A DNA stretch of 64,000 nucleotides from positions 1 through 64,000 of the forward strand of contig JAHDOI010000006.1 of NCBI GenBank assembly GCA_018434945.1, in the 5' to 3' direction. This stretch comes from Selenomonadales bacterium. Its GTDB lineage: Bacteria > Bacillota > Negativicutes > Sporomusales > UBA7701. Below are positions 1-64,000 of this stretch, one piece after another. The notes beneath the pieces are model-generated. The model was not told the origin of the DNA. It searched no databases and saw only the letters and a program-made list of their open reading frames with translations. Each line of letters opens with the position of its first letter. The first letter of the stretch is position 1. Position numbers and translations under genes: made by a program.

Positions 1-95
1 TGTGTGTTGGTTTGTTTGGTCACTTACCGTATTACACATTGTTGGGGTAAAGTCCTATTTTCTTTTGCTTACCAACCCAATATTTTTAAGGGTTT

Positions 96-1211
96 TTGGA
101 ACTACGCAAGATGCTTATGATTAAAATGGTGATTGTTCCCCTGGTTCTGGCTTCGCTGATTGTCGGCGCGTCCAGTCTCGGCGATGTGCGCAAGCTGGGA
201 CGCATCGGCGGCAAGACGGTATCGTTTTATCTCCTTACCACGGCGGTTGCGGTCATAATCGGCATTCTGATGTCGGTGCTTTTCAACCCCGGTTCGGGTC
301 TTCAGCTGCCGGCCAACGCCGCTTATAAAGGCAAGGCGGCTCCGCCGCTCATGGATGTGCTGGTGAATATGGTGCCGGCCAATGCCATGCAGGCGCTGCT
401 GAACGCTGACATGCTCCAGATTATTGTTTTCGCGCTGTTTATCGGTATCGGCATCACGATGGTGGGGCAGCGCGCCAAGCCGGTGGAGCTGTTTTTCGAC
501 GGCCTGGCCGAAGTTACTTATAAGATCGTCGGGATTATCATGGCTTTCGCGCCGATAGGCGTTTTCGCGCTGATTATGCCGGTGGTGGCGGCCAACGGTC
601 CGAAGGTGCTGATTCCCCTGGCGAAGGTCATCGCCGCCGTTTATGTCGGCTGCATCATCCACCTGGCCCTGACTTATTCGACGATTCTGAAGGTGCTGGC
701 CGGTTTCAGCCCCGTCCGCTTCTTCAAGGGCATCCTGCCCGCCCAGATGATCGCATTTTCGACCTGCAGCAGCGCGGCTACCCTGCCGGTGACGATGAAG
801 AATACCCAGGAGAATCTCGGGGTGTCGAAGGAAGTGTCGAGTTTCGTGCTGCCGCTGGGAGCGACGATAAATATGGACGGCACGGCGATTTATCAGGGTG
901 TGGCCGCCTTGTTCGTTGCCCAGATTTACGGCGTCGATCTGACGCTGAGCCAGATGCTGATCATCGTGCTGACGGGGACGCTGGCGTCCATCGGGGCGGC
1001 GGGCGTGCCGGGCGCGGGCCTGATCATGCTGACCCTGACCCTGCAGTCGGTCGGTCTTCCCCTGGAGGGCATCGCGCTTATCGCCGGTATCGACCGTGTG
1101 CTGGATATGGCGCGCACGACGCTGAACGTAACCGGCGACGCCGTCGCGACCGTGTTCATCCAAAATTCGGAAGACAAGCGGCAGCAATCCGGCGTTACTA
1201 CTTCCGCCTAA
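96..1211 (+). CDS. dicarboxylate/amino acid:cation symporter (DAACS family), N-terminus apparently missing
   Basis: Sodium- or proton-coupled carrier of the GltP/DctA family in the inner membrane. The frame opens on TTG (371 aa) with an in-frame stop at 87-89. Its first residues (IKMVIVPLV) match the segment about 60 residues into full-length members, so transmembrane helix 1 and part of helix 2 are absent. The rest is well preserved: a serine-rich re-entrant segment (STCSSAATLP), the NMDGTAIYQ motif and the IAGIDRVLDMARTTLNV motif near the C-terminus. There is no good ribosome binding site for TTG 96, and bases 1-95 are AT-rich and non-coding in appearance. Next to D-cysteine desulfhydrase and a racemase, an amino-acid substrate (perhaps cyst(e)ine or aspartate/glutamate) is likely. 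It may be a pseudogene or a sequence-assembly join. Confidence 0.75.
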   Translation: MELRKMLMIKMVIVPLVLASLIVGASSLGDVRKLGRIGGKTVSFYLLTTAVAVIIGILMSVLFNPGSGLQLPANAAYKGKAAPPLMDVLVNMVPANAMQALLNADMLQIIVFALFIGIGITMVGQRAKPVELFFDGLAEVTYKIVGIIMAFAPIGVFALIMPVVAANGPKVLIPLAKVIAAVYVGCIIHLALTYSTILKVLAGFSPVRFFKGILPAQMIAFSTCSSAATLPVTMKNTQENLGVSKEVSSFVLPLGATINMDGTAIYQGVAALFVAQIYGVDLTLSQMLIIVLTGTLASIGAAGVPGAGLIMLTLTLQSVGLPLEGIALIAGIDRVLDMARTTLNVTGDAVATVFIQNSEDKRQQSGVTTSA

Positions 1212-1259
1212 GGAAAAGCTTTTTCCTGTCACATATCTACATTTCGAAGGAGTGTCATT

Positions 1260-2252
1260 ATGAATTTAGCCCAGTTTCCCCGCCGACGCTACACCGAGGG
1301 GCAGACCCCGCTGGAGTTCCTGCCCCGACTCACCGCCGCTCTTGGCGGACCCCGCATTTTCATCAAGCGGGACGATCTCCTCGGTTTGACTTCAGGCGGC
1401 AATAAGACCCGCAAGCTGGAGTTCCTTGTGGCCGACGCGCTTGCCCAGGGGGCGGATACGCTCGTGACGTGCGGCGCGGTGCAGTCGAATCACTGCCGCC
1501 TTACCCTGGCGGCAGCGGTGAAGGAGGGCCTCAAGTGCCAGCTCGTGCTGGAAGAGCGCGTTCCCGGCAGTTATAAGGCCGATGCCAGCGGCAACAATTT
1601 CCTCTTCGGCCTGCTGGGCGTCGAGGCGGTGAAGGTCGTCGCCGGCGGATCGGATATGATGAAGGAGATGCAGGCTGTCGCGGACGGCCTGGCGGCTCAG
1701 GGACGCAAGCCTTACATCATTCCCGGCGGCGGTTCCAACGAGATCGGCGCGACCGGGTATGTCGCCTGCGCCGAGGAGATAATGGCCCAGTCGTTCGACA
1801 GGGGTCTGAAGCTCGACTATGTGGTGACCACGAGCGGCAGCGCCGGCACCCACGCCGGTCTGGTGGCCGGGTTTTACGGCAATAACACGAATATACCGGT
1901 TATCGGCATCAATATCAGCCGCAAGAAGAGCGTTCAGGAGGAACTTGTCTACGGGCTGGTCGAGCGCACCGCCGCGAGGCTGGGCATTAAGCAGGCCATC
2001 CCCCGCGAGGCGGTGGTCTGCTATGAGGAATATGTGGGCCCGGGCTACTCGCTGCCGACGCCGGAGATGGTCGAGGCGGTGAAGCTGCTGGCCAGGACAG
2101 AGGGGATCCTGCTTGATCCCGTTTATACCGGCAAGGCGATGGCCGGCTTGGTCGGGCTGATCCGCGGCAACCGCTTCGGGAAAGAGGATAACGTCCTGTT
2201 CGTGCATACGGGCGGTTCGCCTGCGCTGTACGCTTATCAGCAGATATTCTAG
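1260..2252 (+). CDS. dcyD: D-cysteine desulfhydrase (PLP-dependent)
   Basis: Breaks D-cysteine down to pyruvate, ammonia and sulfide in the cytoplasm; some relatives are ACC deaminases. The 330-aa length fits the family. The PLP-lysine motif GGNKTRKLE lies at residues 46-54 (K49 expected to bind PLP), followed by the AVQSNHCRLT substrate-loop segment and a C-terminal HTGGSPALYAY phosphate-binding stretch. Start ATG 1260 has AAGGAG seven bases upstream. It lies 48 bp after the symporter and 33 bp before the racemase-family gene, so the three probably form an operon for uptake and use of a D- or racemised amino acid. D-Cys rather than ACC specificity is inferred from overall similarity. Confidence 0.85.
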   Translation: MNLAQFPRRRYTEGQTPLEFLPRLTAALGGPRIFIKRDDLLGLTSGGNKTRKLEFLVADALAQGADTLVTCGAVQSNHCRLTLAAAVKEGLKCQLVLEERVPGSYKADASGNNFLFGLLGVEAVKVVAGGSDMMKEMQAVADGLAAQGRKPYIIPGGGSNEIGATGYVACAEEIMAQSFDRGLKLDYVVTTSGSAGTHAGLVAGFYGNNTNIPVIGINISRKKSVQEELVYGLVERTAARLGIKQAIPREAVVCYEEYVGPGYSLPTPEMVEAVKLLARTEGILLDPVYTGKAMAGLVGLIRGNRFGKEDNVLFVHTGGSPALYAYQQIF

Positions 2253-2285
2253 TCGCAGGGCGCCTGTTGGCGGGAGGAATAGCGC

Positions 2286-2981
2286 ATGGGAAAAACGGTC
2301 GGCATTCTGGGCGGTATGGGGCCGCTGGCGACAGTCGATCTGTTCGCGAAGATTGTGCAGTGTACCCCGGCTGCCGTGGATCAGGACCATTTGCGGATTA
2401 TCGTGGATAACAATCCTCAGATACCGCCGCGGGTGGAGGCCATTATCCAGGGGGCGGAGAGCCCGTTGCCGAGTATGGCCAGATCGGCCCGGTTACTTGA
2501 AGGGGCGGGGGCGGATTTCATCGTCATGCCGTGCAACACGGCCCATTACTGGATCGGAGAACTGCGTCAGGCGGTCAAGGTGCCTGTCCTCGATATGATC
2601 GAGGCCGCCGCAGCGTATATCGCACGGCGGCGGGACGCGGCCGCCGGCCCGACGCTGCTGCTGGCCACGGCGGCGACGATCAGGACGGGCCTGTATCAGA
2701 AAGCGTTCGCTGTTCGCAACCTGACGCTGGTGACGCCGAACGGCGCCGAGCAGAAGGTGCTGGACGCCGCGGTCAGGCAGGTCAAAGCCGGCGCGGTCGC
2801 GGACAACCCCTACCTCGGGGAGCTGAACGCGATGGTCGACCGTTTCGCCGCCGGCGGGACGCAGGCGATGTTGGCCGGATGCACCGAGGTGCCGTTGCTT
2901 TTCCCGTTTCTCGGCGGCCCGGAAAAATACGACGCCACCGCCATCCTGGCGCAGGCCGCCGTCGAGACCGCGCTTGCCTGA
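2286..2981 (+). CDS. aspartate/glutamate racemase family protein
   Basis: Cofactor-independent amino-acid racemase of the Asp/Glu family, 231 aa. It has the GILGGMGPLAT N-terminal loop and the two catalytic-type cysteines expected for two-base racemisation: C83 in MPCNTAHYW and C199 in AGCTEVPLLF. ATG 2286 follows a GGGAGGAAT site. As last gene of the symporter/dcyD group it could supply or remove D-amino acids for that pathway. Aspartate, glutamate or a broader substrate cannot be told apart by eye. A strong hairpin follows the stop. Confidence 0.82.
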   Translation: MGKTVGILGGMGPLATVDLFAKIVQCTPAAVDQDHLRIIVDNNPQIPPRVEAIIQGAESPLPSMARSARLLEGAGADFIVMPCNTAHYWIGELRQAVKVPVLDMIEAAAAYIARRRDAAAGPTLLLATAATIRTGLYQKAFAVRNLTLVTPNGAEQKVLDAAVRQVKAGAVADNPYLGELNAMVDRFAAGGTQAMLAGCTEVPLLFPFLGGPEKYDATAILAQAAVETALA

Positions 2982-2998
2982 AGGTCATCTAATAGCAT

Positions 2999-3028
2999 GC
3001 GACCGGCCGGAATCATCCGGCCGGTCGC
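2999..3028. terminator. bidirectional hairpin between convergent genes
   Basis: Perfect 13-bp stem (arms 2999-3011 and 3016-3028, 4-nt loop) between the racemase gene on plus and the lyase gene on minus. There is only a short T-rich tail (TTGGTTT) on the plus side. Confidence 0.65.
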
Positions 3029-3045
3029 TTGGTTTAATCGGGCTG

Positions 3046-4494
3046 TTACAGGCTGTCGCCGAAGTCTTTCCTGAATTTGGCGGCCAGGTCGGCCTGCCAG
3101 CCGGAGACGGGGGCGAGTTTGCCGAAGAAGAAGCGCAGGAGTTTGGGCTCTTCGGTGAAGGTGAGGCCGCCGACGAGGGCGCGGTTGTCGTACAGCCAGG
3201 TGATGCGATCGACGGCGTACGCGACCTGGGAGAGGGTGAAGACGCGGCGCGGCACGGCGAGGCGGACGAGTTCCATTTTGGCGAAGGTTTCGTTGCCCTG
3301 TTCGTCGCGGGCTTCGGACATTGTGCCGCGTTCCATGCCGCGGATGCCGCCGGCGATGTAGACGGCGGCCGCGAGGGCGGCGGCGGGGTATTGCTGCTGG
3401 GGGAGGTGGGCGAGGAACTGGCGGGCGTCGATGTGGCAGCCGAGGCCGCCGGGGGGCGTGATGACGGGGACGCCGCGCTTGCTTAGTTCTTCGACCATAT
3501 AGGCGATGAACAGCGGCCCTTGGCTGATCATGTCTTCGTCCATGGTTTCCTCGAGGCCGACGGCGATGGCCTCGATTTCGCGGACCGACATGCCGCCGTA
3601 GGTGAGGAAGCCTTCGTAGAGGGTGACGAGTTCGCGCATCTTGAGGTAGGCTTGCTCGCTGTTGGTGCAGATGACGCCGCCGCGGGCGCAGCCGAGCTTG
3701 CGGGCGGAGAAGTACATGATGTCGACGAGGTCGGCGATGGCGCGGCTGATTTCGCGGATGGACATGGCTTTGCATTCTTGTTCGCGGGTTTTGATGAAGT
3801 GGAGGTTGTCGGCGAGGAGGCTGGCGTCGAAGACGATGATGATGCCGTGTTTATCGCAGACGCGGCGGATTTCGCGCAGGTTGGCGAGCGAGTGGGGCTG
3901 GCCGCCGATGAGGTTTGTGCCTGTCTCGATGCGGACGAAGGCGATTTTGTCGGCGCCGTGCTGTTCGACGACGGCGGCGAGCTTGCCGGGGTCCATGTTG
4001 CCTTTGAAGGGGTGGTCGCTGGTGACTTCGGTGCCTTCGTCGATGATGAGTTCTTCGACGCTGCCGCCGTTGAGTACCACGTGGGCCTTGCTGGTGGTGA
4101 AGTGGTAGTTCATGGGGACGATGGTGCCGGGCCTGACGAACGCCTGGGAGATGATGTTTTCGCACGCGCGGCCCTGGTGGGCGGGCAGGACGTATTTCAT
4201 GCCGAAGATGTCGTTGATTTTGGTTTCCAGCTTGGTGAAGGTGGCCGAGCCGGCGTAGCTGTCGTCGGCCTCCATCATGGCGGCGAGCTGCCTGTCGCTC
4301 ATGGCGTTGACGCCGCTGTCGGTGAGCATGTCGAGGAAGACGTCGTGGTTTTTGAGGAGGAATGTGTTGTTGCCGGCTTCGGCGATGGCCGCCAGGCGGC
4401 GTTCGACGGGGACGAGGGAGAGTTTCTGGACGATGCGGACTTTGTGGAGCTCGAGGGGCACGGTTTGGCCACGGTAGAATTTGACCACAGACAT
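3046..4494 (-). CDS. tyrosine phenol-lyase / tryptophanase-like beta-eliminating lyase
   Basis: PLP enzyme of the beta-eliminating lyase family (TPL/TnaA: Tyr to phenol, or Trp to indole, plus pyruvate and ammonia), 482 aa. Visible: HQGRACE (106-112, PLP phosphate loop), D223 (pyridine N), SARKLG at 263-268 with K266 in the Schiff-base position, and VRLAVPRRVFT near the C-terminus as in TPL. Oddities: the Arg after the aspartate that contacts the PLP 3'-oxygen in TPL/TnaA (D-x-x-R) is Leu226, and the first lysine of the usual KK pair is R265. It is therefore a divergent subgroup and its substrate is uncertain. A T-box with a UAC specifier in its leader ties it to tyrosine. ATG 4494 follows AAAAGGAGTG. 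Confidence 0.8.
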   Translation of the reverse strand: MSVVKFYRGQTVPLELHKVRIVQKLSLVPVERRLAAIAEAGNNTFLLKNHDVFLDMLTDSGVNAMSDRQLAAMMEADDSYAGSATFTKLETKINDIFGMKYVLPAHQGRACENIISQAFVRPGTIVPMNYHFTTSKAHVVLNGGSVEELIIDEGTEVTSDHPFKGNMDPGKLAAVVEQHGADKIAFVRIETGTNLIGGQPHSLANLREIRRVCDKHGIIIVFDASLLADNLHFIKTREQECKAMSIREISRAIADLVDIMYFSARKLGCARGGVICTNSEQAYLKMRELVTLYEGFLTYGGMSVREIEAIAVGLEETMDEDMISQGPLFIAYMVEELSKRGVPVITPPGGLGCHIDARQFLAHLPQQQYPAAALAAAVYIAGGIRGMERGTMSEARDEQGNETFAKMELVRLAVPRRVFTLSQVAYAVDRITWLYDNRALVGGLTFTEEPKLLRFFFGKLAPVSGWQADLAAKFRKDFGDSL

Positions 4495-4524
4495 CGGTAA
4501 TCACTCCTTTTATGTTTTGGAAAA

Positions 4525-4803
4525 TAAAAAATCCCGTCGCTGTATTTCTACAGGGACGGGATGTGAAGCCGTGGTACCACCCTGCTTGCTTGTGGCAAGC
4601 CGCTCGTTTCGGGTGCGGGAACACAGGGGTTCCGATACCCTAGCCCGGTAACGGGGGCGCTCCGGCGCGGTCTACTGAATGTTCGACCTGCTGCTCACGG
4701 GTGTATTTCAGTCAGTGTGCCTACCGGTTCGCACCAGCCACCGGCTCTCTGCAAGGCCCGAAAAACTTACTTCTCCCGCTCATGGCATTTTTGGTATGTA
4801 TTT
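4525..4803 (-). ncRNA. T-box leader, tyrosine-specific (UAC specifier)
   Basis: tRNA-sensing leader on the minus strand upstream of the lyase gene. The conserved T-box sequence reads GCAGGGTGGTACCACGGC (4585-4568). A terminator stem follows at 4561-4532 with a run of T at 4531-4525. In the upstream Stem I the segment TGAAATACACC places UAC (4705-4703) in the specifier position, one base after GAA, exactly as AUC sits in the ileS T-box of this window. Uncharged tRNA-Tyr should favour antitermination, so the lyase would be expressed on tyrosine shortage. Confidence 0.9.
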
Positions 4804-4809
4804 ACAGCC

Positions 4810-4838
4810 ATTATATAGCAGGGGATGACAGGTGTCAA
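4810..4838 (-). promoter_or_regulatory. promoter of the T-box/lyase transcript
   Basis: On the minus strand TTGACA (4838-4833), a 17-bp spacer and TATAAT (4815-4810): a consensus housekeeping promoter placing the RNA start near 4803, just ahead of the T-box. Confidence 0.85.
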
Positions 4839-4981
4839 TCCCTGCGGAAACATTCCGTGGGGCCGGCGGGGGGGAGAAAAGGTTTTCCGCGAGGCGTCAA
4901 TCGCCCGGCGGGCGGGCAGGAATAAGCGGCGGGCCGTCGAATTGAGAGGCGAAACGGGACATACGGGAGAGGATATTAGCA

Positions 4982-6100
4982 GTGAAACTGGTTGAGATCG
5001 ATATTAATCTGATTGATGAGGATAGCGAGCAGCCGCGCCGCGAGTTCGACAAGAAGGCGATCGAGGAGCTGGCGGAGAGTATCAGCGAGGTCGGGCTTTT
5101 AAACCCGATCAAGGTTTACAAGGTGAAGTACGGCCGCTATAAGATCGTGTTCGGCAACCGCCGCTACAAAGCGCTGAAGCTGCTGGGCTTTCGCAAGATC
5201 CCGTGCATCCTGTCCGATAATACCGACGAGCTGGATATTTATTTCGAGCAGCTGACCGAGAACATCCAGCGGCGGGATTTCACGCCGATCGAGGAGGCGG
5301 AGGGTTTCCAGAAGCTGCTCGACGGCGAGAAGTGGAAGGTTTCGAAGAAGTATCTGTCGAGCCGCCTGGGCAAGTCGGAGAAGTATATCACCAACAAGCT
5401 GGCCCTGCTTGTGTTCGGCCCGGAGATCAGGCGGATCATCCACGGCGGGGCGGAGATCCTCGCCGGACAGCTGTCGGAGGAGCAGGCTCTGGGGCTGAAG
5501 GATGTGCCGCTGGCGTATCGCGACCAGCTGGCGCTGAAGGTGGCCAGGGACCAGCGGAGCGCCAGGGACGCCAGGAGGATCGCCGGGCTGTTCGTGGACG
5601 AGGCGTTCGACGCGCCGACGAAGGAGAAGTTTTTGAAGATGCCCTGCCACGAGCTGGTGGCTTTAAGCGTGGACGCCGAGCGCCGCCGGGAGCTGGCGAA
5701 GGCGGCGGAGGCTAAAGCGGCCCCGGCGGAAGCTGCGCCGGCGATGGCCGGAACGAAGCCGCAAGCGGCGGACGGCGACGCGGCGGCGGTGGTGACCGAG
5801 GCGGCGGCCGAGACGACGGGCGCCGTGCCGGCAGTCGCCTGTGAGACCGCGGACCATGCGGCGGAGCGGCCCGGGGGCATCAAGGCGGAGACTGTGCCGA
5901 CGGCGGTGGCCAGGCTGCTGGCGGCGGCGCCGGCGGCGGAGGCTGTGCCGGCCGAGGCGCTGGCCGCGGTGGCGAAGCTGGCGGGCGCGGAGCGGGAGAG
6001 GCTGCTGGCGGCCGTGGAGGCGTCGCTGACGGCCCTCGAAGGCCACGCTGCCGAGCTTGCGCGCATAAAGGCTGCGCTGGAGCTGGGGCGCAAGGAATAG
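4982..6100 (+). CDS. orphan ParB/Spo0J-like protein with long Ala-rich tail
   Basis: ParB N-terminal (nuclease-like/CTP-switch) domain protein, 372 aa. Residues 1-110 carry the ParB fold motifs: SEQPRREFD, a GNRRYKA box at 58-64 and ENIQRRDFTPIEEA at 93-106. A helix-turn-helix-like part follows to about residue 170. From about 240 the protein becomes a low-complexity Ala/Glu-rich tail. The second motif is normally GERRxRA; here Glu is replaced by Asn, a position implicated in CTP binding/hydrolysis in true ParB. No ParA and no recognisable parS accompany it, so chromosome partition is not a safe assignment; a nucleoid-occlusion, regulatory or accessory ParB-like role is possible. GTG start behind GGGAGAGG. 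Confidence 0.72.
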   Translation: MKLVEIDINLIDEDSEQPRREFDKKAIEELAESISEVGLLNPIKVYKVKYGRYKIVFGNRRYKALKLLGFRKIPCILSDNTDELDIYFEQLTENIQRRDFTPIEEAEGFQKLLDGEKWKVSKKYLSSRLGKSEKYITNKLALLVFGPEIRRIIHGGAEILAGQLSEEQALGLKDVPLAYRDQLALKVARDQRSARDARRIAGLFVDEAFDAPTKEKFLKMPCHELVALSVDAERRRELAKAAEAKAAPAEAAPAMAGTKPQAADGDAAAVVTEAAAETTGAVPAVACETADHAAERPGGIKAETVPTAVARLLAAAPAAEAVPAEALAAVAKLAGAERERLLAAVEASLTALEGHAAELARIKAALELGRKE

Positions 6101-6148
6101 GGACGCCACCGTGGGCGAATACCGGTACCGGAAATGAAAAAGGCATCT

Positions 6149-6157
6149 GAATTATCA
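6149..6157 (+). repeat. left copy of 9-bp direct repeat (target-site duplication)
   Basis: GAATTATCA lies directly outside the left inverted repeat and is repeated exactly at 6896-6904 outside the right one. Confidence 0.8.
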
Positions 6158-6188
6158 TAGGGTGTTCCGTTCCGGATGGCAAAAACAA

Positions 6189-6216
6189 AAAGTAGGTGCC
6201 TTTTGGCACCTACTTT
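6189..6216. terminator. terminator of the DUF2975 gene
   Basis: Perfect 12-bp stem (6189-6200 / 6205-6216) with a TTTT loop. On the minus strand it is followed by TTTTTGTTTTT. It sits 8 bp past the DUF2975 stop, inside the inserted element. Confidence 0.85.
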
Positions 6217-6223
6217 GTCATTG

Positions 6224-6748
6224 TTAATCATTTTTTGGTTTTAATTCTAGGATATTTTTTAATGGTTTTTGAAGTACGTCCGCAATGGCTGCGATGATAC
6301 TTGTCGCTAAAACCCCCAAAAGGCCTAGAGATACTGGACCTGCTGCATCATCACCTGTGAATTGAGCACGCACCCTTAAATAAACTATTGCTAATAAAAT
6401 GAAGAAAATGACAGTAAAAGCGCATTTCTTAATAATATTCAAAGATTTGAGGGATAATTCAGAGATAGCATTGTTCTTTTCGATATAGGTTAACAGTTTA
6501 TATACTTGATACAAAGCTACAGAAAACGCAATACACATTCCATACGCACATACCAACAGCGGATATAGCGAGTAATCGCCCGGACGTTCTATCGCGTCTC
6601 TTTTGGCTGCTTCAGGCAATAAAAATATACACACGGCAAGCACGGCAATTCCAATCAGAAAAATTATTACTTTTAAGAAAGTGGTTGAACCATGTTTAAC
6701 ATTCATGCAAAACGCCTCACTGCCGAATAATGATTTTATTATTTTCAT
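6224..6748 (-). CDS. DUF2975 family membrane protein
   Basis: Integral membrane protein of 174 aa with about four hydrophobic helices (roughly residues 25-45, 65-85, 108-128 and 140-158), matching the DUF2975 layout including the YPLL...ALYQ...LL-YI segment and a basic C-terminal end. DUF2975 genes are usually followed by a small Cro/CI-type regulator (YozG-like); none is present here, as a terminator follows at once. Function is unknown. Codon use is AT-rich, unlike every neighbour, and the gene is the sole passenger of the flanking inverted-repeat element, so recent acquisition is likely. ATG 6748 is preceded by AGGAGTG. Confidence 0.78.
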   Translation of the reverse strand: MKIIKSLFGSEAFCMNVKHGSTTFLKVIIFLIGIAVLAVCIFLLPEAAKRDAIERPGDYSLYPLLVCAYGMCIAFSVALYQVYKLLTYIEKNNAISELSLKSLNIIKKCAFTVIFFILLAIVYLRVRAQFTGDDAAGPVSLGLLGVLATSIIAAIADVLQKPLKNILELKPKND

Positions 6749-6814
6749 CTATTTTAAAAGACACTCCTGCCAAAAGTATTGACACTTTTTAAAACACTTA
6801 AACAATACAAGGAA

Positions 6815-6842
6815 AAACTGACACTAAATCTAGTGCCAGTTT
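6815..6842 (-). terminator. hairpin near right end of the inserted element
   Basis: 12-bp arms (6815-6826 and 6831-6842) with one mismatch that becomes a G-U pair in minus-strand RNA, followed on the minus strand by TTTTT. It would end transcription arriving from the 7267-8664/6902-7273 genes just inside the element. Confidence 0.65.
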
Positions 6843-6895
6843 GCTTGACATTTAAGGTCGATTTTTAAAATGCCGATTCGAAACGGAACGCCCTA

Positions 6896-6904
6896 GAATT
6901 ATCA
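6896..6904 (+). repeat. right copy of 9-bp direct repeat (target-site duplication)
   Basis: Exact GAATTATCA matching 6149-6157. Bases 6902-6904 are also the stop codon (TGA on minus) of the upstream membrane-protein gene. Confidence 0.8.
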
Positions 6905-7273
6905 GGTGTCCTTTTTTCGCAGGTCGCGTCTGACACGGTCGCTGATCGCCGCCGAGACGAGCGGAGCAAGGTAGATTACCTTCCAGGGTATGAAGTCCCG
7001 CATATCGAACAGGATGATGGTAAAGGCGATCGAGGCTGCCAGCGAGACGAGGCTCCTGATGACGATGGCGTGCGGGGTGAAGCGCCGGACGGCATCGGCG
7101 GCCGCGAGGGCGGCAGGCATGCCGATTGCCGCCGTCAGGCCGAAGTAAAGCAGTTTCATGCCGATTTCCGCGGGTTGAAAGAGAAGGTAAGCCAAGAGCC
7201 ATACGGCGTAGGCGAGCGCGACGCGCACGGCCAGGTGGACGTTGTCCGGATACTTGTCGGCTGACTTCAGCAT
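6902..7273 (-). CDS. small hypothetical membrane protein
   Basis: A 123-aa protein with an acidic/polar start (MLKSADKYPDN) and about four hydrophobic segments, ending in a charged tail (SDRVRRDLRKKDT). No family recognised. The start at 7273 is set by a seven-base overlap (ATGCTGA) with the stop of the PLP decarboxylase gene, which implies translational coupling; a longer open frame upstream is arginine-rich shadow of that gene. It could be an accessory membrane protein of the decarboxylase, but nothing in its sequence proves this. Confidence 0.65.
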   Translation of the reverse strand: MLKSADKYPDNVHLAVRVALAYAVWLLAYLLFQPAEIGMKLLYFGLTAAIGMPAALAAADAVRRFTPHAIVIRSLVSLAASIAFTIILFDMRDFIPWKVIYLAPLVSAAISDRVRRDLRKKDT

Positions 7274-8664
7274 CGTGCGTGGCCCTCCCTTGCTTGGGCG
7301 AAGGCGCGGACGGAGCGGTCGATGTCTTCGTCGGTGGTGCGGTAGGAGCAGACGCTGATGCGGATGACGGTCTCGCCCTGCCACTGGGCGGGGCCGCACC
7401 AGCATTCGCCGGAGCGCTGGATGTTTTCGAGGGTCTTTTTGGTCGCGGCTTCGTCGCGGCAGGCGACGAGGACCTGGTTGAAGCAGACGTCGTTGAGGAT
7501 GCGGAAGCCGTCTTTCTCAAGAGCGGCGGCGAAGCGCCGGGCTTTGCGGCAGAGGTCGTCGACGAGCTGGCCGGCGCCGGTGCGGCCGAGGGCCTTGAGG
7601 GAGGCCCACAGTTCGACGGCCCGCGCCCGCCGCGACATGTCGGCGGTGTAGATCATGCCGTCGCGCTGCTCGCTGTATACTATGTAGGACCCGGTCATGT
7701 TCATCGCCTGGGCGAGGGCGTCGCGGTGGCGGCAGAGGACGACGCCGCTGTCGTAGGGGGCGTTGAGGGTTTTATGGGCGTCGGCCGACCAGGAGTCGGC
7801 GAGGTCGACGCCGGCGGTGAGGGAACGGAGCGCCGGAGAGGCGGCCGCCCACAGGCCGAAGGCGCCGTCGACGTGGACCCAGGCGCCGGCTTCGCGGGCG
7901 CGGGGGCAGATGGCGGCGAAGGGGTCGAAGGCACCGGTGGCGACGTTGCCGGCCTGGAGGATGAGGAGGGTGTTGTCGTCGAGGGGCGGGAGGCTGTCGG
8001 TAAGCATCCGGCCCTGGTCGTCGGTCGGCACTTTTATGAGGCGGTCTTTGCCGAGGCCGAGGATGGAGAGGGCCTTGTAGACGGTGGAATGGGCGCCGGC
8101 GCCGAGGACGACGCGGATTTCGGGAGCGCCGAACAGGCCGTCGGCGCCCGCGTCCCAGCCTTTGCGGCGGAGGAGGAAGTCGCGTCCGGCGGCGAGGCCG
8201 CACAGGCTGGCGGTGGAGGTGCCGCTGACGAAGCCGGCGGCGGTGCCGGCGGGCAGGCCGAGCAGGTCGACGAGCCAGCTTTCGCATACTTCTTCGAGGA
8301 CGGCGGTGACGGGGGATATTACGTAGAGGGCGGCGTTCTGGTCCCAGGTGTCGCCCAGCCATCTGGCGGCGAGGGCGGCGGGGATGATGCCGCCGTTGAC
8401 GAAGCCGAAGTAGCGGCCGCCGGTCTGGGCGACGGTGGCCGGGGAGCCGCAGCGGTGGAGCCGGGCGAGGATGTCGCGCGGGTCGGCCGGGGCGTCGGGC
8501 AGCGGCTCGCGGAAGGCGTCGAGGCCGGCGATGGCCTCCGGGCCGGGGAAGACGGGGCGGTCGTCGACGGTGCGCATGTAGTCGAGGGCGTATTCCTTGG
8601 CCTGTTCGTACAGGGCCCAGTCTTCGGCGTGCCGCCGGAAGCGGCCGGAGATGTTGTCTGCCAT
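7267..8664 (-). CDS. PLP-dependent group II amino acid decarboxylase family protein
   Basis: Fold-type I PLP enzyme of the glutamate/aromatic-amino-acid decarboxylase family, 465 aa. Seen: GFVNGG N-terminal substrate loop, SGTSTASLCGLAAGRD (PLP phosphate binding), HVDGAFGLWAA (Asp to the pyridine N) and DAHKTLNAPYDSG with the Schiff-base lysine. The family removes the carboxyl group of L-amino acids to give amines; which amino acid cannot be read from the sequence. ATG 8664 has AAAGGGGG upstream and a consensus promoter. It overlaps the downstream small membrane protein by seven bases. No antiporter of the acid-resistance type is nearby. Confidence 0.82.
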   Translation of the reverse strand: MADNISGRFRRHAEDWALYEQAKEYALDYMRTVDDRPVFPGPEAIAGLDAFREPLPDAPADPRDILARLHRCGSPATVAQTGGRYFGFVNGGIIPAALAARWLGDTWDQNAALYVISPVTAVLEEVCESWLVDLLGLPAGTAAGFVSGTSTASLCGLAAGRDFLLRRKGWDAGADGLFGAPEIRVVLGAGAHSTVYKALSILGLGKDRLIKVPTDDQGRMLTDSLPPLDDNTLLILQAGNVATGAFDPFAAICPRAREAGAWVHVDGAFGLWAAASPALRSLTAGVDLADSWSADAHKTLNAPYDSGVVLCRHRDALAQAMNMTGSYIVYSEQRDGMIYTADMSRRARAVELWASLKALGRTGAGQLVDDLCRKARRFAAALEKDGFRILNDVCFNQVLVACRDEAATKKTLENIQRSGECWCGPAQWQGETVIRISVCSYRTTDEDIDRSVRAFAQAREGHARC

Positions 8665-8708
8665 TTTATTATCCCCCTTTTAGGCTGCGGGATTAGTGCG
8701 CTATAAAT

Positions 8709-8737
8709 AGTATAATTCGGCTGCGGCCGGTGGTCAA
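8709..8737 (-). promoter_or_regulatory. promoter of the decarboxylase operon
   Basis: Minus strand: TTGACC (8737-8732), 17-bp spacer, TATACT (8714-8709). A TATAAT on the plus strand (8711-8716) overlaps it and could serve the divergent AlkD-like gene, though its -35 is poor. Confidence 0.7.
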
Positions 8738-8804
8738 ACGGAGAGAGGATTTGGCGGGCGGCCGGCGAAGGCTGGATATGACAGCGGTATTGGAGGTGTG
8801 TTTT

Positions 8805-9461
8805 TTGCCTGAGGAAGTGATCGCGGCGTTATATGCGGGCCGGAACGAGGAAAAGGCCGGATTTATGGCGGCGTATATGAAGGACAGGTTCCCGTTCCTG
8901 GGGATTGCGAGGCCGGAGCGGGCGGCGCTGGCGCGCAATTTTTTGCGCGGGGCGAGGAAGGCGGCGGCGGTGGACTGGGCGCTGGTCGATCGGCTGTGGG
9001 GATTGCCGGAGCGGGAGTTCCAGTACCTGGCGGTCGATTATCTGGCGGCGGCGAAGGGCCGGGTGGCGGCGGACGATATCGGCCGCCTGGCGGGACTGGT
9101 GACGGCGAAATCGTGGTGGGATACGGTCGACGCTCTGGCGACGGTTGTTGTGGGCGATTTATGCGCGCGTTGCCCGGGTCTGGTCGGCGGCCATATGGTG
9201 GGCTGGTCGACGGGGGCGAATATCTGGCTGGCGCGGACGGCAATCCTGTTTCAGCTCAAATATAAGGAAAAGACCGACACGGAGGTGCTCGGTCTTATAA
9301 TCCGCAATACGTGCGGGACGAAGGAGTTTTTCCTCAATAAGGCGATCGGCTGGGCGCTGCGCGAGTACTCGAAGACGGACCGGGAGTGGGTGGCGGCGTT
9401 TATCGCCGGCCACAGGCTGCATTCGCTGAGTGTGCGCGAGGGGAGCAAGTATCTGGGGTGA
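8805..9461 (+). CDS. DNA alkylation repair protein (AlkD-like HEAT-repeat glycosylase family)
   Basis: Helical-repeat protein related to AlkD, which excises bulky or cationic alkylated bases. About 218 aa from TTG 8805, chosen because GGAGGTG lies six to seven bases before it; ATG 8778 in the same frame is the alternative (227 aa). Recognisable segments are the FLGI-RPERAALARNF N-terminal part, the SWWDTVDALA motif and IWLARTAILFQLKYKEKTD, which are typical of the family. It stands alone between a divergent operon and a convergent MBL gene. Activity is inferred from family membership only. Confidence 0.82.
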   Translation: MPEEVIAALYAGRNEEKAGFMAAYMKDRFPFLGIARPERAALARNFLRGARKAAAVDWALVDRLWGLPEREFQYLAVDYLAAAKGRVAADDIGRLAGLVTAKSWWDTVDALATVVVGDLCARCPGLVGGHMVGWSTGANIWLARTAILFQLKYKEKTDTEVLGLIIRNTCGTKEFFLNKAIGWALREYSKTDREWVAAFIAGHRLHSLSVREGSKYLG

Positions 9462-9467
9462 GGGGGT

Positions 9468-9490
9468 AAACCGCCGGTTGACGGCGGTTT
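9468..9490. terminator. bidirectional terminator between alkD-like and MBL genes
   Basis: 9-bp stem (9468-9476 / 9482-9490) with GTTGA loop and T-rich flank (TTGTCTTTT), between convergent stops. Confidence 0.75.
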
Positions 9491-9496
9491 TGTCTT

Positions 9497-10381
9497 TTAG
9501 GCAAGGGGGCGGCACAGGCCGTTTTCCCGCAGGACGGTTTTGATCATGGCTTCGGTGTTGAGGCGGAAGGCGGCGAGGGGTTGTTCGCGACGGCTGCCTT
9601 CGTCCCGCATGTCTCGTTCGTAGGCGATGAGGATTTCTTCTTCGCTGCGCCCCTGGCGCGCGTGGGCGAGGATGAAAGCGACGGCGGCGCGGATGGCGGC
9701 TTCGCAGTCGTCCCAGAAGGCGACGCGGGCCCGGCCGCCGAGGGGGCCGTGATGGGGCGGGACGATGACGGCGGGCTCGAGTTTGCGGCACTTTTCGACA
9801 GAGGCGAGGGCGGCGGCGCTGCTGGTGATGAAGGAGGGGTAGACCGTGCCGCCGCTAATGTAGCCGGTGGATTCGCTGGCGAAGAGGGTGTCGCCGCCCG
9901 CGAGGAAGGAGAGCGAGCAGCGGGTGTGGCCGGGGGTGGCGTGGACCGTTACGCCTAGGCCGCCGAGGTCCAGTTTGTCGCCTTCGCCGACGACGGCGTC
10001 GATTTTGAGCAGGGCGTCGTCATAGGGGGGAAGCTCGCCGGCGCGGAAGATGGCCGCGGCCTGGGCGCCGAGGGTGCGGATTGTGTAGAGGGCGTTGGGG
10101 CGGGAGAAGACATAGGCGGCGTGTGCGGCGCCGAGCACTTTGACGGCGGGCCATGCGCCGCGGAGGTGGGGGATGGCGCCAATGTGGTCGTAGTGGGAGT
10201 GGCCGACGAGGATGTAGTCGAGCGGCCGGTCCGTCAACTGCTGTCTGATGTTGGCGATGAGGCCGGCGGCGCAGTAGGCCATGCCGGTATCGATGAGGGC
10301 GGTCTTGTCGCGGCCGGTGAGCAGGAAGGCTTTGCCGCCCCGGCCGGCGGTGACGTCGTGGATGTTGTGAGCTGTTTTCAT
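9497..10381 (-). CDS. MBL-fold metallo-hydrolase
   Basis: Metallo-beta-lactamase-fold protein, 294 aa from ATG 10381. Metal-binding HSHYDH is at 61-66, with further ligands in ATPGHTRCS and the late PPHHGP motif, and DTG at 31-33. The fold suits a zinc or iron hydrolase such as a glyoxalase II-like or quinolinase-like enzyme; there is no rubredoxin/flavodoxin part, so it is not a flavodiiron protein. The start is where homology begins (MKTAHNIHDV), 18 codons inside the longest frame. No obvious Shine-Dalgarno precedes it. Its substrate is unknown. Confidence 0.8.
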   Translation of the reverse strand: MKTAHNIHDVTAGRGGKAFLLTGRDKTALIDTGMAYCAAGLIANIRQQLTDRPLDYILVGHSHYDHIGAIPHLRGAWPAVKVLGAAHAAYVFSRPNALYTIRTLGAQAAAIFRAGELPPYDDALLKIDAVVGEGDKLDLGGLGVTVHATPGHTRCSLSFLAGGDTLFASESTGYISGGTVYPSFITSSAAALASVEKCRKLEPAVIVPPHHGPLGGRARVAFWDDCEAAIRAAVAFILAHARQGRSEEEILIAYERDMRDEGSRREQPLAAFRLNTEAMIKTVLRENGLCRPLA

Positions 10382-10430
10382 GGTTATAAGTATACACGTT
10401 GGCGCCCGGCTGAGGCAAGGGAGGCGAACA

Positions 10431-10465
10431 GGCAAAGACCGCCGTCGGTGACGGCGGTCTTTGCC
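10431..10465. terminator. perfect 16-bp hairpin after the methyltransferase-like gene
   Basis: Arms 10431-10446 and 10450-10465 are exact complements around a GGT loop, starting one base past the minus-strand stop at 10466. There is no T-run, so it may act as an mRNA 3' stabiliser as much as a terminator. Confidence 0.6.
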
Positions 10466-10930
10466 TCAGCGGAGCCTGGGGAAGAGGGCGTTGACTTCGC
10501 GGCGGTATTGCTCGTATTCTTCGCCGAAGGAGGCGACGAGGCCGTCTTCTTCCTCGCGGATGAGGCGCCGGAAAATGATGACGGCTACGGGGACGGTTGT
10601 GAGGGCGGCCCAGGAGTTGAAGAGGAGGCTCAAGCCGGGGAGGGCGAGGAGGATGTAGTCGGCGTAGAGGGGATGGCGGCAGCGGGCGTAGAAGCCGCCG
10701 CGGTATAGGCGGCCGAGGTTGTACATCCAGAGGATGGTGCGGACGATAAGGACCCAGAGGACGGCGGCGACGGCGAGGAGGAGGATGCCGGCCAGGCGCG
10801 GCCAGAATGGGTCGGCGGCGATGGGCGGCAGGCCGGCCAGGCGGCCGAGCCAGAGGGCGAGAAGGAAGTAGGCGGCGGTGACGGCGACGAGCTGGGGGCC
10901 TACGCCGAAGATGGTGTTTTTTTGTGTCAT
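10466..10930 (-). CDS. isoprenylcysteine carboxyl methyltransferase (ICMT/PEMT)-family membrane protein
   Basis: Small integral membrane methyltransferase-like protein, 154 aa. Three or four hydrophobic helices precede the family signature RHPLYADYILL and the late RLIREEEDGLVASFGEEYEQYRREV segment, which form the SAM-binding part in this group. Bacterial members methylate lipids, thiols or small molecules; the substrate here is unknown. ATG 10930 overlaps the end of the TetR gene by four bases and has GGAAGGATG upstream, so it is the third gene of the TetR-controlled operon. Confidence 0.75.
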   Translation of the reverse strand: MTQKNTIFGVGPQLVAVTAAYFLLALWLGRLAGLPPIAADPFWPRLAGILLLAVAAVLWVLIVRTILWMYNLGRLYRGGFYARCRHPLYADYILLALPGLSLLFNSWAALTTVPVAVIIFRRLIREEEDGLVASFGEEYEQYRREVNALFPRLR

Positions 10931-11580
10931 GGGCTGCATCCTTCCCGGCACGGTTGTTGCGGCGCGGCGGGGATGAGGACCATGCCGTGGCCGATGACGC
11001 CGACGGCGGTGGCGATCATCGTTTCGAGCTCTGTGCCGGCGTCTTTGAGGGCGCCGCTCTTGTGGGCCCGGAAGACGCCTTCGGCGACCGAGTGGAGGAA
11101 GAGGGCTAGGGAGGGGGGATCGAAGTCTCTGAGTTCGCCGGCGGCGATGCCTTGGCGGATGACTGTTTCCATGCCGGCGATGACCTGGCGGTGGAGGCTG
11201 TCGAGTTTTTCCCGCAGGTCGGGCGGGAGGTCGATACCGGCCATGGGGTTTTCGGCGAGATGGAGGATGGCGAACAGCTCGGGCTCGCGGTGGAAGAAGT
11301 CCCAGTAGGCGAGGAACATGGCCCGCAGTTTGAGACCGGCCGCGTCGCCGCCGGACGCGGCGGCGGCGAAAGCGGCGATGAGGCGGCCGTAGCCCTGGCG
11401 GCAGATGTGATAGAAGATTTCGGCCTTGCTGGCGAAGTGGAAGTAGAGTGGGCCGGTGGAGATGCCGGCGGCCTCGGCGATGGTGCGCATGGCGGTTTTA
11501 TGGTAGCCGCCGGCGAGGAAGAGGGCGCGCGCCGCGGTGAGGATGGCGTCGCGGGTGGTGTCCTGCCCGGAGGGGATCAT
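10927..11580 (-). CDS. TetR/AcrR family transcriptional regulator
   Basis: 217-aa TetR-type repressor. N-terminal DNA-binding domain: TRDAILTAARALFLAGGYHKTAMRT followed by the recognition segment (IAEAAGISTGPLYFHFASK), then a helical ligand domain. Start ATG 11580 is fixed by a four-base ATGA overlap with the flavoprotein gene before it; the open frame that runs on to 12756 is an out-of-frame shadow. Two palindromic sites in the operon promoter fit autoregulation. The inducing ligand is unknown, but linked flavin reductase and methyltransferase genes suggest a quinone, electrophile or other xenobiotic. Confidence 0.88.
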   Translation of the reverse strand: MIPSGQDTTRDAILTAARALFLAGGYHKTAMRTIAEAAGISTGPLYFHFASKAEIFYHICRQGYGRLIAAFAAAASGGDAAGLKLRAMFLAYWDFFHREPELFAILHLAENPMAGIDLPPDLREKLDSLHRQVIAGMETVIRQGIAAGELRDFDPPSLALFLHSVAEGVFRAHKSGALKDAGTELETMIATAVGVIGHGMVLIPAAPQQPCREGCSP

Positions 11581-12953
11581 AGGCTGTCGACCAGCTTTCT
11601 GAGCGGGGCTATCATGTGTTCGGGGAGCTTGGGGCCGTAGACTTCTTTGCGGACGGCGGGGATGTGGACGAGCCAGTACATGAAGACGCTTCTGAGGCGG
11701 GCGGCCCAGTCGCGCTGGGGGAAGTCGTAGAGGCCGTGAGCCTGGTAGTAGCGGTGGTCGGCGATGAAGGGGAAGCGCAGGCGGGACCAGATTTCGTCGC
11801 GGAAGAGCTTGGCGCCGGCGACGCTCAGGAAGGAGGGGGGCGGGAAATAGGGCCGCGCGGCCTGCACGGCGGCGGTGGCTGCGAGGCTGTCTAGGAGTGC
11901 GTCGGTTTCGGCGCTCTCGCCTTCGTCGGTGACGATCCCGAGGAAGGCTGCGTGCTGTAATTCGGCGTAGCTCTCGAGTATCTGGCGGAGGTTGGCGAGC
12001 TGGGCGAGGGGGCCGCTGACGAGGAAGGAGAGCTGCTTGCCTTCGAGGGTGGGGACATGGTTTAAGAAGAAGGTGCGGTCGAAGTAGGTCTTCCAGCGGG
12101 CCGAGAGGTAGCGGTCGCGGATCGCGCCGGCGTAGACGACGATGTCGGCGGTTTTGACTTTTTCCCGGTAGAAGGCGGTGAAGCCGTCTTTGTCTTCGTA
12201 GACGCAGGTGTTGTCGTAGGCGCAGCGGCAGCAGCCGAGGCAGCCGCCTTTGATGTCGAGGTCCGCGAGGTTGACGGTTTCGACCGGGCCGGTGAAGGCG
12301 GCGGCGAGTCTGGCGACCATGGCGGCGAGGTTGTCGTCGCCGGCGTCGTCGCTGACGATGAGGACTTTTCGGCCGCCGGTTTCGGCGGGCGGGGATGCCG
12401 GACCGGGGGTGTAGCGGCGGCCGACGGGAACGAGCGGGCGGTGGGCGCGGGCGGTGGGCCTGCCTGCGGCGACGGCGGCAATGAAGTTCTCGGTGAAGGC
12501 GAGGAGGCGGTCCTGCTCGGCGGGGATGAAGAGGTCGTTCATTTTGGCGGAGTAGCGGCCGAAGTAGCGCATGGCGAGGTCGTCGGCGACGGCGTTGATG
12601 TAGTTGTGGGCGGTGTGGTCGAAGAAACGGATGGAGGTGGAGAGGGAGGCGGCGTATTTGCCGCGGAAGGCATCCTGTGCGCCGCGCTCGCCGATGAGTT
12701 CGATGAAACGCTTGTAGTGGCCGTGGACGAGGTAGTAGTAGAGGGGGAAGGCCCACAGGACGGCGTCGGCGCTCCGGACACGGTCGACAACAGCCGCGAA
12801 GGCGGCAGGGTCGTTTTCGAGCTGGCGGGCTTGCTGGGCGATGTTGACGATCGGGAAGGTGTGGGCGGGGAATTTTTTGGCGAGGAAGGCGACGTACTGC
12901 ATGGTTACGCTGAGGTTGCCTTTGGGGCTGCCGTTGAGGACGAGGATTTCCAT
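11577..12953 (-). CDS. tandem flavodoxin-fold NAD(P)H/FMN oxidoreductase with Fe-S-type cysteine motif
   Basis: 458-aa protein built from two flavodoxin-like (FMN_red) halves. The first has ILVLNGSPKGNLS (FMN phosphate loop, 3-15) and AVLWAFPLYYY. The second begins near residue 196 (KVLIVSDDAGDDN) and carries C238-x2-C241-x2-C244-x5-C250, the compact cysteine spacing of Isf-type iron-sulfur flavoproteins, then DIVVYAGAIRDRYLSARWKTYFDR. Such proteins pass electrons from NAD(P)H or ferredoxin to quinones or other acceptors. The fusion of two halves with a cluster motif in only the second is unusual. First gene of the TetR operon; start ATG 12953 follows AGGAGGC. Confidence 0.78.
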   Translation of the reverse strand: MEILVLNGSPKGNLSVTMQYVAFLAKKFPAHTFPIVNIAQQARQLENDPAAFAAVVDRVRSADAVLWAFPLYYYLVHGHYKRFIELIGERGAQDAFRGKYAASLSTSIRFFDHTAHNYINAVADDLAMRYFGRYSAKMNDLFIPAEQDRLLAFTENFIAAVAAGRPTARAHRPLVPVGRRYTPGPASPPAETGGRKVLIVSDDAGDDNLAAMVARLAAAFTGPVETVNLADLDIKGGCLGCCRCAYDNTCVYEDKDGFTAFYREKVKTADIVVYAGAIRDRYLSARWKTYFDRTFFLNHVPTLEGKQLSFLVSGPLAQLANLRQILESYAELQHAAFLGIVTDEGESAETDALLDSLAATAAVQAARPYFPPPSFLSVAGAKLFRDEIWSRLRFPFIADHRYYQAHGLYDFPQRDWAARLRSVFMYWLVHIPAVRKEVYGPKLPEHMIAPLRKLVDSL

Positions 12954-12988
12954 TTCGCTTGCCTCCTATGGGCCGCAGGCGGCGGCCC

Positions 12989-13041
12989 TATAACGTTGTT
13001 ACAGTGGTATTATTATAACGCTGTTATAGGGCGATTGTCAA
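12989..13041 (-). promoter_or_regulatory. promoter with two TetR-type operators
   Basis: Minus-strand promoter TTGACA (13041-13036), 18-bp spacer, TATAAT (13017-13012). A 15-bp inverted repeat TATAACGCTGTTATA (13014-13028) lies between -35 and -10, overlapping the latter. A second copy with one change, TATAACGTTGTTACA (12989-13003), lies near the RNA start. Centres are 25 bp apart. This is the expected layout for repression by the operon's own TetR protein. Confidence 0.8.
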
Positions 13042-13140
13042 TAGCTGCCAGGGGATATGGGAAAGTAGCCCTAGGCAGGAAATGCGGGGCTTTGTATGGA
13101 ATAATCTAGGCTAGCTTGAGATTGCGCGGGGAGGGTGACT

Positions 13141-14421
13141 ATGTTTCCGAGGCGAACGGCGACACTTTTCCTTGCGGTGCTTTTTCCGGCGATGGCTTTG
13201 CTGGGGGGCTGCGGCGGAACGCCGCCTAAAATGGCGCGGGAGGTCAGGATCGGTGTCATTTACCCGCTGAGCGGGACGATGGCCGCTATCGGCGCGGACC
13301 AGAAGAAGGGCATGGAGCTGGCCGCCGAGATCGTGAACGGCAAGTACGACCTGGAGCTGCCTCTCGGCAAGGACGAGGGACTGCCGAACCTGGGCGGGGC
13401 GAAGATCAGGCTGATTTTCGCCGATTCGCAGGGTTTGCCCGAGGTTGCCATCCGTGAGGCCGAACGGCTGATCAGCCAGGAGAAGGTGTCTGTGTTGATG
13501 GGGGCCTATTCCAGCTCGACGACGGCGCCGGCCAGCGAGGTGGCGGAGCGGAACGGCATACCGTTCGTCAATGCGGAGTCGACGCGGCCGGAGTTGACGG
13601 AGCGTGGCTTCAAGCGGTTCTTCCGCCTCATCCCTGACGATCGCGGCTTCGCTGAGAAGCTGTTCGCATTTTTGGGCGATGTTGAGAGGAGGAAGGGCAT
13701 CCGGGCCGGAAATATCGGCCTGGTGTACGAGAATTCGCTGTTCGGTCAGGGTGCGGCCGGCGCGAAGAGGAAGTTCGCCGCTGCCGCAGGCCGCCAGGTT
13801 GTGGCCGATATCCCCTACCCGAAGGAGACGGTCGACGCGACGAGCGAGGTGCTGATGCTAAGGGCGGCTGGCGTCGATACGGTGATGATGACTTCTTACA
13901 GCAAGGACGCCATCCTCTTTCAGAGGGCGTTTAAGGAGCTGCGGTTCAGTCCGGTGGCGGTCATCGGGATGGAGGCAGGCCATGTGGCGCCCGATTTCGT
14001 CGGCAGCCTCGGCCCGGACGCCGAGTATGTGATGACGAGCGCGACGTGGAGCGCCGACCTGATCGATACGAAGCCGATTGCCGGGAAGGTCGACGCGCTT
14101 TTCAGGCAGAAGCACGGGACCGGGCTGAGCGGCTATGTGCCCCATTCCTTCACGGCGGTGATGGTGGTGGCCGATGCGGTCAACCGCGCCGGGTCGACCG
14201 AGCCGGAGAAGATCCGCGCCGCCCTGAAGGCTACCGATTATCCGGGAAGCGCGCTGGTGATGCCGTGGGAGGGCGTGAGGTTCGACGACAGGAACCAGAA
14301 CGTTTACGGCACGAATGTGGTGTTGCAGATCCAGGGCGGCAAATATTGGACGGTGTGGCCGTTCGAGGTGGCTTCGAAGGATGTCGTGTGGCCGATGCCG
14401 GCCTGGGACGCCAGGAAATAG
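13141..14421 (+). CDS. LivK-type ABC transporter substrate-binding lipoprotein (orphan)
   Basis: Periplasmic/extracellular binding protein of the branched-chain amino acid/amide family, 426 aa from ATG 13141 (AGGAGG-like GGGGAGGG upstream; GTG 13135 is a weaker choice). Signal peptide with lipobox LGGC at 21-24, so it is lipid-anchored. The mature part shows EVRIGVIYPLSGTMAAIG, LMGAYSSSTTAPASEVAE and the type I periplasmic-binding fold. No permease or ATPase gene is next to it, so it must work with a distant transporter or as a receptor. Ligand unknown. It is transcribed away from the TetR operon. Confidence 0.85.
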   Translation: MFPRRTATLFLAVLFPAMALLGGCGGTPPKMAREVRIGVIYPLSGTMAAIGADQKKGMELAAEIVNGKYDLELPLGKDEGLPNLGGAKIRLIFADSQGLPEVAIREAERLISQEKVSVLMGAYSSSTTAPASEVAERNGIPFVNAESTRPELTERGFKRFFRLIPDDRGFAEKLFAFLGDVERRKGIRAGNIGLVYENSLFGQGAAGAKRKFAAAAGRQVVADIPYPKETVDATSEVLMLRAAGVDTVMMTSYSKDAILFQRAFKELRFSPVAVIGMEAGHVAPDFVGSLGPDAEYVMTSATWSADLIDTKPIAGKVDALFRQKHGTGLSGYVPHSFTAVMVVADAVNRAGSTEPEKIRAALKATDYPGSALVMPWEGVRFDDRNQNVYGTNVVLQIQGGKYWTVWPFEVASKDVVWPMPAWDARK

Positions 14422-14441
14422 AGGACATGGCCTGGGAAGGA

Positions 14442-14472
14442 AAGAACCCTGCGCGTATGGCGCAGGGTTCTT
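14442..14472. terminator. bidirectional terminator
   Basis: Perfect 13-bp stem (14442-14454 / 14460-14472), 5-nt loop, between the convergent lipoprotein and MORN-protein genes. Confidence 0.75.
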
Positions 14473-14477
14473 GTGCG

Positions 14478-15329
14478 TTATTTCGTTTTATCGCCGAGAT
14501 ATCTGCCGTTGGCCCACTGGCCTTTCTGGACGGCGCCGTTGGGGTGGTGGAGGGTGCCGTAACCGTGCATGGCGCCGTTGGCCCAGTCGCCCTCGTAGCG
14601 CTCGCCGGTGGGCCATTTGAGGGTCCCTTTGCCGTGGCGCTTGTCGTTGGCGAAGCCGCCCTCGTAGCGGGCGCCGTTGGCCCAGGCGTAGATACCGTTG
14701 CCGCTTAGTTCGTTGTTTTTGAATTCGCCTTCGTAGCGGTCGCCGTTGGCCCAGATGTAGATCCCTCTGCCGGTGCGGACGCCGCCGACGAGGTCGCCTT
14801 CGTAGCGGTCGCCGCTGGCCCAGGTGAAAACGCCTTTGCCGGAGCGTTCGCCTTTGACCCAGTCGCCTTCGTAGCGGTCGCCGCCCGCCCAGGTTATCGT
14901 TCCTTTGCCGTGCTGGAATCCGTCCGCCCAGTTGCCGTCGTAGCGGTCGCCGGTCTCGGTTATCCAGACGCCGTGGCCGTTCATCCTGTCGTTGCGCCAG
15001 AGGCCGGAGAAGCTGGCGCCGTTGGTTTCGTAGGTCATGGTGCCGGCGCCGTCGCGCTTGCCTTTGCGCATTTCGCCTTCATATCTGTAGAGGGGGTTTT
15101 TGCCGAGGGTGTACCATTGGAGAACGCCTTTCCCGGTGGCGTAGCCTTCGGGGTCCGCTTCGCCGGACCAGGTGACGATGTGGTCTGAAAACGCCAGCTC
15201 GTCCCAAACTTTGTAGCCTTTTTCGGTCGTGACCCATGTGCCTTCGGCGGAGGCCGCGGCGGGCGGGAGGAGTATCAGGGATACCGCCAGGAGCAGACAG
15301 AATAGGCTTTTTTGTATTGACCGCGGCAT
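14478..15329 (-). CDS. secreted MORN-repeat protein
   Basis: 283-aa exported protein. An N-terminal signal peptide (basic start, hydrophobic core, cleavage near ASA-EG about residue 29) is followed by roughly nine MORN repeats (pattern YEGxWxxGxxxGxGxxxWxxGDR, about 23 residues each) from about residue 75 to the end. ATG 15329 has GGAGAG seven bases upstream; the longer frame upstream has no coding character. MORN repeats form beta-hairpin rods used in protein or lipid contact; here they would lie outside the cytoplasmic membrane. No enzymatic part is visible and no partner is obvious. Confidence 0.82.
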   Translation of the reverse strand: MPRSIQKSLFCLLLAVSLILLPPAAASAEGTWVTTEKGYKVWDELAFSDHIVTWSGEADPEGYATGKGVLQWYTLGKNPLYRYEGEMRKGKRDGAGTMTYETNGASFSGLWRNDRMNGHGVWITETGDRYDGNWADGFQHGKGTITWAGGDRYEGDWVKGERSGKGVFTWASGDRYEGDLVGGVRTGRGIYIWANGDRYEGEFKNNELSGNGIYAWANGARYEGGFANDKRHGKGTLKWPTGERYEGDWANGAMHGYGTLHHPNGAVQKGQWANGRYLGDKTK

Positions 15330-15417
15330 GTTGTCACTCTCCTCGCGTACACGGTGGGCTCCAGGGCGTCCGGCAGAGTACGGATAAAAAGACAGAATTG
15401 TGTGATAAAAAATATTC

Positions 15418-15457
15418 CCCGTCCGGCGGGAAAATCCTGCTGGTCCGCCGGGACGGG
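15418..15457 (-). terminator. terminator of the CBO0543-family gene
   Basis: GC-rich stem of about 12 bp with one bulge (15418-15429 / 15445-15457), followed on the minus strand by GAATATTTTTT. Confidence 0.6.
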
Positions 15458-15501
15458 AAAATGCGGCGCTGGTCAGAGGAGGGTTAGCGCGGACGGAGGG
15501 G

Positions 15502-15996
15502 TCAGCGGCCGTACCGCCCAGGGCCGAAGTAATCGCATCCCCGCCGGTAGAGGGCGATGAAGGCGCGGGACATGAGGAAGGTGATGGCGAGGGTGTAGAA
15601 GCTGGTGAACCAGGTCCAGTCGATGTATCTGATGAGGTTGGTGTAGCGCTCGAGAGGGTATTCGACGGCGACGATGCCGGCGCTGAAGAGGAGGGCGTAG
15701 CCGACGATCGCCGCGAGGCCGCGCGTGCGGGTGACCTGGTTGTAGAGGATGCAGAGGACGGGGAAGACCCATAGTTCGAAGAGGATGCTGGTCTCATACC
15801 AGCGGGGGAAAAGGCGTTCGGGGTATTCGAGCATTTTCAGGGAGACGACGGGGCTGCCCCAGATGAAGTCGATGGTGCATTTGAAGAGGAAGACGACGAC
15901 CCAGTCGCGGAAGTGACGCCAGTCGACGGCGAAGACGAGCAGCAGCAGGGTGATGACCGCCGATGCTGTTACGATGGTCTGTTCGGTGACTGTCAT
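15502..15996 (-). CDS. CBO0543-family membrane protein
   Basis: 164-aa integral membrane protein with about five hydrophobic segments. The sequence CTIDFIWGSPVVSLKMLEYPERLFPRWYETSILFELWVFP... resembles the family of short clostridial membrane proteins named after CBO0543. Function unknown. ATG 15996 is preceded by AGGGGGG; the longer frame upstream overlaps the separate 56-aa gene and is not coding. It is probably cotranscribed with that gene, whose stop lies about 80 bp upstream. Confidence 0.65.
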   Translation of the reverse strand: MTVTEQTIVTASAVITLLLLVFAVDWRHFRDWVVVFLFKCTIDFIWGSPVVSLKMLEYPERLFPRWYETSILFELWVFPVLCILYNQVTRTRGLAAIVGYALLFSAGIVAVEYPLERYTNLIRYIDWTWFTSFYTLAITFLMSRAFIALYRRGCDYFGPGRYGR

Positions 15997-16079
15997 GGGT
16001 GTAGCCCCCCTACCGTCCGCCGGTTTTTGGTTAGTATGGCCGGAGGGGCGGGGGAATATTGCGGCCGGCGGGCTGGGCG

Positions 16080-16250
16080 TCAGGTGAGCTGGCCGGCGTC
16101 GTCGCCGGCCGTGTCGGCGGCGGTGAGGGTTTTGTCGTTGTCGGCGGTGCGGGGGCCGTCGTGGAATTGGCCGCTGGGGTTGAAGCTGGAATCGTAGCCG
16201 AGCTGGTCTTTGTCGATGGCCGACCAGGGGGATTTGCGCTTGTATACCAT
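16080..16250 (-). CDS. 56-aa hypothetical protein
   Basis: Small gene with a strong site (GGAGGTG, seven bases before ATG 16250). It encodes a hydrophilic, mostly disordered-looking peptide starting MVYKRKSPWSAIDKDQLGYD and rich in D, T and S at the end. No helix or metal motif and no recognised family. Codon use is GC-rich like its neighbours. The N-terminal KSPWSAIDKDQLGYD stretch looks specific and might be an interaction motif. Confidence 0.6.
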   Translation of the reverse strand: MVYKRKSPWSAIDKDQLGYDSSFNPSGQFHDGPRTADNDKTLTAADTAGDDAGQLT

Positions 16251-16314
16251 GATTTTTCACCTCCGCGGCTAGTTTCCCCGCGGCCGGCGATTATAATCCG
16301 CGCGCGCCGAGTGC

Positions 16315-16665
16315 TCAGGGGCGGGTGGCGAAGATTTCGTCGAGCATGCCGAGCAGGTGGTCGCGGACGACGACGAAGGAGGGGCCGCCGCCGAATTCGA
16401 CGCCGATGGCGGCGGCTTCGAGGGCCTGTTCGCGGCTGGCGCCGGCGGCGATGGCGTTGTTGAGGTGGTTGCCGAGGCAGGGGATGCAGCGGGTGGCGAC
16501 GGAGGCGGTGACGGCCATGAGCTCTTTGTCGCGGCGGGTGAGGGCGCCGGGCTTGTAGTAGTATTTCATGAGTTCGTTGAAGCCGCCATAAAGGTCGGGG
16601 GCTTCCTGTTCCAGCCGCTGGCGGTTGGCTTTGCGGGTTGTGAGGATTTGTTCGAGTTCTTTCAT
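16315..16665 (-). CDS. carboxymuconolactone decarboxylase (AhpD-like) family protein
   Basis: 116-aa all-helical protein of the AhpD/CMD family with the redox motif C60-I-P-C63 and H67 three residues on (CIPCLGNHLNNAI), the arrangement of AhpD-type peroxidase/disulfide reductases rather than true carboxymuconolactone decarboxylase. Its role is likely peroxide or thiol redox chemistry in the cytoplasm. ATG 16665 follows AGGAGAATAGCCC. It stands as a single short gene. Confidence 0.82.
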   Translation of the reverse strand: MKELEQILTTRKANRQRLEQEAPDLYGGFNELMKYYYKPGALTRRDKELMAVTASVATRCIPCLGNHLNNAIAAGASREQALEAAAIGVEFGGGPSFVVVRDHLLGMLDEIFATRP

Positions 16666-16760
16666 GGGCTATTCTCCTCTCGTGAGTGTTCGGTTCAATT
16701 TTCGCAGGCGGCGGCGGGATAATATTGTATTTTCTTGCTGTGTTCGCGACTTAATAGAAA

Positions 16761-16781
16761 CCCTGCGCGGATCGCGCAGGG
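16761..16781. terminator. terminator hairpin
   Basis: 9-bp perfect stem (16761-16769 / 16773-16781) with flanking A/T, 33 bp beyond the minus-strand stop at 16814. Confidence 0.65.
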
Positions 16782-16813
16782 CTTTGAGACAGGGGGGCCA
16801 GGCTTCGGCCGGG

Positions 16814-17788
16814 TTATTTACAGCCGGCGTACATCAGCTGGATGTCGCGGACGATTTTGTAGGGGATGGTGTATTCGAGGTCTTTCCATTTGCCGTGCAT
16901 ATATTGCCACTTGACCGTGATGCCGGTTTTTGTGGCGAAGATGGCTTCGACGAGCGAATCGGGCAGGTCGAAATAGTATGTGAAGGACGCTTCGTACGAG
17001 CCGACGGCTCCCGGACTGGAGGGCAGCGCCTTGAGGGGCCATTCTTTGCCGTCAATCTGGACGGTAACGCTTTGTTTGCTTGAATGGGTTCCCGGGCGGG
17101 TGTCGCTAAGAGTCAGCTGGAGTTGTCTTGTTTGGGCGGCACCGCTGTGGGCGAACAGGTAAAAGTCGGCGGTCATGCGGTTCTTATCGAGGAAGTAGTA
17201 GATGGTGTGGGTGTCGCGCACGCGGTACCATTTGGACCCGTTCTTTTCCTCCTGCTTTATCCGTTCGTCGTCGAGGGCTTGTTTGAGTTCATTAGGGTTA
17301 ATCTGCGGGAGGTGTTTTTCGGCGATGGGGGCAGCATCCGGTTGTGCGGCTCCGGCGGCGGCAGCGGGAGAGGCGCCGTCTGCCGGGTTTGGCGCCTGGC
17401 CGGTGAAGAGGCGGGTGGCGATCGCGCCGATGGGTGAACTGGCGGTAGTCGCCCACCACTTGTCCGTTTGATTGACGAAGGGTTTGCCGGTCGCCCTGCC
17501 GGATGAAGAATACATGGTCCGTTCCTTCAAAATCGCAGTTAACCCTTTTTCACGCACATAATAGCGCGCAATCATGTAGCCCGAGCCGTCTTTATTGACC
17601 GATTTCATCCAAACTTCCAGCTGTCTGTCAGTCGCTTCGCCGGTGAAGGTTACCGCGTTCAGATCGGCTTGGTGCAGCGCATAATGGTCTTCGTGCATCG
17701 TGACCCAGTTGGGCGCGGCGAGGGCGGTGGCGCCGGAGAGGCAGAGCAGCGCGGCGAGCGCCAGGGAGAGGAGAAAGCGTCTGTCCAT
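16814..17788 (-). CDS. secreted hypothetical protein
   Basis: 324 aa from ATG 17788 (GGGAGG six bases upstream). Signal peptide MDRRFLLSLALAALLCLSGA with likely cleavage after ALA near residue 25. The mature protein has a first domain (about 25-120; WVTMHEDHYALHQADLN..., similar in style to small surface-protein repeats), an Ala/Pro linker (about 135-160) and a second beta-rich domain (about 170-320) ending in a cysteine. No family recognised. The upstream sequence has TATAAT-like and TTGACA-like elements on the minus strand but with a 20-bp spacing, so the promoter is not certain. Confidence 0.62.
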   Translation of the reverse strand: MDRRFLLSLALAALLCLSGATALAAPNWVTMHEDHYALHQADLNAVTFTGEATDRQLEVWMKSVNKDGSGYMIARYYVREKGLTAILKERTMYSSSGRATGKPFVNQTDKWWATTASSPIGAIATRLFTGQAPNPADGASPAAAAGAAQPDAAPIAEKHLPQINPNELKQALDDERIKQEEKNGSKWYRVRDTHTIYYFLDKNRMTADFYLFAHSGAAQTRQLQLTLSDTRPGTHSSKQSVTVQIDGKEWPLKALPSSPGAVGSYEASFTYYFDLPDSLVEAIFATKTGITVKWQYMHGKWKDLEYTIPYKIVRDIQLMYAGCK

Positions 17789-18015
17789 CGTGTCCTCCCG
17801 GAAGGAAATATTTATTATAGCTAGTTTCAGCATTTATGCTGTCAAATCCTGCATATTCGGTCATTTTTTGTCGATAATGGAAATTCGCAGGGTTCAGTTC
17901 TCTTGGCCTTATTACGAAAAAACTACATAACGTTTTCCATAATTATACGTCAAGATGCGAAGAAAATTAGAGACGCACGTCCTGACTACCCGATCCAATC
18001 AGCGTTCTCCCGCTT

Positions 18016-18136
18016 GTCGGATAATCACCCGTGCAATGTGCAGGCCGCACCGGAGGATGTGCGCGCCGGTGTACTTTGTTGCGTATGTCGAGCGCGGCAT
18101 CCGGGCAGAGCGCCGCAGATGGGGCATTATCACAGC
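18016..18136 (+). repeat. palindromic repeat family, copy E (degenerate)
   Basis: In the 439-bp gap between 17788 and 18228. The right arm GCAGATGGGGCATTATC (18115-18131) and interior (CCGGAGGA...GTACTTTGTTGCGTATG...GAGCG) follow the copies at 35.8 and 50.9 kb. The left arm pairs with the right one through GATAATCACCC (18020-18030) but has lost the CCGTTCAGAA end. The rest of the gap is AT-rich with no gene seen. Confidence 0.6.
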
Positions 18137-18227
18137 TTTTGGCCGGATATTTTTTATGTTAAGGCGATAAACTAAGAGGAAAATTATGTTTATGGGCGAA
18201 TAGAAAGGAATATTAGGGGGTTTGTCC

Positions 18228-18923
18228 ATGTCTATCGCCGATAACCTGGCTCGCGTCAGGCATAACGTCGCTCTTGCGGTGGCCCGCCGGCGGGAAGTGC
18301 CGGTGACGGGGCCGCTGGTGAAGGTGCTGGCGGTGACGAAGAACCACGAGGCGGCCGAGGTGCGCGAGGCGCTGGCGGCCGGGGCCGAGGCGCTGGGCGA
18401 GAACCGGGTGCAGGAGGCGACGGCGAAGGCCGCGCTGCTGCCGCCGGCCGAGTGGCACCTCATCGGCCATCTGCAGACGAATAAGGTCCGCCAGGCGGTG
18501 CCGCTTTTCACGCTGATCCATTCGCTGGACAGCGAGCGGCTGGCGCTGGAGGTGGAACGGGTGGCGGCCAAGGCCGGCAAGCGCCAGGATGTGCTTATCC
18601 AGGTGAATGTGGCCGGCGAGGATACGAAGTCGGGCGTGGCGCCCGGTGATGTGCTAAGCCTGGCCAGGCTGGTGAGCGGTCTCGCGCATGTGAGGCTGTG
18701 CGGCCTGATGACGATGGCGCCTTTTTACGAGGATGCCGAGCAGGCCCGGCCGGTGTTCCGCGAGCTTTATAGGATATTCGCCGACCTGAAGGCGGCCGCT
18801 CTGCCGGATACGGCTGTCGAGTGGCTGTCGATGGGGATGACTAACGATTACAGCGTGGCGGTGGAAGAAGGGGCCAACATTGTGCGTGTGGGCACGGCCA
18901 TCTTCGGCCCGCGTCATTACTAA
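18228..18923 (+). CDS. yggS: YggS-family PLP homeostasis protein
   Basis: Monomeric PLP-binding protein (PLPBP family) that buffers pyridoxal phosphate; 231 aa. The N-terminal VKVLAVTKNHEA carries the PLP-lysine, and IGHLQTNKVR, the QVNVAGEDTKSG stretch and LSMGMTNDYSVAVEEGANIVRVGTAIFG are all classic. ATG 18228 is seven bases after AGGGGG; TTG 18222 is too close to that site. First gene of the division block, the position held by ylmE in Bacillus subtilis next to sepF. Confidence 0.93.
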   Translation: MSIADNLARVRHNVALAVARRREVPVTGPLVKVLAVTKNHEAAEVREALAAGAEALGENRVQEATAKAALLPPAEWHLIGHLQTNKVRQAVPLFTLIHSLDSERLALEVERVAAKAGKRQDVLIQVNVAGEDTKSGVAPGDVLSLARLVSGLAHVRLCGLMTMAPFYEDAEQARPVFRELYRIFADLKAAALPDTAVEWLSMGMTNDYSVAVEEGANIVRVGTAIFGPRHY

Positions 18924-18937
18924 AAGGGGGAAGCGTC

Positions 18938-19381
18938 GTGAAATTTATGGAGAAGGTTTGGGGCAGCCTGGGTCTTTTCGAGCCGGTGGAGACGGTGGAG
19001 GAGGAGCCGCAGCAGCGCCCCCGACAGGAGGAGCCGGAGAGCAAGGGTAAGAAGGGTGGGAATATCGTGAATTTGCCGACAGCCCAACCCAAGCAGATGA
19101 AGGTTATGGTGGTGGAGCCGTTCGTTTTCGACGACGCCCAGTATGTGGCCGACCATCTGAAGAACCGCAAGCCGGTGGTCATCAACCTGGAGAATACGGA
19201 CAAGGAAGTGGCGAAGCGGATGATCGATTTCATCAGCGGCACGACGTATGCTCTCGGGGGGACGATCCAGAAGATCGGCAATAATATCTTTTTGTGCGCG
19301 CCCAATAATGTCGATGTTGCTTACAACAGCCGCGAGGAGAGCCTGGAGAGGACGATCCTGCCCTGGAACAGTAAGCAGTAG
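18938..19381 (+). CDS. sepF: cell division protein SepF
   Basis: FtsZ-binding membrane anchor that bundles FtsZ filaments and helps build the septum; 147 aa. The N-terminal amphipathic MKFMEKVWGSLGLF is the membrane-binding helix, a charged linker covers 20-50, and the SepF core (MVVEPFVFDDAQYVADHLKNRKPVVINLEN... to YALGGTIQKIGNNIFLCAP) forms the FtsZ-binding dimer. GTG start seven bases after AAAAGGGGG, 14 bp after yggS. Confidence 0.95.
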   Translation: MKFMEKVWGSLGLFEPVETVEEEPQQRPRQEEPESKGKKGGNIVNLPTAQPKQMKVMVVEPFVFDDAQYVADHLKNRKPVVINLENTDKEVAKRMIDFISGTTYALGGTIQKIGNNIFLCAPNNVDVAYNSREESLERTILPWNSKQ

Positions 19382-19413
19382 TATTTTCGGCCGCCGGATT
19401 CGGGAGGATAGAG

Positions 19414-20232
19414 ATGTTGACAGGCAAGAGGATTTTATTCGTCGGCGGCGGCGCGATCGCCGAGGCGCTGGTGCGCGGGATGCTGCAGGCCGGCCTGGTT
19501 TCCCCAGGGCAGCTGACGGTGGCCGATGTGTCGGCGGAACGTCTGGATTATATGGCGAAAACTTACGAGGTGGCGACGGCGCGGGATTCGGCGCCGGCGG
19601 CCGCGAAGACGGATGTGCTTTTTCTGACGGTGAAGCCGCAGGTTATCGGCGAGGTGCTGACGGGGCTTTCCCCGGCGGTGGCGAAGCCGACGCTGGTGGT
19701 TTCGGTGGCCGCGGGGGTTACGCTGGCAACGCTGGAAGATAAGCTGCCGGGGGTGCCGGTGATCCGGGTGATGCCGAATACGCCGGTGGCCGTGGGGGCG
19801 GGGATGAGCGCGCTGGCGCTCGGCCGCCACGCGAGCGACAGGGACGGCGAGGTGGCCGCGGCGCTGTTCGCGTCGGTGGGCCGGGTCGTGACGGTGAAAG
19901 AGGACGCTATGGACGCTGTGACCGGTTTGTCGGGCAGCGGGCCGGCGTTTGCATATGTGATGATCGATGCGCTGGCCGACGCCGGGGTGAGGGTGGGTTT
20001 ACCCCGCCAGACGGCAATAACGCTGGCCGCGCAGACGCTTTTCGGAGCGGCGAAGATGGTGCTGGAGACGGGCGAACACCCGGCGAAGCTTCGCGATATG
20101 GTGACATCGCCGGCAGGCACGACGATCGCCGGGGTGCACGTGCTGGAGCAGAAGGGCGTGCGGGCCGCGTTGATGGACGCTGTGGTGGCGGCGGCGGAGC
20201 GCTCGCGCGAGATGGGGCAGAAGCATAAATGA
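19414..20232 (+). CDS. proC: pyrroline-5-carboxylate reductase
   Basis: Last step of proline synthesis: reduces pyrroline-5-carboxylate with NAD(P)H. 272 aa. Rossmann motif FVGGGAIAEALVRGML (residues 7-22), VIRVMPNTPVAVGAG substrate region and the C-terminal GLSGSGPAFAYVMIDALADAGV ... MVTSPAGTTIAGVHVLE signature. It sits where ylmG (YggT) lies in B. subtilis between sepF and ylmH, and overlaps ylmH by four bases (ATGA), so it is a true member of the operon. Confidence 0.95.
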   Translation: MLTGKRILFVGGGAIAEALVRGMLQAGLVSPGQLTVADVSAERLDYMAKTYEVATARDSAPAAAKTDVLFLTVKPQVIGEVLTGLSPAVAKPTLVVSVAAGVTLATLEDKLPGVPVIRVMPNTPVAVGAGMSALALGRHASDRDGEVAAALFASVGRVVTVKEDAMDAVTGLSGSGPAFAYVMIDALADAGVRVGLPRQTAITLAAQTLFGAAKMVLETGEHPAKLRDMVTSPAGTTIAGVHVLEQKGVRAALMDAVVAAAERSREMGQKHK

Positions 20233-21014
20233 GCGAACGGGAAAAGATTCTGCGCTTTTACCGCGCCAGCGGCGAGTCGGACCTGGCCGCGAGATTGGTC
20301 GACTTGGCCGAGGGGGCTTTAAAGAGCAGACGGTATAAGGTGAGCGAGTTTCTCGATCCTTTCGGCTACAGTATCGCCGAGACGGTGGCCGCCCATTATC
20401 CGCGGGTGAAGCTGGAGAGTGACGGCGGTTATCCGGGGGCCGAGCGGGTGAAGGCCGCGTTTGTCGAGGAGGATTTCCGCGGCAGGCCGGATTTCGAGCT
20501 GGCGGCGCTGGCGGCCGAGGTGGATGTAAGGTATTACAGTATCAGCCACCGCGATGTGCTGGGGGCGGTGCTGGCTTTAGGCGTGAAGCGCGAGGTGGTG
20601 GGCGATATCATCATGGGCGGCCGGGGCTGCCAGATCGTCTGCGACGCGGCGCTGGCCGGGTTTATCAAGGATAATCTGCGCAAGATCGGGGCGGCGCCGG
20701 TGGAGCTTGCGCCGATAGCGCTTGCCGATATCGCGCCCCGCGAGGAGAAGGTGAAGGAGATCCGGGCGACGGTGGCGTCGCTCAGGCTGGATACGATCGC
20801 GGCGGCCGGCTACGGGACTTCGCGCAGCCAGATGACGGAGGAGATCGAGGCCGCGAAGGTGAAGGTGAACTGGCAGGACGCCAAGGGCCCCGCGCAGACG
20901 ATCAAGGCGGGGGATGTCATCTCGATGCGCGGCCGCGGCCGGGTCGAGGTGGTGGAGATCCTCGGCCAGACGAAGAAGGGCCGGACGAGTATATATTTGA
21001 AAAGGTTTATTTAA
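20229..21014 (+). CDS. ylmH: YlmH-type S4-domain RNA-binding protein
   Basis: 261-aa protein with a YlmH N-terminal part (ILRFYRASGESDLAARLVDLAE; the LAALAAEVDVRYYSISHRDVLGAVLALGVKREVVGDI middle section) and a C-terminal S4 RNA-binding fold from about 185 (VKVNWQDAKGP...IKAGDVISMRGRGRVEV). B. subtilis YlmH acts in ribosome quality control by binding stalled 50S subunits; rqcH is also in this window. ATGA overlap with proC and 12 bp to divIVA. Confidence 0.93.
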   Translation: MSEREKILRFYRASGESDLAARLVDLAEGALKSRRYKVSEFLDPFGYSIAETVAAHYPRVKLESDGGYPGAERVKAAFVEEDFRGRPDFELAALAAEVDVRYYSISHRDVLGAVLALGVKREVVGDIIMGGRGCQIVCDAALAGFIKDNLRKIGAAPVELAPIALADIAPREEKVKEIRATVASLRLDTIAAAGYGTSRSQMTEEIEAAKVKVNWQDAKGPAQTIKAGDVISMRGRGRVEVVEILGQTKKGRTSIYLKRFI

Positions 21015-21026
21015 GGGAGTGGGGCT

Positions 21027-21479
21027 ATGCTGACACCGCTAGACATCCATAACAAAGAATTCAAACGCGGCTTCCGCGGCTACAGCGAGGAAGATGTGGA
21101 CGCTTTCCTCGATGAGGTGGTCAAGGATTACGAGAAGCTGTACCGCGAGAACATCGAGCTGAAGGAGACGCTCGACCGGGTGAACAGCAAGCTGGAGCAT
21201 TACCAGCATATGGAGAACACGCTCCACAGCACGCTGGTGATCGCGCAGGAGACGGCCGAGGAGGTCAAGCTTAACGCCCGCAAGGAGAGCGAGCTGCAGA
21301 TCAAGGAGGCCGAGATCCGCGGGCAGAAGCTGGTGGATGAGGCGATGGCCAAGGTGCGCCGCCTGCATGGCGAGTATGAGGAACTGCAGAAGCAGTACCA
21401 GATTTACCGCACGCGGATGCGCACGCTGCTGCAGGCCCAGCTGGAGATGCTGCAGAAAGCGGAAGAGGACGATAATTAG
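21027..21479 (+). CDS. divIVA: DivIVA-domain cell division protein
   Basis: Pole/septum marker that recognises negatively curved membrane; 150 aa. Membrane-binding N-terminal domain MLTPLDIHNKEFKRGFRGYSEEDVDAFLDEVVKDYEKLYREN, then a long coiled coil from about residue 40 to the end. The GFRGY turn carries the exposed hydrophobic/basic residues used for membrane contact. Preceded by AAGGGAG. Confidence 0.94.
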   Translation: MLTPLDIHNKEFKRGFRGYSEEDVDAFLDEVVKDYEKLYRENIELKETLDRVNSKLEHYQHMENTLHSTLVIAQETAEEVKLNARKESELQIKEAEIRGQKLVDEAMAKVRRLHGEYEELQKQYQIYRTRMRTLLQAQLEMLQKAEEDDN

Positions 21480-21481
21480 CG

Positions 21482-21793
21482 GTGGATTTTTCGGCGCTGG
21501 ATGTTCGCGAGGGGCCGGAGGGCGTGACCTTCAGGGTGCGGGTGCAGCCGCGCGCGTCGCGCTCTGCCATTACGGGCCTTACCGGGGATGCCGTCCGGGT
21601 GGCCCTGACGTCGCCGCCGGTGGAGGGCGCCGCCAACGCGGCGTGTATCGTTTTTTTCGCCGAGCTGTTGAAGGTGGCCAAGAGCCGGGTGGTAATCGTG
21701 GCCGGACACAAGAGCCGCGATAAGACGGTAAGGGTGGCCGGCCTGGGCAAGGCTGGTTTTTTCGCCGCGCTCGGGGCGGTAAAGTTTGACTAA
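21482..21793 (+). CDS. DUF167/YggU family protein
   Basis: Small conserved protein (103 aa, GTG start two bases after the divIVA stop). Motifs FRVRVQPRASRSAITG and SPPVEGAANAACIVFFAELLKVAKSRVVIVAGHKSRDKTV define the YggU/DUF167 fold. Its role is not firmly established. The -35 box of the ileS promoter overlaps its last codons. Confidence 0.9.
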   Translation: MDFSALDVREGPEGVTFRVRVQPRASRSAITGLTGDAVRVALTSPPVEGAANAACIVFFAELLKVAKSRVVIVAGHKSRDKTVRVAGLGKAGFFAALGAVKFD

Positions 21794-21815
21794 AAGCGAC
21801 GCGGTCGTATATAAT
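21786..21815 (+). promoter_or_regulatory. promoter of the ileS T-box transcript
   Basis: TTGACT (21786-21791), 18-bp spacer, TATAAT (21810-21815). The -35 lies in the end of the DUF167 gene. Confidence 0.75.
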
Positions 21816-21821
21816 ATTGTG

Positions 21822-22083
21822 CATACAGTATTTTCAGGATAACTGCGGCAACAGCCGAATACAACAATAGCGATGACGGAGAGAGTAGCCTGTCTATGTC
21901 TTTGCAGCGAGCCGGGGGCGGTGGAAGCCCGGCAGGACGGATGCGGCGAAGATCCCTCCCGAGCTGCGGACCGAAGGCAGTAGGCTCCGCCGCGTGACGG
22001 GCGTTAGACGTTTTGAGTGGCGTGAGCAAGTAGGGTGGTACCGCGGGTGAAACCTCGTCCCTTTCGGACTGGGTTTCTTTTAT
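21822..22083 (+). ncRNA. T-box leader, isoleucine-specific (AUC specifier)
   Basis: Leader of ileS. GGCGAAGATCCC places AUC (21952-21954) in the specifier loop. The T-box sequence TAGGGTGGTACCGCGGGT is at 22031-22048, followed by a terminator stem and T-rich tail at about 22050-22083. Uncharged tRNA-Ile should promote read-through. A copy of the dispersed palindromic repeat lies between this terminator and the gene, so it is part of the read-through mRNA. Confidence 0.93.
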
Positions 22084-22086
22084 TTT

Positions 22087-22212
22087 GCGGCCGTTGATAA
22101 GCGCCCATCTGCGGCGTTGGTCCTCCGGGCGCTCGCTCGCCGTACATTCCGAGTACTGTCTTCGCGAGCGTCCTCGGAGCCGCCTTGCATCTGGGCACTT
22201 CTGAACGGCCGC
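22087..22212 (-). repeat. palindromic repeat family, copy A (in the ileS leader)
   Basis: 126-bp imperfect palindrome. Left end GCGGCCGTTGATAAG...CCATCTGC, right end GCATCTGG...CTTCTGAACGGCCGC, with an internal stem built on CTCCG/CGGAG, GCGCTCGC/GCGAGCG and GTAC...GTAC at the tip. Oriented opposite to copies B, C and E. Transcribed only when the T-box is read through. Confidence 0.8.
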
Positions 22213-22289
22213 GGCAATTCTATATTTGGCAGACGAAGAGAACACGGGAGTTTTTGTTTTTTTGGCTATATTTTACGGAGGTGGCTGGG

Positions 22290-25082
<2,793 letters not shown>

Positions 25083-25098
25083 GTATTACGAGCTATGA

Positions 25099-25128
25099 AC
25101 CCCGGGGCTGAGGCCCCGGGTTTTTTTG
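25099..25128 (+). terminator. ileS terminator
   Basis: GC-rich hairpin (AACCCCGGGGC paired with GCCCCGGGTT) followed by seven T. Confidence 0.9.
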
Positions 25129-25206
25129 CCGCCCTGAGGGCAGGAAAGAGGAAATATTTGGCGAAGTATGCCGAGGATAGTGATATTGCGCGCGGGAGGT
25201 TCACGC

Positions 25207-26061
25207 ATGGAGAAAAGTTATACGGCGGAAGAGGTCCTGGAGGCATTCAAGATCGTCGCTCCCTACCTGGACGACGCGACCCCAATCAGTATGGGGACTT
25301 CGGTGGTGAAGGACGGTGTTTATACCACGTACGTCCCAGGCGGAGGCGTCGATTTCAAGTATCAGGTAGGCGAGCAGGTGAAGGGGATGGCGTCCCGCGA
25401 GGCGCTGGCGTCGGGACGGCGGATCGTGCGCCTGGTCCCGGCGGAAAAGTCGCCGCACGGGGTGGCGTTTGTGGTGTGCGCGCTGCCGATCCTGGAGGAG
25501 GGCAAGGCTGTAGGGGTCGTGACTACGGCCGGGACGGTGGAAGGTTATCTGCGGCTGACGGGGGGAGCGGCGACGCTTTCCCGGTCTTCGGAGACGATGA
25601 ACGCCAACCTCGAGGAACTGGCCGCGAAGTCGAGCGAGCTTTCCGCGGCCAGCAAGAAGCTGGAGGAGCTGAGCGGCGAGCTGCTGAAGTTCACGAAGGA
25701 GACGGACGAGATCGTGAGCTTTATCCGCAATGTGGCCGATCAGACGAATCTGCTGGGCCTCAACGCGGCGATCGAGGCGGCGCGGGTCGGCGAGCTGGGC
25801 CGGGGCTTCGGGGTGGTGGCCGAGGAGGTCCGAAAGCTGGCGGGGGTGAGCGCCGAGTCGGTGAAGAGCATCACGGCGTCGCTGAAAAGGATCCAGGGCG
25901 GGGTAGGCAACCTCGGCGGCATGGTGAACGATATCGACGCCAATATCGTCGATCAGGCGTCGTCGGTACAGGAGATCGCCAAAGAGAGCGGGCAGCTCGT
26001 CACGCTCGCCAGGGATCTGCAGGAAGCGTCGGCGACGATGTATCAGTTCACGGAAGGTTAA
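25207..26061 (+). CDS. soluble methyl-accepting chemotaxis-type signalling protein
   Basis: 284-aa cytoplasmic receptor-like protein without transmembrane segments. An N-terminal sensory part (about 1-120, including [31 protein letters not shown]) resembles small heterodimer/DUF-type ligand domains. A C-terminal MCP signalling coiled coil contains the conserved tip [41 protein letters not shown]. It should couple to CheA/CheW. Starts at ATG 25207, seven bases after GGGAGG. No other chemotaxis gene is nearby. Confidence 0.85.
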
Positions 26062-26074
26062 AGGACGACGGATA

Positions 26075-26100
26075 AAAACCGGGGCGGCAGCCCCGGTTTT
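26075..26100 (+). terminator. terminator of the MCP-like gene
   Basis: 11-bp perfect stem (26075-26085 / 26090-26100) with terminal T-run. Confidence 0.88.
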
Positions 26101-26123
26101 TGTGTTTGCGGGTGAAAACGCTG

Positions 26124-26152
26124 TTGACGGGGGAGGTAAGTGGCGCTATAAT
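26124..26152 (+). promoter_or_regulatory. promoter of the MFS gene
   Basis: TTGACG (26124-26129), 17-bp spacer, TATAAT (26147-26152). It rules out the upstream TTG at 26152 as start of translation. Confidence 0.8.
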
Positions 26153-26187
26153 TGGAAAAATTACCCTCGGGGGAAGGGGGAGGAGAA

Positions 26188-27378
26188 ATGTCCGTGCGGA
26201 ATGGATATGAGGGCAATCTATGGAAGCTGATGGGCATCCGCCTGCTGTTCTGGATGCACTTTTTCGCGGCGGTCATGATCCCATTTTTCACCGAGTGGGG
26301 CGGGCTGAAGCTGTCCGAGGTGCTGTTTCTTAACTCGTGGTTCATGCTGTGGAACTTCATCCTCGAAGTACCGACAGGGACGGTGGCCGACTTTCTCGGC
26401 CGTCGGGCGTCGCTGATGGCGGGGAGCCTGGTTGCGGCGGCGGCGGCGCTGCTGTATGTGAGCAAGCCGGATTTCTACGTTTTCCTGGCGGCGGAGGTGG
26501 TGTTCGCTGCGGCGTATACGCTCCATTCGGGGGCGGACGAGGCGCTGGCCTACGACAGCCTGAAGGCGGCGGGGCTGGAGAGCGGGGCGAAACGGACGCT
26601 GACGGCGATGGAGTCGTTCAAGCTCGGCGGCGTCGTGATCGGGGCGGTGGCCGGCGGATTTATCGCCGGATGCTTCGGGTACGATGCGCCGATGCGGTTT
26701 TACGTGCTGCCGGCGCTGGCGGCGTTCGCGCTCGCCTGCATGTTGAAGGAGCCGCCGGTGCGGGAGGCGGGCACGCCCCGGCCAAGCTATACGGATATCC
26801 TCCGCGAGGGTGGGCGGTTTTTCGCGACCAACCGGGTGCTGCTTGTGATGACGGCGGAGCTGGCCGTGACCAATGCGCTGGCGTGGGGGCTGATATGGCT
26901 TTTTCAGCCGCTGCTGGCCGCTGCCGGGCTGCCGGTGGAATATTATGGCGTGGTCCATGCGGCGGCCTGTTTCGGGCAGATCGTGTTTTTGAGCAACGTG
27001 GAACGGCTGGAGGGACTGGTGGGGTCGAAGCGGCGGTTGCTGACGGCGTCGGTGCTGACGGCAGGCGGGGCGTTCGTATTGCTGGGACTGACGGACAACC
27101 TGGCGGCGGTGGCGGTGCTGATCGTGGCGGGCTTCACTTTCAGCCTGCCGCGGGTACCGATCTTCAGCGCTTACATGAACAGGTACATCCCGTCCGACAA
27201 GCGGGCTACGGTGCTGTCGGCGACGTCGATGTGCCGGACACTGGCGATCGTGGCGGTCAATCCGCTTGTCGGGTTGCTGGCGGACTGGTCGGTGGCGAAT
27301 ACGATGATTATCCTCGGCGCGGGACTCATCGCCGGAGGGGTGTTTTCGCGGCTCGAGGAAAGACATCTGGAAGGGTAA
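26188..27378 (+). CDS. MFS transporter
   Basis: 396-aa major facilitator with about 12 membrane helices. FILEVPTGTVADFLGRRASLMAGS at the helix 2-3 loop is the family motif A equivalent, and the C-terminal half repeats the fold. ATG 26188 follows GGGGGAGGAG. The sequence type (LEVPTG-ADFLGRR) is that of drug/quinolone-like exporters of unknown specificity. Its own promoter and terminator make it a single-gene unit. Confidence 0.85.
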   Translation: MSVRNGYEGNLWKLMGIRLLFWMHFFAAVMIPFFTEWGGLKLSEVLFLNSWFMLWNFILEVPTGTVADFLGRRASLMAGSLVAAAAALLYVSKPDFYVFLAAEVVFAAAYTLHSGADEALAYDSLKAAGLESGAKRTLTAMESFKLGGVVIGAVAGGFIAGCFGYDAPMRFYVLPALAAFALACMLKEPPVREAGTPRPSYTDILREGGRFFATNRVLLVMTAELAVTNALAWGLIWLFQPLLAAAGLPVEYYGVVHAAACFGQIVFLSNVERLEGLVGSKRRLLTASVLTAGGAFVLLGLTDNLAAVAVLIVAGFTFSLPRVPIFSAYMNRYIPSDKRATVLSATSMCRTLAIVAVNPLVGLLADWSVANTMIILGAGLIAGGVFSRLEERHLEG

Positions 27379-27404
27379 AAACCGGGGTTGGGAGCCCCGG
27401 TTTT
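27378..27404 (+). terminator. MFS gene terminator
   Basis: 10-bp stem AAAACCGGGG / CCCCGGTTTT (27378-27387 / 27395-27404), then GTTTTG. The left arm begins at the last base of the stop codon. Confidence 0.85.
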
Positions 27405-27546
27405 GTTTTGATTGCTCAAAATATAGCGATTGCCTATTGGGTTCGGAATGATGATGTTAGCGGGATTGAGGGCGCAGGGGGCGATTTTCCGGCGTCCTTA
27501 TTATTTGTTTGTCTGTGGAGATACTACGCAATATGGGGGTATGCCG

Positions 27547-27852
27547 ATGGCGCAGGATGCTGGCAAGGCTGACGTGATCGCCGCCCAACTGGAGCGGCTG
27601 GCGCAGTATCTGGAGAAGATGAATGTGGCCGGGTATGTGGAGCTGATGCAGCGGCCGATGCGGCTGCTGTTCCTGAATTTCGCCGCCGGGCTGGCGCGGG
27701 GTCTGGGGATCGCGATCGGGGCGACGCTGATTTTCGCGCTGATGCTTGAAATGCTGCGGCGGGTCATTATGCTGAATATCCCCGGTATCGGCGAGTTTGT
27801 GGCCAATATCGTGAAGATCGTGGAGGAGACGAACGGCAAGGGGAAATTCTGA
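27547..27852 (+). CDS. DUF5665-type small membrane protein
   Basis: 101-aa protein: a helical N-terminal part (VIAAQLERLAQYLEKMNVAGYVELMQRPMRLL), one strongly hydrophobic hairpin (about 40-70) and a final amphipathic helix. The sequence matches my memory of DUF5665. Function unknown. ATG 27547 is seven bases after GGGGGT; ATG 27541 would sit directly on that site. It is followed 20 bp later by the nitroreductase gene. Confidence 0.65.
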   Translation: MAQDAGKADVIAAQLERLAQYLEKMNVAGYVELMQRPMRLLFLNFAAGLARGLGIAIGATLIFALMLEMLRRVIMLNIPGIGEFVANIVKIVEETNGKGKF

Positions 27853-27871
27853 AATTGGGAGGTAGGGTATT

Positions 27872-28402
27872 ATGACGAAGGATGTTTTCGATGCGATGCG
27901 CGAGTCTCATTCGGTGAGACAGTTCACGACGGTGCCTGTGCCGGAGCCGACGCTGACGCGGCTTTTGGAGGCGGCCTGCTGGGCGCCGAGCGCCGGTAAT
28001 CTGCAGCCGTGGTATTTCTATGTGGTGCAGAATGCCGATCTGAAACGGCGGCTGGCGGAGGCGTGCCACGGGCAGCACCAGGTGGCGGAGGCGCCGACGG
28101 TGGTGGTGGTGATGGCCGACCCGGCGCGGGCGAACGAGCGTTACGGCGAACGGGGCGCGCAGCTTTACTGCCTGCAGGATACGGCGGCAGCGACGCAAAA
28201 TATGCTGCTGGCGGCGACGGGGCTGGGGCTCGCGTCGTGCTGGGTGGGGGCGTTCGACGAGCGCCGGGTGCAGGAGCTGGTGGAGGCGCCGCCGCGGCTT
28301 AGGGCGGTGGCGATCGTGTGTCTGGGCTACAGTAATGAGGAGAATGACGATGAGGCGAAGGAGCGCCTCAGGGTGGCTGATGTGACGAAGATTTTGCATT
28401 AG
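27872..28402 (+). CDS. nitroreductase family protein
   Basis: FMN-dependent oxidoreductase, 176 aa. Typical start MRESHSVRQFTTVPVPEPTLTRLLEAACWAPSAGNLQPW gives the FMN phosphate-binding RxS-VR and the SAGNLQPW loop. The late segment GLGLASCWVGAF is also family-typical. It reduces nitro, quinone or flavin substrates with NAD(P)H; natural substrate unknown. Preceded by GGGAGGTAGGGT. Confidence 0.9.
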   Translation: MTKDVFDAMRESHSVRQFTTVPVPEPTLTRLLEAACWAPSAGNLQPWYFYVVQNADLKRRLAEACHGQHQVAEAPTVVVVMADPARANERYGERGAQLYCLQDTAAATQNMLLAATGLGLASCWVGAFDERRVQELVEAPPRLRAVAIVCLGYSNEENDDEAKERLRVADVTKILH

Positions 28403-28413
28403 GGGGGATTGGC

Positions 28414-29091
28414 TTGGACCGGCAGGTGCTGGAGCATTTCCGCGAGGATCTGGAGGATACGAAGGAGCGGCTGGTGAAGACGATTTCCCGCCTGGAGGAG
28501 ACGGGCCTCGGCGATACGATGAGCGATTCGCTGGGCGAGCTGTCGATGTACGATAACCATCCCGCGGATGTGGGTGACGCGATGTTCGAGCGCGGCAAGG
28601 ACGTGGCGCTGAGGGACAACGCCCATGTGCTGCTGGAGGAGGTGGAGGCGGCGCTCGATAAGTTGGCGCGGGGCACGTACGGGGTGTGCGAGCATTGCGG
28701 CCGGGAGATAGACGTGGACAGGCTGGAGGCGCTGCCGTGGGCGACGCACTGTATCGACTGCCAGCGGCATGACGAGGTGGCCGACCCCACGCTTCGGCCG
28801 CTGGAGGAGGAGCTTCTGGAGCCGCCTTTCCACCGCACATTCCTGGATTCGGCGCGGTTCGATTTCGTGGGTTTCGACGGCGAGGACGCGCTGCAGGCGG
28901 CGCTGAAGTACGGGAGCTCGGATACGCCGCAGGATATCCCCGGGTCATACGATTATAAGGCTCTGTGGCCGAACAGCAACGAGCATCAGGGGATCGTGGA
29001 CCGGGCGGACGCCATCCCGAGCGCGGTTGCGGGCACGCGCGGCAGGAAGAACGCGGCCGCGGCCCGCGAGCTGGAGGAAGAGACCGAGTAA
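28414..29091 (+). CDS. YteA-family TraR/DksA-type zinc-finger protein
   Basis: 225-aa protein related to B. subtilis YteA/YlyA. An N-terminal coiled coil (1-80) is followed by a C4 zinc finger C92-x2-C95 ... C113-x2-C116 (VCEHCGREIDVDRLEALPWATHCIDCQ) and an acidic C-terminal half. DksA-like proteins bind the RNA polymerase secondary channel; the YteA group is linked to sporulation. TTG start after GGGGGG. Lies between ileS and lspA, as its relative ylyA does in B. subtilis. Confidence 0.85.
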   Translation: MDRQVLEHFREDLEDTKERLVKTISRLEETGLGDTMSDSLGELSMYDNHPADVGDAMFERGKDVALRDNAHVLLEEVEAALDKLARGTYGVCEHCGREIDVDRLEALPWATHCIDCQRHDEVADPTLRPLEEELLEPPFHRTFLDSARFDFVGFDGEDALQAALKYGSSDTPQDIPGSYDYKALWPNSNEHQGIVDRADAIPSAVAGTRGRKNAAAARELEEETE

Positions 29092-29219
29092 GGCGCTCGG
29101 TTTCTTTTTCTTACATATTTCTTACATATATCTTGCCGATTTCTTGCCGAACCACGGCAGGATTTTGCCGCTACGGCGGATAAACTATCTTAGAATATCC
29201 GGACAAAGGAGACAATGGC

Positions 29220-29444
29220 GTGGACATTATTTTGCGGAATTTTATCATCAGTATCGCTACGGTGATCATCGGCGGGCTGGCGCTGTGGTCGAGCGAGCAG
29301 GGCGGCGAAGGGCTCAATATCCCGTACCTGCTGCTGGCCGGCTTCGCTGTCGGCTGCCTGGCGCTGTTTATGACCAGTTGGGTAAAGAGACGCAGCATGC
29401 CGAAAGACGAGAAGAGACCGGCCGCCAAGAAAGGACGCAGGTAA
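29220..29444 (+). CDS. 74-aa hypothetical membrane protein
   Basis: Two transmembrane segments (about 5-23 and 34-52) and a strongly basic tail (RRSMPKDEKRPAAKKGRR) expected on the cytoplasmic side. GTG start with AAGGAG eight bases upstream. No family recognised. The 128-bp gap before it contains tandem imperfect repeats (TTTCTTACATAT twice, TTCTTGCCGA twice). Confidence 0.6.
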   Translation: MDIILRNFIISIATVIIGGLALWSSEQGGEGLNIPYLLLAGFAVGCLALFMTSWVKRRSMPKDEKRPAAKKGRR

Positions 29445-29560
29445 CGCGGCACATAGCGGCGCGGTGTTTGGCGAATGCTAGATTAGTTGCCTGCCGGTGG
29501 CACGCTTCGGCGGACGGCGACTAATATATAGCGGATGGCGAAGCGGGAGGGCGGCTCTCT

Positions 29561-30262
29561 ATGGCCGAACCGACGTGCAGGGGCTTGTATTTGTTGAAAG
29601 GAGCGGTTTTGACCGGCGCCGTGGCGGCGTATTTTTTCGTGCCCGGGGTACGGGAGTTCGTGGCGACCGGTGTCGGCTACCTGCATCACCGTGATTTTGA
29701 GGGGCTGCGGCTGTTCATCCTGGCGTATGGGGTGTGGGCGCCGGTGACGTCGATCGCGCTGATGACGGTGCAGTCGATGGTGCCGCTGGTGCCCGGCCTG
29801 GCAATCACGATAACGAACGCCTGGGTCTTCGGCTGGGAATACGGGGCGCTGTATTCGTGGATAGGCGCTCTGGCCGGCGCGGTCCTGGATTTCGGTATCG
29901 CCCGCTGGTATGGGCGGCCGGTGGTGGAGAAGTTCGTGCGGCCGAAGTATCTCGATATGACCGACCAGTTCTTCAAGCGGCACGGGGTGCTGGCTGTGTT
30001 CGTAACAAGGCTGACGCCGGTCATCCCTTTCAAGGTGATAAGCTACGGGGCTGGGCTGACGGCGATAACGCTTCAGCAGTATGTCCTGGCTACGGGGATC
30101 GGCCAGACGCCGGCGATTGTGCTGTATTCGTTCCTGGGCCAGCACCTGACCCGCGGCATCCGGTGGGCGATCGTGGGCACGACGCTGCTTATCCTGGCGA
30201 GTTTTCTGGTTTATTATTACCGCAACGAGATCGAGCGGCGCCTTTTTTCCCATAAGGAATGA
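29561..30262 (+). CDS. TVP38/TMEM64 (VTT-domain) family membrane protein
   Basis: 233-aa polytopic membrane protein of the DedA-like VTT superfamily: about six helices with the re-entrant motif IALMTVQSMVPLVPGLAITITNAWVFGWEYGALYSWIGALAGA and a second FVTRLTPVIPFKVISYGAGL loop. VTT proteins act as lipid scramblases/flippases or affect membrane homeostasis; the exact role here is unknown. ATG 29561 after GGGAGGGCGG. Confidence 0.85.
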   Translation: MAEPTCRGLYLLKGAVLTGAVAAYFFVPGVREFVATGVGYLHHRDFEGLRLFILAYGVWAPVTSIALMTVQSMVPLVPGLAITITNAWVFGWEYGALYSWIGALAGAVLDFGIARWYGRPVVEKFVRPKYLDMTDQFFKRHGVLAVFVTRLTPVIPFKVISYGAGLTAITLQQYVLATGIGQTPAIVLYSFLGQHLTRGIRWAIVGTTLLILASFLVYYYRNEIERRLFSHKE

Positions 30263-30344
30263 TTTGTATGTTGTCCTTGTTTTTTTTCCATTCATTTGGT
30301 GGTATAATAAATTTTAGCAATGCTTCAGGAGGTGAAAAGTACTC

Positions 30345-30512
30345 ATGTATGTAATCAGCAGCGAGTGCATCAAGTGCGGCGCGTGCGCAGCAACCTGCCC
30401 GGTAGGCGCGATTAGCGAAGGGGACGCCCAATACGTCATCAACGACCAATGTGTTGATTGCGGCTCTTGCGCGGCGGTGTGCCCGGTAGGCGCCATCAGC
30501 CCTGGCCAGTAA
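30345..30512 (+). CDS. 2[4Fe-4S] ferredoxin
   Basis: 55-aa clostridial-type ferredoxin, an electron carrier. Two clusters: C8-x2-C11-x2-C14-x3-C18-P and C36-x2-C39-x2-C42-x3-C46-P, the classic pair. ATG 30345 follows AGGAGGTG by ten bases. A TATAAT at 30303-30308 fits a -10 box, though its -35 is weak (TTGTTT 19 bp away). Single gene, consistent with the bulk ferredoxin of an anaerobe. Confidence 0.95.
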   Translation: MYVISSECIKCGACAATCPVGAISEGDAQYVINDQCVDCGSCAAVCPVGAISPGQ

Positions 30513-30614
30513 TAGGGGTCGTTTCGGAAGCGTAGCTAGGGCTACGCTTCTTTACGTTGCGGCAAAAATTGAGTATTATGGTTATGTCAGGGAAATAAAT
30601 ATAGAGGTTGACGC

Positions 30615-30992
30615 ATGAAGAAAACTGTCGCACTGATCGCGCACGACCGCAAGAAACAGGAGATGCTCGCTTTCGTGGCCGCGCACCGCGAGGTGCTGGC
30701 CGACTGCCAGCTGATCGCTACGGCGACTACCGGCGGGCTGGTGTCCAATGAGACGGGGCTTGAAGTTAAGTCGTACCTGTCCGGCCCGCTGGGCGGCGAT
30801 TTGCAGATCGGCGCGCTGATCGCCTGCCAGGCGGTCGATGCGGTGATTTTCCTTCGCGACCCGCTTACGGCGCAGCCGCACGAGCCGGATATAACGGCGC
30901 TCCTGAGGGTGTGCGACGTGCATAATGTGCCTGTGGCGACGAACGAGGCGTCGGCGGCGCTGCTGCTGAAGGCCATCGATACGGTAGGATAG
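30615..30992 (+). CDS. mgsA: methylglyoxal synthase
   Basis: Converts dihydroxyacetone phosphate to methylglyoxal and phosphate, a glycolytic overflow route. 125 aa. The N-terminal [47 protein letters not shown] (phosphate-binding) and [17 protein letters not shown] (catalytic Asp region) are unmistakable. ATG start after AGAGG; 13 bp before lspA. Confidence 0.95.
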
Positions 30993-31005
30993 GAGAATAT
31001 AACGC

Positions 31006-31482
31006 GTGCCGATCGTGATACTGGCTCTGGCGGTGATCGCTCTCGATCAGGTGTCCAAGGCTTATTTGCAGGCCAATATGGTGCCGGGAGCTTCTGTGCC
31101 GGTGATTCCCGGCATTTTTCACATCACGTATGTTTTGAACCCGGGGGCGGCGTTCGGGATTCTCGAGCACCAGCGGTGGTTTTTCGTGGCGGTTGCTTTG
31201 CTGCTGGTGGCGGTGATCGTGTACCTGTATCCCCGCATCCCGGCGGGCTACGGGCTGCTGCGTCTCGGTATCGCCCTGCAGACCGGCGGGGCGGCAGGCA
31301 ACGCCATCGACCGTCTGAAGACGGGCTATGTGGTGGATTTCTTCGATTTCCGCGTGTGGCCGGTGTTCAACGTGGCCGATATGGCAATCGTGGGCGGGGT
31401 GGCGCTGATCGTGTATTCGATCCTGTTCCCGCCCGGAAAAGGGAAGGCTGATGAGGGTGACGGGGGAGACGCGCCTGATTGA
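31006..31482 (+). CDS. lspA: lipoprotein signal peptidase (signal peptidase II)
   Basis: Membrane aspartyl protease that removes lipoprotein signal peptides; 158 aa, four helices. N-terminal VIALDQVSKAYL; catalytic aspartates in GNAIDRLKTGYVVDFFDF and FNVADMAIVGG. GTG start behind AGGAGAAT. The LivK-like lipoprotein of this window would be a client. Its 3' end overlaps rluD by 32 bp. Confidence 0.96.
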   Translation: MPIVILALAVIALDQVSKAYLQANMVPGASVPVIPGIFHITYVLNPGAAFGILEHQRWFFVAVALLLVAVIVYLYPRIPAGYGLLRLGIALQTGGAAGNAIDRLKTGYVVDFFDFRVWPVFNVADMAIVGGVALIVYSILFPPGKGKADEGDGGDAPD

Positions 31483-32377
31483 GGCGGGTGAAGCCGATAG
31501 GGGCGAGCGCCTGGATGTGTTCCTGGCCCGGCAGGCGCCGGAGCTGTCGCGGTCGCGCGTGCAGAAGCTGATCGCCGACGGCCGGGTGGCTGTCAATGGC
31601 CGGCCGGCCAAGGCCAACCACAAGGTGCAGCCGGGCGAGGCCGTGTCGTTGACGGTGCCGCCGCCCGAGCCTGTGGCGGTGGAGGCCGAGGCCATCCCGC
31701 TCGACGTCGTGTACGAGGACGCCGAGGTGGTGGTGGTGAATAAGCCGCGGGGGATGGTGGTCCATCCGGCGGCCGGCAACTGGCGGGGGACGCTGGTGAA
31801 TGCTTTGTTGGCCCGCTGCGACGATTTGTCGGGGGTGGGCGGCGAGGTGCGGCCGGGAATAGTCCACCGCCTCGATAAGGATACATCCGGGGTGATGGTG
31901 GCGGCGAAGAGCGACCGGGCGCACGCCAGCCTCGCCAGACAGATAAAGGACCGGACGGCCGGGCGGAAGTACCTGGCGCTGGTCCACGGCAACGTGAAGG
32001 CGGACGAGGGGCTGATCGACGCGCCGATAGGCCGCCACCGCACCGACCGCAAGAAGATGGCGGTGGACACCGAACGCGGCCGCAAGGCGCGGACGCGGTT
32101 CACGGTGCTGGAGCGGTTCGCGGGGTATACGCTGGTGGCGTGCAAGCTGGAGACGGGGCGGACCCACCAGATAAGGGTGCATATGGCTTATATCGGTCAT
32201 CCGGTAGCGGGCGACCCGAAGTACGGGCCGAAGGGCTCGCCTTTCCCGATCGACGGGCAGGCGCTGCATGCGGCCGAGCTGACGTTCCGCCATCCGGTGA
32301 GCGGGGTCGAGATGGTGTTCACGGCGCCGCTGCCGGCCGATATGGAAGGGATACTCGCGAAGCTGCGCAGGCAGTGA
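31451..32377 (+). CDS. RluD-family 23S rRNA pseudouridine synthase
   Basis: 308 aa. An N-terminal S4 domain (ERLDVFLARQAPELSRSRVQKLIADGRVAVNG) is followed by the catalytic core with HRLDKDTSGVMVAAKS (catalytic Asp). Likely modifies 23S rRNA helix 69-type uridines; the exact RluD/YlyB site specificity is inferred. Start ATG 31451 overlaps lspA by 32 bp (GTG 31457 is an alternative), and pyrR follows as in B. subtilis lspA-ylyB-pyrR. Confidence 0.9.
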   Translation: MRVTGETRLIEAGEADRGERLDVFLARQAPELSRSRVQKLIADGRVAVNGRPAKANHKVQPGEAVSLTVPPPEPVAVEAEAIPLDVVYEDAEVVVVNKPRGMVVHPAAGNWRGTLVNALLARCDDLSGVGGEVRPGIVHRLDKDTSGVMVAAKSDRAHASLARQIKDRTAGRKYLALVHGNVKADEGLIDAPIGRHRTDRKKMAVDTERGRKARTRFTVLERFAGYTLVACKLETGRTHQIRVHMAYIGHPVAGDPKYGPKGSPFPIDGQALHAAELTFRHPVSGVEMVFTAPLPADMEGILAKLRRQ

Positions 32378-32380
32378 TAG

Positions 32381-32947
<567 letters not shown>

Positions 32948-32998
32948 CAGGGCGGCCGCGGCGTAATTCATCGATAATAATTTTAAGGGAGTGTTTGG

Positions 32999-33114
32999 AT
33001 GTTGATGCTGGAGTCGGTGGCAAAGGGAAACCGCACGCGTTAAGTCGCGGGATTCCTTGGCGCCGCTTAAGCGGAATCGGGTTCTCCGCGACTAAGAAAA
33101 AATTAGTCAAGGAG
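32999..33114 (+). promoter_or_regulatory. structured leader with 14-codon reading frame before the methyltransferase gene
   Basis: ATG 32999 (AAGGGAG upstream) opens a 14-aa frame (MLMLESVAKGNRTR) ending at 33043. At once follows a hairpin GTCGCGG (33044-33050) / CCGCGAC (33086-33092) with an inner GATTCC/GGAATC pair. An alternative hairpin GACTAA (33090-33095) / TTAGTC (33103-33108) uses the same GAC and abuts the AAGGAG ribosome site at 33109-33114. The layout resembles translation-coupled or ligand-controlled attenuation, but no known riboswitch class is recognised. Confidence 0.4.
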
Positions 33115-33123
33115 ATGTCGGAA

Positions 33124-33876
33124 TTGGATAAAATAGAAATTTTACAAGCTATGTTCACCGGTATGCCGCGCGGCGGTCCGGGGTCGAACGCTTCGACGCG
33201 CAGGGCTTACGGACTGTTGACCGAGGCGCCGGCGGCGCCGCGTATCCTGGATGTGGGCTGCGGCCCGGGGATGCAGACGCTGGAGCTGGCGAGGCTGTCG
33301 GGCGGCGAAGTGACGGGGCTGGATAACCACCAGCCTTTCCTGGACGCGCTGACGGCCGGGGCGAAAGCCGCCGGGCTGCAGGACAAGGTGCGGACGGTGC
33401 ACGGGTCGATGGATGCGCTGCCGTTCGGACCGGAAGAGTTCGATATCATCTGGGCCGAGGGGTCGCTGTTCATCATGGGGTTCGAGCGGGCGCTGCCCTA
33501 CCTGAAAGGCTTCCTGAAGCCCGGCGGGTATCTGGCGGCCTCCGACCTCGCCTGGCTGCGTGACGACCCGCCGATGGAGCTGAGCCGTTTCTTTGCGAAG
33601 CTCGGCGCCGTGGTCATGGACACGGCCGACTACCTGGCGCTGTTCGCCGCCGCCGGGTACGAGACGGCGGGGCACTTCGCCCTGCCGGCGTCCGACTGGC
33701 GGGACGATTTCTACACCGCGATGGAGCAGCGTCTGCCGCTGCTGCGCGCAAGGTTTCGGGGCAACCCGGAGGCGCTGGCCGCGGTGGATGAGATGCAGGT
33801 CGAGATCGAGATGCACAGGAAGTATGGCGATTATTACAGCTACGCTTTTTGCGTAGCCCGCAAAGGACGAGGATAA
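33124..33876 (+). CDS. class I SAM-dependent methyltransferase
   Basis: 250 aa from TTG 33124, which lies nine bases after AAGGAG; ATG 33115 would directly touch that site. SAM-binding motif I ILDVGCGPGMQTLELARLSGG, acidic motif II VTGLDNHQPF, then FDIIWAEGSLFIMGFERALPYLKGFLKPGGYLAASD. Small-molecule type; the substrate is unknown. It is preceded by an unusual structured leader and followed by a strong terminator. Confidence 0.82.
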   Translation: MDKIEILQAMFTGMPRGGPGSNASTRRAYGLLTEAPAAPRILDVGCGPGMQTLELARLSGGEVTGLDNHQPFLDALTAGAKAAGLQDKVRTVHGSMDALPFGPEEFDIIWAEGSLFIMGFERALPYLKGFLKPGGYLAASDLAWLRDDPPMELSRFFAKLGAVVMDTADYLALFAAAGYETAGHFALPASDWRDDFYTAMEQRLPLLRARFRGNPEALAAVDEMQVEIEMHRKYGDYYSYAFCVARKGRG

Positions 33877-33893
33877 GGCCTCACGGTAATTGC

Positions 33894-33924
33894 AAGAACC
33901 CCGGCGCACAGCGCCGGGGTTCTT
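33894..33924. terminator. bidirectional terminator
   Basis: Perfect 14-bp stem (33894-33907 / 33911-33924) with ACA loop and TTTTT, between the convergent methyltransferase and rqcH genes. Confidence 0.9.
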
Positions 33925-33934
33925 TTTCGCGGTC

Positions 33935-35689
33935 CTATGGGAGTTTGTTTTTGAGCATTTTCTTCACGGCCTCTTCGTCGGGGGTCACATATACCGTTTT
34001 CTGGCGGTCGTAGATGACGAAGCCGGGTTTGGCGCCGGACGGTTTTTTGACGTGGCGGCGGCGGGTGTAGTCGACGGGGACGGTGGCCGAGGCGCGGGCC
34101 TTGGAGAAGTAGGCGGCGAGCATGGCGGCGGCGGCGAGGGCCTCGGGGGCGGGTTCGCGGCCGGCGCTTTTTAAGATGACGTGGGAACCGGGGATGTCTT
34201 TGGTGTGCAGCCACAGGTCGTCGGGACCGGCGTGTTTGAAGGTTACGAGATCGTTTTGGCGGTTGTTGCGGCCGATGAGGATAGGCGTGCCGTCCGGGGC
34301 GGCGGCGGACAGCGGGGCGGCGGGCGGCGCGGGGCGGCGCTTGCTTTTTTCTTTTATGTAGCCGGCCTGGACGAGTTCCTGGCGGATTTCGTTGATTTCG
34401 TCGAGGACGGCGGCCTGGTCGAGGGCGACGGCGACGCTGTCGAGGTAGGCGAGTTCGGCGCGGCATTCGGCGAGCTGGGCGGCGAGGCTCTGCTGGGCGC
34501 GTTTGGCTTTGTTGTAGCGGACGTAGTGGCGTTTGGCGTTGGCGACCGGGCTGAGGAGAGGATCGAGGGGGATAACGAGGGGGGCGGCGGCTTCGTCGTA
34601 GAGGTTGGGGAGGGTGACCTGGGCGGCGCCGGCCGGGACGGCGTGGAGGTTGGCCATGAGAAGGTCGCCGCAGATGCGGTATTTGTCGGCGTCGTCGGCG
34701 TCGGCGAGTTCGGCGGCGAGGATGGCGTCCTTGCGGGTGAGTCGGGCCGTTTCCTGGACGAGGAGCTTCTGGAGGACGGTTTTTTCGGGGTTCGCGGGCT
34801 GGCCCTGGAAGTTGGCGGCGTATTCGACGGCGGCGGCCATGGCCGGGAAGGGGCGGAGGTCGCCGGCGAGGTGTTCGGGGCGGAAGGCGGCGAGGGCGAG
34901 GAGTTTGCCCCCGTCGGCGCCGAGGGCGACGGTGGGGGTGGGTTCGCCGGCCGCGATGGGGGCGGCGATGCTGCCGACGGCTTCGGCGAGGGCGCCGGCG
35001 TCGGCGTCGTCGAGGGCGGCGACGGGGTGGTCGGCGGGGAGCCCGGCGCGCCAGGCGATTTCCCTGGCGGTGACGGGGCCGACGCCTTCGGCGGCGGCGA
35101 CGATGGCTTTGGCGAGGCCGAGGGGGGCGTGCTCCCGGCGGAGGGCGGCGATGAAGGCGGCCGGTTCGGCGGTGAGGAGGTCGGCGCGGGGCTGGCCGGG
35201 GGGAAGGGCGTAGGGGCGTCCGGGCAGGACTTGGCGGACGCGGCTGACGGCGGCGCCGACGCGGCGGATGGCGTCGAGGACGAGGCCGTCCTGGACGAGG
35301 ATGATGTTGCTGTGTTTGCCCATTATTTCGAGGATGAGCTGTTTGGTGACGATGAGGCCGCGCTCGCCGCGGGTGTCGACAGCGAAGGTGACGACGCGGT
35401 CGAGGCCGTGCTGGGTGACGGAGGCGATGCGGCCGTCTTCGAGGTGTTTCCTGAGCAGCATGCAGAAGGCGGGCGGCACGGCCGGGTTTTCCGGCAGGGC
35501 GGCCGGCAGCCAGGCGGCGGCGCTGTCGGGGCTGGCGGACAGGAGGAGGGCGATGTTTTCGCCCGGCTGGCGCAGCCAGATGCCGAGGCGGAATTTGTCG
35601 GGCTGGGATATCTTGTCGACGCGGGCGCCGGCGAGCCGTTTGTCGAGCTCGGCCACCAGCGGCCGCAGGGAAAGGCCGTCGATGTTCAT
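33935..35689 (-). CDS. rqcH: RqcH (NFACT-family ribosome quality control factor)
   Basis: Binds stalled 50S-nascent chain complexes and recruits tRNA-Ala to add alanine tails; formerly called fibronectin-binding protein. 584 aa. The NFACT-N domain has the tRNA-binding D97-R98 pair in GLDRVV at the same positions as B. subtilis RqcH. A central coiled coil runs about 380-440. The C-terminal NFACT-R domain has DDLWLHTKDIPGSHVILK. ATG 35689 follows GGAGG by six bases; the longer frame upstream runs through the repeat and is not coding. Confidence 0.93.
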   Translation of the reverse strand: MNIDGLSLRPLVAELDKRLAGARVDKISQPDKFRLGIWLRQPGENIALLLSASPDSAAAWLPAALPENPAVPPAFCMLLRKHLEDGRIASVTQHGLDRVVTFAVDTRGERGLIVTKQLILEIMGKHSNIILVQDGLVLDAIRRVGAAVSRVRQVLPGRPYALPPGQPRADLLTAEPAAFIAALRREHAPLGLAKAIVAAAEGVGPVTAREIAWRAGLPADHPVAALDDADAGALAEAVGSIAAPIAAGEPTPTVALGADGGKLLALAAFRPEHLAGDLRPFPAMAAAVEYAANFQGQPANPEKTVLQKLLVQETARLTRKDAILAAELADADDADKYRICGDLLMANLHAVPAGAAQVTLPNLYDEAAAPLVIPLDPLLSPVANAKRHYVRYNKAKRAQQSLAAQLAECRAELAYLDSVAVALDQAAVLDEINEIRQELVQAGYIKEKSKRRPAPPAAPLSAAAPDGTPILIGRNNRQNDLVTFKHAGPDDLWLHTKDIPGSHVILKSAGREPAPEALAAAAMLAAYFSKARASATVPVDYTRRRHVKKPSGAKPGFVIYDRQKTVYVTPDEEAVKKMLKNKLP

Positions 35690-35794
35690 GGGAACCTCCG
35701 CTTGCCAGGTTTTCTCAATACAGTATAGCACCGCCCGCCGCGCAGGGTCAAATGAGGCATAGCAGTACCTTTTTTGGAATATCATGGATTGAGA

Positions 35795-35917
35795 GCGACC
35801 GTTCAGAAGGCTCCAGATGCTAGGAAGACCGAGGACGCGCGGCGCCGCGTACTTAGGGCGTACGCAAGCAAGCGCCCGCAGGGCTGACAACGCAGATGGG
35901 GCCTTATCAACGGTCGC
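35795..35917 (+). repeat. palindromic repeat family, copy B
   Basis: 123 bp between divergent rqcH and the P-type ATPase. Ends GCGACCGTTCAGAAGG...CCAGATGC and GCAGATGGGGCC...TTATCAACGGTCGC, so even the outermost GCGA/TCGC pairs. The interior has CCGAGGACGCGC and the apex GTACTTAGGGCGTACG. The rest of the 250-bp gap holds only the ATPase ribosome site. Confidence 0.82.
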
Positions 35918-35939
35918 CAAGATACGGGGAGTGAAACTA

Positions 35940-38687
35940 ATGGAGATGTGGCATGCGAGAACGTCGGATGACGCCCTCACCTACTGGCGCACCGACCGCG
36001 GCGAAGGGCTTACGAACGCCGAGGCGGCGGAGCGGCTTAAGCTGTTCGGCTTCAACGAGGTGGCGGAGCAGGAGCGGCCGGCCTGGTGGCGGCGTTTCCT
36101 GGCCCAGTTCCAGGATTTCATGGTGCTGGTGCTGATGGCGGCGACGCTGATTTCCGGGCTGCTGGGCGAGTATGCCGACGCGGTGACGATTCTGGCGATC
36201 GTGATGCTGAACGCGGTGCTGGGCTTCATCCAGGAACACCGGGCGGAGCAGTCGATGTCGGCTTTAAAGAAGCTGACGGCGCCGACGGCCCGCGTCATCC
36301 GCCACGGCGCCGTGCAGCATGTGCCGGCCCGCGAACTGGTGCCGGGCGATATATTGCTGCTAGAGCCGGGCGATGTTGTGGCGGCCGACGGCCGGCTGGC
36401 GGAGACGGCCAATCTGGAGGCCGAGGAGTCGGCGCTGACGGGCGAGTCGCTGCCGGTGCGCAAGCTGGCCGACCGGGTGTATGACGAGGGCGTGACGGTG
36501 GGGGACCGCAAGAATATGGTTTACGCCGGGACGGTGGTGACCCGCGGCCGGGGAGCGGCGGTCGTGTGCGGCACGGGGATGAATACCGAGGTGGGGCATA
36601 TCGCCAGGCTCATCCAGACGGCGGCGGAGGACGAGACGCCTCTGCAGCGGCGTCTGGATAACCTGGGGCGGTGGCTGGTGTGGGGTTGTCTGGGGGTGTG
36701 TCTGGTGGTGGTGGCGACCGGGGTGGCCAGGGGCGAGCCGCTGCTGTTGATGTGCATGACGGGGATAAGTCTGGCGGTGGCGGCGATTCCCGAGGGGCTG
36801 CCGGCGATCGTGACGGTGGCTCTGGCGCTCGGGGTGCAGCGGATGATCCGCCGGAACGCGATCGTGAGGAAGCTGCCGGCGGTGGAGACGCTGGGCTGCA
36901 CGACGGTGATATGTTCGGACAAGACGGGGACGCTGACCCAGAACGCGATGACGGTAAGGAGGGTGTACTGCGGCGGGAAGACGTACGAGGTGAGCGGGGC
37001 GGGCTTCGAAATCAAGGGCGAATTTTTGCTTGACAAGCAGGAATTTGATGCCAAAAAGGATAAATGTCTAATGCAATGCCTGACGGTCGGCACTCTGTGC
37101 AACAACAGCGTGCTGAAGCAGGGCAGCGTGGGCATAACCGGCATGTGGCGCAAGAAGGGCGCCCGCGGCTGGTCGGTGGAGGGCGACCCCACCGAGGGCG
37201 CGCTGGTGGTGGCGGCTGCGAAGGCGGGCCTCTGGCGGGCCGATATCGAGAAGCGGGAGCGCCGCCTGGCGGAGATCCCCTTCGAGGCGGAACGGCGCCG
37301 GATGGCGGTGGCCTACGGCGGGCCGGAAGGCGCGGCGCTGTATGTGAAGGGCGCGCCGGATACCGTGCTTGAGTTGTGCCGCTATTATTTCGACGGCAAA
37401 GGCGAACAGCCGCTGACCCCCGAGCTGGTAGCCCGCATCGCCGCTGCCAACGAGGCGATGACGAACGGCGCCCTCAGGGTGCTGGCGATGGCGTACCGCC
37501 GCCTGAGCCCGGCCGAGGCGGCCAATGTGACCGAGGAGGCCGAGCGGGAGCTGGTTTTCACAGGCCTGGCGGGGATGATCGATCCGCCGCGCCCGGAGGT
37601 GAAGGAGGCTATCGCCCTGTGCCGGCAGGCCGGCATCGGGACGGTGATGATCACCGGCGATCACCGCAACACGGCGATGGCGATCGCCCGCGAGCTGAAG
37701 ATGTTTCGCGACGGCGCGTCGCGGTCGCTGACAGGGGCCGAGGTCGACGCGCTCAGCGAGCGCGAGCTGGCGGCGGCGGCGGCCGAAACGGCGGTGTACG
37801 CGCGGGTGTCGCCGGCGCATAAGCTGCGGATCGTGAAGGCGCTGAAGAACAAAGGACATATCGTGGCCATGACGGGTGACGGGGTGAACGACGCCCCGGC
37901 GGTGAAGGAAGCCGACATCGGCGTGGCTATGGGCCAGACTGGCACGGATGTGACCCGCGAGGCGTCGGCGATGACGCTGGCCGACGACAACTTCGCCACG
38001 ATCGTGGCGGCGGTGGAGGAAGGCCGCGGTATTTACGACAATATCAGGAAGTTTATCCGTTATCTGCTGGCGTGCAATATCGGCGAGGTGCTGACGATGT
38101 TCCTGGCCGCTCTGGCCGGGCTGCCGCTGCCGCTGCTGCCGCTGCAGATCCTGTGGGTGAATCTGGTGACCGACGGGCTGCCGGCGATGGCGCTGGGGGT
38201 GGACCCGAAGGCGCCGGATACGATGTACCGGCCGCCGCGCAATCCTGCGGAGAGCGTTTTCTCCCGCGGGCTGGCGAGGAAGATCGTCTTCCGCGGCATC
38301 CAGATCGGGCTGACGACGCTGCTGGTATTCGCGGGCGTGTACCTGGCGAAGGGCGATCTGGCGCTGGCGCGGACGATGGCGTTCGCGACGCTGGTGTTCT
38401 GCCAGCTGTTCCATGTGTACGACTGCCGGTCGGAGATTCTGACGATTTTCGAGCTCGGCTTTTTCACCAACAAGTATCTCCTGCTGGCGACGGCCTGTTC
38501 GGCGCTGATGCAGGTGGCGGTCATCCATCTGCCGCCGCTCAGCGCGGTTTTCGGGACGGTGCCGCTGGGGCTTACGGAATGGGCGGTCGTGCTGGTCGTG
38601 GCCGGCTGGACGGCGCTGGTCGGCGGGCTGCGGCACCTGCTTTTAAGGCGGCGTCCGCCGGTACGTTCGGCTTACAGCCGGGTATAA
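35940..38687 (+). CDS. calcium-type P-type cation ATPase
   Basis: 915-aa P2-type ATPase of the inner membrane, about ten helices. N-terminal cation-ATPase domain (SDDALTYWRTDRGEGLTNAEAAERL), actuator TGES loop in SALTGESLPV, helix-4 IPEGLPAIV (calcium-site type), phosphorylation site DKTGTLTQN, nucleotide-domain KGAPD and hinge TGDGVNDAPAVKEADIGVAMG. Most similar in layout to SERCA/PMCA-like bacterial Ca2+ exporters; Mn2+ is possible. ATG 35940 follows GGGGAGTG. The frame extending to 35817 begins within the repeat. Confidence 0.92.
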   Translation: MEMWHARTSDDALTYWRTDRGEGLTNAEAAERLKLFGFNEVAEQERPAWWRRFLAQFQDFMVLVLMAATLISGLLGEYADAVTILAIVMLNAVLGFIQEHRAEQSMSALKKLTAPTARVIRHGAVQHVPARELVPGDILLLEPGDVVAADGRLAETANLEAEESALTGESLPVRKLADRVYDEGVTVGDRKNMVYAGTVVTRGRGAAVVCGTGMNTEVGHIARLIQTAAEDETPLQRRLDNLGRWLVWGCLGVCLVVVATGVARGEPLLLMCMTGISLAVAAIPEGLPAIVTVALALGVQRMIRRNAIVRKLPAVETLGCTTVICSDKTGTLTQNAMTVRRVYCGGKTYEVSGAGFEIKGEFLLDKQEFDAKKDKCLMQCLTVGTLCNNSVLKQGSVGITGMWRKKGARGWSVEGDPTEGALVVAAAKAGLWRADIEKRERRLAEIPFEAERRRMAVAYGGPEGAALYVKGAPDTVLELCRYYFDGKGEQPLTPELVARIAAANEAMTNGALRVLAMAYRRLSPAEAANVTEEAERELVFTGLAGMIDPPRPEVKEAIALCRQAGIGTVMITGDHRNTAMAIARELKMFRDGASRSLTGAEVDALSERELAAAAAETAVYARVSPAHKLRIVKALKNKGHIVAMTGDGVNDAPAVKEADIGVAMGQTGTDVTREASAMTLADDNFATIVAAVEEGRGIYDNIRKFIRYLLACNIGEVLTMFLAALAGLPLPLLPLQILWVNLVTDGLPAMALGVDPKAPDTMYRPPRNPAESVFSRGLARKIVFRGIQIGLTTLLVFAGVYLAKGDLALARTMAFATLVFCQLFHVYDCRSEILTIFELGFFTNKYLLLATACSALMQVAVIHLPPLSAVFGTVPLGLTEWAVVLVVAGWTALVGGLRHLLLRRRPPVRSAYSRV

Positions 38688-38728
38688 TATAATGTAAGAG
38701 CAATAATCGTTTCTGACGGAGGGATATT

Positions 38729-39577
38729 ATGCAGTTTTCAAAGTGGCATGGCGCAGGCAACGATTTCGTTATCGTGAACGGGTTCAAGGAAAAGCTGGCC
38801 GGGCTTGACCTGGCGGCGGCGGGCCGCCTGGTGTGCGACCGCCATTTCGGTGTGGGCGCCGACGGCCTGGTGTTTGTGCTGCCGTCGGACAGCGCCGATT
38901 TCCGGATGCAGATTATCAATTCGGACGGCAGCGAGGCGGAGATGTGCGGAAATGCGACCCGCTGCGTGGCCCGCTATGTTTATGAGCAGGGGCTGACGGA
39001 CAAGACGAGCGTGACGCTCGAGACGCTGGCCGGGCCGATACGGCCGGAGCTGGTGTTTGCGGACGGCAAGGTCAGCGGCGTGCGGGTGGATATGGGCAAA
39101 CCGCGCTTCAAGCGCGGCGAGATCCCGATGAGCGGTCCGGCCGACGAGCAGGCGGTGAATGTGCCGGTGACGGTGGACGGCCGCACTTATCACGGCATCG
39201 GCGTGAATATGGGCAACCCCCATTTCGTTATTTTCCTTGACGAGGATGTGAGGAAGGTCGAGCTGCCGGTGACGGGGCCGAAGATCGAGACTGACGCGCT
39301 TTTCCCGCGCAAGACGAATGTGGAGTTCGCCAATGTGCTCAGCCGCGGTGAGCTGAGGATGCGGGTGTGGGAACGGGGCGCGGGGGTAACGCTGGCGTGC
39401 GGCACGGGGACGTGTGCGACGGTGGTGGCGGGGGCCTTGAGCGGCCGCTGTGACCGTACTGCGCTTGTGCATCTCGACGGCGGCGATCTGACGATCGAGT
39501 GGGCCGAGGACGACAGGGTGTTTATGACCGGCCCGGCTGTGGAGGTATTCCGCGGCGAGTTTTTGCTCAAAATATAA
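38729..39577 (+). CDS. dapF: diaminopimelate epimerase
   Basis: Converts LL- to meso-diaminopimelate for lysine and peptidoglycan; 282 aa. The catalytic cysteines lie in EMCGNATRCVARYV and TLACGTGTCATVVAG. N-terminal FSKWHGAGNDFV is standard. ATG after GGAGGG. The next gene is dapL, giving consecutive steps of the aminotransferase variant of the DAP pathway (dapL product is the dapF substrate). Confidence 0.96.
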   Translation: MQFSKWHGAGNDFVIVNGFKEKLAGLDLAAAGRLVCDRHFGVGADGLVFVLPSDSADFRMQIINSDGSEAEMCGNATRCVARYVYEQGLTDKTSVTLETLAGPIRPELVFADGKVSGVRVDMGKPRFKRGEIPMSGPADEQAVNVPVTVDGRTYHGIGVNMGNPHFVIFLDEDVRKVELPVTGPKIETDALFPRKTNVEFANVLSRGELRMRVWERGAGVTLACGTGTCATVVAGALSGRCDRTALVHLDGGDLTIEWAEDDRVFMTGPAVEVFRGEFLLKI

Positions 39578-39579
39578 GG

Positions 39580-39622
39580 GAAGGTGCCTAGAAAGTCCAT
39601 CCAAAGCTTTCTAGACACCTTC
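39580..39622. repeat. CTAGAAAG palindrome, copy 1
   Basis: 16-bp arms (39580-39595 / 39607-39622, one mismatch) around an 11-nt loop, between dapF and dapL. It shares the CCTAGAAAG...CTTTCTAG core with the palindrome after metK. There is no T-run. Confidence 0.65.
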
Positions 39623-39677
39623 GTACAGTACAAGCGAGATAATATTTTTCGGGATAATAATTTGGGGGGAATCATCG

Positions 39678-40913
39678 ATGGCTTTGATTAACGAGAATTA
39701 TCTTAAGCTGCCGGGCAGTTATCTGTTCGCCGAGATCGGCCGGCGCGTGGCCGCTTTTAAGGCCGCCAACCCGGACGCCAACATCATCCGCCTGGGGATC
39801 GGCGACGTAACGCGGCCGCTGCCGCCCGCCGTCATCGCGGCGATGCACGCGGCGGTGGACGAAATGGCGAAGGCGGAGACTTTCCGCGGCTACGGGCCCG
39901 AGCAGGGCTATTCCTTCCTGATCGAGAAGATCGTCGAGCACGACTACGCCGCCCGCGGCATCAAGCTGGACACGGATGAGGTATTCGTGAGCGACGGCGC
40001 GAAGAGCGACGTGGGCAACATCCAGGAGATTTTCGGGACGGAGAACACGGTGGCGATCACCGACCCGGTGTATCCGGTTTATCTGGATACGAACGTGATG
40101 GCGGGCCGCACGGGGACGCTGGGGAACGACGGCCGGTTCGCCGGCATCGTTTATCTGCCGTGCACGGCCGAGAATAAGTTCGTGCCCGCTTTGCCTGCGG
40201 CGAAGGTGGACATGGTGTATCTGTGCGTGCCGAACAATCCGACGGGTACGGCCCTGTCGAAGGCGGAGCTGAAGAAGTGGGTGGACTGGGCGAAAGCCAA
40301 CAAGGCGGTAATCCTCTATGATTCCGCTTATGAGGCGTATATCCGCGAGCCGGAGGTGCCGCACAGCATCTACGAGGTGGAGGGGGCCAAAGAGGTGGCG
40401 ATCGAGATGCGGTCGTTCTCGAAGACGGCCGGCTTCACCGGCACCCGCTGCGCTTATACGGTGGTGCCCAAAACGGTGATAGGCTACACGAAGGCCGGCG
40501 AGGCCCAGCAGCTAAACAAGCTGTGGAACCGGCGGCAGACGACGAAGTTCAACGGGGTGCCGTATATCGTCCAGAAGGGGGCGGAGGCCGTTTATTCCCC
40601 GGCAGGCCAGGAGCAGGTGAAGGCGACGATCGATTATTATATGGCGAATGCGGCCATCATCCGCGAGGGGCTGAAGAGCGCGGGCCTGGAGGCTTTCGGC
40701 GGCGTGAACGCGCCTTATATCTGGCTGAAGACGCCGAACGGCATGGATTCGTGGGCGTTTTTCGACAAGCTGCTCGGCGAGGCGAATATCGTCGGCACGC
40801 CCGGCAGCGGTTTCGGCCCGTCGGGGGCGGGGTATTTCCGCCTGACGGCGTTCGGCAACCGCGAGAATACGGAAGAGGCGATCAGCCGGATCAAGACGCG
40901 GCTGAGCCTGTAA
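39678..40913 (+). CDS. dapL: LL-diaminopimelate aminotransferase
   Basis: PLP aminotransferase making LL-DAP directly from tetrahydrodipicolinate; 411 aa. N-terminal [23 protein letters not shown] and [15 protein letters not shown] are hallmarks of DapL. NNPTGT, and the Schiff-base lysine in [19 protein letters not shown], are intact. ATG after GGGGGGAATC. Its presence means the organism probably uses the DapL route rather than succinylase or acetylase steps. Confidence 0.95.
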
Positions 40914-40929
40914 GTCAAGACAATAATGG

Positions 40930-40957
40930 AGCGGCCCGCTGAATGCGGGCCGCTTTT
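40930..40957. terminator. bidirectional terminator
   Basis: 9-bp perfect stem GCGGCCCGC / GCGGGCCGC (40931-40939 / 40945-40953) then TTTTATATTTT, between convergent dapL and the HD-GYP gene. Confidence 0.88.
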
Positions 40958-42020
40958 ATATTTTCGTCGAGAGTATTTGGATTTTCGGGTGATCGGCGAG
41001 GTTGATCTCCTTGGGAGGTTTGTAGGGGCTGCCGTCGGGGTGGGCGATGAGGCGGACGACGGGCCGCTGCGGGGTTTCCTCGGGGACGGCGGCGACGATG
41101 CCGGTTTCGCCGGTGTTAAGGGCGACGCGCATGCCGGCGATGTAGATGGCGAGCTTGGACAGGAACAGCTGGCCGAAGTCGGCGTCGAATTCGCTGCCAA
41201 GGCCGGAATGGATGGTGTCGTAGATGGCGTCCGGGGTCATGGCCCGCCGGTACGGGCGGTTGACGGTGATGGCTTCGTAGACGTCGGTGATGGCAAGCAT
41301 GCGGGCGTAGGGCAGGATTTCGTTGCCCCGCAGTTTGCGCGGATATCCTTCGCCGTTGATTCGTTCGTGGTGCTGCCAGGCCATGTGGGCTACGAGGCTG
41401 GAGAGTTCCCACCGTTTGGCGATGAGGGCTTTGAAGCCGTGTTCGGCGTGGACCATGACGGCGGCGTACTCTTCTTCGGTCAGCCGGCCGGGTTTGTTGA
41501 GGATGGTTTTCTCGACGAACATTTTGCCGACGTCGTGGAGGAGGGCGCCGGAGGTTATTTCTTTGATCTGGGGGATGCTGTAGCCGGCGACCCTGGCGAG
41601 GATGGCCGAGTAGATGGAGCAGTTGAGGCTGTGGGCGAGGGTGTCGTCGTCGTGGGTCATGATGCCGGAGAGGTGGATGGTGAGGTTCTGCTGCATGAGA
41701 AGGTCTTCGACGATGTCTGAGGCGACGCTGTCGACGGCGTCGGGGGCGAAGGTTTCACCGCGGACAAGCTGTTTCATGGTGGTGTCGAGGATGGCCAGCG
41801 CCCGTTGCTGGGTCTGGACCGACAGGTATTCGGGGGTTTCGATGTCGGGATGATCGGGGTCTCTTATGAAGATGGTCGAAACGGCGAGCGACGCCAGTTT
41901 ACGGAGATATTCCTCGGTAAGGGCGATGTCGGGGGCCAGCAGGATGCGGCCTGAGCCGCTCATTATGTATCTGGCCAGGATCATGCCCGGTCTGGCTTCA
42001 GACAGGGTAATCTGTCGCAT
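40956..42020 (-). CDS. HD-GYP domain protein (putative c-di-GMP phosphodiesterase)
   Basis: 354 aa. N-terminal about 100 residues form a small unrecognised domain (RPGMILARYIMSGSGRILLAPDIALTEEYLRKL, as in many HD-GYP regulators). The HD-GYP domain spans about 105-300: H162-D163 in LLHDVGK, H191 and H217-H218 in QHHERINGEGYP. All metal ligands and the GYP signature are present, so c-di-GMP hydrolysis is likely. ATG 42020 after GGGAGGCTG. No receiver or membrane part. Confidence 0.87.
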   Translation of the reverse strand: MRQITLSEARPGMILARYIMSGSGRILLAPDIALTEEYLRKLASLAVSTIFIRDPDHPDIETPEYLSVQTQQRALAILDTTMKQLVRGETFAPDAVDSVASDIVEDLLMQQNLTIHLSGIMTHDDDTLAHSLNCSIYSAILARVAGYSIPQIKEITSGALLHDVGKMFVEKTILNKPGRLTEEEYAAVMVHAEHGFKALIAKRWELSSLVAHMAWQHHERINGEGYPRKLRGNEILPYARMLAITDVYEAITVNRPYRRAMTPDAIYDTIHSGLGSEFDADFGQLFLSKLAIYIAGMRVALNTGETGIVAAVPEETPQRPVVRLIAHPDGSPYKPPKEINLADHPKIQILSTKI

Positions 42021-42253
42021 GGCAGCCTCCCTTCGTGGGTCCGGCTTTTTTCTAATCGTACCAAAATTTGCATTATCCGACAATGAATTTCGGGTGAAAT
42101 TCATTATATAAACAATGGTGATTGAGACATAAGTATTTGCTGATGTGTCCTCGCCTGAACGGGAACAGGGAATAGGGCTGTCCGGAAAAAGTGGGAAGAT
42201 TATTACCGCGAGCGGCATATATATTAGCCGAGAAGCGTGAGGAGGTGTCTGTC

Positions 42254-42838
42254 GTGAGAGTTGTCGCCCTGTGGCTCGCGGTAATGCTGCTCTTGACCGG
42301 TCCGGTGCTGGCTGTGGCGCCGGTGAACGAGGCAACGATCGAAGCTGCCCAGCATTACGGCCGGAGCAAGGCGGACGTGCCGCTGGCGGTGTTTTTGCGG
42401 CCGTGGACGGCGTATGAGGAGAAAGCGGTCAGGATGGACGATGCGGCCGAACGGACCTGCCTGTATACGCCGTTTTTGCTGCTGGCCGCCGACGCCCGCG
42501 ACCGGACGGCGGCGGGGGAGACGGTGACGGCAGCCGATGCCGGAAGGGTGCTGACCGATTATAACGGGTATGTAATTTTCGGGGTGACGCTGTCCGGCTT
42601 GCGGGCCGATTTCGCCGGCAAGGTGTCGGCGAGTCTCCGCCAGGGCAGAAAGACGCTGCGCCCGAAGATCGTGAACGCTCCAGGGGCGGCGAACGAGACG
42701 GCGTGGGGTTATCAGGCGCAGGTGTATTTCTATTTCGCCAGCCGCGACGTGGCGCCAGACAGGGCGGCCAGGCTTACGGTGTCGGCGGACGACGGGCTCC
42801 GGCGGGTTTTCATGATCCCGTTGGCCGATTACCGGTAA
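42254..42838 (+). CDS. secreted hypothetical protein
   Basis: 194 aa from GTG 42254, behind GAGGAGGTG. An N-terminal signal peptide (MRVVALWLAVMLLLTGPVLA) leads to a mature protein of about 174 residues with alternating charged and beta-prone segments (DYNGYVIFGVTLSGLRADFAGKVSASLRQG; ETAWGYQAQVYFYFASRDV). No family recognised. Divergent from the HD-GYP gene and followed by its own terminator, so it is a single unit. Confidence 0.62.
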   Translation: MRVVALWLAVMLLLTGPVLAVAPVNEATIEAAQHYGRSKADVPLAVFLRPWTAYEEKAVRMDDAAERTCLYTPFLLLAADARDRTAAGETVTAADAGRVLTDYNGYVIFGVTLSGLRADFAGKVSASLRQGRKTLRPKIVNAPGAANETAWGYQAQVYFYFASRDVAPDRAARLTVSADDGLRRVFMIPLADYR

Positions 42839-42858
42839 GGTGGAGAGGATTATTGTGC

Positions 42859-42881
42859 GGGGCTTAAGAAGCTCCGTTTTT
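42859..42881 (+). terminator. terminator of the secreted hypothetical gene
   Basis: 7-bp stem GGGGCTT / AAGCTCC with AAG loop followed by GTTTTTATTT. Confidence 0.75.
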
Positions 42882-43077
42882 ATTTATGCGCGAAAAAAGG
42901 GTTTACAGACAGCTAGGGAGAAGTAAAGTTGGAAAAATCGGGATTTGACGATTTTTTCGCCGTGTATAGGATACAATATGTGAGCCGCACGCCGGACGCG
43001 GCTTTTGCCCGGCAACCGCGCGGCTGATTAAACGGCCGGTTATCGCAGATAATAGATTCTAAAGGATGGTGCATCGG

Positions 43078-43962
43078 GTGCTGAAGAGTATGACGGGGTT
43101 CGGCCGGGGCGAGTTTATGGACGCCGAACACCGCTTGGTTGTCGAGGTCAAGGCGGTGAATCACCGCTATAACGAGATCGTGATCCGCATGCCGAAAAAT
43201 CTCGGGTCGCTGGAGGACAAGATCCGCAAGACGGTGGCCGCCACGCTGCAGCGGGGCCGCATCGACGTTTTCGTGACGGTGGACGAGTATGGCGAGAAGA
43301 ATCGGGGGGTAAGGGTTGACAAAGAATTGGCAATCGCTTACCATAAAGCATTGAAAGAACTCGGCGAGCTTCTCGGCGCGCCGGCCGGCGATAGCGCCCA
43401 CCAGATATCCCGTTATCCTGACGTGCTGAGGGTGGAAGAGGTCTCGACCGATGTCGAGGGCCTGTGGGCCAAGCTGCAGACGGCCGTGGAGGCCGCGGTG
43501 CAGAACCTGATGGCGATGCGCCTTGCCGAGGGAGCGAATATCGAACAGGATATGGCTGCCCGGATCGACGCCATCGCCGCGAATGTGGATGCGGTGGAGG
43601 CGCGGGCGCCGCAGGTGCTCGCGGAGTACCGCGAGAAGCTGCTGGCGAGGATGCGCGAGGTGCTGGCGGCTGTGGGGGCCGAGCCCGACGAGGCGCGGCT
43701 GCTCCAGGAGGCGGCTTTGTTCGGCGACCGGATCAGTATCGCCGAGGAGCTGGTGAGGCTCAGGAGCCACCTGCGCCAGTTCAAGGAGACGCTCTCTTCC
43801 GGCGAGGCTGTCGGCCGCAAGCTGGATTTCATCGTGCAGGAGATGAACCGGGAGACGAATACGATCGCTTCGAAGGCCAATGATTTTACGGTGGCGAACG
43901 TGGTGGTCGAAATTAAAAGTGAGATCGAGAAGGTCAGAGAGCAAATCCAAAACATAGAGTAA
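43078..43962 (+). CDS. YicC/YloC-family endoribonuclease
   Basis: 294-aa member of the YicC family, reported RNases. Typical start LKSMTGFGRGEF from GTG 43078 (ATG 43066 is an alternative four codons earlier with no spacing to its ribosome site). N-terminal YicC_N domain and C-terminal DUF1732 (GRKLDFIVQEMNRETNTIASKANDF...VVEIKSEIEKVREQIQNIE). First gene of the conserved yicC-remA-gmk-rpoZ-coaBC series found across Firmicutes. Confidence 0.92.
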   Translation: MLKSMTGFGRGEFMDAEHRLVVEVKAVNHRYNEIVIRMPKNLGSLEDKIRKTVAATLQRGRIDVFVTVDEYGEKNRGVRVDKELAIAYHKALKELGELLGAPAGDSAHQISRYPDVLRVEEVSTDVEGLWAKLQTAVEAAVQNLMAMRLAEGANIEQDMAARIDAIAANVDAVEARAPQVLAEYREKLLARMREVLAAVGAEPDEARLLQEAALFGDRISIAEELVRLRSHLRQFKETLSSGEAVGRKLDFIVQEMNRETNTIASKANDFTVANVVVEIKSEIEKVREQIQNIE

Positions 43963-44030
43963 TATAGAGGATTTTTCCGCGATTTCGGCCAATAGGGTCT
44001 TATATAAACGACTGGGAGGAATTCAAGGGT

Positions 44031-44297
44031 ATGGATATCAAGCTAATCAACATCGGTTTCGGCAATATCGTTTCCGCCAACCGTATCGTGGCTATCGTCA
44101 GTCCCGAGTCGGCTCCCATCAAGCGCATCATCCAGGAGGCCCGCGACCGCGGCATGCTTATCGACGCTACCTACGGCCGCCGTACCCGCGCGGTCATCAT
44201 TTCCGACAGCGATCATGTCGTGCTGTCGGCGGTCCAACCCGAGACGGTGGCCCATCGCCTGGTGAGCAAGGAATCCAGCGAAGAAGCCGCGGAGTAG
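44031..44297 (+). CDS. remA: RemA-family extracellular matrix regulator
   Basis: 88-aa DNA-binding protein (DUF370) that in Bacillus activates matrix and osmoprotection genes. The whole protein is family core: [76 protein letters not shown] ten bases before ATG. Position between yicC and gmk is conserved. Confidence 0.94.
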
Positions 44298-44321
44298 AGG
44301 ACCGAAGGGAGTAACTTGTCT

Positions 44322-44942
44322 ATGGCGCGGCACGGTATTCTGATCGTCCTGTCCGGTCCGTCCGGGACCGGCAAGGGCACTATCTGCAAAGAGTTGCTTG
44401 CCCAGAACAGCAATCTGCATTATTCGATTTCGGCCACGACCCGCCCGGCCCGGCCCGGCGAGGTGAACGGGGTGAATTACTGGTTCATCGCGCCCGACGA
44501 ATTCCGCACGATGGTGGAACAGGATGAGCTGCTGGAGTGGGCCGAGGTTTACGGCAATTACTACGGCACGCCGCGCCGCTGGGTGACGGATACGCTGAGG
44601 AGCGGCCACGACGTCGTTCTGGAGATCGATACCCAGGGTGCGATGCAGATCAAGAAGAAGTTCCCCGAAGGGGTGTTTGTTTTCATCGTTCCCCCTTCGC
44701 TCAAGGAGCTGGAGGACCGCATCGTCAAGCGCGGCGCCGACAGCCCGGCGGTGATCGCCAAGCGGCTGGGGTGCGTGCAGGATGAACTTTGTTTTGCCCG
44801 GCAGTACGATTATGCGGTGGTGAACGACGAGGTGGCGGCGGCGACGACCAAGATCGCGGCCATCATCCTCGCGGAGAAGTGCCGCATGGAACGCAACCGT
44901 GATTTGATCGAGGCTATCGGCACTAGAGGCAGCATAGATTAG
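44322..44942 (+). CDS. gmk: guanylate kinase
   Basis: Phosphorylates GMP to GDP; 206 aa. P-loop GPSGTGKGT near residue 13-21, the GMP-binding STTRPARPGEVNGVNYWF segment and DTQGAMQIKKKFP. ATG 44322; TTG 44316 in the same frame is close to AAGGGAG and could also serve. Next gene is rpoZ after 17 bp. Confidence 0.96.
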   Translation: MARHGILIVLSGPSGTGKGTICKELLAQNSNLHYSISATTRPARPGEVNGVNYWFIAPDEFRTMVEQDELLEWAEVYGNYYGTPRRWVTDTLRSGHDVVLEIDTQGAMQIKKKFPEGVFVFIVPPSLKELEDRIVKRGADSPAVIAKRLGCVQDELCFARQYDYAVVNDEVAAATTKIAAIILAEKCRMERNRDLIEAIGTRGSID

Positions 44943-44959
44943 AGTTGAGGGGGGCTTAT

Positions 44960-45166
44960 ATGATTCATCCATCTTTGGATACGCTTGTCGATAAGGTTGA
45001 CAGTAAGTATACGCTGGTGGTGCTTGCCGCCAAGCGGGCCCGGGAAATCATGAACGGCGAGGAATCGCTGGTGGATTCGCGCTCCAACAAGCCGGTCACG
45101 GTGGCGTTGGAGGAGGTTTCCCTGGGAAGGATCGTGTACGAAAGGACGAAGTCGGGCATCAAGTAG
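44960..45166 (+). CDS. rpoZ: RNA polymerase omega subunit
   Basis: 68-aa omega subunit that supports assembly of the beta-prime subunit. The core KYTLVVLAAKRAREIM and KPVTVALEEVSLGRIVYE are diagnostic. ATG 44960 after GAGGGGGG. Immediately followed by coaBC. Confidence 0.94.
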   Translation: MIHPSLDTLVDKVDSKYTLVVLAAKRAREIMNGEESLVDSRSNKPVTVALEEVSLGRIVYERTKSGIK

Positions 45167-45178
45167 GTGAGTGTCGCT

Positions 45179-46381
45179 ATGCTTACAGGGAAGTGCGTCG
45201 TCCTGGGAGTGTCCGGAGGCATCGCCGCTTATAAGGCGGTGGAGGTCGTCAGCCGGCTGCGCAAGCTCGGGGCGACGGTTTATGTGGTGATGACAAGGGC
45301 GGCGGCTAATTTCGTGACGCCGCTCACTTTTCGCGAGATCAGCGGCAATCCTGTAGTGACTTCTATGTGGGATGAGCCGAAGAACTGGAATGTGGAGCAT
45401 ATCGCGCTCGCTACGCGGGCCGATTTGTTTTTGGTCGCGCCGGCGACCGCCAATGTCATCGGCAAGCTGGCGGCGGGCATCGCCGACGATATGCTGACGA
45501 CGACGCTGCTGGCGACAAAGGCGCCGGTGGTGCTGGCGCCGGCGATGAACTGCAATATGTACCTTAACCCGCTGGTGCAGGATAATATCGCCAGGCTGAC
45601 CGGACTGGGCTATCATTTCATCCCGCCTGACGAGGGGCCGCTGGCGTGCGGCGTGGATGGCCCCGGGCGACTGCCCGAACCGGCGGCGATCGTGGCGAAA
45701 GTGGCCGCGCTGATGGGCGCGGGCGGCGAGCTGGCGGGGAAGAAGGTGCTGGTCACTGCCGGACCGACCCGTGAGGCGATCGACCCGGTGCGGTATATCA
45801 GCAATCATTCGAGCGGCAAGATGGGCTACGCCATCGCCAGGGCGGCCGCGGCCCGCGGCGCCGAGGTGGTGCTGGTGACCGGGCCGACGGAGCTTGCGCC
45901 GCCGCCGCGCGTGAAGGTGGCGCGGGTGGAAACGGCGGCCGAGATGATGGCCGCGGTGCTGGTCGAGTACGAGGACTGCGATGTGGTGGTGAAGGCTGCC
46001 GCAGTGGCCGATTACCGCGTGCAGGAGCCTGCCGGGCAGAAGATAAAGAAGAAAGACGACGAGCTGACGCTGATGCTGACGAAGAACCCCGATATTCTCG
46101 CCGAGCTGGGCCGCCGCAAGCGCGGGCAGCTGCTGGTGGGGTTCGCGGCCGAGACGGAGGACCTGGTCGCCCATGCCGGCGACAAGCTGGCGCGGAAGAA
46201 TCTCGATCTGATCGTGGCCAACGACGTGACGCTGCCGGGGGCCGGGTTTGGCGCCGATACGAATGTCGTAAAGCTGCTGTATCCGGGCGGCCGGGTGGAG
46301 GAATTCGGCCGCATGCCCAAGGATGAGCTCGCCGGGATAATTTTAGATAAAATTTGCGTTTTATTGACAAATAGGCATTGA
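45179..46381 (+). CDS. coaBC: bifunctional phosphopantothenoylcysteine decarboxylase / phosphopantothenate-cysteine ligase
   Basis: CoA biosynthesis: ligates cysteine to phosphopantothenate, then decarboxylates it on FMN. 400 aa from ATG 45179 (AGGTGAG eight bases upstream). The N-terminal CoaC flavoprotein part has GVSGGIAAYKAVE and APAMNCNMYLNP (active-site Cys). The C-terminal CoaB part has TAGPTREAIDPVRYISNHSSGKMGYAIA. The metK promoter overlaps the very end of the gene. Confidence 0.95.
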   Translation: MLTGKCVVLGVSGGIAAYKAVEVVSRLRKLGATVYVVMTRAAANFVTPLTFREISGNPVVTSMWDEPKNWNVEHIALATRADLFLVAPATANVIGKLAAGIADDMLTTTLLATKAPVVLAPAMNCNMYLNPLVQDNIARLTGLGYHFIPPDEGPLACGVDGPGRLPEPAAIVAKVAALMGAGGELAGKKVLVTAGPTREAIDPVRYISNHSSGKMGYAIARAAAARGAEVVLVTGPTELAPPPRVKVARVETAAEMMAAVLVEYEDCDVVVKAAAVADYRVQEPAGQKIKKKDDELTLMLTKNPDILAELGRRKRGQLLVGFAAETEDLVAHAGDKLARKNLDLIVANDVTLPGAGFGADTNVVKLLYPGGRVEEFGRMPKDELAGIILDKICVLLTNRH

Positions 46382-46406
46382 TTTTTTTGCCGGTTTCCGG
46401 TACAAT
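46378..46406 (+). promoter_or_regulatory. promoter of the metK S-box transcript
   Basis: TTGATT (46378-46383), 17-bp spacer, TACAAT (46401-46406), giving an RNA start near 46413, about 20 bases before the riboswitch fold. Confidence 0.6.
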
Positions 46407-46434
46407 TTTTTACGGTAAAACTACATATGTTATA

Positions 46435-46569
46435 CTCATCAAGAGTTGGTGGAGGGACTGGCCCGATGAAACCGCGGCAACCACCCCCTAGGGGGGAACG
46501 GTGCCAATTCCGGCGGGGTAATGCCCGCGAGATGGGAGAGTGGTTTACCCTCCCGTGGAGGGTTTTTTT
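46435..46569 (+). ncRNA. SAM-I (S-box) riboswitch
   Basis: Conserved S-box core: ATCAAGAG...GGTGGAGGGACTGGCCC, GATGAAACC, CGGCAACC, GGTGCCAATTCC and the closing GATGGGAGAG. A terminator stem follows (ACCCTCC / GGAGGGT, 46547-46563) with TTTTTT. With SAM bound, transcription should stop before metK. Confidence 0.95.
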
Positions 46570-46597
46570 ATTGCCGAATAATGAGGAGGTTAGTTTC

Positions 46598-47791
46598 TTG
46601 GAGAAAATGCGCAGATTGTTCACTTCCGAGTCGGTAACCGAAGGGCACCCCGACAAGATAGCCGACCAGATTTCCGACAGCGTCCTTGACGCCATCATCG
46701 CCCAGGACCCGATGGCGCGCGTGGCCTGCGAGACGCTGGTGACGACCGGCATCGTCCATGTGGTGGGCGAGATCACGACAAATTGCTATGTGGATATTCC
46801 CAAGATCGTCCGCCAGACGGTCAAGGAGATCGGCTATACCCGCGCCAAGTACGGTTTCGACGGCGATACCTGCGGTGTCATGACGTCGATCGACGAGCAG
46901 TCGGCCGATATCGCCCTGGGCGTGGACAAGGCCCTGGAGGCCAAAAAGGGCGAGGAGGATATGATCGAGGCCATCGGCGCCGGCGACCAGGGGATGATGT
47001 TCGGTTACGCGACCAACGAGACCCCCGAGCTGATGCCGATGCCGATTTCGCTGGCCCATAAGCTGGCCCGCCGCCTGAGCGAGGTGCGCAAGACGCGTGT
47101 GCTGCCCTGGCTGCGCCCGGACGGAAAGACCCAGGTGACGGTGGAATATGAGGGCGACAGGCCTGTCCGCATCGATACGATCGTGGTTTCGACCCAGCAC
47201 CGGCCCGATATCGAGCAGAAGGAGATCGAGAAGGAGATCATCGAGCATGTCATCACGCCGGTGGTTCCGGCCGAGTTCCTCGACGCCAAGACGAAGTACT
47301 ACATCAATCCGACCGGCCGCTTCGTTGTCGGCGGCCCGCAGGGCGACGCCGGCCTGACGGGCCGGAAGATCATCGTCGATACGTACGGCGGCATGGCTCG
47401 CCACGGCGGCGGCGCTTTCTCGGGCAAGGACCCCACGAAGGTGGATCGCTCAGGCGCTTACGCGGCCCGTTATGTGGCCAAGAATGTGGTGGCCGCCGGC
47501 CTGGCCGACAAGTGCGAGATCCAGCTGGCGTACGCTATCGGTATCGCCCGCCCGGTGTCGGTGCTGGTGGAGACTTTCGGCACCGCCAAGGTGGACGAGG
47601 CACTGATTTCGAAATTGATCGCCGCCCATTTCGACCTCCGGCCCGCCGGCATCATCAAGACCCTTGACCTCAGGCGCCCCATCTTCCGGCAGACGGCCGC
47701 CTACGGCCATTTCGGCCGTACGGATATCGATCTGCCGTGGGAGCGGACTGATAAGGCGGAGGTTCTCCGCAAGGAAGCCGGCCTGAAGTAA
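46598..47791 (+). CDS. metK: S-adenosylmethionine synthetase
   Basis: Makes SAM from methionine and ATP; 397 aa from TTG 46598, which lies eight bases after GAGGAGG (ATG 46607 would be too far). [20 protein letters not shown] at the start, [15 protein letters not shown] loop and [27 protein letters not shown] phosphate-binding motif all intact. Open frame to 46427 covers the riboswitch and is not translated. Regulated by the S-box; placed between coaBC and priA, which are neighbours in B. subtilis. Confidence 0.96.
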
Positions 47792-47810
47792 GCTTTTTCA
47801 CGAAGCATAG

Positions 47811-47849
47811 CGACCGCCTAGAAAGCCTGTCAGGCTTTCTAGGCGGTCG
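47811..47849. repeat. CTAGAAAG palindrome, copy 2 (after metK)
   Basis: Nearly perfect 39-bp palindrome: 19-bp arms 47811-47829 and 47831-47849. It lies 20 bp past metK and shares the CCTAGAAAG...CTTTCTAGG core with 39580-39622. There is no clear T-run, so it may be a dispersed element, a terminator or both. Confidence 0.7.
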
Positions 47850-47923
47850 TTCGCATATCCGGAGACGGAGAGCGGGCATACTATTTTTGCCGGCCAAAGA
47901 ATTATCGACAGGGGGTAGGTATA

Positions 47924-48151
47924 TTGGCAACCGCAGCAGGCACGACAACAGCCGTTTACCGGGTCGGCGGCCTCAAGGGCGACCATTGCCGCGACCGCAT
48001 CGAGCATACTCTTTCCCATCTGGGCGGCGTCGCCGGAGTGGATGTCGATCTGGGCGCCAAGCAGGTGAAGGTGGCCTACGATCCTGACGTCATCCCCAGC
48101 GGGTATATCGAGGAGACGTTGCAGTCTCTGGGTTACTCCATCCAAGGTTAG
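47924..48151 (+). CDS. heavy-metal-associated (HMA)-fold protein lacking the first cysteine
   Basis: 75-aa ferredoxin-like beta-alpha-beta-beta-alpha-beta protein resembling copper chaperones (VYRVGGLKGDHCRDRIEHTLSHLGGVAGVDVDLGAKQVKVAYDPDVIPSGYIEETLQSLGY). The usual GMxCxxC metal site is GLKGDHC here: Cys22 remains but the first cysteine is Gly19. Copper(I) binding by two thiolates is therefore unlikely unless it dimerises; it may be a degenerate or regulatory HMA protein. TTG start after GGGGGTAGGT. Confidence 0.72.
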   Translation: MATAAGTTTAVYRVGGLKGDHCRDRIEHTLSHLGGVAGVDVDLGAKQVKVAYDPDVIPSGYIEETLQSLGYSIQG

Positions 48152-48155
48152 GGAA

Positions 48156-48278
48156 GTGGGACTGCGTTTTGCGCCGCTGGGCAGACGCCCGGCCCGACGG
48201 TTCCGCCGGCAGCCGTCGCCGGACAGGGATTGGGAGAGTCCGGATTTTGCCGAAGAGGACGATAACAGCAGGTATTGA
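48156..48278 (+). CDS. possible 40-aa small protein
   Basis: GTG 48156 opens a 40-codon frame starting with a basic stretch (MGLRFAPLGRRPARRFRRQP) and ending acidic (DFAEEDDNSRY). Ribosome site is weak (AAGG, AGGG). It fills most of the gap between the HMA protein and the hairpin before priA. Coding status is uncertain. Confidence 0.3.
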   Translation: MGLRFAPLGRRPARRFRRQPSPDRDWESPDFAEEDDNSRY

Positions 48279-48313
48279 CGGACATAAAAGCGAAATATGG
48301 GATATACAACTGA

Positions 48314-48342
48314 GAGGGACAGGGACATGTCCCTCTTCTTTT
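48314..48342 (+). terminator. terminator upstream of priA
   Basis: 8-bp stem GAGGGACA / TGTCCCTC (48314-48321 / 48328-48335), six-base loop, then TTCTTTT. Confidence 0.8.
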
Positions 48343-48368
48343 ACGGCTTGACCGTTACGGGGGTAAGT

Positions 48369-50780
48369 ATGGCACGGATCGCGGAAGTGTTCGTCAATTT
48401 GCCGGCCCGCCGGCTGACCCATTCGTTCACATATCTCGTCCCGGCAGATCTCGACCGTGTCGGGCCGGGGTGGCGGGTGCTGGCGCCGTTCGGCGGCCGC
48501 AAGGTGGAAGGGTTCGTTATCGGTGTGGGCGAGGACGCGGCGGCGGATGCCGCCGGGCTGAAGCCCATCCTGGGCACGCTCGACGACGGGCCGTGGTTTA
48601 CGGAGCATATGCTGGCGGTGGCGGCGTGGGTGAGCGAGTATTACCTGAGTGCGCCGGCCGAGGCGATGCGGCTGTTCGTGCCCGGCAAGGCGGGGGTCAA
48701 GAGCTCGACCGTTTACCGTCCGACGGGTCTGCCGGCAGGGGATGTCCTTGCCGGGAAGCCGCCGCTGGCCGGCAGGGTGTACGCGGCGGTATGCGCCGGG
48801 CCGAGGACGCTGGCCCAACTGACGGGCGAATTCGGCGGCGGCGCGGCCGCGATGCTGCGCCTGCTGGCGCGCCAGGGGCTGGTGGCCGCCGAGGCGACGG
48901 CTCGCCGCACGGCCCGTACGCAGTATAAGACATTTTGGCGGTTGGCGGCCGATGAGGCCAAAGCCGCGGAATATATGGCGAATCTCAAAGGCCGTCAGGC
49001 TCAGGGCCGCCTGCTCGCGGCGCTGCTGGCCGAGGGCCGGCTGGGCGCCGAGGAACTCAGGCGCCTGAAGGTGGGCGCGGCCACGGTCAAGTGCCTGGAG
49101 GCCGCTGGATTGGTGGCGTCCGAGCGCGAGGCCGTCGTACGCGACAGCTATGCCGGCGCGGCGGCCACGGCGACTATCCCGGCGCCGACTGACGAGCAGC
49201 GGGCCGTGCTTGACGCGATCATCCCGGCTGTCCGGGCGAAGCGGTATGAGTCGTTTCTTCTCCACGGGGTGACAGGCAGCGGCAAGACGCAGGTTTATAT
49301 CGAGGCGGCGGCCGCCGCCCGCGAGGCTGGCCGCCAGGTGGTGGTGCTGGTGCCGGAGATCGCGCTCACCGGCCAGATCGTGACGAGGTTCAAGGCGCGG
49401 TTCGGCGACGATGTGGTGGTGGCGCACAGCAGGCTGTCGGTGGGCGAGCGGTACGACGCCTGGCAGCGGCTCAGGAGCGGGGCGGCGGGGATCGTGATCG
49501 GCGCCCGCTCGGCGGTGTTCGCGCCGGTGCCTGACCCCGGCCTGTTCGTTATCGACGAGGAGCAGGAGTTCACGTATAAGCAGGAGGAGTCGCCCCGTTA
49601 CCACACGAGGGAGGTGGCCCTGAAACGGGCCGAGCTGGCCGGGGCGGCGGTGGTGCTGGGCAGCGCGACGCCGGCGGTGGAGACTTACTATGACGCCTGC
49701 GCGGGCCGGCACCGCCTGCTGGCGATGCCGTCGCGGGTGGACGGTTCGCCTATGCCCGAGGTGCAGGTCGTCGACATGCGCGAGGAACTCCAGGCCGGGC
49801 GGCGGAGTGTGATTTCGGCGCCGCTCCGCGAGCTGCTGACAGAGACGGTGGCCAGGGGCGAGCAGGCGATCCTGTTCCTCAACCGGCGCGGCTACGCGAC
49901 GTTCGTCCTCTGCCGCGACTGCGGCGAGGTGATGCGCTGCGAACGCTGCGCGGTTTCGCTGGTGTATCACGCGACCGTTAATGCGCTGCGCTGCCATTAC
50001 TGCCAGGCAAGCCAGCCGTCGCCCGATGTATGCCCGGCCTGCGGCAGCCGTTATATCCGTTATTTCGGCACAGGCACGCAGAAGGTGGAGGAGGAGCTGG
50101 CCGCGCTGCTGCCCGATGCCAGGGTGGTGCGGATGGATCAGGACACGACGGGCGGCAAGATGGCCCACGACCGTATTTTGGCGGCGTTCGCGGCCGGGCG
50201 GTACGATATCCTCCTTGGCACGCAGATGGTCGCCAAGGGGCACGATATAAAGCAGGTGACGGCGGTGGGGGTGATTTCGGCGGATACGTCGCTGTATCTG
50301 CCGGATTTCCGCGCCGCGGAGCGGACGTTCATGCTGCTGACCCAGGCGGCCGGGCGGGCCGGCCGCGGCGACGCCCCGGGGCGGGTGGTGGTGCAGACTT
50401 ACAGCCCGGAGCATTATGCTGTCCAGGCCGGCGCCCGCCACGACTACGCCGCTTTTTACGAGGAGGAGATCGGTTACCGGCGGGAGCTGGGTTATCCGCC
50501 GTTTTCGGCGCTCGTCAAGCTCACCGTGCAAGGGGAGGACGAGGTGAAGGCCCGCCGGCAGGCCGAGGAGGCGGCGGCGGCTCTGCGCGCCCGCCTGACG
50601 GGCGGGTCGTCGGTGGTGGGGCCGTTCGCGGCGCCGGTGGCGAAGATCAGCGATATATACCGGCTGCATATATTGATAAAGACTACGGACCTGACCGCGG
50701 CACGCGCGGCGCTCAGGGAGCTGGGACTGGAACGGCGGAATGATATGGCTATTGATGTCGATCCGGTGAATGTAATGTAA
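48369..50780 (+). CDS. priA: primosomal protein N' (replication restart helicase PriA)
   Basis: 3'-5' superfamily 2 helicase that reloads the replisome at stalled forks; 803 aa. N-terminal 3'DNA-binding domain (ARIAEVFVNLPARRLTHSFTYLVP), Walker A GVTGSGKTQVY, eight zinc-binding cysteines (CRDCGEVMRCERC ... CHYC ... CPACGS) and the helicase C-terminal GTQMVAKGHD...QAAGRAGRG. The Walker B box is DEEQ (VIDEEQEF) where PriA normally has DEEH. ATG 48369 after GGGGGTAAG. Confidence 0.95.
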   Translation: MARIAEVFVNLPARRLTHSFTYLVPADLDRVGPGWRVLAPFGGRKVEGFVIGVGEDAAADAAGLKPILGTLDDGPWFTEHMLAVAAWVSEYYLSAPAEAMRLFVPGKAGVKSSTVYRPTGLPAGDVLAGKPPLAGRVYAAVCAGPRTLAQLTGEFGGGAAAMLRLLARQGLVAAEATARRTARTQYKTFWRLAADEAKAAEYMANLKGRQAQGRLLAALLAEGRLGAEELRRLKVGAATVKCLEAAGLVASEREAVVRDSYAGAAATATIPAPTDEQRAVLDAIIPAVRAKRYESFLLHGVTGSGKTQVYIEAAAAAREAGRQVVVLVPEIALTGQIVTRFKARFGDDVVVAHSRLSVGERYDAWQRLRSGAAGIVIGARSAVFAPVPDPGLFVIDEEQEFTYKQEESPRYHTREVALKRAELAGAAVVLGSATPAVETYYDACAGRHRLLAMPSRVDGSPMPEVQVVDMREELQAGRRSVISAPLRELLTETVARGEQAILFLNRRGYATFVLCRDCGEVMRCERCAVSLVYHATVNALRCHYCQASQPSPDVCPACGSRYIRYFGTGTQKVEEELAALLPDARVVRMDQDTTGGKMAHDRILAAFAAGRYDILLGTQMVAKGHDIKQVTAVGVISADTSLYLPDFRAAERTFMLLTQAAGRAGRGDAPGRVVVQTYSPEHYAVQAGARHDYAAFYEEEIGYRRELGYPPFSALVKLTVQGEDEVKARRQAEEAAAALRARLTGGSSVVGPFAAPVAKISDIYRLHILIKTTDLTAARAALRELGLERRNDMAIDVDPVNVM

Positions 50781-50802
50781 AAAGGTCGAAACTTGAATCG
50801 CC

Positions 50803-51035
50803 GGGACCGTTCAGAAGGTCCCAGATGCAAGGCGGACCGAGGACGCGCAGCGACGACGGCCCCGGATGGGCCTAGTGCCGGACGCGCCATGGATGGCGCT
50901 AGCGCCCGGCCGCGTACTAGACGTACGCTAGCAAGCGCCCGCAGGGCCAAGTGCGCGGTTCTTGGCGCTTTAGCGCTTAGAACTGCGGCCTGCCCTTTAC
51001 GGGTACACAGCAGATGGGGCCTTATCAACGGTCCC
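50803..51035 (+). repeat. palindromic repeat family, copy C (expanded)
   Basis: 233 bp in the 313-bp priA-def gap. Ends GGGACCGTTCAGAAGG...CCCAGATGC and GCAGATGGGGCC...TTATCAACGGTCCC. Contains the shared CCGAGGACGCGC and GTACTAGACGTACG apex but is about 110 bp longer than other copies through extra hairpin-forming inserts (for example AAGTGCGCGGTTCTTGGCGC and GCGCTTTAGCGC). Confidence 0.82.
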
Positions 51036-51093
51036 CATAGTGATTTTCCGAAGGATTTATGCTATCATTGGGGTTGAAAAAGGGGGTATAACG

Positions 51094-51555
51094 GTGACGG
51101 TTCTCGATATCAGGAAGGCCGGCGACAAGGTGCTCAAGGAGCAGGCGGCGCCGGTGGCGAAGATCGACCGCAGGATCAAGAAACTGCTTGACGATATGGC
51201 CCAGACGATGTACGAAGCGAGCGGGGTCGGCCTCGCCGCGCCCCAGGTGGGCGCTTCCCTGCGGGTGATCGTGATCGACGCGGGGGAAGGTCTGCTCGAG
51301 CTGATAAACCCGGTGGTCGTCGCCGGCGAAGGCTGCGAGGCCGGCACTGAGGGCTGCCTCAGCATCCCGGGGGTCTACGGTCAGGTGGAGCGTTACGCCA
51401 AGGTGACGGTGGAGGGCCTGAACCGCGAAGGCCGCAAGGTCACGGTGAGCGGCACGGGGCTGCTGGCCCGCGCTCTCCAGCACGAGATTGACCACCTGAA
51501 CGGGGTGCTGTTCATCGAGAAGGCGACGACAATGTACAAGGGGCAGGGAGAATGA
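51094..51555 (+). CDS. def: peptide deformylase
   Basis: Removes the N-formyl group from new proteins; metalloenzyme of 153 aa. All three motifs are present: GVGLAAPQVG, EGCLSIPG and QHEIDHLNG (Cys and two His metal ligands, catalytic Glu). GTG 51094 after AGGGGGTATAAC; the frame upstream lies in the gap after the repeat. Four-base overlap with fmt. Confidence 0.96.
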   Translation: MTVLDIRKAGDKVLKEQAAPVAKIDRRIKKLLDDMAQTMYEASGVGLAAPQVGASLRVIVIDAGEGLLELINPVVVAGEGCEAGTEGCLSIPGVYGQVERYAKVTVEGLNREGRKVTVSGTGLLARALQHEIDHLNGVLFIEKATTMYKGQGE

Positions 51556-52493
51556 CAAGTTTGCGGGTCGTGTTCATGGGGACGCCGGATTTTGCCGTTC
51601 CCTGTCTGGACAGGCTGGTGGCCGACGGACACGATGTGGCCGCGGTGGTGACCCAGCCCGACCGTCCGAAGGGGCGGGGCCAGAAGCTGGCGCCGTCGCC
51701 GGTGAAGGAGGCGGCCTTAGGTTACGGACTGCCGGTGCTGCAGCCGGAGAAGATCCGCACGGAGGAGTTTCAGGCGGCGATGGCGGCGCTCGCGCCGGAG
51801 GTCGTCGTGGTGGTGGCGTTCGGCCAGTTCCTGCCGAAGGCGATGCTGGAGCTGCCGCGGCTGGGGTGCGTCAACGTGCATGCTTCGCTGCTGCCGCGCT
51901 ACCGCGGGGCGGCGCCCATCCACTGGGCGGTGATGAACGGCGAGACGACGACCGGGATTACGACGATGTACATGGATACCGGCATGGATACCGGGGATAT
52001 GATATTAAAGGCCGAGCTCGATATCGCCCCTGACGATACGACCGGCAAGGTGCACGACAGGCTGAAGGAGCTGGGGGCGGCGGTGCTTTCCGATACGCTG
52101 GCCCGTCTGGCCGACGGCACGGCGCCGCGGACGCCCCAGGACGGGACGGCGGCGACGTACGCGCCGCTTTTGACGCGCGCCGTGGAACGTATCGACTGGA
52201 GCCGGCCGGCGGCGACGGTGCACAACCAGGTGCGCGGCCTCAGTCCGTGGCCGGGGGCGTACTGTCTCCACGTAGGCAGGACGCTTAAAGTCTGGCGGAG
52301 CGAATTGGCGGCGACGGCGCCCGGCGGGGGACAGCCAGGACGGGTCGTCGCGGCCGACGAGACCGGGGCGGTGGTGCTTACCGGCGATGGTGCGGTGCGG
52401 CTAACGGAGGTGCAGCCGGAGAACCGGCGCCGCATGGGGATGGGGGAATTTATCCGCGGTTACGGGTTGACGGTTGGCGAAACCTTGGCGTAA
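51552..52493 (+). CDS. fmt: methionyl-tRNA formyltransferase
   Basis: Formylates initiator Met-tRNA using 10-formyl-THF; 313 aa. FMGTPDFAVPCLDRL start, catalytic NVHASLLPRYRGAAPIHWAVMNGETTTGIT and the C-terminal OB-like domain (VRGLSPWPGAY). ATGA overlap with def ensures coupled synthesis of the formylating and deformylating enzymes. Confidence 0.96.
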   Translation: MTSLRVVFMGTPDFAVPCLDRLVADGHDVAAVVTQPDRPKGRGQKLAPSPVKEAALGYGLPVLQPEKIRTEEFQAAMAALAPEVVVVVAFGQFLPKAMLELPRLGCVNVHASLLPRYRGAAPIHWAVMNGETTTGITTMYMDTGMDTGDMILKAELDIAPDDTTGKVHDRLKELGAAVLSDTLARLADGTAPRTPQDGTAATYAPLLTRAVERIDWSRPAATVHNQVRGLSPWPGAYCLHVGRTLKVWRSELAATAPGGGQPGRVVAADETGAVVLTGDGAVRLTEVQPENRRRMGMGEFIRGYGLTVGETLA

Positions 52494-52506
52494 AGGTGGG
52501 ATAGTT

Positions 52507-53277
52507 ATGATGGAAGTGGTGGCCCGGCCGCGCAAGCGACTGTTTCTCGGGCTGATACTGGCGAGCATGGCGCTGGCTGTTATAGCCGGGTACGCGCTGT
52601 GGCACGTCAGCTTTCCGGGTCTGGCCAACATCAGCGCCTATCTGCCGCTGATAGTCGGCGTGCTGCTGTCGGCGATCGTGCTGGCGGCTGTCGCCGGCGT
52701 CGGCAGCATCGTGCTGGCGCTGCTCGGCTACCCGACGCTGTCGATTTTCCGCGGGGTGGCGTGGTCGGCCATCCAGCTCCTTTTTCCGCTTGCTATCCGC
52801 ATCGGCAAGGTGTTCGACATCGACAAGGAACGGGTGGAACGCTCGTTCATCGAGGTGAGCAACCAGCTTGTGCGCCAGAAGCAGGTGCGGGTGAGGGCGG
52901 ACAGGCTGCTTATCCTGACGCCGCACTGCATCCAGCACGAGTCGTGCCCGTACAAGATTACCCGCGACGTGCACAACTGCCGTTCGTGCGGCAAGTGCCG
53001 GGTGAGCGACCTTTTGGCGCTGTCGGAGAAGTATGGGGTGCATGTGGCGGTGGTGACGGGCGGGACGCTGGCCCGCAAGGTGGTCAAGGAGATCAGGCCG
53101 CATGCCGTGCTGGCGATCGCCTGCGAACGCGATCTGACCAGCGGCATCCAGGACGTTTATCCCCTGCCGGTCATCGGGGTGCTTAACGAGCGGCCGGAGG
53201 GGCCGTGCTGCAATACGACGGTGAGTATGGCGCGTGTGGAAGCCACCCTCAAAAATTTCCTTGTCGACGGCCGTTGA
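52507..53277 (+). CDS. DUF116 domain membrane protein
   Basis: 256 aa. Two or three N-terminal transmembrane helices (about 8-28, 38-65 and a hydrophobic stretch near 80-95) precede a cytoplasmic DUF116 domain with eight or so cysteines (HCIQHESCPYK, CRSCGKCRVSD, ACERD, GPCCNTTVS), suggesting Fe-S or zinc binding. Function unknown; DUF116 genes often lie beside fmt/rsmB in Firmicutes as here. The stop codon (53275-53277) belongs to the left end of the palindromic repeat copy D. Confidence 0.82.
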   Translation: MMEVVARPRKRLFLGLILASMALAVIAGYALWHVSFPGLANISAYLPLIVGVLLSAIVLAAVAGVGSIVLALLGYPTLSIFRGVAWSAIQLLFPLAIRIGKVFDIDKERVERSFIEVSNQLVRQKQVRVRADRLLILTPHCIQHESCPYKITRDVHNCRSCGKCRVSDLLALSEKYGVHVAVVTGGTLARKVVKEIRPHAVLAIACERDLTSGIQDVYPLPVIGVLNERPEGPCCNTTVSMARVEATLKNFLVDGR

Positions 53278-53388
53278 TAAAGCCCATCTGCGTTGTTGTT
53301 CCGCCAGGCGATTGCTAGCGTACGACCCGAGTACGCGTCGCGGCACGCCTGGCGGAGCCGCCTAGCATCTGGGGCTTTCTGAACGGCC
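53269..53388 (-). repeat. palindromic repeat family, copy D
   Basis: 120 bp between the DUF116 gene and rsmB, same orientation as copy A. Ends GGCCGTTGATAAAGCCCATCTGC and GCATCTGGGGCTTTCTGAACGGCC are given here by their motifs (CCGTTGATAA, CCATCTGC, GCATCTGG, TTCTGAACGG). Apex GTACGACCCGAGTACGC. It overlaps the last nine coding bases of the DUF116 gene and provides its TGA. Confidence 0.82.
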
Positions 53389-53424
53389 TATGTCCATATC
53401 GTTGCTTTGGAAGGAAGAGGTTCA

Positions 53425-54768
53425 ATGGCTACTGACGCCCGTGACGTGGCGCTGAAGATCATAAACGAAGTCGATACCGGGGGCGCGTACGCCAATATCG
53501 CGCTGGCCCGTGAGCTTGGCAGGCGGCCGCTGTCCGACCAGGACCGGCGGTTTGTGACCGAGCTTGTGTACGGGACGGTGAAGGCGGGGGCGACGCTCGA
53601 CTGGCTGTTAGGCCATTATTGCAGCCGACCGCTGGCGAAGATCGATCCGGTGATCCGCAATATCCTGCGCATGGGCGTGTACCAGATCTTTTTTTTGTCC
53701 CGCGTGCCGGTGTCGGCGGCCTGCAATCAGGCGGTGGAGCTGGCGAAAAGACACGGCCACGCCGGTACGGTGAAGTTCGTGAACGCGGTGCTGCGGAGCG
53801 CCGGCCGCGAGCCTGGGAAGGCGGCGTATCCCGACGCGGACAGTGAGCCGGCGCGTTATCTGGCGCTGAAGTATTTCCACCCCGAGTGGCTGGTGTCCAG
53901 GTGGCTGGCCCGGCTGGGTTTCGCGGCCTGCGAGGCGCTGCTGGCGGCCAACAACGCGACACCGCCGTTGTCGCTGCGGACGAACACGGTGCGGATAAGC
54001 CGCGAGGGATTGCTGGCCCGGCTGGCCGAGGAAGGGGCGGCCGGCGAGCCGTCGCTCTGGACGCCCGAGGGTATCGTCTGCCGGGAGTACCCGGCTTTGG
54101 CCCGCCTGAATTCGCTGAAGGAGGGTCTTTTCCAGGTGCAGGACGAGAGCTCGATGCTGGTGGCCCACGTGGTGGGGCCGAAACCGGGCGAGTTCGTGAT
54201 CGACGCCTGCGGGGCGCCGGGGGGCAAGAGCACTCATCTGGCGGCGCTGATGGGCAACGAGGGCCGGGTGCTGTCGACCGACCTGTACGAGCATAAGCTC
54301 AAGCTGACGATGGGTAACGCCGCCCGCCTGGGGCTGGGTATTATCGAGACAAAGGTTTTCGACGCTACGAAGCTGGATACCGTTTACGCCGGGCAGGCCG
54401 ATCGGGTGCTGGTGGACGCGCCGTGCTCGGGGCTTGGGGTGCTGCGGCGCAAGCCGGATTCGCGCTGGCGGAAGAGCGAGAGCATGCTGCGCGAGCTGCC
54501 GGTGCTGCAATCCGCTATTTTGGCGAGCGCGGCGGCGTGCGTCAAGCCGGGTGGGGTGCTGGTGTACAGCACGTGCACGACCGAGCCGGAGGAGAACGAG
54601 GCGGTTGTCCGCGCTTTCCTCGGCAGCCGGGACGATTTCGCGCTGGTGAGCGCCGGGGCGCTGCTGCCGGTGCCGCAAGCGGCAGAGATGGTGCAGCTGT
54701 GGCCGCATACCGACGGCGTGGACGGGTTTTTCATCGCCCGGATGGAAAGAAGGCGGGAGCCGGTATGA
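53425..54768 (+). CDS. rsmB: 16S rRNA (cytosine-967 C5)-methyltransferase
   Basis: Methylates C967 of 16S rRNA; 447 aa. N-terminal NusB-like RNA-binding domain (about 1-140) and C-terminal SAM domain with DACGAPGGKSTHLAALM, the catalytic cysteine in VDAPCSGLGVLRRKPD and the second in VYSTCTTEPEENEAVV. ATG 53425 after GGAAGGAAGAGG, 36 bp past repeat D. ATGA overlap with rlmN. Confidence 0.94.
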   Translation: MATDARDVALKIINEVDTGGAYANIALARELGRRPLSDQDRRFVTELVYGTVKAGATLDWLLGHYCSRPLAKIDPVIRNILRMGVYQIFFLSRVPVSAACNQAVELAKRHGHAGTVKFVNAVLRSAGREPGKAAYPDADSEPARYLALKYFHPEWLVSRWLARLGFAACEALLAANNATPPLSLRTNTVRISREGLLARLAEEGAAGEPSLWTPEGIVCREYPALARLNSLKEGLFQVQDESSMLVAHVVGPKPGEFVIDACGAPGGKSTHLAALMGNEGRVLSTDLYEHKLKLTMGNAARLGLGIIETKVFDATKLDTVYAGQADRVLVDAPCSGLGVLRRKPDSRWRKSESMLRELPVLQSAILASAAACVKPGGVLVYSTCTTEPEENEAVVRAFLGSRDDFALVSAGALLPVPQAAEMVQLWPHTDGVDGFFIARMERRREPV

Positions 54769-55826
54769 CTGACAAGATCGATCTTTTCGGGCTGACGGCC
54801 GGGGAGATAGCCGCCGCCGTGGCGCCCTACGGAATGGAGAAGTATCGCGGCCGCCAGGTGGCGGCGTGGCTGTATCAGCGGCATGTCCGCGATTTCGCCG
54901 CTATGACCGACCTGCCCAAGGGGGCGCGGGAGGTTCTGGCGGCGCATTTTGCTATCGGGGCGGTGACGCTGAAGGCGGAGCAGCGTTCCGAAGACGGGGC
55001 GACGAGCAAGTTTTTGCTGGCGTTCGCCGACGGTCTGGCGGTGGAGACGGTGCTGATGCGCCACGACTACGGCAACAGTGTGTGTGTTTCGACCCAGATT
55101 GGCTGCGCGATGGGCTGCGCTTTCTGCGCTTCGACGCTGCAGGGGGTGGAGCGCGACCTGACGGCGGGCGAAATCCTCGCCCAGGTGCTGTTTGCCGCGG
55201 AAAGTCTCGCCAGCTGCGGGGAAACGGTGAATTCGATCGTTATCATGGGTTCGGGAGAGCCGTTGGCCAATTACGATAATGTGGTGAAATTCGTCCGCCT
55301 TTGTCACGAGCCGTATTGCCTCGGCCTTAGCTACCGCGGCGTGACGCTGTCGACGGCCGGGGTGGTGCCGGGGATCGACCGCCTGGCGGCCGAGGGGCTG
55401 CCGGTGACGCTGGCGATTTCACTGCACGCGCCGGACGACGAACTGCGGACGCGCCTGATGCCGGTGAACCGCACCTGGCCGCTGGCCGCGGTGTTGGCCG
55501 CGGGCGACCGCTATGCGGCGGCGACCGGCCGGCGGGTGACGTACGAGTATGCGCTGATCGCCGGGGTGAACGACAGCGACGCGCAGGCCGCGGCGCTGGC
55601 CGCGCTGCTGAAGGGGCGGTTGGCCAACGTCAATCTTATCCCGGTAAATCCGGTGCCGGAGCGCGGCCTGCTGCGGCCGGACGCCGGCCGGGTGCGGCGG
55701 TTCCTCGCTGTGCTGGCAGCCGGCCGGGTGAACGCGACGGTGCGGCGGGAGATGGGCGGCGATATCCGCGCGGCCTGCGGTCAGCTCCGCCACGCCGTGC
55801 TGGCCGCGGAGGAGCGGCGGGAATGA
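54765..55826 (+). CDS. rlmN: 23S rRNA/tRNA adenine-C2 methyltransferase (radical SAM)
   Basis: Dual-specificity enzyme methylating A2503 of 23S rRNA and A37 of tRNA; 353 aa. Radical SAM cluster motif CAMGCAFC, GSGEPLANYDNV SAM-binding segment and the C-terminal methyl-carrier cysteine in GGDIRAACGQLR. Start ATG 54765 overlaps the rsmB stop. A new promoter follows for the kinase module. Confidence 0.95.
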   Translation: MTDKIDLFGLTAGEIAAAVAPYGMEKYRGRQVAAWLYQRHVRDFAAMTDLPKGAREVLAAHFAIGAVTLKAEQRSEDGATSKFLLAFADGLAVETVLMRHDYGNSVCVSTQIGCAMGCAFCASTLQGVERDLTAGEILAQVLFAAESLASCGETVNSIVIMGSGEPLANYDNVVKFVRLCHEPYCLGLSYRGVTLSTAGVVPGIDRLAAEGLPVTLAISLHAPDDELRTRLMPVNRTWPLAAVLAAGDRYAAATGRRVTYEYALIAGVNDSDAQAAALAALLKGRLANVNLIPVNPVPERGLLRPDAGRVRRFLAVLAAGRVNATVRREMGGDIRAACGQLRHAVLAAEERRE

Positions 55827-55869
55827 TTTGCCGCGAAAGTGGAAATGACTGTAATGTTATTGGGTAATT

Positions 55870-55898
55870 TTGACTAGTTTGTTATAATGTCGTATAAT
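55870..55898 (+). promoter_or_regulatory. promoter of the fhaA-prkC module
   Basis: TTGACT (55870-55875), 17-bp spacer, TATAAT (55893-55898), RNA start near 55905. It lies after the open-frame ATG at 55887, so translation must start further on. Confidence 0.8.
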
Positions 55899-55931
55899 AA
55901 TAGGACGACAAGACATTGGAGTGTTTTTGCC

Positions 55932-56687
55932 GTGGGGTTTGTACGCCGCTTGGAGGATTTCTTCGAGAAGTATATCGAGGGCTTTTTTAATGCCCGTTTT
56001 TCCGGCGGCCTTCAGCCGGTGGAGATCGCCAAGCGACTGGCGCGCGAGATGGAGAGCGACCGGACGGTTGGCATTTCTCAGGTCTATGTTCCCAATCAGT
56101 ACAGCGTTTTCCTCGGGAGCGAGGATTACGAGCGGCTGACGCCGTACGGCCAGGCTATCCGCGACGAGCTGGCCGTTTTCGTGGCCGCCGAGGCCAAACG
56201 CAAAGGCTATACGATCGTCGGCAAACCGATCGTCGATATTTTCTGCGACGAGACGGGGGGGCGGGGGCAGTTCCGGGTGGTCAGCCGCTACAGCGAGCCG
56301 CTGCCCGAGGAGCCGGAGAGGGACACGACCGGCCCGGTGCAGTTTTCGGACACGCAGGTGTTCGGGAGGATGCCGCCGGTAAGCCGCCAGGCGTCTGTCG
56401 CGGGGCTGCTGACGGTGGTAAAGGGCCTGGATACCGGCCTGCAGGTCGACCTGGGGGCGGAGCGCGCCAATATCGGCCGCCGCGAGAGCAACGAGCTGCC
56501 GCTCACCGATATGAACACTTCAAGGCTGCACGCGTACGTGGTTTTTGAGGACGGCGGGCATTCGCTGTATGACGCCAAGAGCCTCAACGGCACGTATGTT
56601 AACAATCACCGCGTCACCCGCAAGCGCCTGAAGGCGGGCGACCGCATCAAGGTGGGGAACACGGTCATCTTATATGAGGTGAAGTGA
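55932..56687 (+). CDS. fhaA: FhaA-like protein: DUF3662 plus FHA domain
   Basis: 251 aa from GTG 55932 (TTGGAG ten bases upstream). N-terminal DUF3662 domain (GFVRRLEDFFEKYIEGFFNARFSGGLQPVEIAKRLAREME, to about 115), a linker, and a C-terminal phosphothreonine-binding FHA domain (NIGRRESNELPLTDMNTSRLHAYV...SLNGTYVNNHRV). This is the architecture of mycobacterial FhaA, which is a partner of the kinase PknB and links it to lipid-II flipping. The prkC kinase lies five genes downstream. Confidence 0.88.
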   Translation: MGFVRRLEDFFEKYIEGFFNARFSGGLQPVEIAKRLAREMESDRTVGISQVYVPNQYSVFLGSEDYERLTPYGQAIRDELAVFVAAEAKRKGYTIVGKPIVDIFCDETGGRGQFRVVSRYSEPLPEEPERDTTGPVQFSDTQVFGRMPPVSRQASVAGLLTVVKGLDTGLQVDLGAERANIGRRESNELPLTDMNTSRLHAYVVFEDGGHSLYDAKSLNGTYVNNHRVTRKRLKAGDRIKVGNTVILYEVK

Positions 56688-56688
56688 T

Positions 56689-57165
56689 TTGCCGAGCAAG
56701 GTCATGGTGCTGAATTTCATCGGGATCGCCTTGCAGTACGCGGTTTTGGCGCTGCTGTATTATTTTTTGTTCAAGGTTCTGCGGGCTGTGTACAGCGATC
56801 TGAAGGACGAACGTTCCGAGGCGCGGCTCAGGCCGTCGGCCGCCGACGAGTCGGCGGCGGCCGAGAAGGATGCAGCCCGCCTGGTGGTGGTGGACGCCGG
56901 GACGGTGGCCATGCACCGAAGTGCCTACGAGCTTGCGGAGACAGTTTCGATCGGGCGCGGCGAGGGTAACGATGTTGTCGTCGCCGATAGCTTCGTCTCC
57001 CACGAACACGCTTTGATTACCCGCTATAAGCACGCATTCTGGCTGACCGATCTGAACAGTACCAACGGGACGCTCCATAACAACCGCCGGGTTGCGGACG
57101 AAATTCTGCTGAAGAACGGCGATTTGATCGCCGTCGGCGCGGTGACATTCCGCTTTGAGAGGTGA
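56689..57165 (+). CDS. fhaB: FhaB-like membrane-anchored FHA protein
   Basis: 158 aa, TTG start one base after the fhaA stop (GAGGTGA upstream). One N-terminal membrane helix (about 8-28), a charged linker and a C-terminal FHA domain (VSIGRGEGNDVVVADSFVSHEHALI...LNSTNGTLHNNRRV). Matches FhaB/FipA, a substrate of PknB-type kinases involved in division in actinobacteria. GTGA overlap with the phosphatase gene. Confidence 0.86.
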   Translation: MPSKVMVLNFIGIALQYAVLALLYYFLFKVLRAVYSDLKDERSEARLRPSAADESAAAEKDAARLVVVDAGTVAMHRSAYELAETVSIGRGEGNDVVVADSFVSHEHALITRYKHAFWLTDLNSTNGTLHNNRRVADEILLKNGDLIAVGAVTFRFER

Positions 57166-57881
57166 CGGTATTGCTGGCTCATGCTCTTTCGGACATCGGT
57201 AAGGTTCGGGAAACAAACGAAGACAGTTTTGTATGCCAGCCGCCGCTTTTTGTCGTCGCCGACGGGATGGGCGGCCATGTGGCCGGCGAGGTAGCCAGCC
57301 GGATGGCGGCCGAGACGATAAAAGCCAGCTTCGCCGCCGCTGGCGGGGAGGAGCCGGCAGCGCTCCTGAGCGGGGCGATTGCCGCCGCGAACGAGCAGGT
57401 TTACCGCCTTGCCCAGGAGGACAGCGAGCGCGCCGGGATGGGTACGACGCTCACGGCGGCGTTTATCGAGGGTTCGGTGCTGCACTGGGGACACGTCGGC
57501 GACAGCCGCCTCTATTTGCTGCGAGACGGCGATTTTTCGCAGGTGACCGACGACCATTCGCTGGTGAGCGAGCTTGTCAGGAAGGGGAGCATTACCGCCG
57601 AGGAGGCGCTTCTCCACCCGCACCGCAATATCCTTACCCGGGCGGTGGGCACAAGCGACAGGGTGAAGGTGGATACCGGCAGTTTCGCGCTGGCGGCCGG
57701 CGATAAAATCCTGCTGTGCACCGACGGACTTACGAATATGGTGACCGATGGCGATATCGCCGCCGCCCTGAGCAGGGACGGCGACGGCGCTGCGCTGCTG
57801 GCGGAGCTGGTGGCGAAAGCGAACGGCGCCGGTGGTCTGGACAATATCACCGCTATTCTCGTGTGCTTCGGGGCGGTCTGA
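57162..57881 (+). CDS. prpC: PP2C-type Ser/Thr protein phosphatase (PstP/PrpC)
   Basis: Dephosphorylates targets of the co-operonic kinase; 239 aa, Mn/Mg-dependent. SDIGKVRETNEDSF, VADGMGGHVAGEVAS, GMGTTLTAAF, GHVGDSRLYLLRDG, LCTDGLTNMV and GGLDNITAILV give a full set of metal-binding motifs. No transmembrane helix, unlike mycobacterial PstP. GTG 57162 overlaps fhaB. Confidence 0.93.
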   Translation: MTVLLAHALSDIGKVRETNEDSFVCQPPLFVVADGMGGHVAGEVASRMAAETIKASFAAAGGEEPAALLSGAIAAANEQVYRLAQEDSERAGMGTTLTAAFIEGSVLHWGHVGDSRLYLLRDGDFSQVTDDHSLVSELVRKGSITAEEALLHPHRNILTRAVGTSDRVKVDTGSFALAAGDKILLCTDGLTNMVTDGDIAAALSRDGDGAALLAELVAKANGAGGLDNITAILVCFGAV

Positions 57882-57882
57882 G

Positions 57883-59139
57883 ATGGATACGAAGCGGGAA
57901 TGTTATCTGCTGCTGCTGGCCGGCGCGGTGCTGCTGGCCGGAGTGCTGGCGGTGAGCCTGGTGGGCGGCGCGCCCGATTACCGGGCGCTGGTGACGGCCG
58001 CCGGTCTGGCGCTGGCCTGGCCTGTGGCCCATTTCGCGCTGCGGCGGGCCGGCCATTTGGGCGACGGCTTGCTGCTGCCGCTGGCGGCGGTGCTGACGGC
58101 CCTCGGGCTTATAATGGTTTTTCGCCTCAAGCCCGGCCTGTTTATGGTCCAGGCGTTGTGGGCCGCGCTCGGTCTGGCGGCGTTCCTCGGCTCCGCGTTC
58201 TTTTTCCGCCAGGCGGAGCGGTGGTCGGAATACAAGTATTTCTGGGGGCTGGCCGGTATCGCCCTGCTGCTTGCTACGGCGCTTTTCGGGGTGGATATCG
58301 GCGGCAACAAGAACTGGCTGTTCATCGGGCCGGTGCATTTCCAGCCGTCCGAGTTCGCCAAGCTTTTCATCGTGCTGTTCCTGGCGGCATATCTGAACGA
58401 GCGCCGCGAGGTGCTGACATTTGCCACCAGGCGATACGGGCCGCTGATCCTCCCCCAGCCGCGGATCTTGGCGCCGCTGCTGGCGGTGTGGGGCCTGGCG
58501 ATGCTGATGCTCGTCGGCCAGCGGGACCTGGGTGCGGCGCTGCTGTATTTCGGCACCGCGACGGTGATGATTTATCTGGCGAGCGGCCGGGCCGGTTATC
58601 TTTTGTGGGGGGCGGGAATGTTCCTCGTCGGCTCGGTGCTCGCGTATACCCTATACCCGCATGTGAGGGCGCGTATCGATATATGGCTCGATCCCTGGGC
58701 CGACCCCAGCGGCCGGGCGTATCAGGTCGTCCAGTCGCTGTTCGCCCTCGGCTCCGGCGGGGCGCTCGGCAGCGGCCTGGGCTACGGGTTTCCCGGGCTG
58801 GTCCCCGAGGTGCATACCGACTTCATTTTCGCCGCCATCGGCGAGGAGCTGGGACTGGCCGGGGCCGGAGCGGTGATGATGCTTTATATTCTGCTCGTCT
58901 ACCGCGCTTTCCGCGCCGCGCTGCTGGCGCCGTCGCCCTTTAGGGCGCTGCTGGCCGGCGGGCTGGCGGTGCTGCTCGGGCTGCAGGTGCTGGTGATCGT
59001 CGGCGGGGTGACGAAGTTCCTGCCGCTGACGGGGGTGACTCTGCCGCTGGTCAGCTACGGCGGCAGCTCGGTCGTGGCGACGTTCATTCTGCTGGGCATG
59101 GTGCTGGCTATGTCGGAAAAGAGGCCTACAGATGCTTGA
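57883..59139 (+). CDS. FtsW/RodA/SpoVE-family SEDS glycosyltransferase
   Basis: Membrane enzyme that polymerises lipid II into glycan strands; 418 aa, about ten helices. Family motifs NWLFIGPVHFQPSEFAKLFIVLFLAAYL, GQRDLGAALLYFGTATVMIYLASGR, LDPWADPSGRAYQVVQSLFALGSGGALGSGLG and the C-terminal LPLVSYGGSSVVATFILLGM. Immediately upstream of a class B PBP, as RodA is in the actinobacterial rodA-pbpA pair, so the two should form a synthase/transpeptidase complex. Confidence 0.92.
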   Translation: MDTKRECYLLLLAGAVLLAGVLAVSLVGGAPDYRALVTAAGLALAWPVAHFALRRAGHLGDGLLLPLAAVLTALGLIMVFRLKPGLFMVQALWAALGLAAFLGSAFFFRQAERWSEYKYFWGLAGIALLLATALFGVDIGGNKNWLFIGPVHFQPSEFAKLFIVLFLAAYLNERREVLTFATRRYGPLILPQPRILAPLLAVWGLAMLMLVGQRDLGAALLYFGTATVMIYLASGRAGYLLWGAGMFLVGSVLAYTLYPHVRARIDIWLDPWADPSGRAYQVVQSLFALGSGGALGSGLGYGFPGLVPEVHTDFIFAAIGEELGLAGAGAVMMLYILLVYRAFRAALLAPSPFRALLAGGLAVLLGLQVLVIVGGVTKFLPLTGVTLPLVSYGGSSVVATFILLGMVLAMSEKRPTDA

Positions 59140-60538
59140 CAGTCTGCGCGCCAGCATCCGCCGCACCGCGTTCGCCCTCCTCGGCCTGCTGGCGGCGTTG
59201 TTCCTTTATTTGTCGTATATCCAGGTGATTCAAAGCGATTTTCTCGCCGGGCATCCCCTCAACCGCCGTACGGCGGCGGCCGCCGAGAAGGTGGAACGGG
59301 GGACGGTCTTCGACCGGCGGGGCGAGAAACTGGCCTATAGCGAGAAGGATGGGGACGGCAGGTATGTCCGCCATTACCCCTACGGGGCGATGGCCGCCCA
59401 TGTCGTCGGTTATTCGAGCCCGCGCTACGGGCAGTCGGGGGTTGAGAGCGCCTTTAACGGCGAGCTTTCCGGGATGACGAACCCCGAGCGTCGTTTCGGG
59501 CCGATAACGGGGCTGTGGACGGCTAAGGCCGGCAACAGCGTGACGCTGACGCTCGACGGCGAGCTGCAGGAGACGGCTTACCGGGCGCTCGGCAACCGGC
59601 GCGGGGCGGTGGTGGCGATAGCGCCCCGCAGCGGCGCGGTGCTGGTGATGGTCAGCCGGCCGGCTTTCGAGCCGGATGCGGTCGACGATGACTGGAAGGA
59701 GATCGTCGGCGCGGCCGGCAGCCCGCTGCTCAACAGGGCGACGCAGGGACTTTATCCGCCCGGCTCGACACTTAAGGTGCTGGTGGCGGAGGCGGCTTTG
59801 ACGGAGAAAATGACCGATAACCGGAAAACATATGAATGTCAGGGTTCGTTCAAGATCGGCCCCGATTACGTTCTGCACGAAGCGAACAACAAGGCCCACG
59901 GCAAGGTCGGCCTGGAAGAGGCGCTGGCGGTGTCCTGCAATGTGACATTCGGCCGCCTGTCGCTGGAACTGGGACGGAGCCGGATGGCCAAGGCTTTCGA
60001 CCGTTTCGCGTTCGCGCGGCCCCTCGGCGGCGATTTTGCCGAGGCCTCCAGCCGCTTGCCGGATTTCGGCCGGCTGGGGGACGGCGACCTCGCCCAGACA
60101 GGTATCGGCCAGGGCAGCCTGCTGGTGACGCCGCTGCGGATGGCGATGCTGGCGGCGGCGTTCGCCGACCGGGGGACGATGCTGAAGCCGTTTTTGGTGA
60201 GCAGGGTGACCGCGCCTGACGGCTCGGCGCTCAGGCAGTTCGGCACCGTCGAGTTCGCCGCGGCGACGAGCCCGGCAACGGCGGCGGAGGTAAACAGGAT
60301 GATGCAGCAGGTGGTCAGCGGCGGCACAGGCTATGCGGCCCGGATCGCCGGCGTCAAGGTGGCCGGCAAGACGGGGACGGCGGAGAATCCGCATGGGGCG
60401 CCCCACGCCTGGTTTATCGGGTTTGCGCCTGCGGACGAGCCGGAGATCGCGGTCGCGGTCGTCGTGGAGAACGGCGGGGCGGGCGGCGAAGAGGCGGCGC
60501 CGATCGCCCGGCAGATTATGGCGAGAGCATTGCGATAG
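59132..60538 (+). CDS. class B penicillin-binding protein (PbpA-like transpeptidase)
   Basis: Peptidoglycan cross-linking enzyme; 468 aa, one N-terminal membrane helix (about 12-30) and a periplasmic/extracellular transpeptidase domain. Active-site motifs: SxxK in YPPGSTLKVL, SxN in AVSCNVTFG and KTG in VAGKTGTAEN. It overlaps the SEDS gene by eight bases. Short pedestal as in mycobacterial PbpA and B. subtilis PBPs of the A group. Confidence 0.92.
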   Translation: MLDSLRASIRRTAFALLGLLAALFLYLSYIQVIQSDFLAGHPLNRRTAAAAEKVERGTVFDRRGEKLAYSEKDGDGRYVRHYPYGAMAAHVVGYSSPRYGQSGVESAFNGELSGMTNPERRFGPITGLWTAKAGNSVTLTLDGELQETAYRALGNRRGAVVAIAPRSGAVLVMVSRPAFEPDAVDDDWKEIVGAAGSPLLNRATQGLYPPGSTLKVLVAEAALTEKMTDNRKTYECQGSFKIGPDYVLHEANNKAHGKVGLEEALAVSCNVTFGRLSLELGRSRMAKAFDRFAFARPLGGDFAEASSRLPDFGRLGDGDLAQTGIGQGSLLVTPLRMAMLAAAFADRGTMLKPFLVSRVTAPDGSALRQFGTVEFAAATSPATAAEVNRMMQQVVSGGTGYAARIAGVKVAGKTGTAENPHGAPHAWFIGFAPADEPEIAVAVVVENGGAGGEEAAPIARQIMARALR

Positions 60539-60550
60539 GGGGTGAGAGTC

Positions 60551-62419
60551 TTGATTAACCGTACACTCGATAACCGTTATACGATTCTGGAAAGGGTCGG
60601 CGGCGGCGGCATGGCCGACGTTTACCGCGCCCACGACAAGCTGTTGGACAGGTCGGTGGCTGTGAAGGTGCTGCGTTCCCAGTTCACCGACGACGAGGAG
60701 TTCGTCACCCGCTTCCGCCGCGAGGCCCAGGCTGCGGCAAGGCTTTCCCACCCGAATATCGTGAACATATACGATGTCGGCCGCGATGACGACAGCTATT
60801 ATATCGTGATGGAGTACATTTCCGGCGAAACGCTCAAGGACAGGATCGTCCGCGAGGGACCTCTGCCGGTGGAGACCACGGTGCGTGTCGCCCTGGAGAT
60901 CGCCGAGGCGCTCGAACACGCTCATCAGAACAATATCGTTCATTGCGACATCAAGCCTCACAATATTCTCATGACCCGCACGGGACGGGTGAAGGTGACC
61001 GACTTCGGCATCGCCCGGGCGGTGACCTCGGCCACGATGACCCAGACGGGGACGATCATCGGTTCGGTGCATTATTTTTCGCCCGAGCAGGCCAAGGGTG
61101 CGCCGGTGAGCGCCAAGTCGGACATCTATTCGCTCGGCGCGGTCATGTACGAGATGCTGACCGGGTCGGTGCCGTTCACCGGCGAGACGCCGATCAGCAT
61201 CGCGATCAAGCATTTGCAGGATGACCCGCAGCCCTTGAGGGAGATCAACCCGACGGTGCCGCCTCTCCTGGAGGCTCTGGTGCTGAAGGCGATGGCCAAA
61301 AATCCCGAGCAGCGGTTCACCGATGTCGGAGCGATGATCGCCGATCTGCGCTCAGCCCAGCACTACCTGCGTGACGACCATACCCGCCGTCTGGCGAAGG
61401 AGGATTTCCCGACCCAGGTTCTGCCGCGGGTGGAGGTGCCGGAGCAGCCGGCCGGCGACGACGGGCCGGATGGGCCGCCGCCGGGGGCGGGCAAAAAGCG
61501 CACCTGGCTGTGGGCCTTGGCCGCACTGCTCGTGATAGCATTCGCTTCCGGCGCCTTTCTGGCGTTCGGCAAGTTCTGGAGCACGAGCGAGGTTGTCGTG
61601 CCCAGCGTCGTCGGCAAGCAGGTCGACACGGCGCGCAACATCCTCCTCAGCAATAATCTCCGCGTGTCGGTGACCGACGCCTTCCATGAGAAGGTCGTTT
61701 CAGGCTATGTTATTTCTCAGAGTCCAGAGGCGGGGGCGACGGTGAAGGAACAGCGCACCATCATGATCGTTGTCAGCAAGGGACCGGAAATAACCGTGGT
61801 TCCCGATTTGCGCGGCATGAAGCGCCGTGACGCGGAGCTTGCGATCAAGAACGCCGGACTGACGCTCGGCCGTGTGGATGAACAGTACGCGGCCGATACG
61901 CCGGCCGATACCGTCATCGCCCAGAATCCCCGGCCGCCTGCCCAGGTCGGCAAGGGGACGCCCATCGATTTTACGGTCAGCAAGGGAGCGGGGCCGCGCA
62001 AGATCATCCTGCCCGATTTCCGCGGGACGCCTTTGAGTACTGTGACCACCCAGCTGGAGAGCCTGAAGCTCAAGGTCGGTTCGGTGGCGGAAGGCGCCAG
62101 CGACCGCTATCCGCCAGGCACGATCATCGGCCAGAACCCGGCCCCCGGCAGCGAGGTGCTGGAGGGGTCGTCGGTCGATCTGCAGGCGGCGAGGAGCGCT
62201 GCTGGGGCGGTCAAGCGGGCGGTTGTGCAGATAACCGTTCCGGAAGGCCCCATCCGCCAGGCCATCCAGATCGTGGTGACCGACAGCAACGGCCGCCGCG
62301 TGGTATATGAGAACGTCCACCGGCCCGGCGACCGCGTCGATAAGACTGTGGAAGGCGTGGGCCAGGTGAGGGTGCAGGTGTATATCAACGGGGTGCTGTT
62401 CCAGGAACAGGTGCTTTAG
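60551..62419 (+). CDS. prkC: PASTA-domain Ser/Thr protein kinase (PrkC/PknB family)
   Basis: Senses peptidoglycan fragments or lipid II and phosphorylates division, wall and translation proteins. 622 aa from TTG 60551 (GGGGGTGAG six bases upstream). Kinase domain 1-270: GGGGMADVY (17-25), K39, then HCDIKPHN at 131-138 with Cys where the usual RD arginine lies, and DFG. A single helix near 317-338 precedes three PASTA repeats (about 345-545) and a short extra C-terminal domain. Last gene of the module before rsgA. Confidence 0.94.
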   Translation: MINRTLDNRYTILERVGGGGMADVYRAHDKLLDRSVAVKVLRSQFTDDEEFVTRFRREAQAAARLSHPNIVNIYDVGRDDDSYYIVMEYISGETLKDRIVREGPLPVETTVRVALEIAEALEHAHQNNIVHCDIKPHNILMTRTGRVKVTDFGIARAVTSATMTQTGTIIGSVHYFSPEQAKGAPVSAKSDIYSLGAVMYEMLTGSVPFTGETPISIAIKHLQDDPQPLREINPTVPPLLEALVLKAMAKNPEQRFTDVGAMIADLRSAQHYLRDDHTRRLAKEDFPTQVLPRVEVPEQPAGDDGPDGPPPGAGKKRTWLWALAALLVIAFASGAFLAFGKFWSTSEVVVPSVVGKQVDTARNILLSNNLRVSVTDAFHEKVVSGYVISQSPEAGATVKEQRTIMIVVSKGPEITVVPDLRGMKRRDAELAIKNAGLTLGRVDEQYAADTPADTVIAQNPRPPAQVGKGTPIDFTVSKGAGPRKIILPDFRGTPLSTVTTQLESLKLKVGSVAEGASDRYPPGTIIGQNPAPGSEVLEGSSVDLQAARSAAGAVKRAVVQITVPEGPIRQAIQIVVTDSNGRRVVYENVHRPGDRVDKTVEGVGQVRVQVYINGVLFQEQVL

Positions 62420-62476
62420 GACCGCCCAGAGAGTCCATCTGCTTGGCGCGACATAAGGGTAATTACAGGAGGAATC

Positions 62477-63352
62477 ATGCTACTAGGAGTAGTAGTAAAA
62501 ACTTATAGTAGCTATTACTACGTCCAGACGGGTGATAAGGTGACAGCCTGTTCGCTGCGCGGGCGGTTCAAGAAGGAACGGTTCTCCCTCCTGGTGGGCG
62601 ATGAGGTGGGTTACAGCTCAGCCGGCCCGGATAAAGGGGTGATCGAGGAGATCATGCCGCGGCGCAGCCTCCTCAGGCGACCGATGGTGGCCAATGTCGA
62701 CCAGGTGGTGCTGACGTTCGCCGCCGTCAATCCCGATATCGGCACGGCGCTGGCGGACCGGTTCTTGGTGCTGGCCGAGTGGTCGGGGCTGGAGGCAATC
62801 CTGTGCGTCAATAAGACCGATATCGCCGATACGTCGGCGCTGGCGCCGCTGGCCGAGCTCTACCGGACGGTCGGCTATCCCGTGATTCTGGTTTCCGCTA
62901 AGACGGGCAGCGGGGTTGAGGAGCTCAGGAGCCGGCTGTACGACCGCATCACGGTGTTCGCGGGGCCTTCGGGGGCCGGCAAGTCGAGCCTGCTGAACGC
63001 GCTGCAGCCGGGACTGGAGCTGGTGACAGGCGAGGTGAGCCACAAGATCGGCCGCGGTAAGCATACGACCCGCTTCGCCGAGCTGCTGCCGCTGGCCGGG
63101 GGCGGTTTCGTGGTCGATACGCCCGGCTTCAGCCTGACAGAGTTCGCCGATATAAGCGAGCAGGACCTCCCGTATTACTTCCCGGACATCGCCGCCGTGG
63201 CGCCTGACTGCAAGTTTTCCACCTGTCTGCATGTCAAGGAACCCCAATGCGCCGTCAAACAGGCGGTGGCCGAGGGCAGGATAGCCCGCAGCCGCTACGA
63301 TTCTTACCTGGAGGTGCTGGAGGAGATCCGCGCCGCCAAGAAAGGATTCTGA
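62477..63352 (+). CDS. rsgA: ribosome small-subunit-dependent GTPase A
   Basis: Late 30S assembly GTPase; 291 aa, circularly permuted. The N-terminal OB-fold is followed by the NKTD (G4) motif, then P-loop [14 protein letters not shown] and DTPGFS, and a C-terminal zinc site [20 protein letters not shown] after AGGAGGAATC. The 57-bp gap before it holds a short CAGAGAGTCCATCTG sequence resembling part of the other repeats but is otherwise plain. Rpe follows after one base. Confidence 0.95.
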
Positions 63353-63353
63353 G

Positions 63354-64000
63354 ATGATAAAAATCGCTCCTTCGATCCTGTCGGCCGACTTCGCCGACCT
63401 CGGCGGCGAGATCCGCCGCGTGGCGGCGGCCGGCGCCGACCTTATCCATGTCGATGTGATGGATGGCCATTTCGTGCCCAACCTGACCATCGGCCCGCCG
63501 GTGGTGGCGGCTATCCGCAAGACGACCGACCTGCCTTTCGATGTCCACCTGATGATCACGAATCCCGAAGCGATGGTGACGCCGTTCATCAAGGCGGGGG
63601 CGGATATCGTGACCGTCCATGCCGAGACGGCACCCCACCTTCACCGGCTGGTGCAGTCCATCCGCGAGCAGGGGGCGAAGGCGGGGGTGTCCCTGAACCC
63701 GTCCACGCCGCTGTCGGCGGTGGAAGAGGTGCTGGATTACGTGGATATGGTGCTGCTGATGACGGTTAATCCGGGCTTCGGCGGTCAGAAGTTCATCCCG
63801 ACGATGGTCGATAAGATCAGGCGCCTGGGGCGGATGATAGAGTCGCGCAAGCTGGCGGTGGATATCGAGGTGGACGGGGGAATAATCCCCGACAACGCCC
63901 GTCAGGTGGCGGCCGCGGGGGCGAACATCCTCGTGGCCGGGTCGGCCGTATACGGCGCGCCCGATATGGCGGCAGCCATCCGCGCCCTGCGGGGGTCTTG
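63354..64000 (+). CDS. rpe: ribulose-phosphate 3-epimerase (3' end cut by window)
   Basis: Pentose phosphate pathway enzyme interconverting ribulose-5-P and xylulose-5-P. 215 codons are visible and no stop is reached, so at most a few residues are missing. TIM-barrel motifs [59 protein letters not shown] and IEVDGGI are intact (metal-binding His and Asp). ATG 63354 lies one base after the rsgA stop; the rsgA-rpe pairing is conserved in Firmicutes. Confidence 0.95.

Follow-up and report, generated by a model that had tools for sequence, protein, structure and literature searches.

The stretch of DNA analyzed here (64,000 nucleotides, positions 1 to 64,000 of contig JAHDOI010000006.1 from the Selenomonadales bacterium assembly GCA_018434945.1; the window below) contains on its minus strand a gene related to those of tyrosine phenol-lyases (TPL), which is preceded by a T-box leader with a tyrosine specifier codon. 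Binding of tRNA is known for all T-boxes, and these riboswitches turn genes on when the cognate amino acid is scarce. TPL, on the other hand, is known as a degradative enzyme, while its synthetic direction is known mainly through industrial use. Hence, the locus raises the question of what an enzyme of this family contributes to the cell when tyrosine is in short supply.

To describe the regulatory region, the features between the promoter and the start codon were located on the minus strand of the window. The sigma-A type promoter TTGACA-N17-TATAAT (4810..4838, minus) matches the consensus at 12 of 12 positions, while 0.2 such matches were expected from shuffled sequences. The T-box leader RF00230 (4549..4792, minus) was recovered at full length by cmscan with 116.1 bits against the gathering threshold of 93 (E 5.2e-25), which bears out an earlier note on this DNA, where a full T-box with a consensus promoter was proposed to precede the lyase gene. 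In the register of the Rfam alignment the specifier codon UAC (Tyr) is located in the Stem I specifier loop (4703..4705, minus). The T-box sequence AGGGUGGUACCACG (4570..4583, minus), assigned from the Rfam alignment and by reading the sequence, contains a UGGU bulge, which fits a tRNA with discriminator A. The intrinsic terminator hairpin with its U tract (4525..4562, minus) has a predicted RNAfold energy of -20 kcal/mol (z -6.5), which was equaled by none of the shuffles, and the hairpin itself spans approximately 4562-4531 and is followed by UUUUUU; this terminator was not picked up by a consensus scanner. Its 5′ half, CCCGUCCCU, is also part of the T-box antiterminator, and the two structures are mutually exclusive. 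The Shine-Dalgarno sequence AGGAG (4504..4508, minus), identified by reading the sequence, is placed 9 nt 5′ of the start codon of a gene encoding a 482-aa pyridoxal phosphate (PLP) enzyme of the TPL/tryptophanase family (3046..4494, minus; ATG at 4494, end at 3046). This gene faces a gene ending at 2981, so the T-box unit is monocistronic in the window. The adjoining region (96-2981, plus) is a cysteate utilization cluster in the order dicarboxylate/amino-acid symporter, CuyA and CuyB, where CuyA (D-cysteate sulfo-lyase) scored 543 bits against a cut-off of 450, and CuyB (cysteate racemase) 242 against 190.

The reading of the specifier codon was calibrated on the other T-boxes of the same genome. 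The specifier loop of the window leader aligns to the Rfam model as GAA-A-UAC-A-CCC, and the loop of the ileS T-box (21864-22065) as GAA-G-AUC-C, which is the same register. In this register the T-boxes of pheA and pheS show UUC, those of leuA and leuS CUC, and those of valS, cysE, glyQ and serA show GUC, UGC, GGC and UCC, respectively, each being the expected codon. Together with the TBDB rule, according to which the specifier consists of bases 2-4 counted from the end of the bulge (PMC7778990), these data support the UAC register. The alternative specifiers AUA, ACA and AAU were excluded by this calibration, and only UAC is common to the L047 and L005 leaders. The earlier note had also read the codon as UAC in the register of AUC in ileS; the covariance model places no other codon there, and 32 of 33 homologous leaders have UAC as well. 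A pattern search for a tRNA-Tyr gene gave no match.

Two further UAC T-boxes in this genome indicate the kind of regulon to which the leader belongs. One of them precedes the aroF-tyrA operon (L001), and its leader is 80% identical to that of the window; the shared codon and this identity make a duplication within the tyrosine regulon likely. The other (L005; G000:C44:4128-4380, minus, also L104:3897-4100, minus) is a complete T-box of the UAC type that has both promoter and terminator and precedes a 67-aa remnant of shikimate kinase. The 67-aa reading frame fuses the N- and C-terminal ends of shikimate kinase, and the locus apparently suffered an internal aroK deletion, which left the riboswitch intact. 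Because the other UAC T-boxes of the genome are placed on aroF-tyrA and on the shikimate kinase remnant, the regulon is regarded as biosynthetic. T-boxes of other aromatic amino acids in the genome are found elsewhere: a UUC T-box (L013; G000:C77:2327-2605, minus) precedes a sodium:solute symporter gene, and two UGG T-boxes (L009 and L014; G000:C37) precede genes of an ECF-type ATPase and a membrane component, which suggests that their targets are Phe and Trp uptake systems, respectively.

The product of the gene belongs to the Beta_elim_lyase family (PF01212; Pfam 176.4 bits against a gathering threshold of 27), while its scores are below the equivalog cut-offs of TPL (TIGR02618; 457.2 bits against 720.7) and of tryptophanase (TIGR02617, 339 bits against 825.8; NF053783, 394 bits against 750). 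The nearest solved structures are TPLs, with 39-40% identity, and the clade to which the protein belongs has no solved structure of its own. A homolog in the isolate Pseudobacteroides cellulosolvens is 75% identical to the window protein. The AlphaFold prediction (pLDDT 92) is closest to the TPL fold with a TM score of 0.90; the contribution of this model is confirmation of the fold. In the phylogenetic tree 45 clade members came out together with 100% support; their stem measures 1.15 changes per column, and the group is sister to the TPLs and outside the group of proven TPLs, while the tryptophanases, used as the outgroup, also formed a supported group. The proven TPLs have Arg at the position where the clade has Leu (discussed below), so the protein does not group with proven TPLs sharing this Leu, a grouping that the earlier note had named as speaking against its interpretation. 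Members of the clade were found in Bacillota, Bacteroidota, Spirochaetota, Pseudomonadota, Armatimonadota, Acidobacteriota, Zixibacteria and Mycoplasmatota; some of the proteobacterial members from metagenome-assembled genomes may be misbinned contigs, while the member on the Rhodobacter sp. CZR27 plasmid (NZ_CP023549.1, 232892-234337; L105) is from a complete genome. The broad NCBIfam subfamily NF009709 gives the window protein the name tryptophanase, and public annotation does the same for clade members such as that of the Rhodobacter plasmid, despite the missing indole-site residues. A full-length tryptophanase-like gene, 34.5% identical to the query, is also present in the records of Campylobacter phages A11a and A18a (MG065691.1 and MG065686.1; H22 and H23), where it is possibly a host contamination.

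To compare the active sites, the residues of the clade were aligned with those of TPL, whose numbering is used unless the window is indicated. In TPL the substrate hydroxyl is hydrogen-bonded to Arg381 and Thr124, and proton transfer takes place from Tyr71 (PMC9262865). The phenol site Thr124, Met379, Arg381 and Phe448 (Thr133, Met387, Arg389 and Phe455 in the window protein) was kept in all clade members examined, as were Tyr71, Phe123, Asn185, Asp214, Arg404 and Phe448/449, and none of the members had lost the PLP lysine Lys257 (window Lys266). At positions 124, 381 and 448, where the clade has Thr, Arg and Phe, the aligned tryptophanases carry Asp, Ile and His; the identification as tryptophanase was ruled out by these pocket residues. 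The differences from TPL are concentrated elsewhere. Window Arg265-Lys266 align with Lys256-Lys257 and Leu226 with Arg217, and all 45 members have Leu for Arg217 and Arg for Lys256, in agreement with the earlier note, which had described the loss of the PLP-contacting Arg and of the first lysine of the KK pair. The same 45 members have Arg for Asn262 (window Arg271), with a one-residue deletion, Leu for His343 (Leu351 in the window numbering) and His for Phe346, while Glu69 is replaced by Asp in 43 of 45. Positions 52, 69 and 262 make up the monovalent-cation site of TPL, with Lys256 involved in cation activation, and it may be hypothesized that the clade replaced the cation by arginine side chains. 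The aromatic specificity of the clade thus looks unchanged, while the cofactor environment looks rebuilt. By two tested defining features, the equivalog score and the clade, and by several residues, the protein is not a TPL, while there is support for a phenol binding like that of TPL. The suggestion in the earlier note that the enzyme makes something other than tyrosine is weakened by the conserved phenol pocket, which bears on the aromatic half of the substrate only.

The association between the T-box and the clade gene was then compared across a genome collection containing 80 homologous loci and a phylum sample of 398 genomes, where 48 genomes had a match at the threshold used, a few of these being partial or only about 45% identical. 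The data showed that 33 distinct genomes, including those of Halanaerobiales, Tissierella, Peptococcaceae, Natronincola and Acholeplasmataceae, have a T-box immediately 5′ of the clade gene. The single leader without UAC (L178; G246:C4, minus; T-box at L178:322-102) has the specifier UGC (Cys) and keeps the UGGU bulge. In the window's genome the bulge of the cysE T-box is UGGA instead, so the L178 leader still looks suited to a tRNA with discriminator A, and its UGC codon can be read as a mutation, an assembly error or an altered specificity. In the phylum sample 41 clade genes, with the window's gene excluded, had usable upstream sequence, and the T-box was present on 23 of them, while about 45% of the clade genes in the phylum are without it; among the clade genes checked outside Bacillota and Mycoplasmatota none had a T-box. 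The controls, from the same sample, were 20 genes scoring above the equivalog cut-off of TPL and a second set of 20 TPL/TnaA-family genes scoring below it, and a T-box was found on 0 of 20 in either set. The Fisher test comparing the clade with the controls gave p of about 4e-9, a value computed with 23/42 and on species that are not independent. The absence of T-boxes from all 40 controls indicates that the switch is specific to the clade. In three genomes (L119, L131 and L144) cobalamin riboswitches were seen close to genes of the clade or of the TPL type. The literature search found no report of a TPL-family gene as a T-box target, with older T-box surveys being beyond that search. We consider the regulation of the clade gene by a tyrosine T-box to be close to certain.

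The genomic context was also searched for links to aromatic amino acid synthesis. In an uncultured Bacillota genome (L025) a Tyr T-box and the clade gene are followed after 60 nt, on the same strand, by aroF (DAHP synthase), with which the clade gene forms an apparent operon; the contig ends inside aroF. Another contig of this genome starts within tyrA, followed by aroA-aroC-aroB-aroE-aroK; while the adjacency to aroF is observed directly, the joining of the two contigs is a guess. The clustering of reading frames from 50 loci gave no recurrent partner gene, and tblastn searches with AroF, TyrA, PheA and AroD of the window's genome found the aroF neighbor alone, in a single genome (L025/L109). 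The claim of the earlier note that the T-box implies a role in tyrosine supply gained from this apparent operon, as well as from the conserved UAC codon and the controls without T-boxes. Six carriers of the clade gene (G109, G135, G185, G233, G423 and G439) also have a true TPL above the cut-off, so in these genomes the clade gene is not simply the catabolic TPL, and the roles of the two are separate there. In the window's own genome, where a second copy of the lyase-like gene was not found, tyrA, pheA and aroC are kept, hence tyrosine synthesis there does not depend on the clade enzyme alone. In the phylum sample a prephenate dehydrogenase above the cut-off was missing in 19 of 45 carriers versus 8 of 35 non-carriers (p = 0.10). 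Replacement of tyrA was rejected as a general explanation, because its loss is only weakly enriched in carriers and the window's genome has tyrA. On the other hand, Halanaerobiales Soudan_29, Peptococcaceae 1109 and Tissierella P1 have the Tyr T-box with the clade gene and chorismate synthase, while they are without tyrA or pheA.

The activation of a UAC T-box at tyrosine scarcity, together with a complete phenol/tyrosine pocket, is best explained by an enzyme that forms tyrosine. We consider it probable, though well short of assured, that the clade enzyme salvages phenol for this purpose and is switched on by uncharged tRNA-Tyr. When tyrosine is short, uncharged tRNA-Tyr would pair with the UAC specifier and the UGGU bulge, which would stabilize the antiterminator and let transcription enter the single lyase-like gene. 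The enzyme would then convert phenol, pyruvate and ammonia to L-tyrosine, which is the TPL reaction reversed, or alternatively it could use phenol and the aminoacrylate derived from a beta-substituted amino acid such as serine, and it would supplement the shikimate/prephenate pathway or serve for salvage alongside it. In vitro, TPL chemistry does run in the synthetic direction, which is exploited in the industrial production of L-DOPA and tyrosine (PMC7508748). The clade genes without a T-box and the UGC specifier of one leader are counterpoints to the tyrosine-forming role, as are the altered PLP-contacting residues, which could reflect a different reaction. A more specific and quite tentative proposal is that the clade is a dedicated tyrosine synthase, which joins phenol to aminoacrylate from serine (or O-phosphoserine or cysteine) in the manner of tryptophan synthase; its pyruvate-releasing branch would be suppressed and its cation site replaced by arginines, and it could provide a prephenate-independent route on which some tyrA-less anaerobes depend.

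In the main rival explanation, tyrosine is supplied by the clade enzyme through a different PLP reaction. The most plausible candidate is that of an aromatic aminotransferase, by which 4-hydroxyphenylpyruvate becomes tyrosine and the standard pathway is completed. The ring hydroxyl of this substrate would be held by Thr124 and Arg381, and the changed residues at PLP-contacting positions would mark a shift from elimination to transamination. The biosynthetic regulation and the aroF adjacency also fit an aminotransferase, tyrA in the window's genome makes the keto acid, and no phenol source was identified. However, a transaminase would need neither Tyr71, which in TPL is the general acid protonating the leaving ring carbon (PMC9262865), nor Phe448/449, and both are retained in all members; moreover, in the 19 of 45 carriers without tyrA the usual way of making the keto acid would be missing. 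We regard the aminotransferase as an unlikely reading.

Somewhat less likely still is a role of the clade on another small molecule, where the link to tyrosine would be indirect; the enzyme could, for example, be a beta-lyase that cleaves C-S or C-O bonds of a tyrosine-related compound. Many beta-substituted amino acids are known to be substrates of TPL and TnaA in vitro, and the replacement of all three of Arg217, Lys256 and His343 also speaks for this reading. Against it stand the phenol-contacting residues, every one of which is invariant across many phyla, and a T-box that is purely of the Tyr type. In the weakest explanation the protein is a normal degradative TPL, which splits tyrosine into phenol, pyruvate and ammonia, and the T-box either got there by evolutionary accident or works in an unusual sense. 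This explanation draws on the identity to proven TPLs and on the shared fold and phenol pocket, but it is very improbable given that a switch turned on at scarcity has the wrong sense for degradation, that the association recurs in 33 genomes while 20 of 20 true TPL genes of the phylum are without it, and that the score of 457 is far from the TPL cut-off.

If the tyrosine-forming role is true, a widespread sister clade would represent a natural biosynthetic use of TPL chemistry, and a second tyrosine route would exist, which presumably recycles phenol released by other anaerobes. A large set of database entries named tryptophanase would be corrected, the predictions of tyrosine auxotrophy in anaerobic and gut bacteria would be altered, and the defined active-site changes could be used for studying what sets the direction of PLP lyases.

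Among known systems, the clade is most similar to TPL (EC 4.1.99.2; Citrobacter freundii and Erwinia/Pantoea; TIGR02618), with which it shares the fold, the PLP lysine, the four-residue pocket, the catalytic Tyr71, and Arg404, Asn185 and Asp214. It is different from TPL in its separate clade, in the Tyr T-box control, in its score below the equivalog cut-off, and in the substitutions Arg217Leu, Lys256Arg, Asn262Arg with the one-residue deletion, His343Leu, Phe346His and, in 43 of 45 members, Glu69Asp. With tryptophanase, or tryptophan indole-lyase (TIGR02617, NF053783), it has in common the fold family and the overall length, while the indole-site Asp, Ile and His are missing, with Thr, Arg and Phe in their place, and the scores are below the TnaA equivalog cut-offs. 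The Tyr T-box leaders of aromatic biosynthesis genes, such as that of aroF-tyrA, have the same UAC specifier, whereas the target here is a gene of the TPL family. If the proposed role is right, the closest functional parallel would be the beta subunit of tryptophan synthase, which also joins a free aromatic ring to aminoacrylate to form an aromatic amino acid under starvation control; this likeness is in the way of working only, as tryptophan synthase beta belongs to the fold type II PLP enzymes and is no homolog in the sense that matters here, and its indole is made internally.
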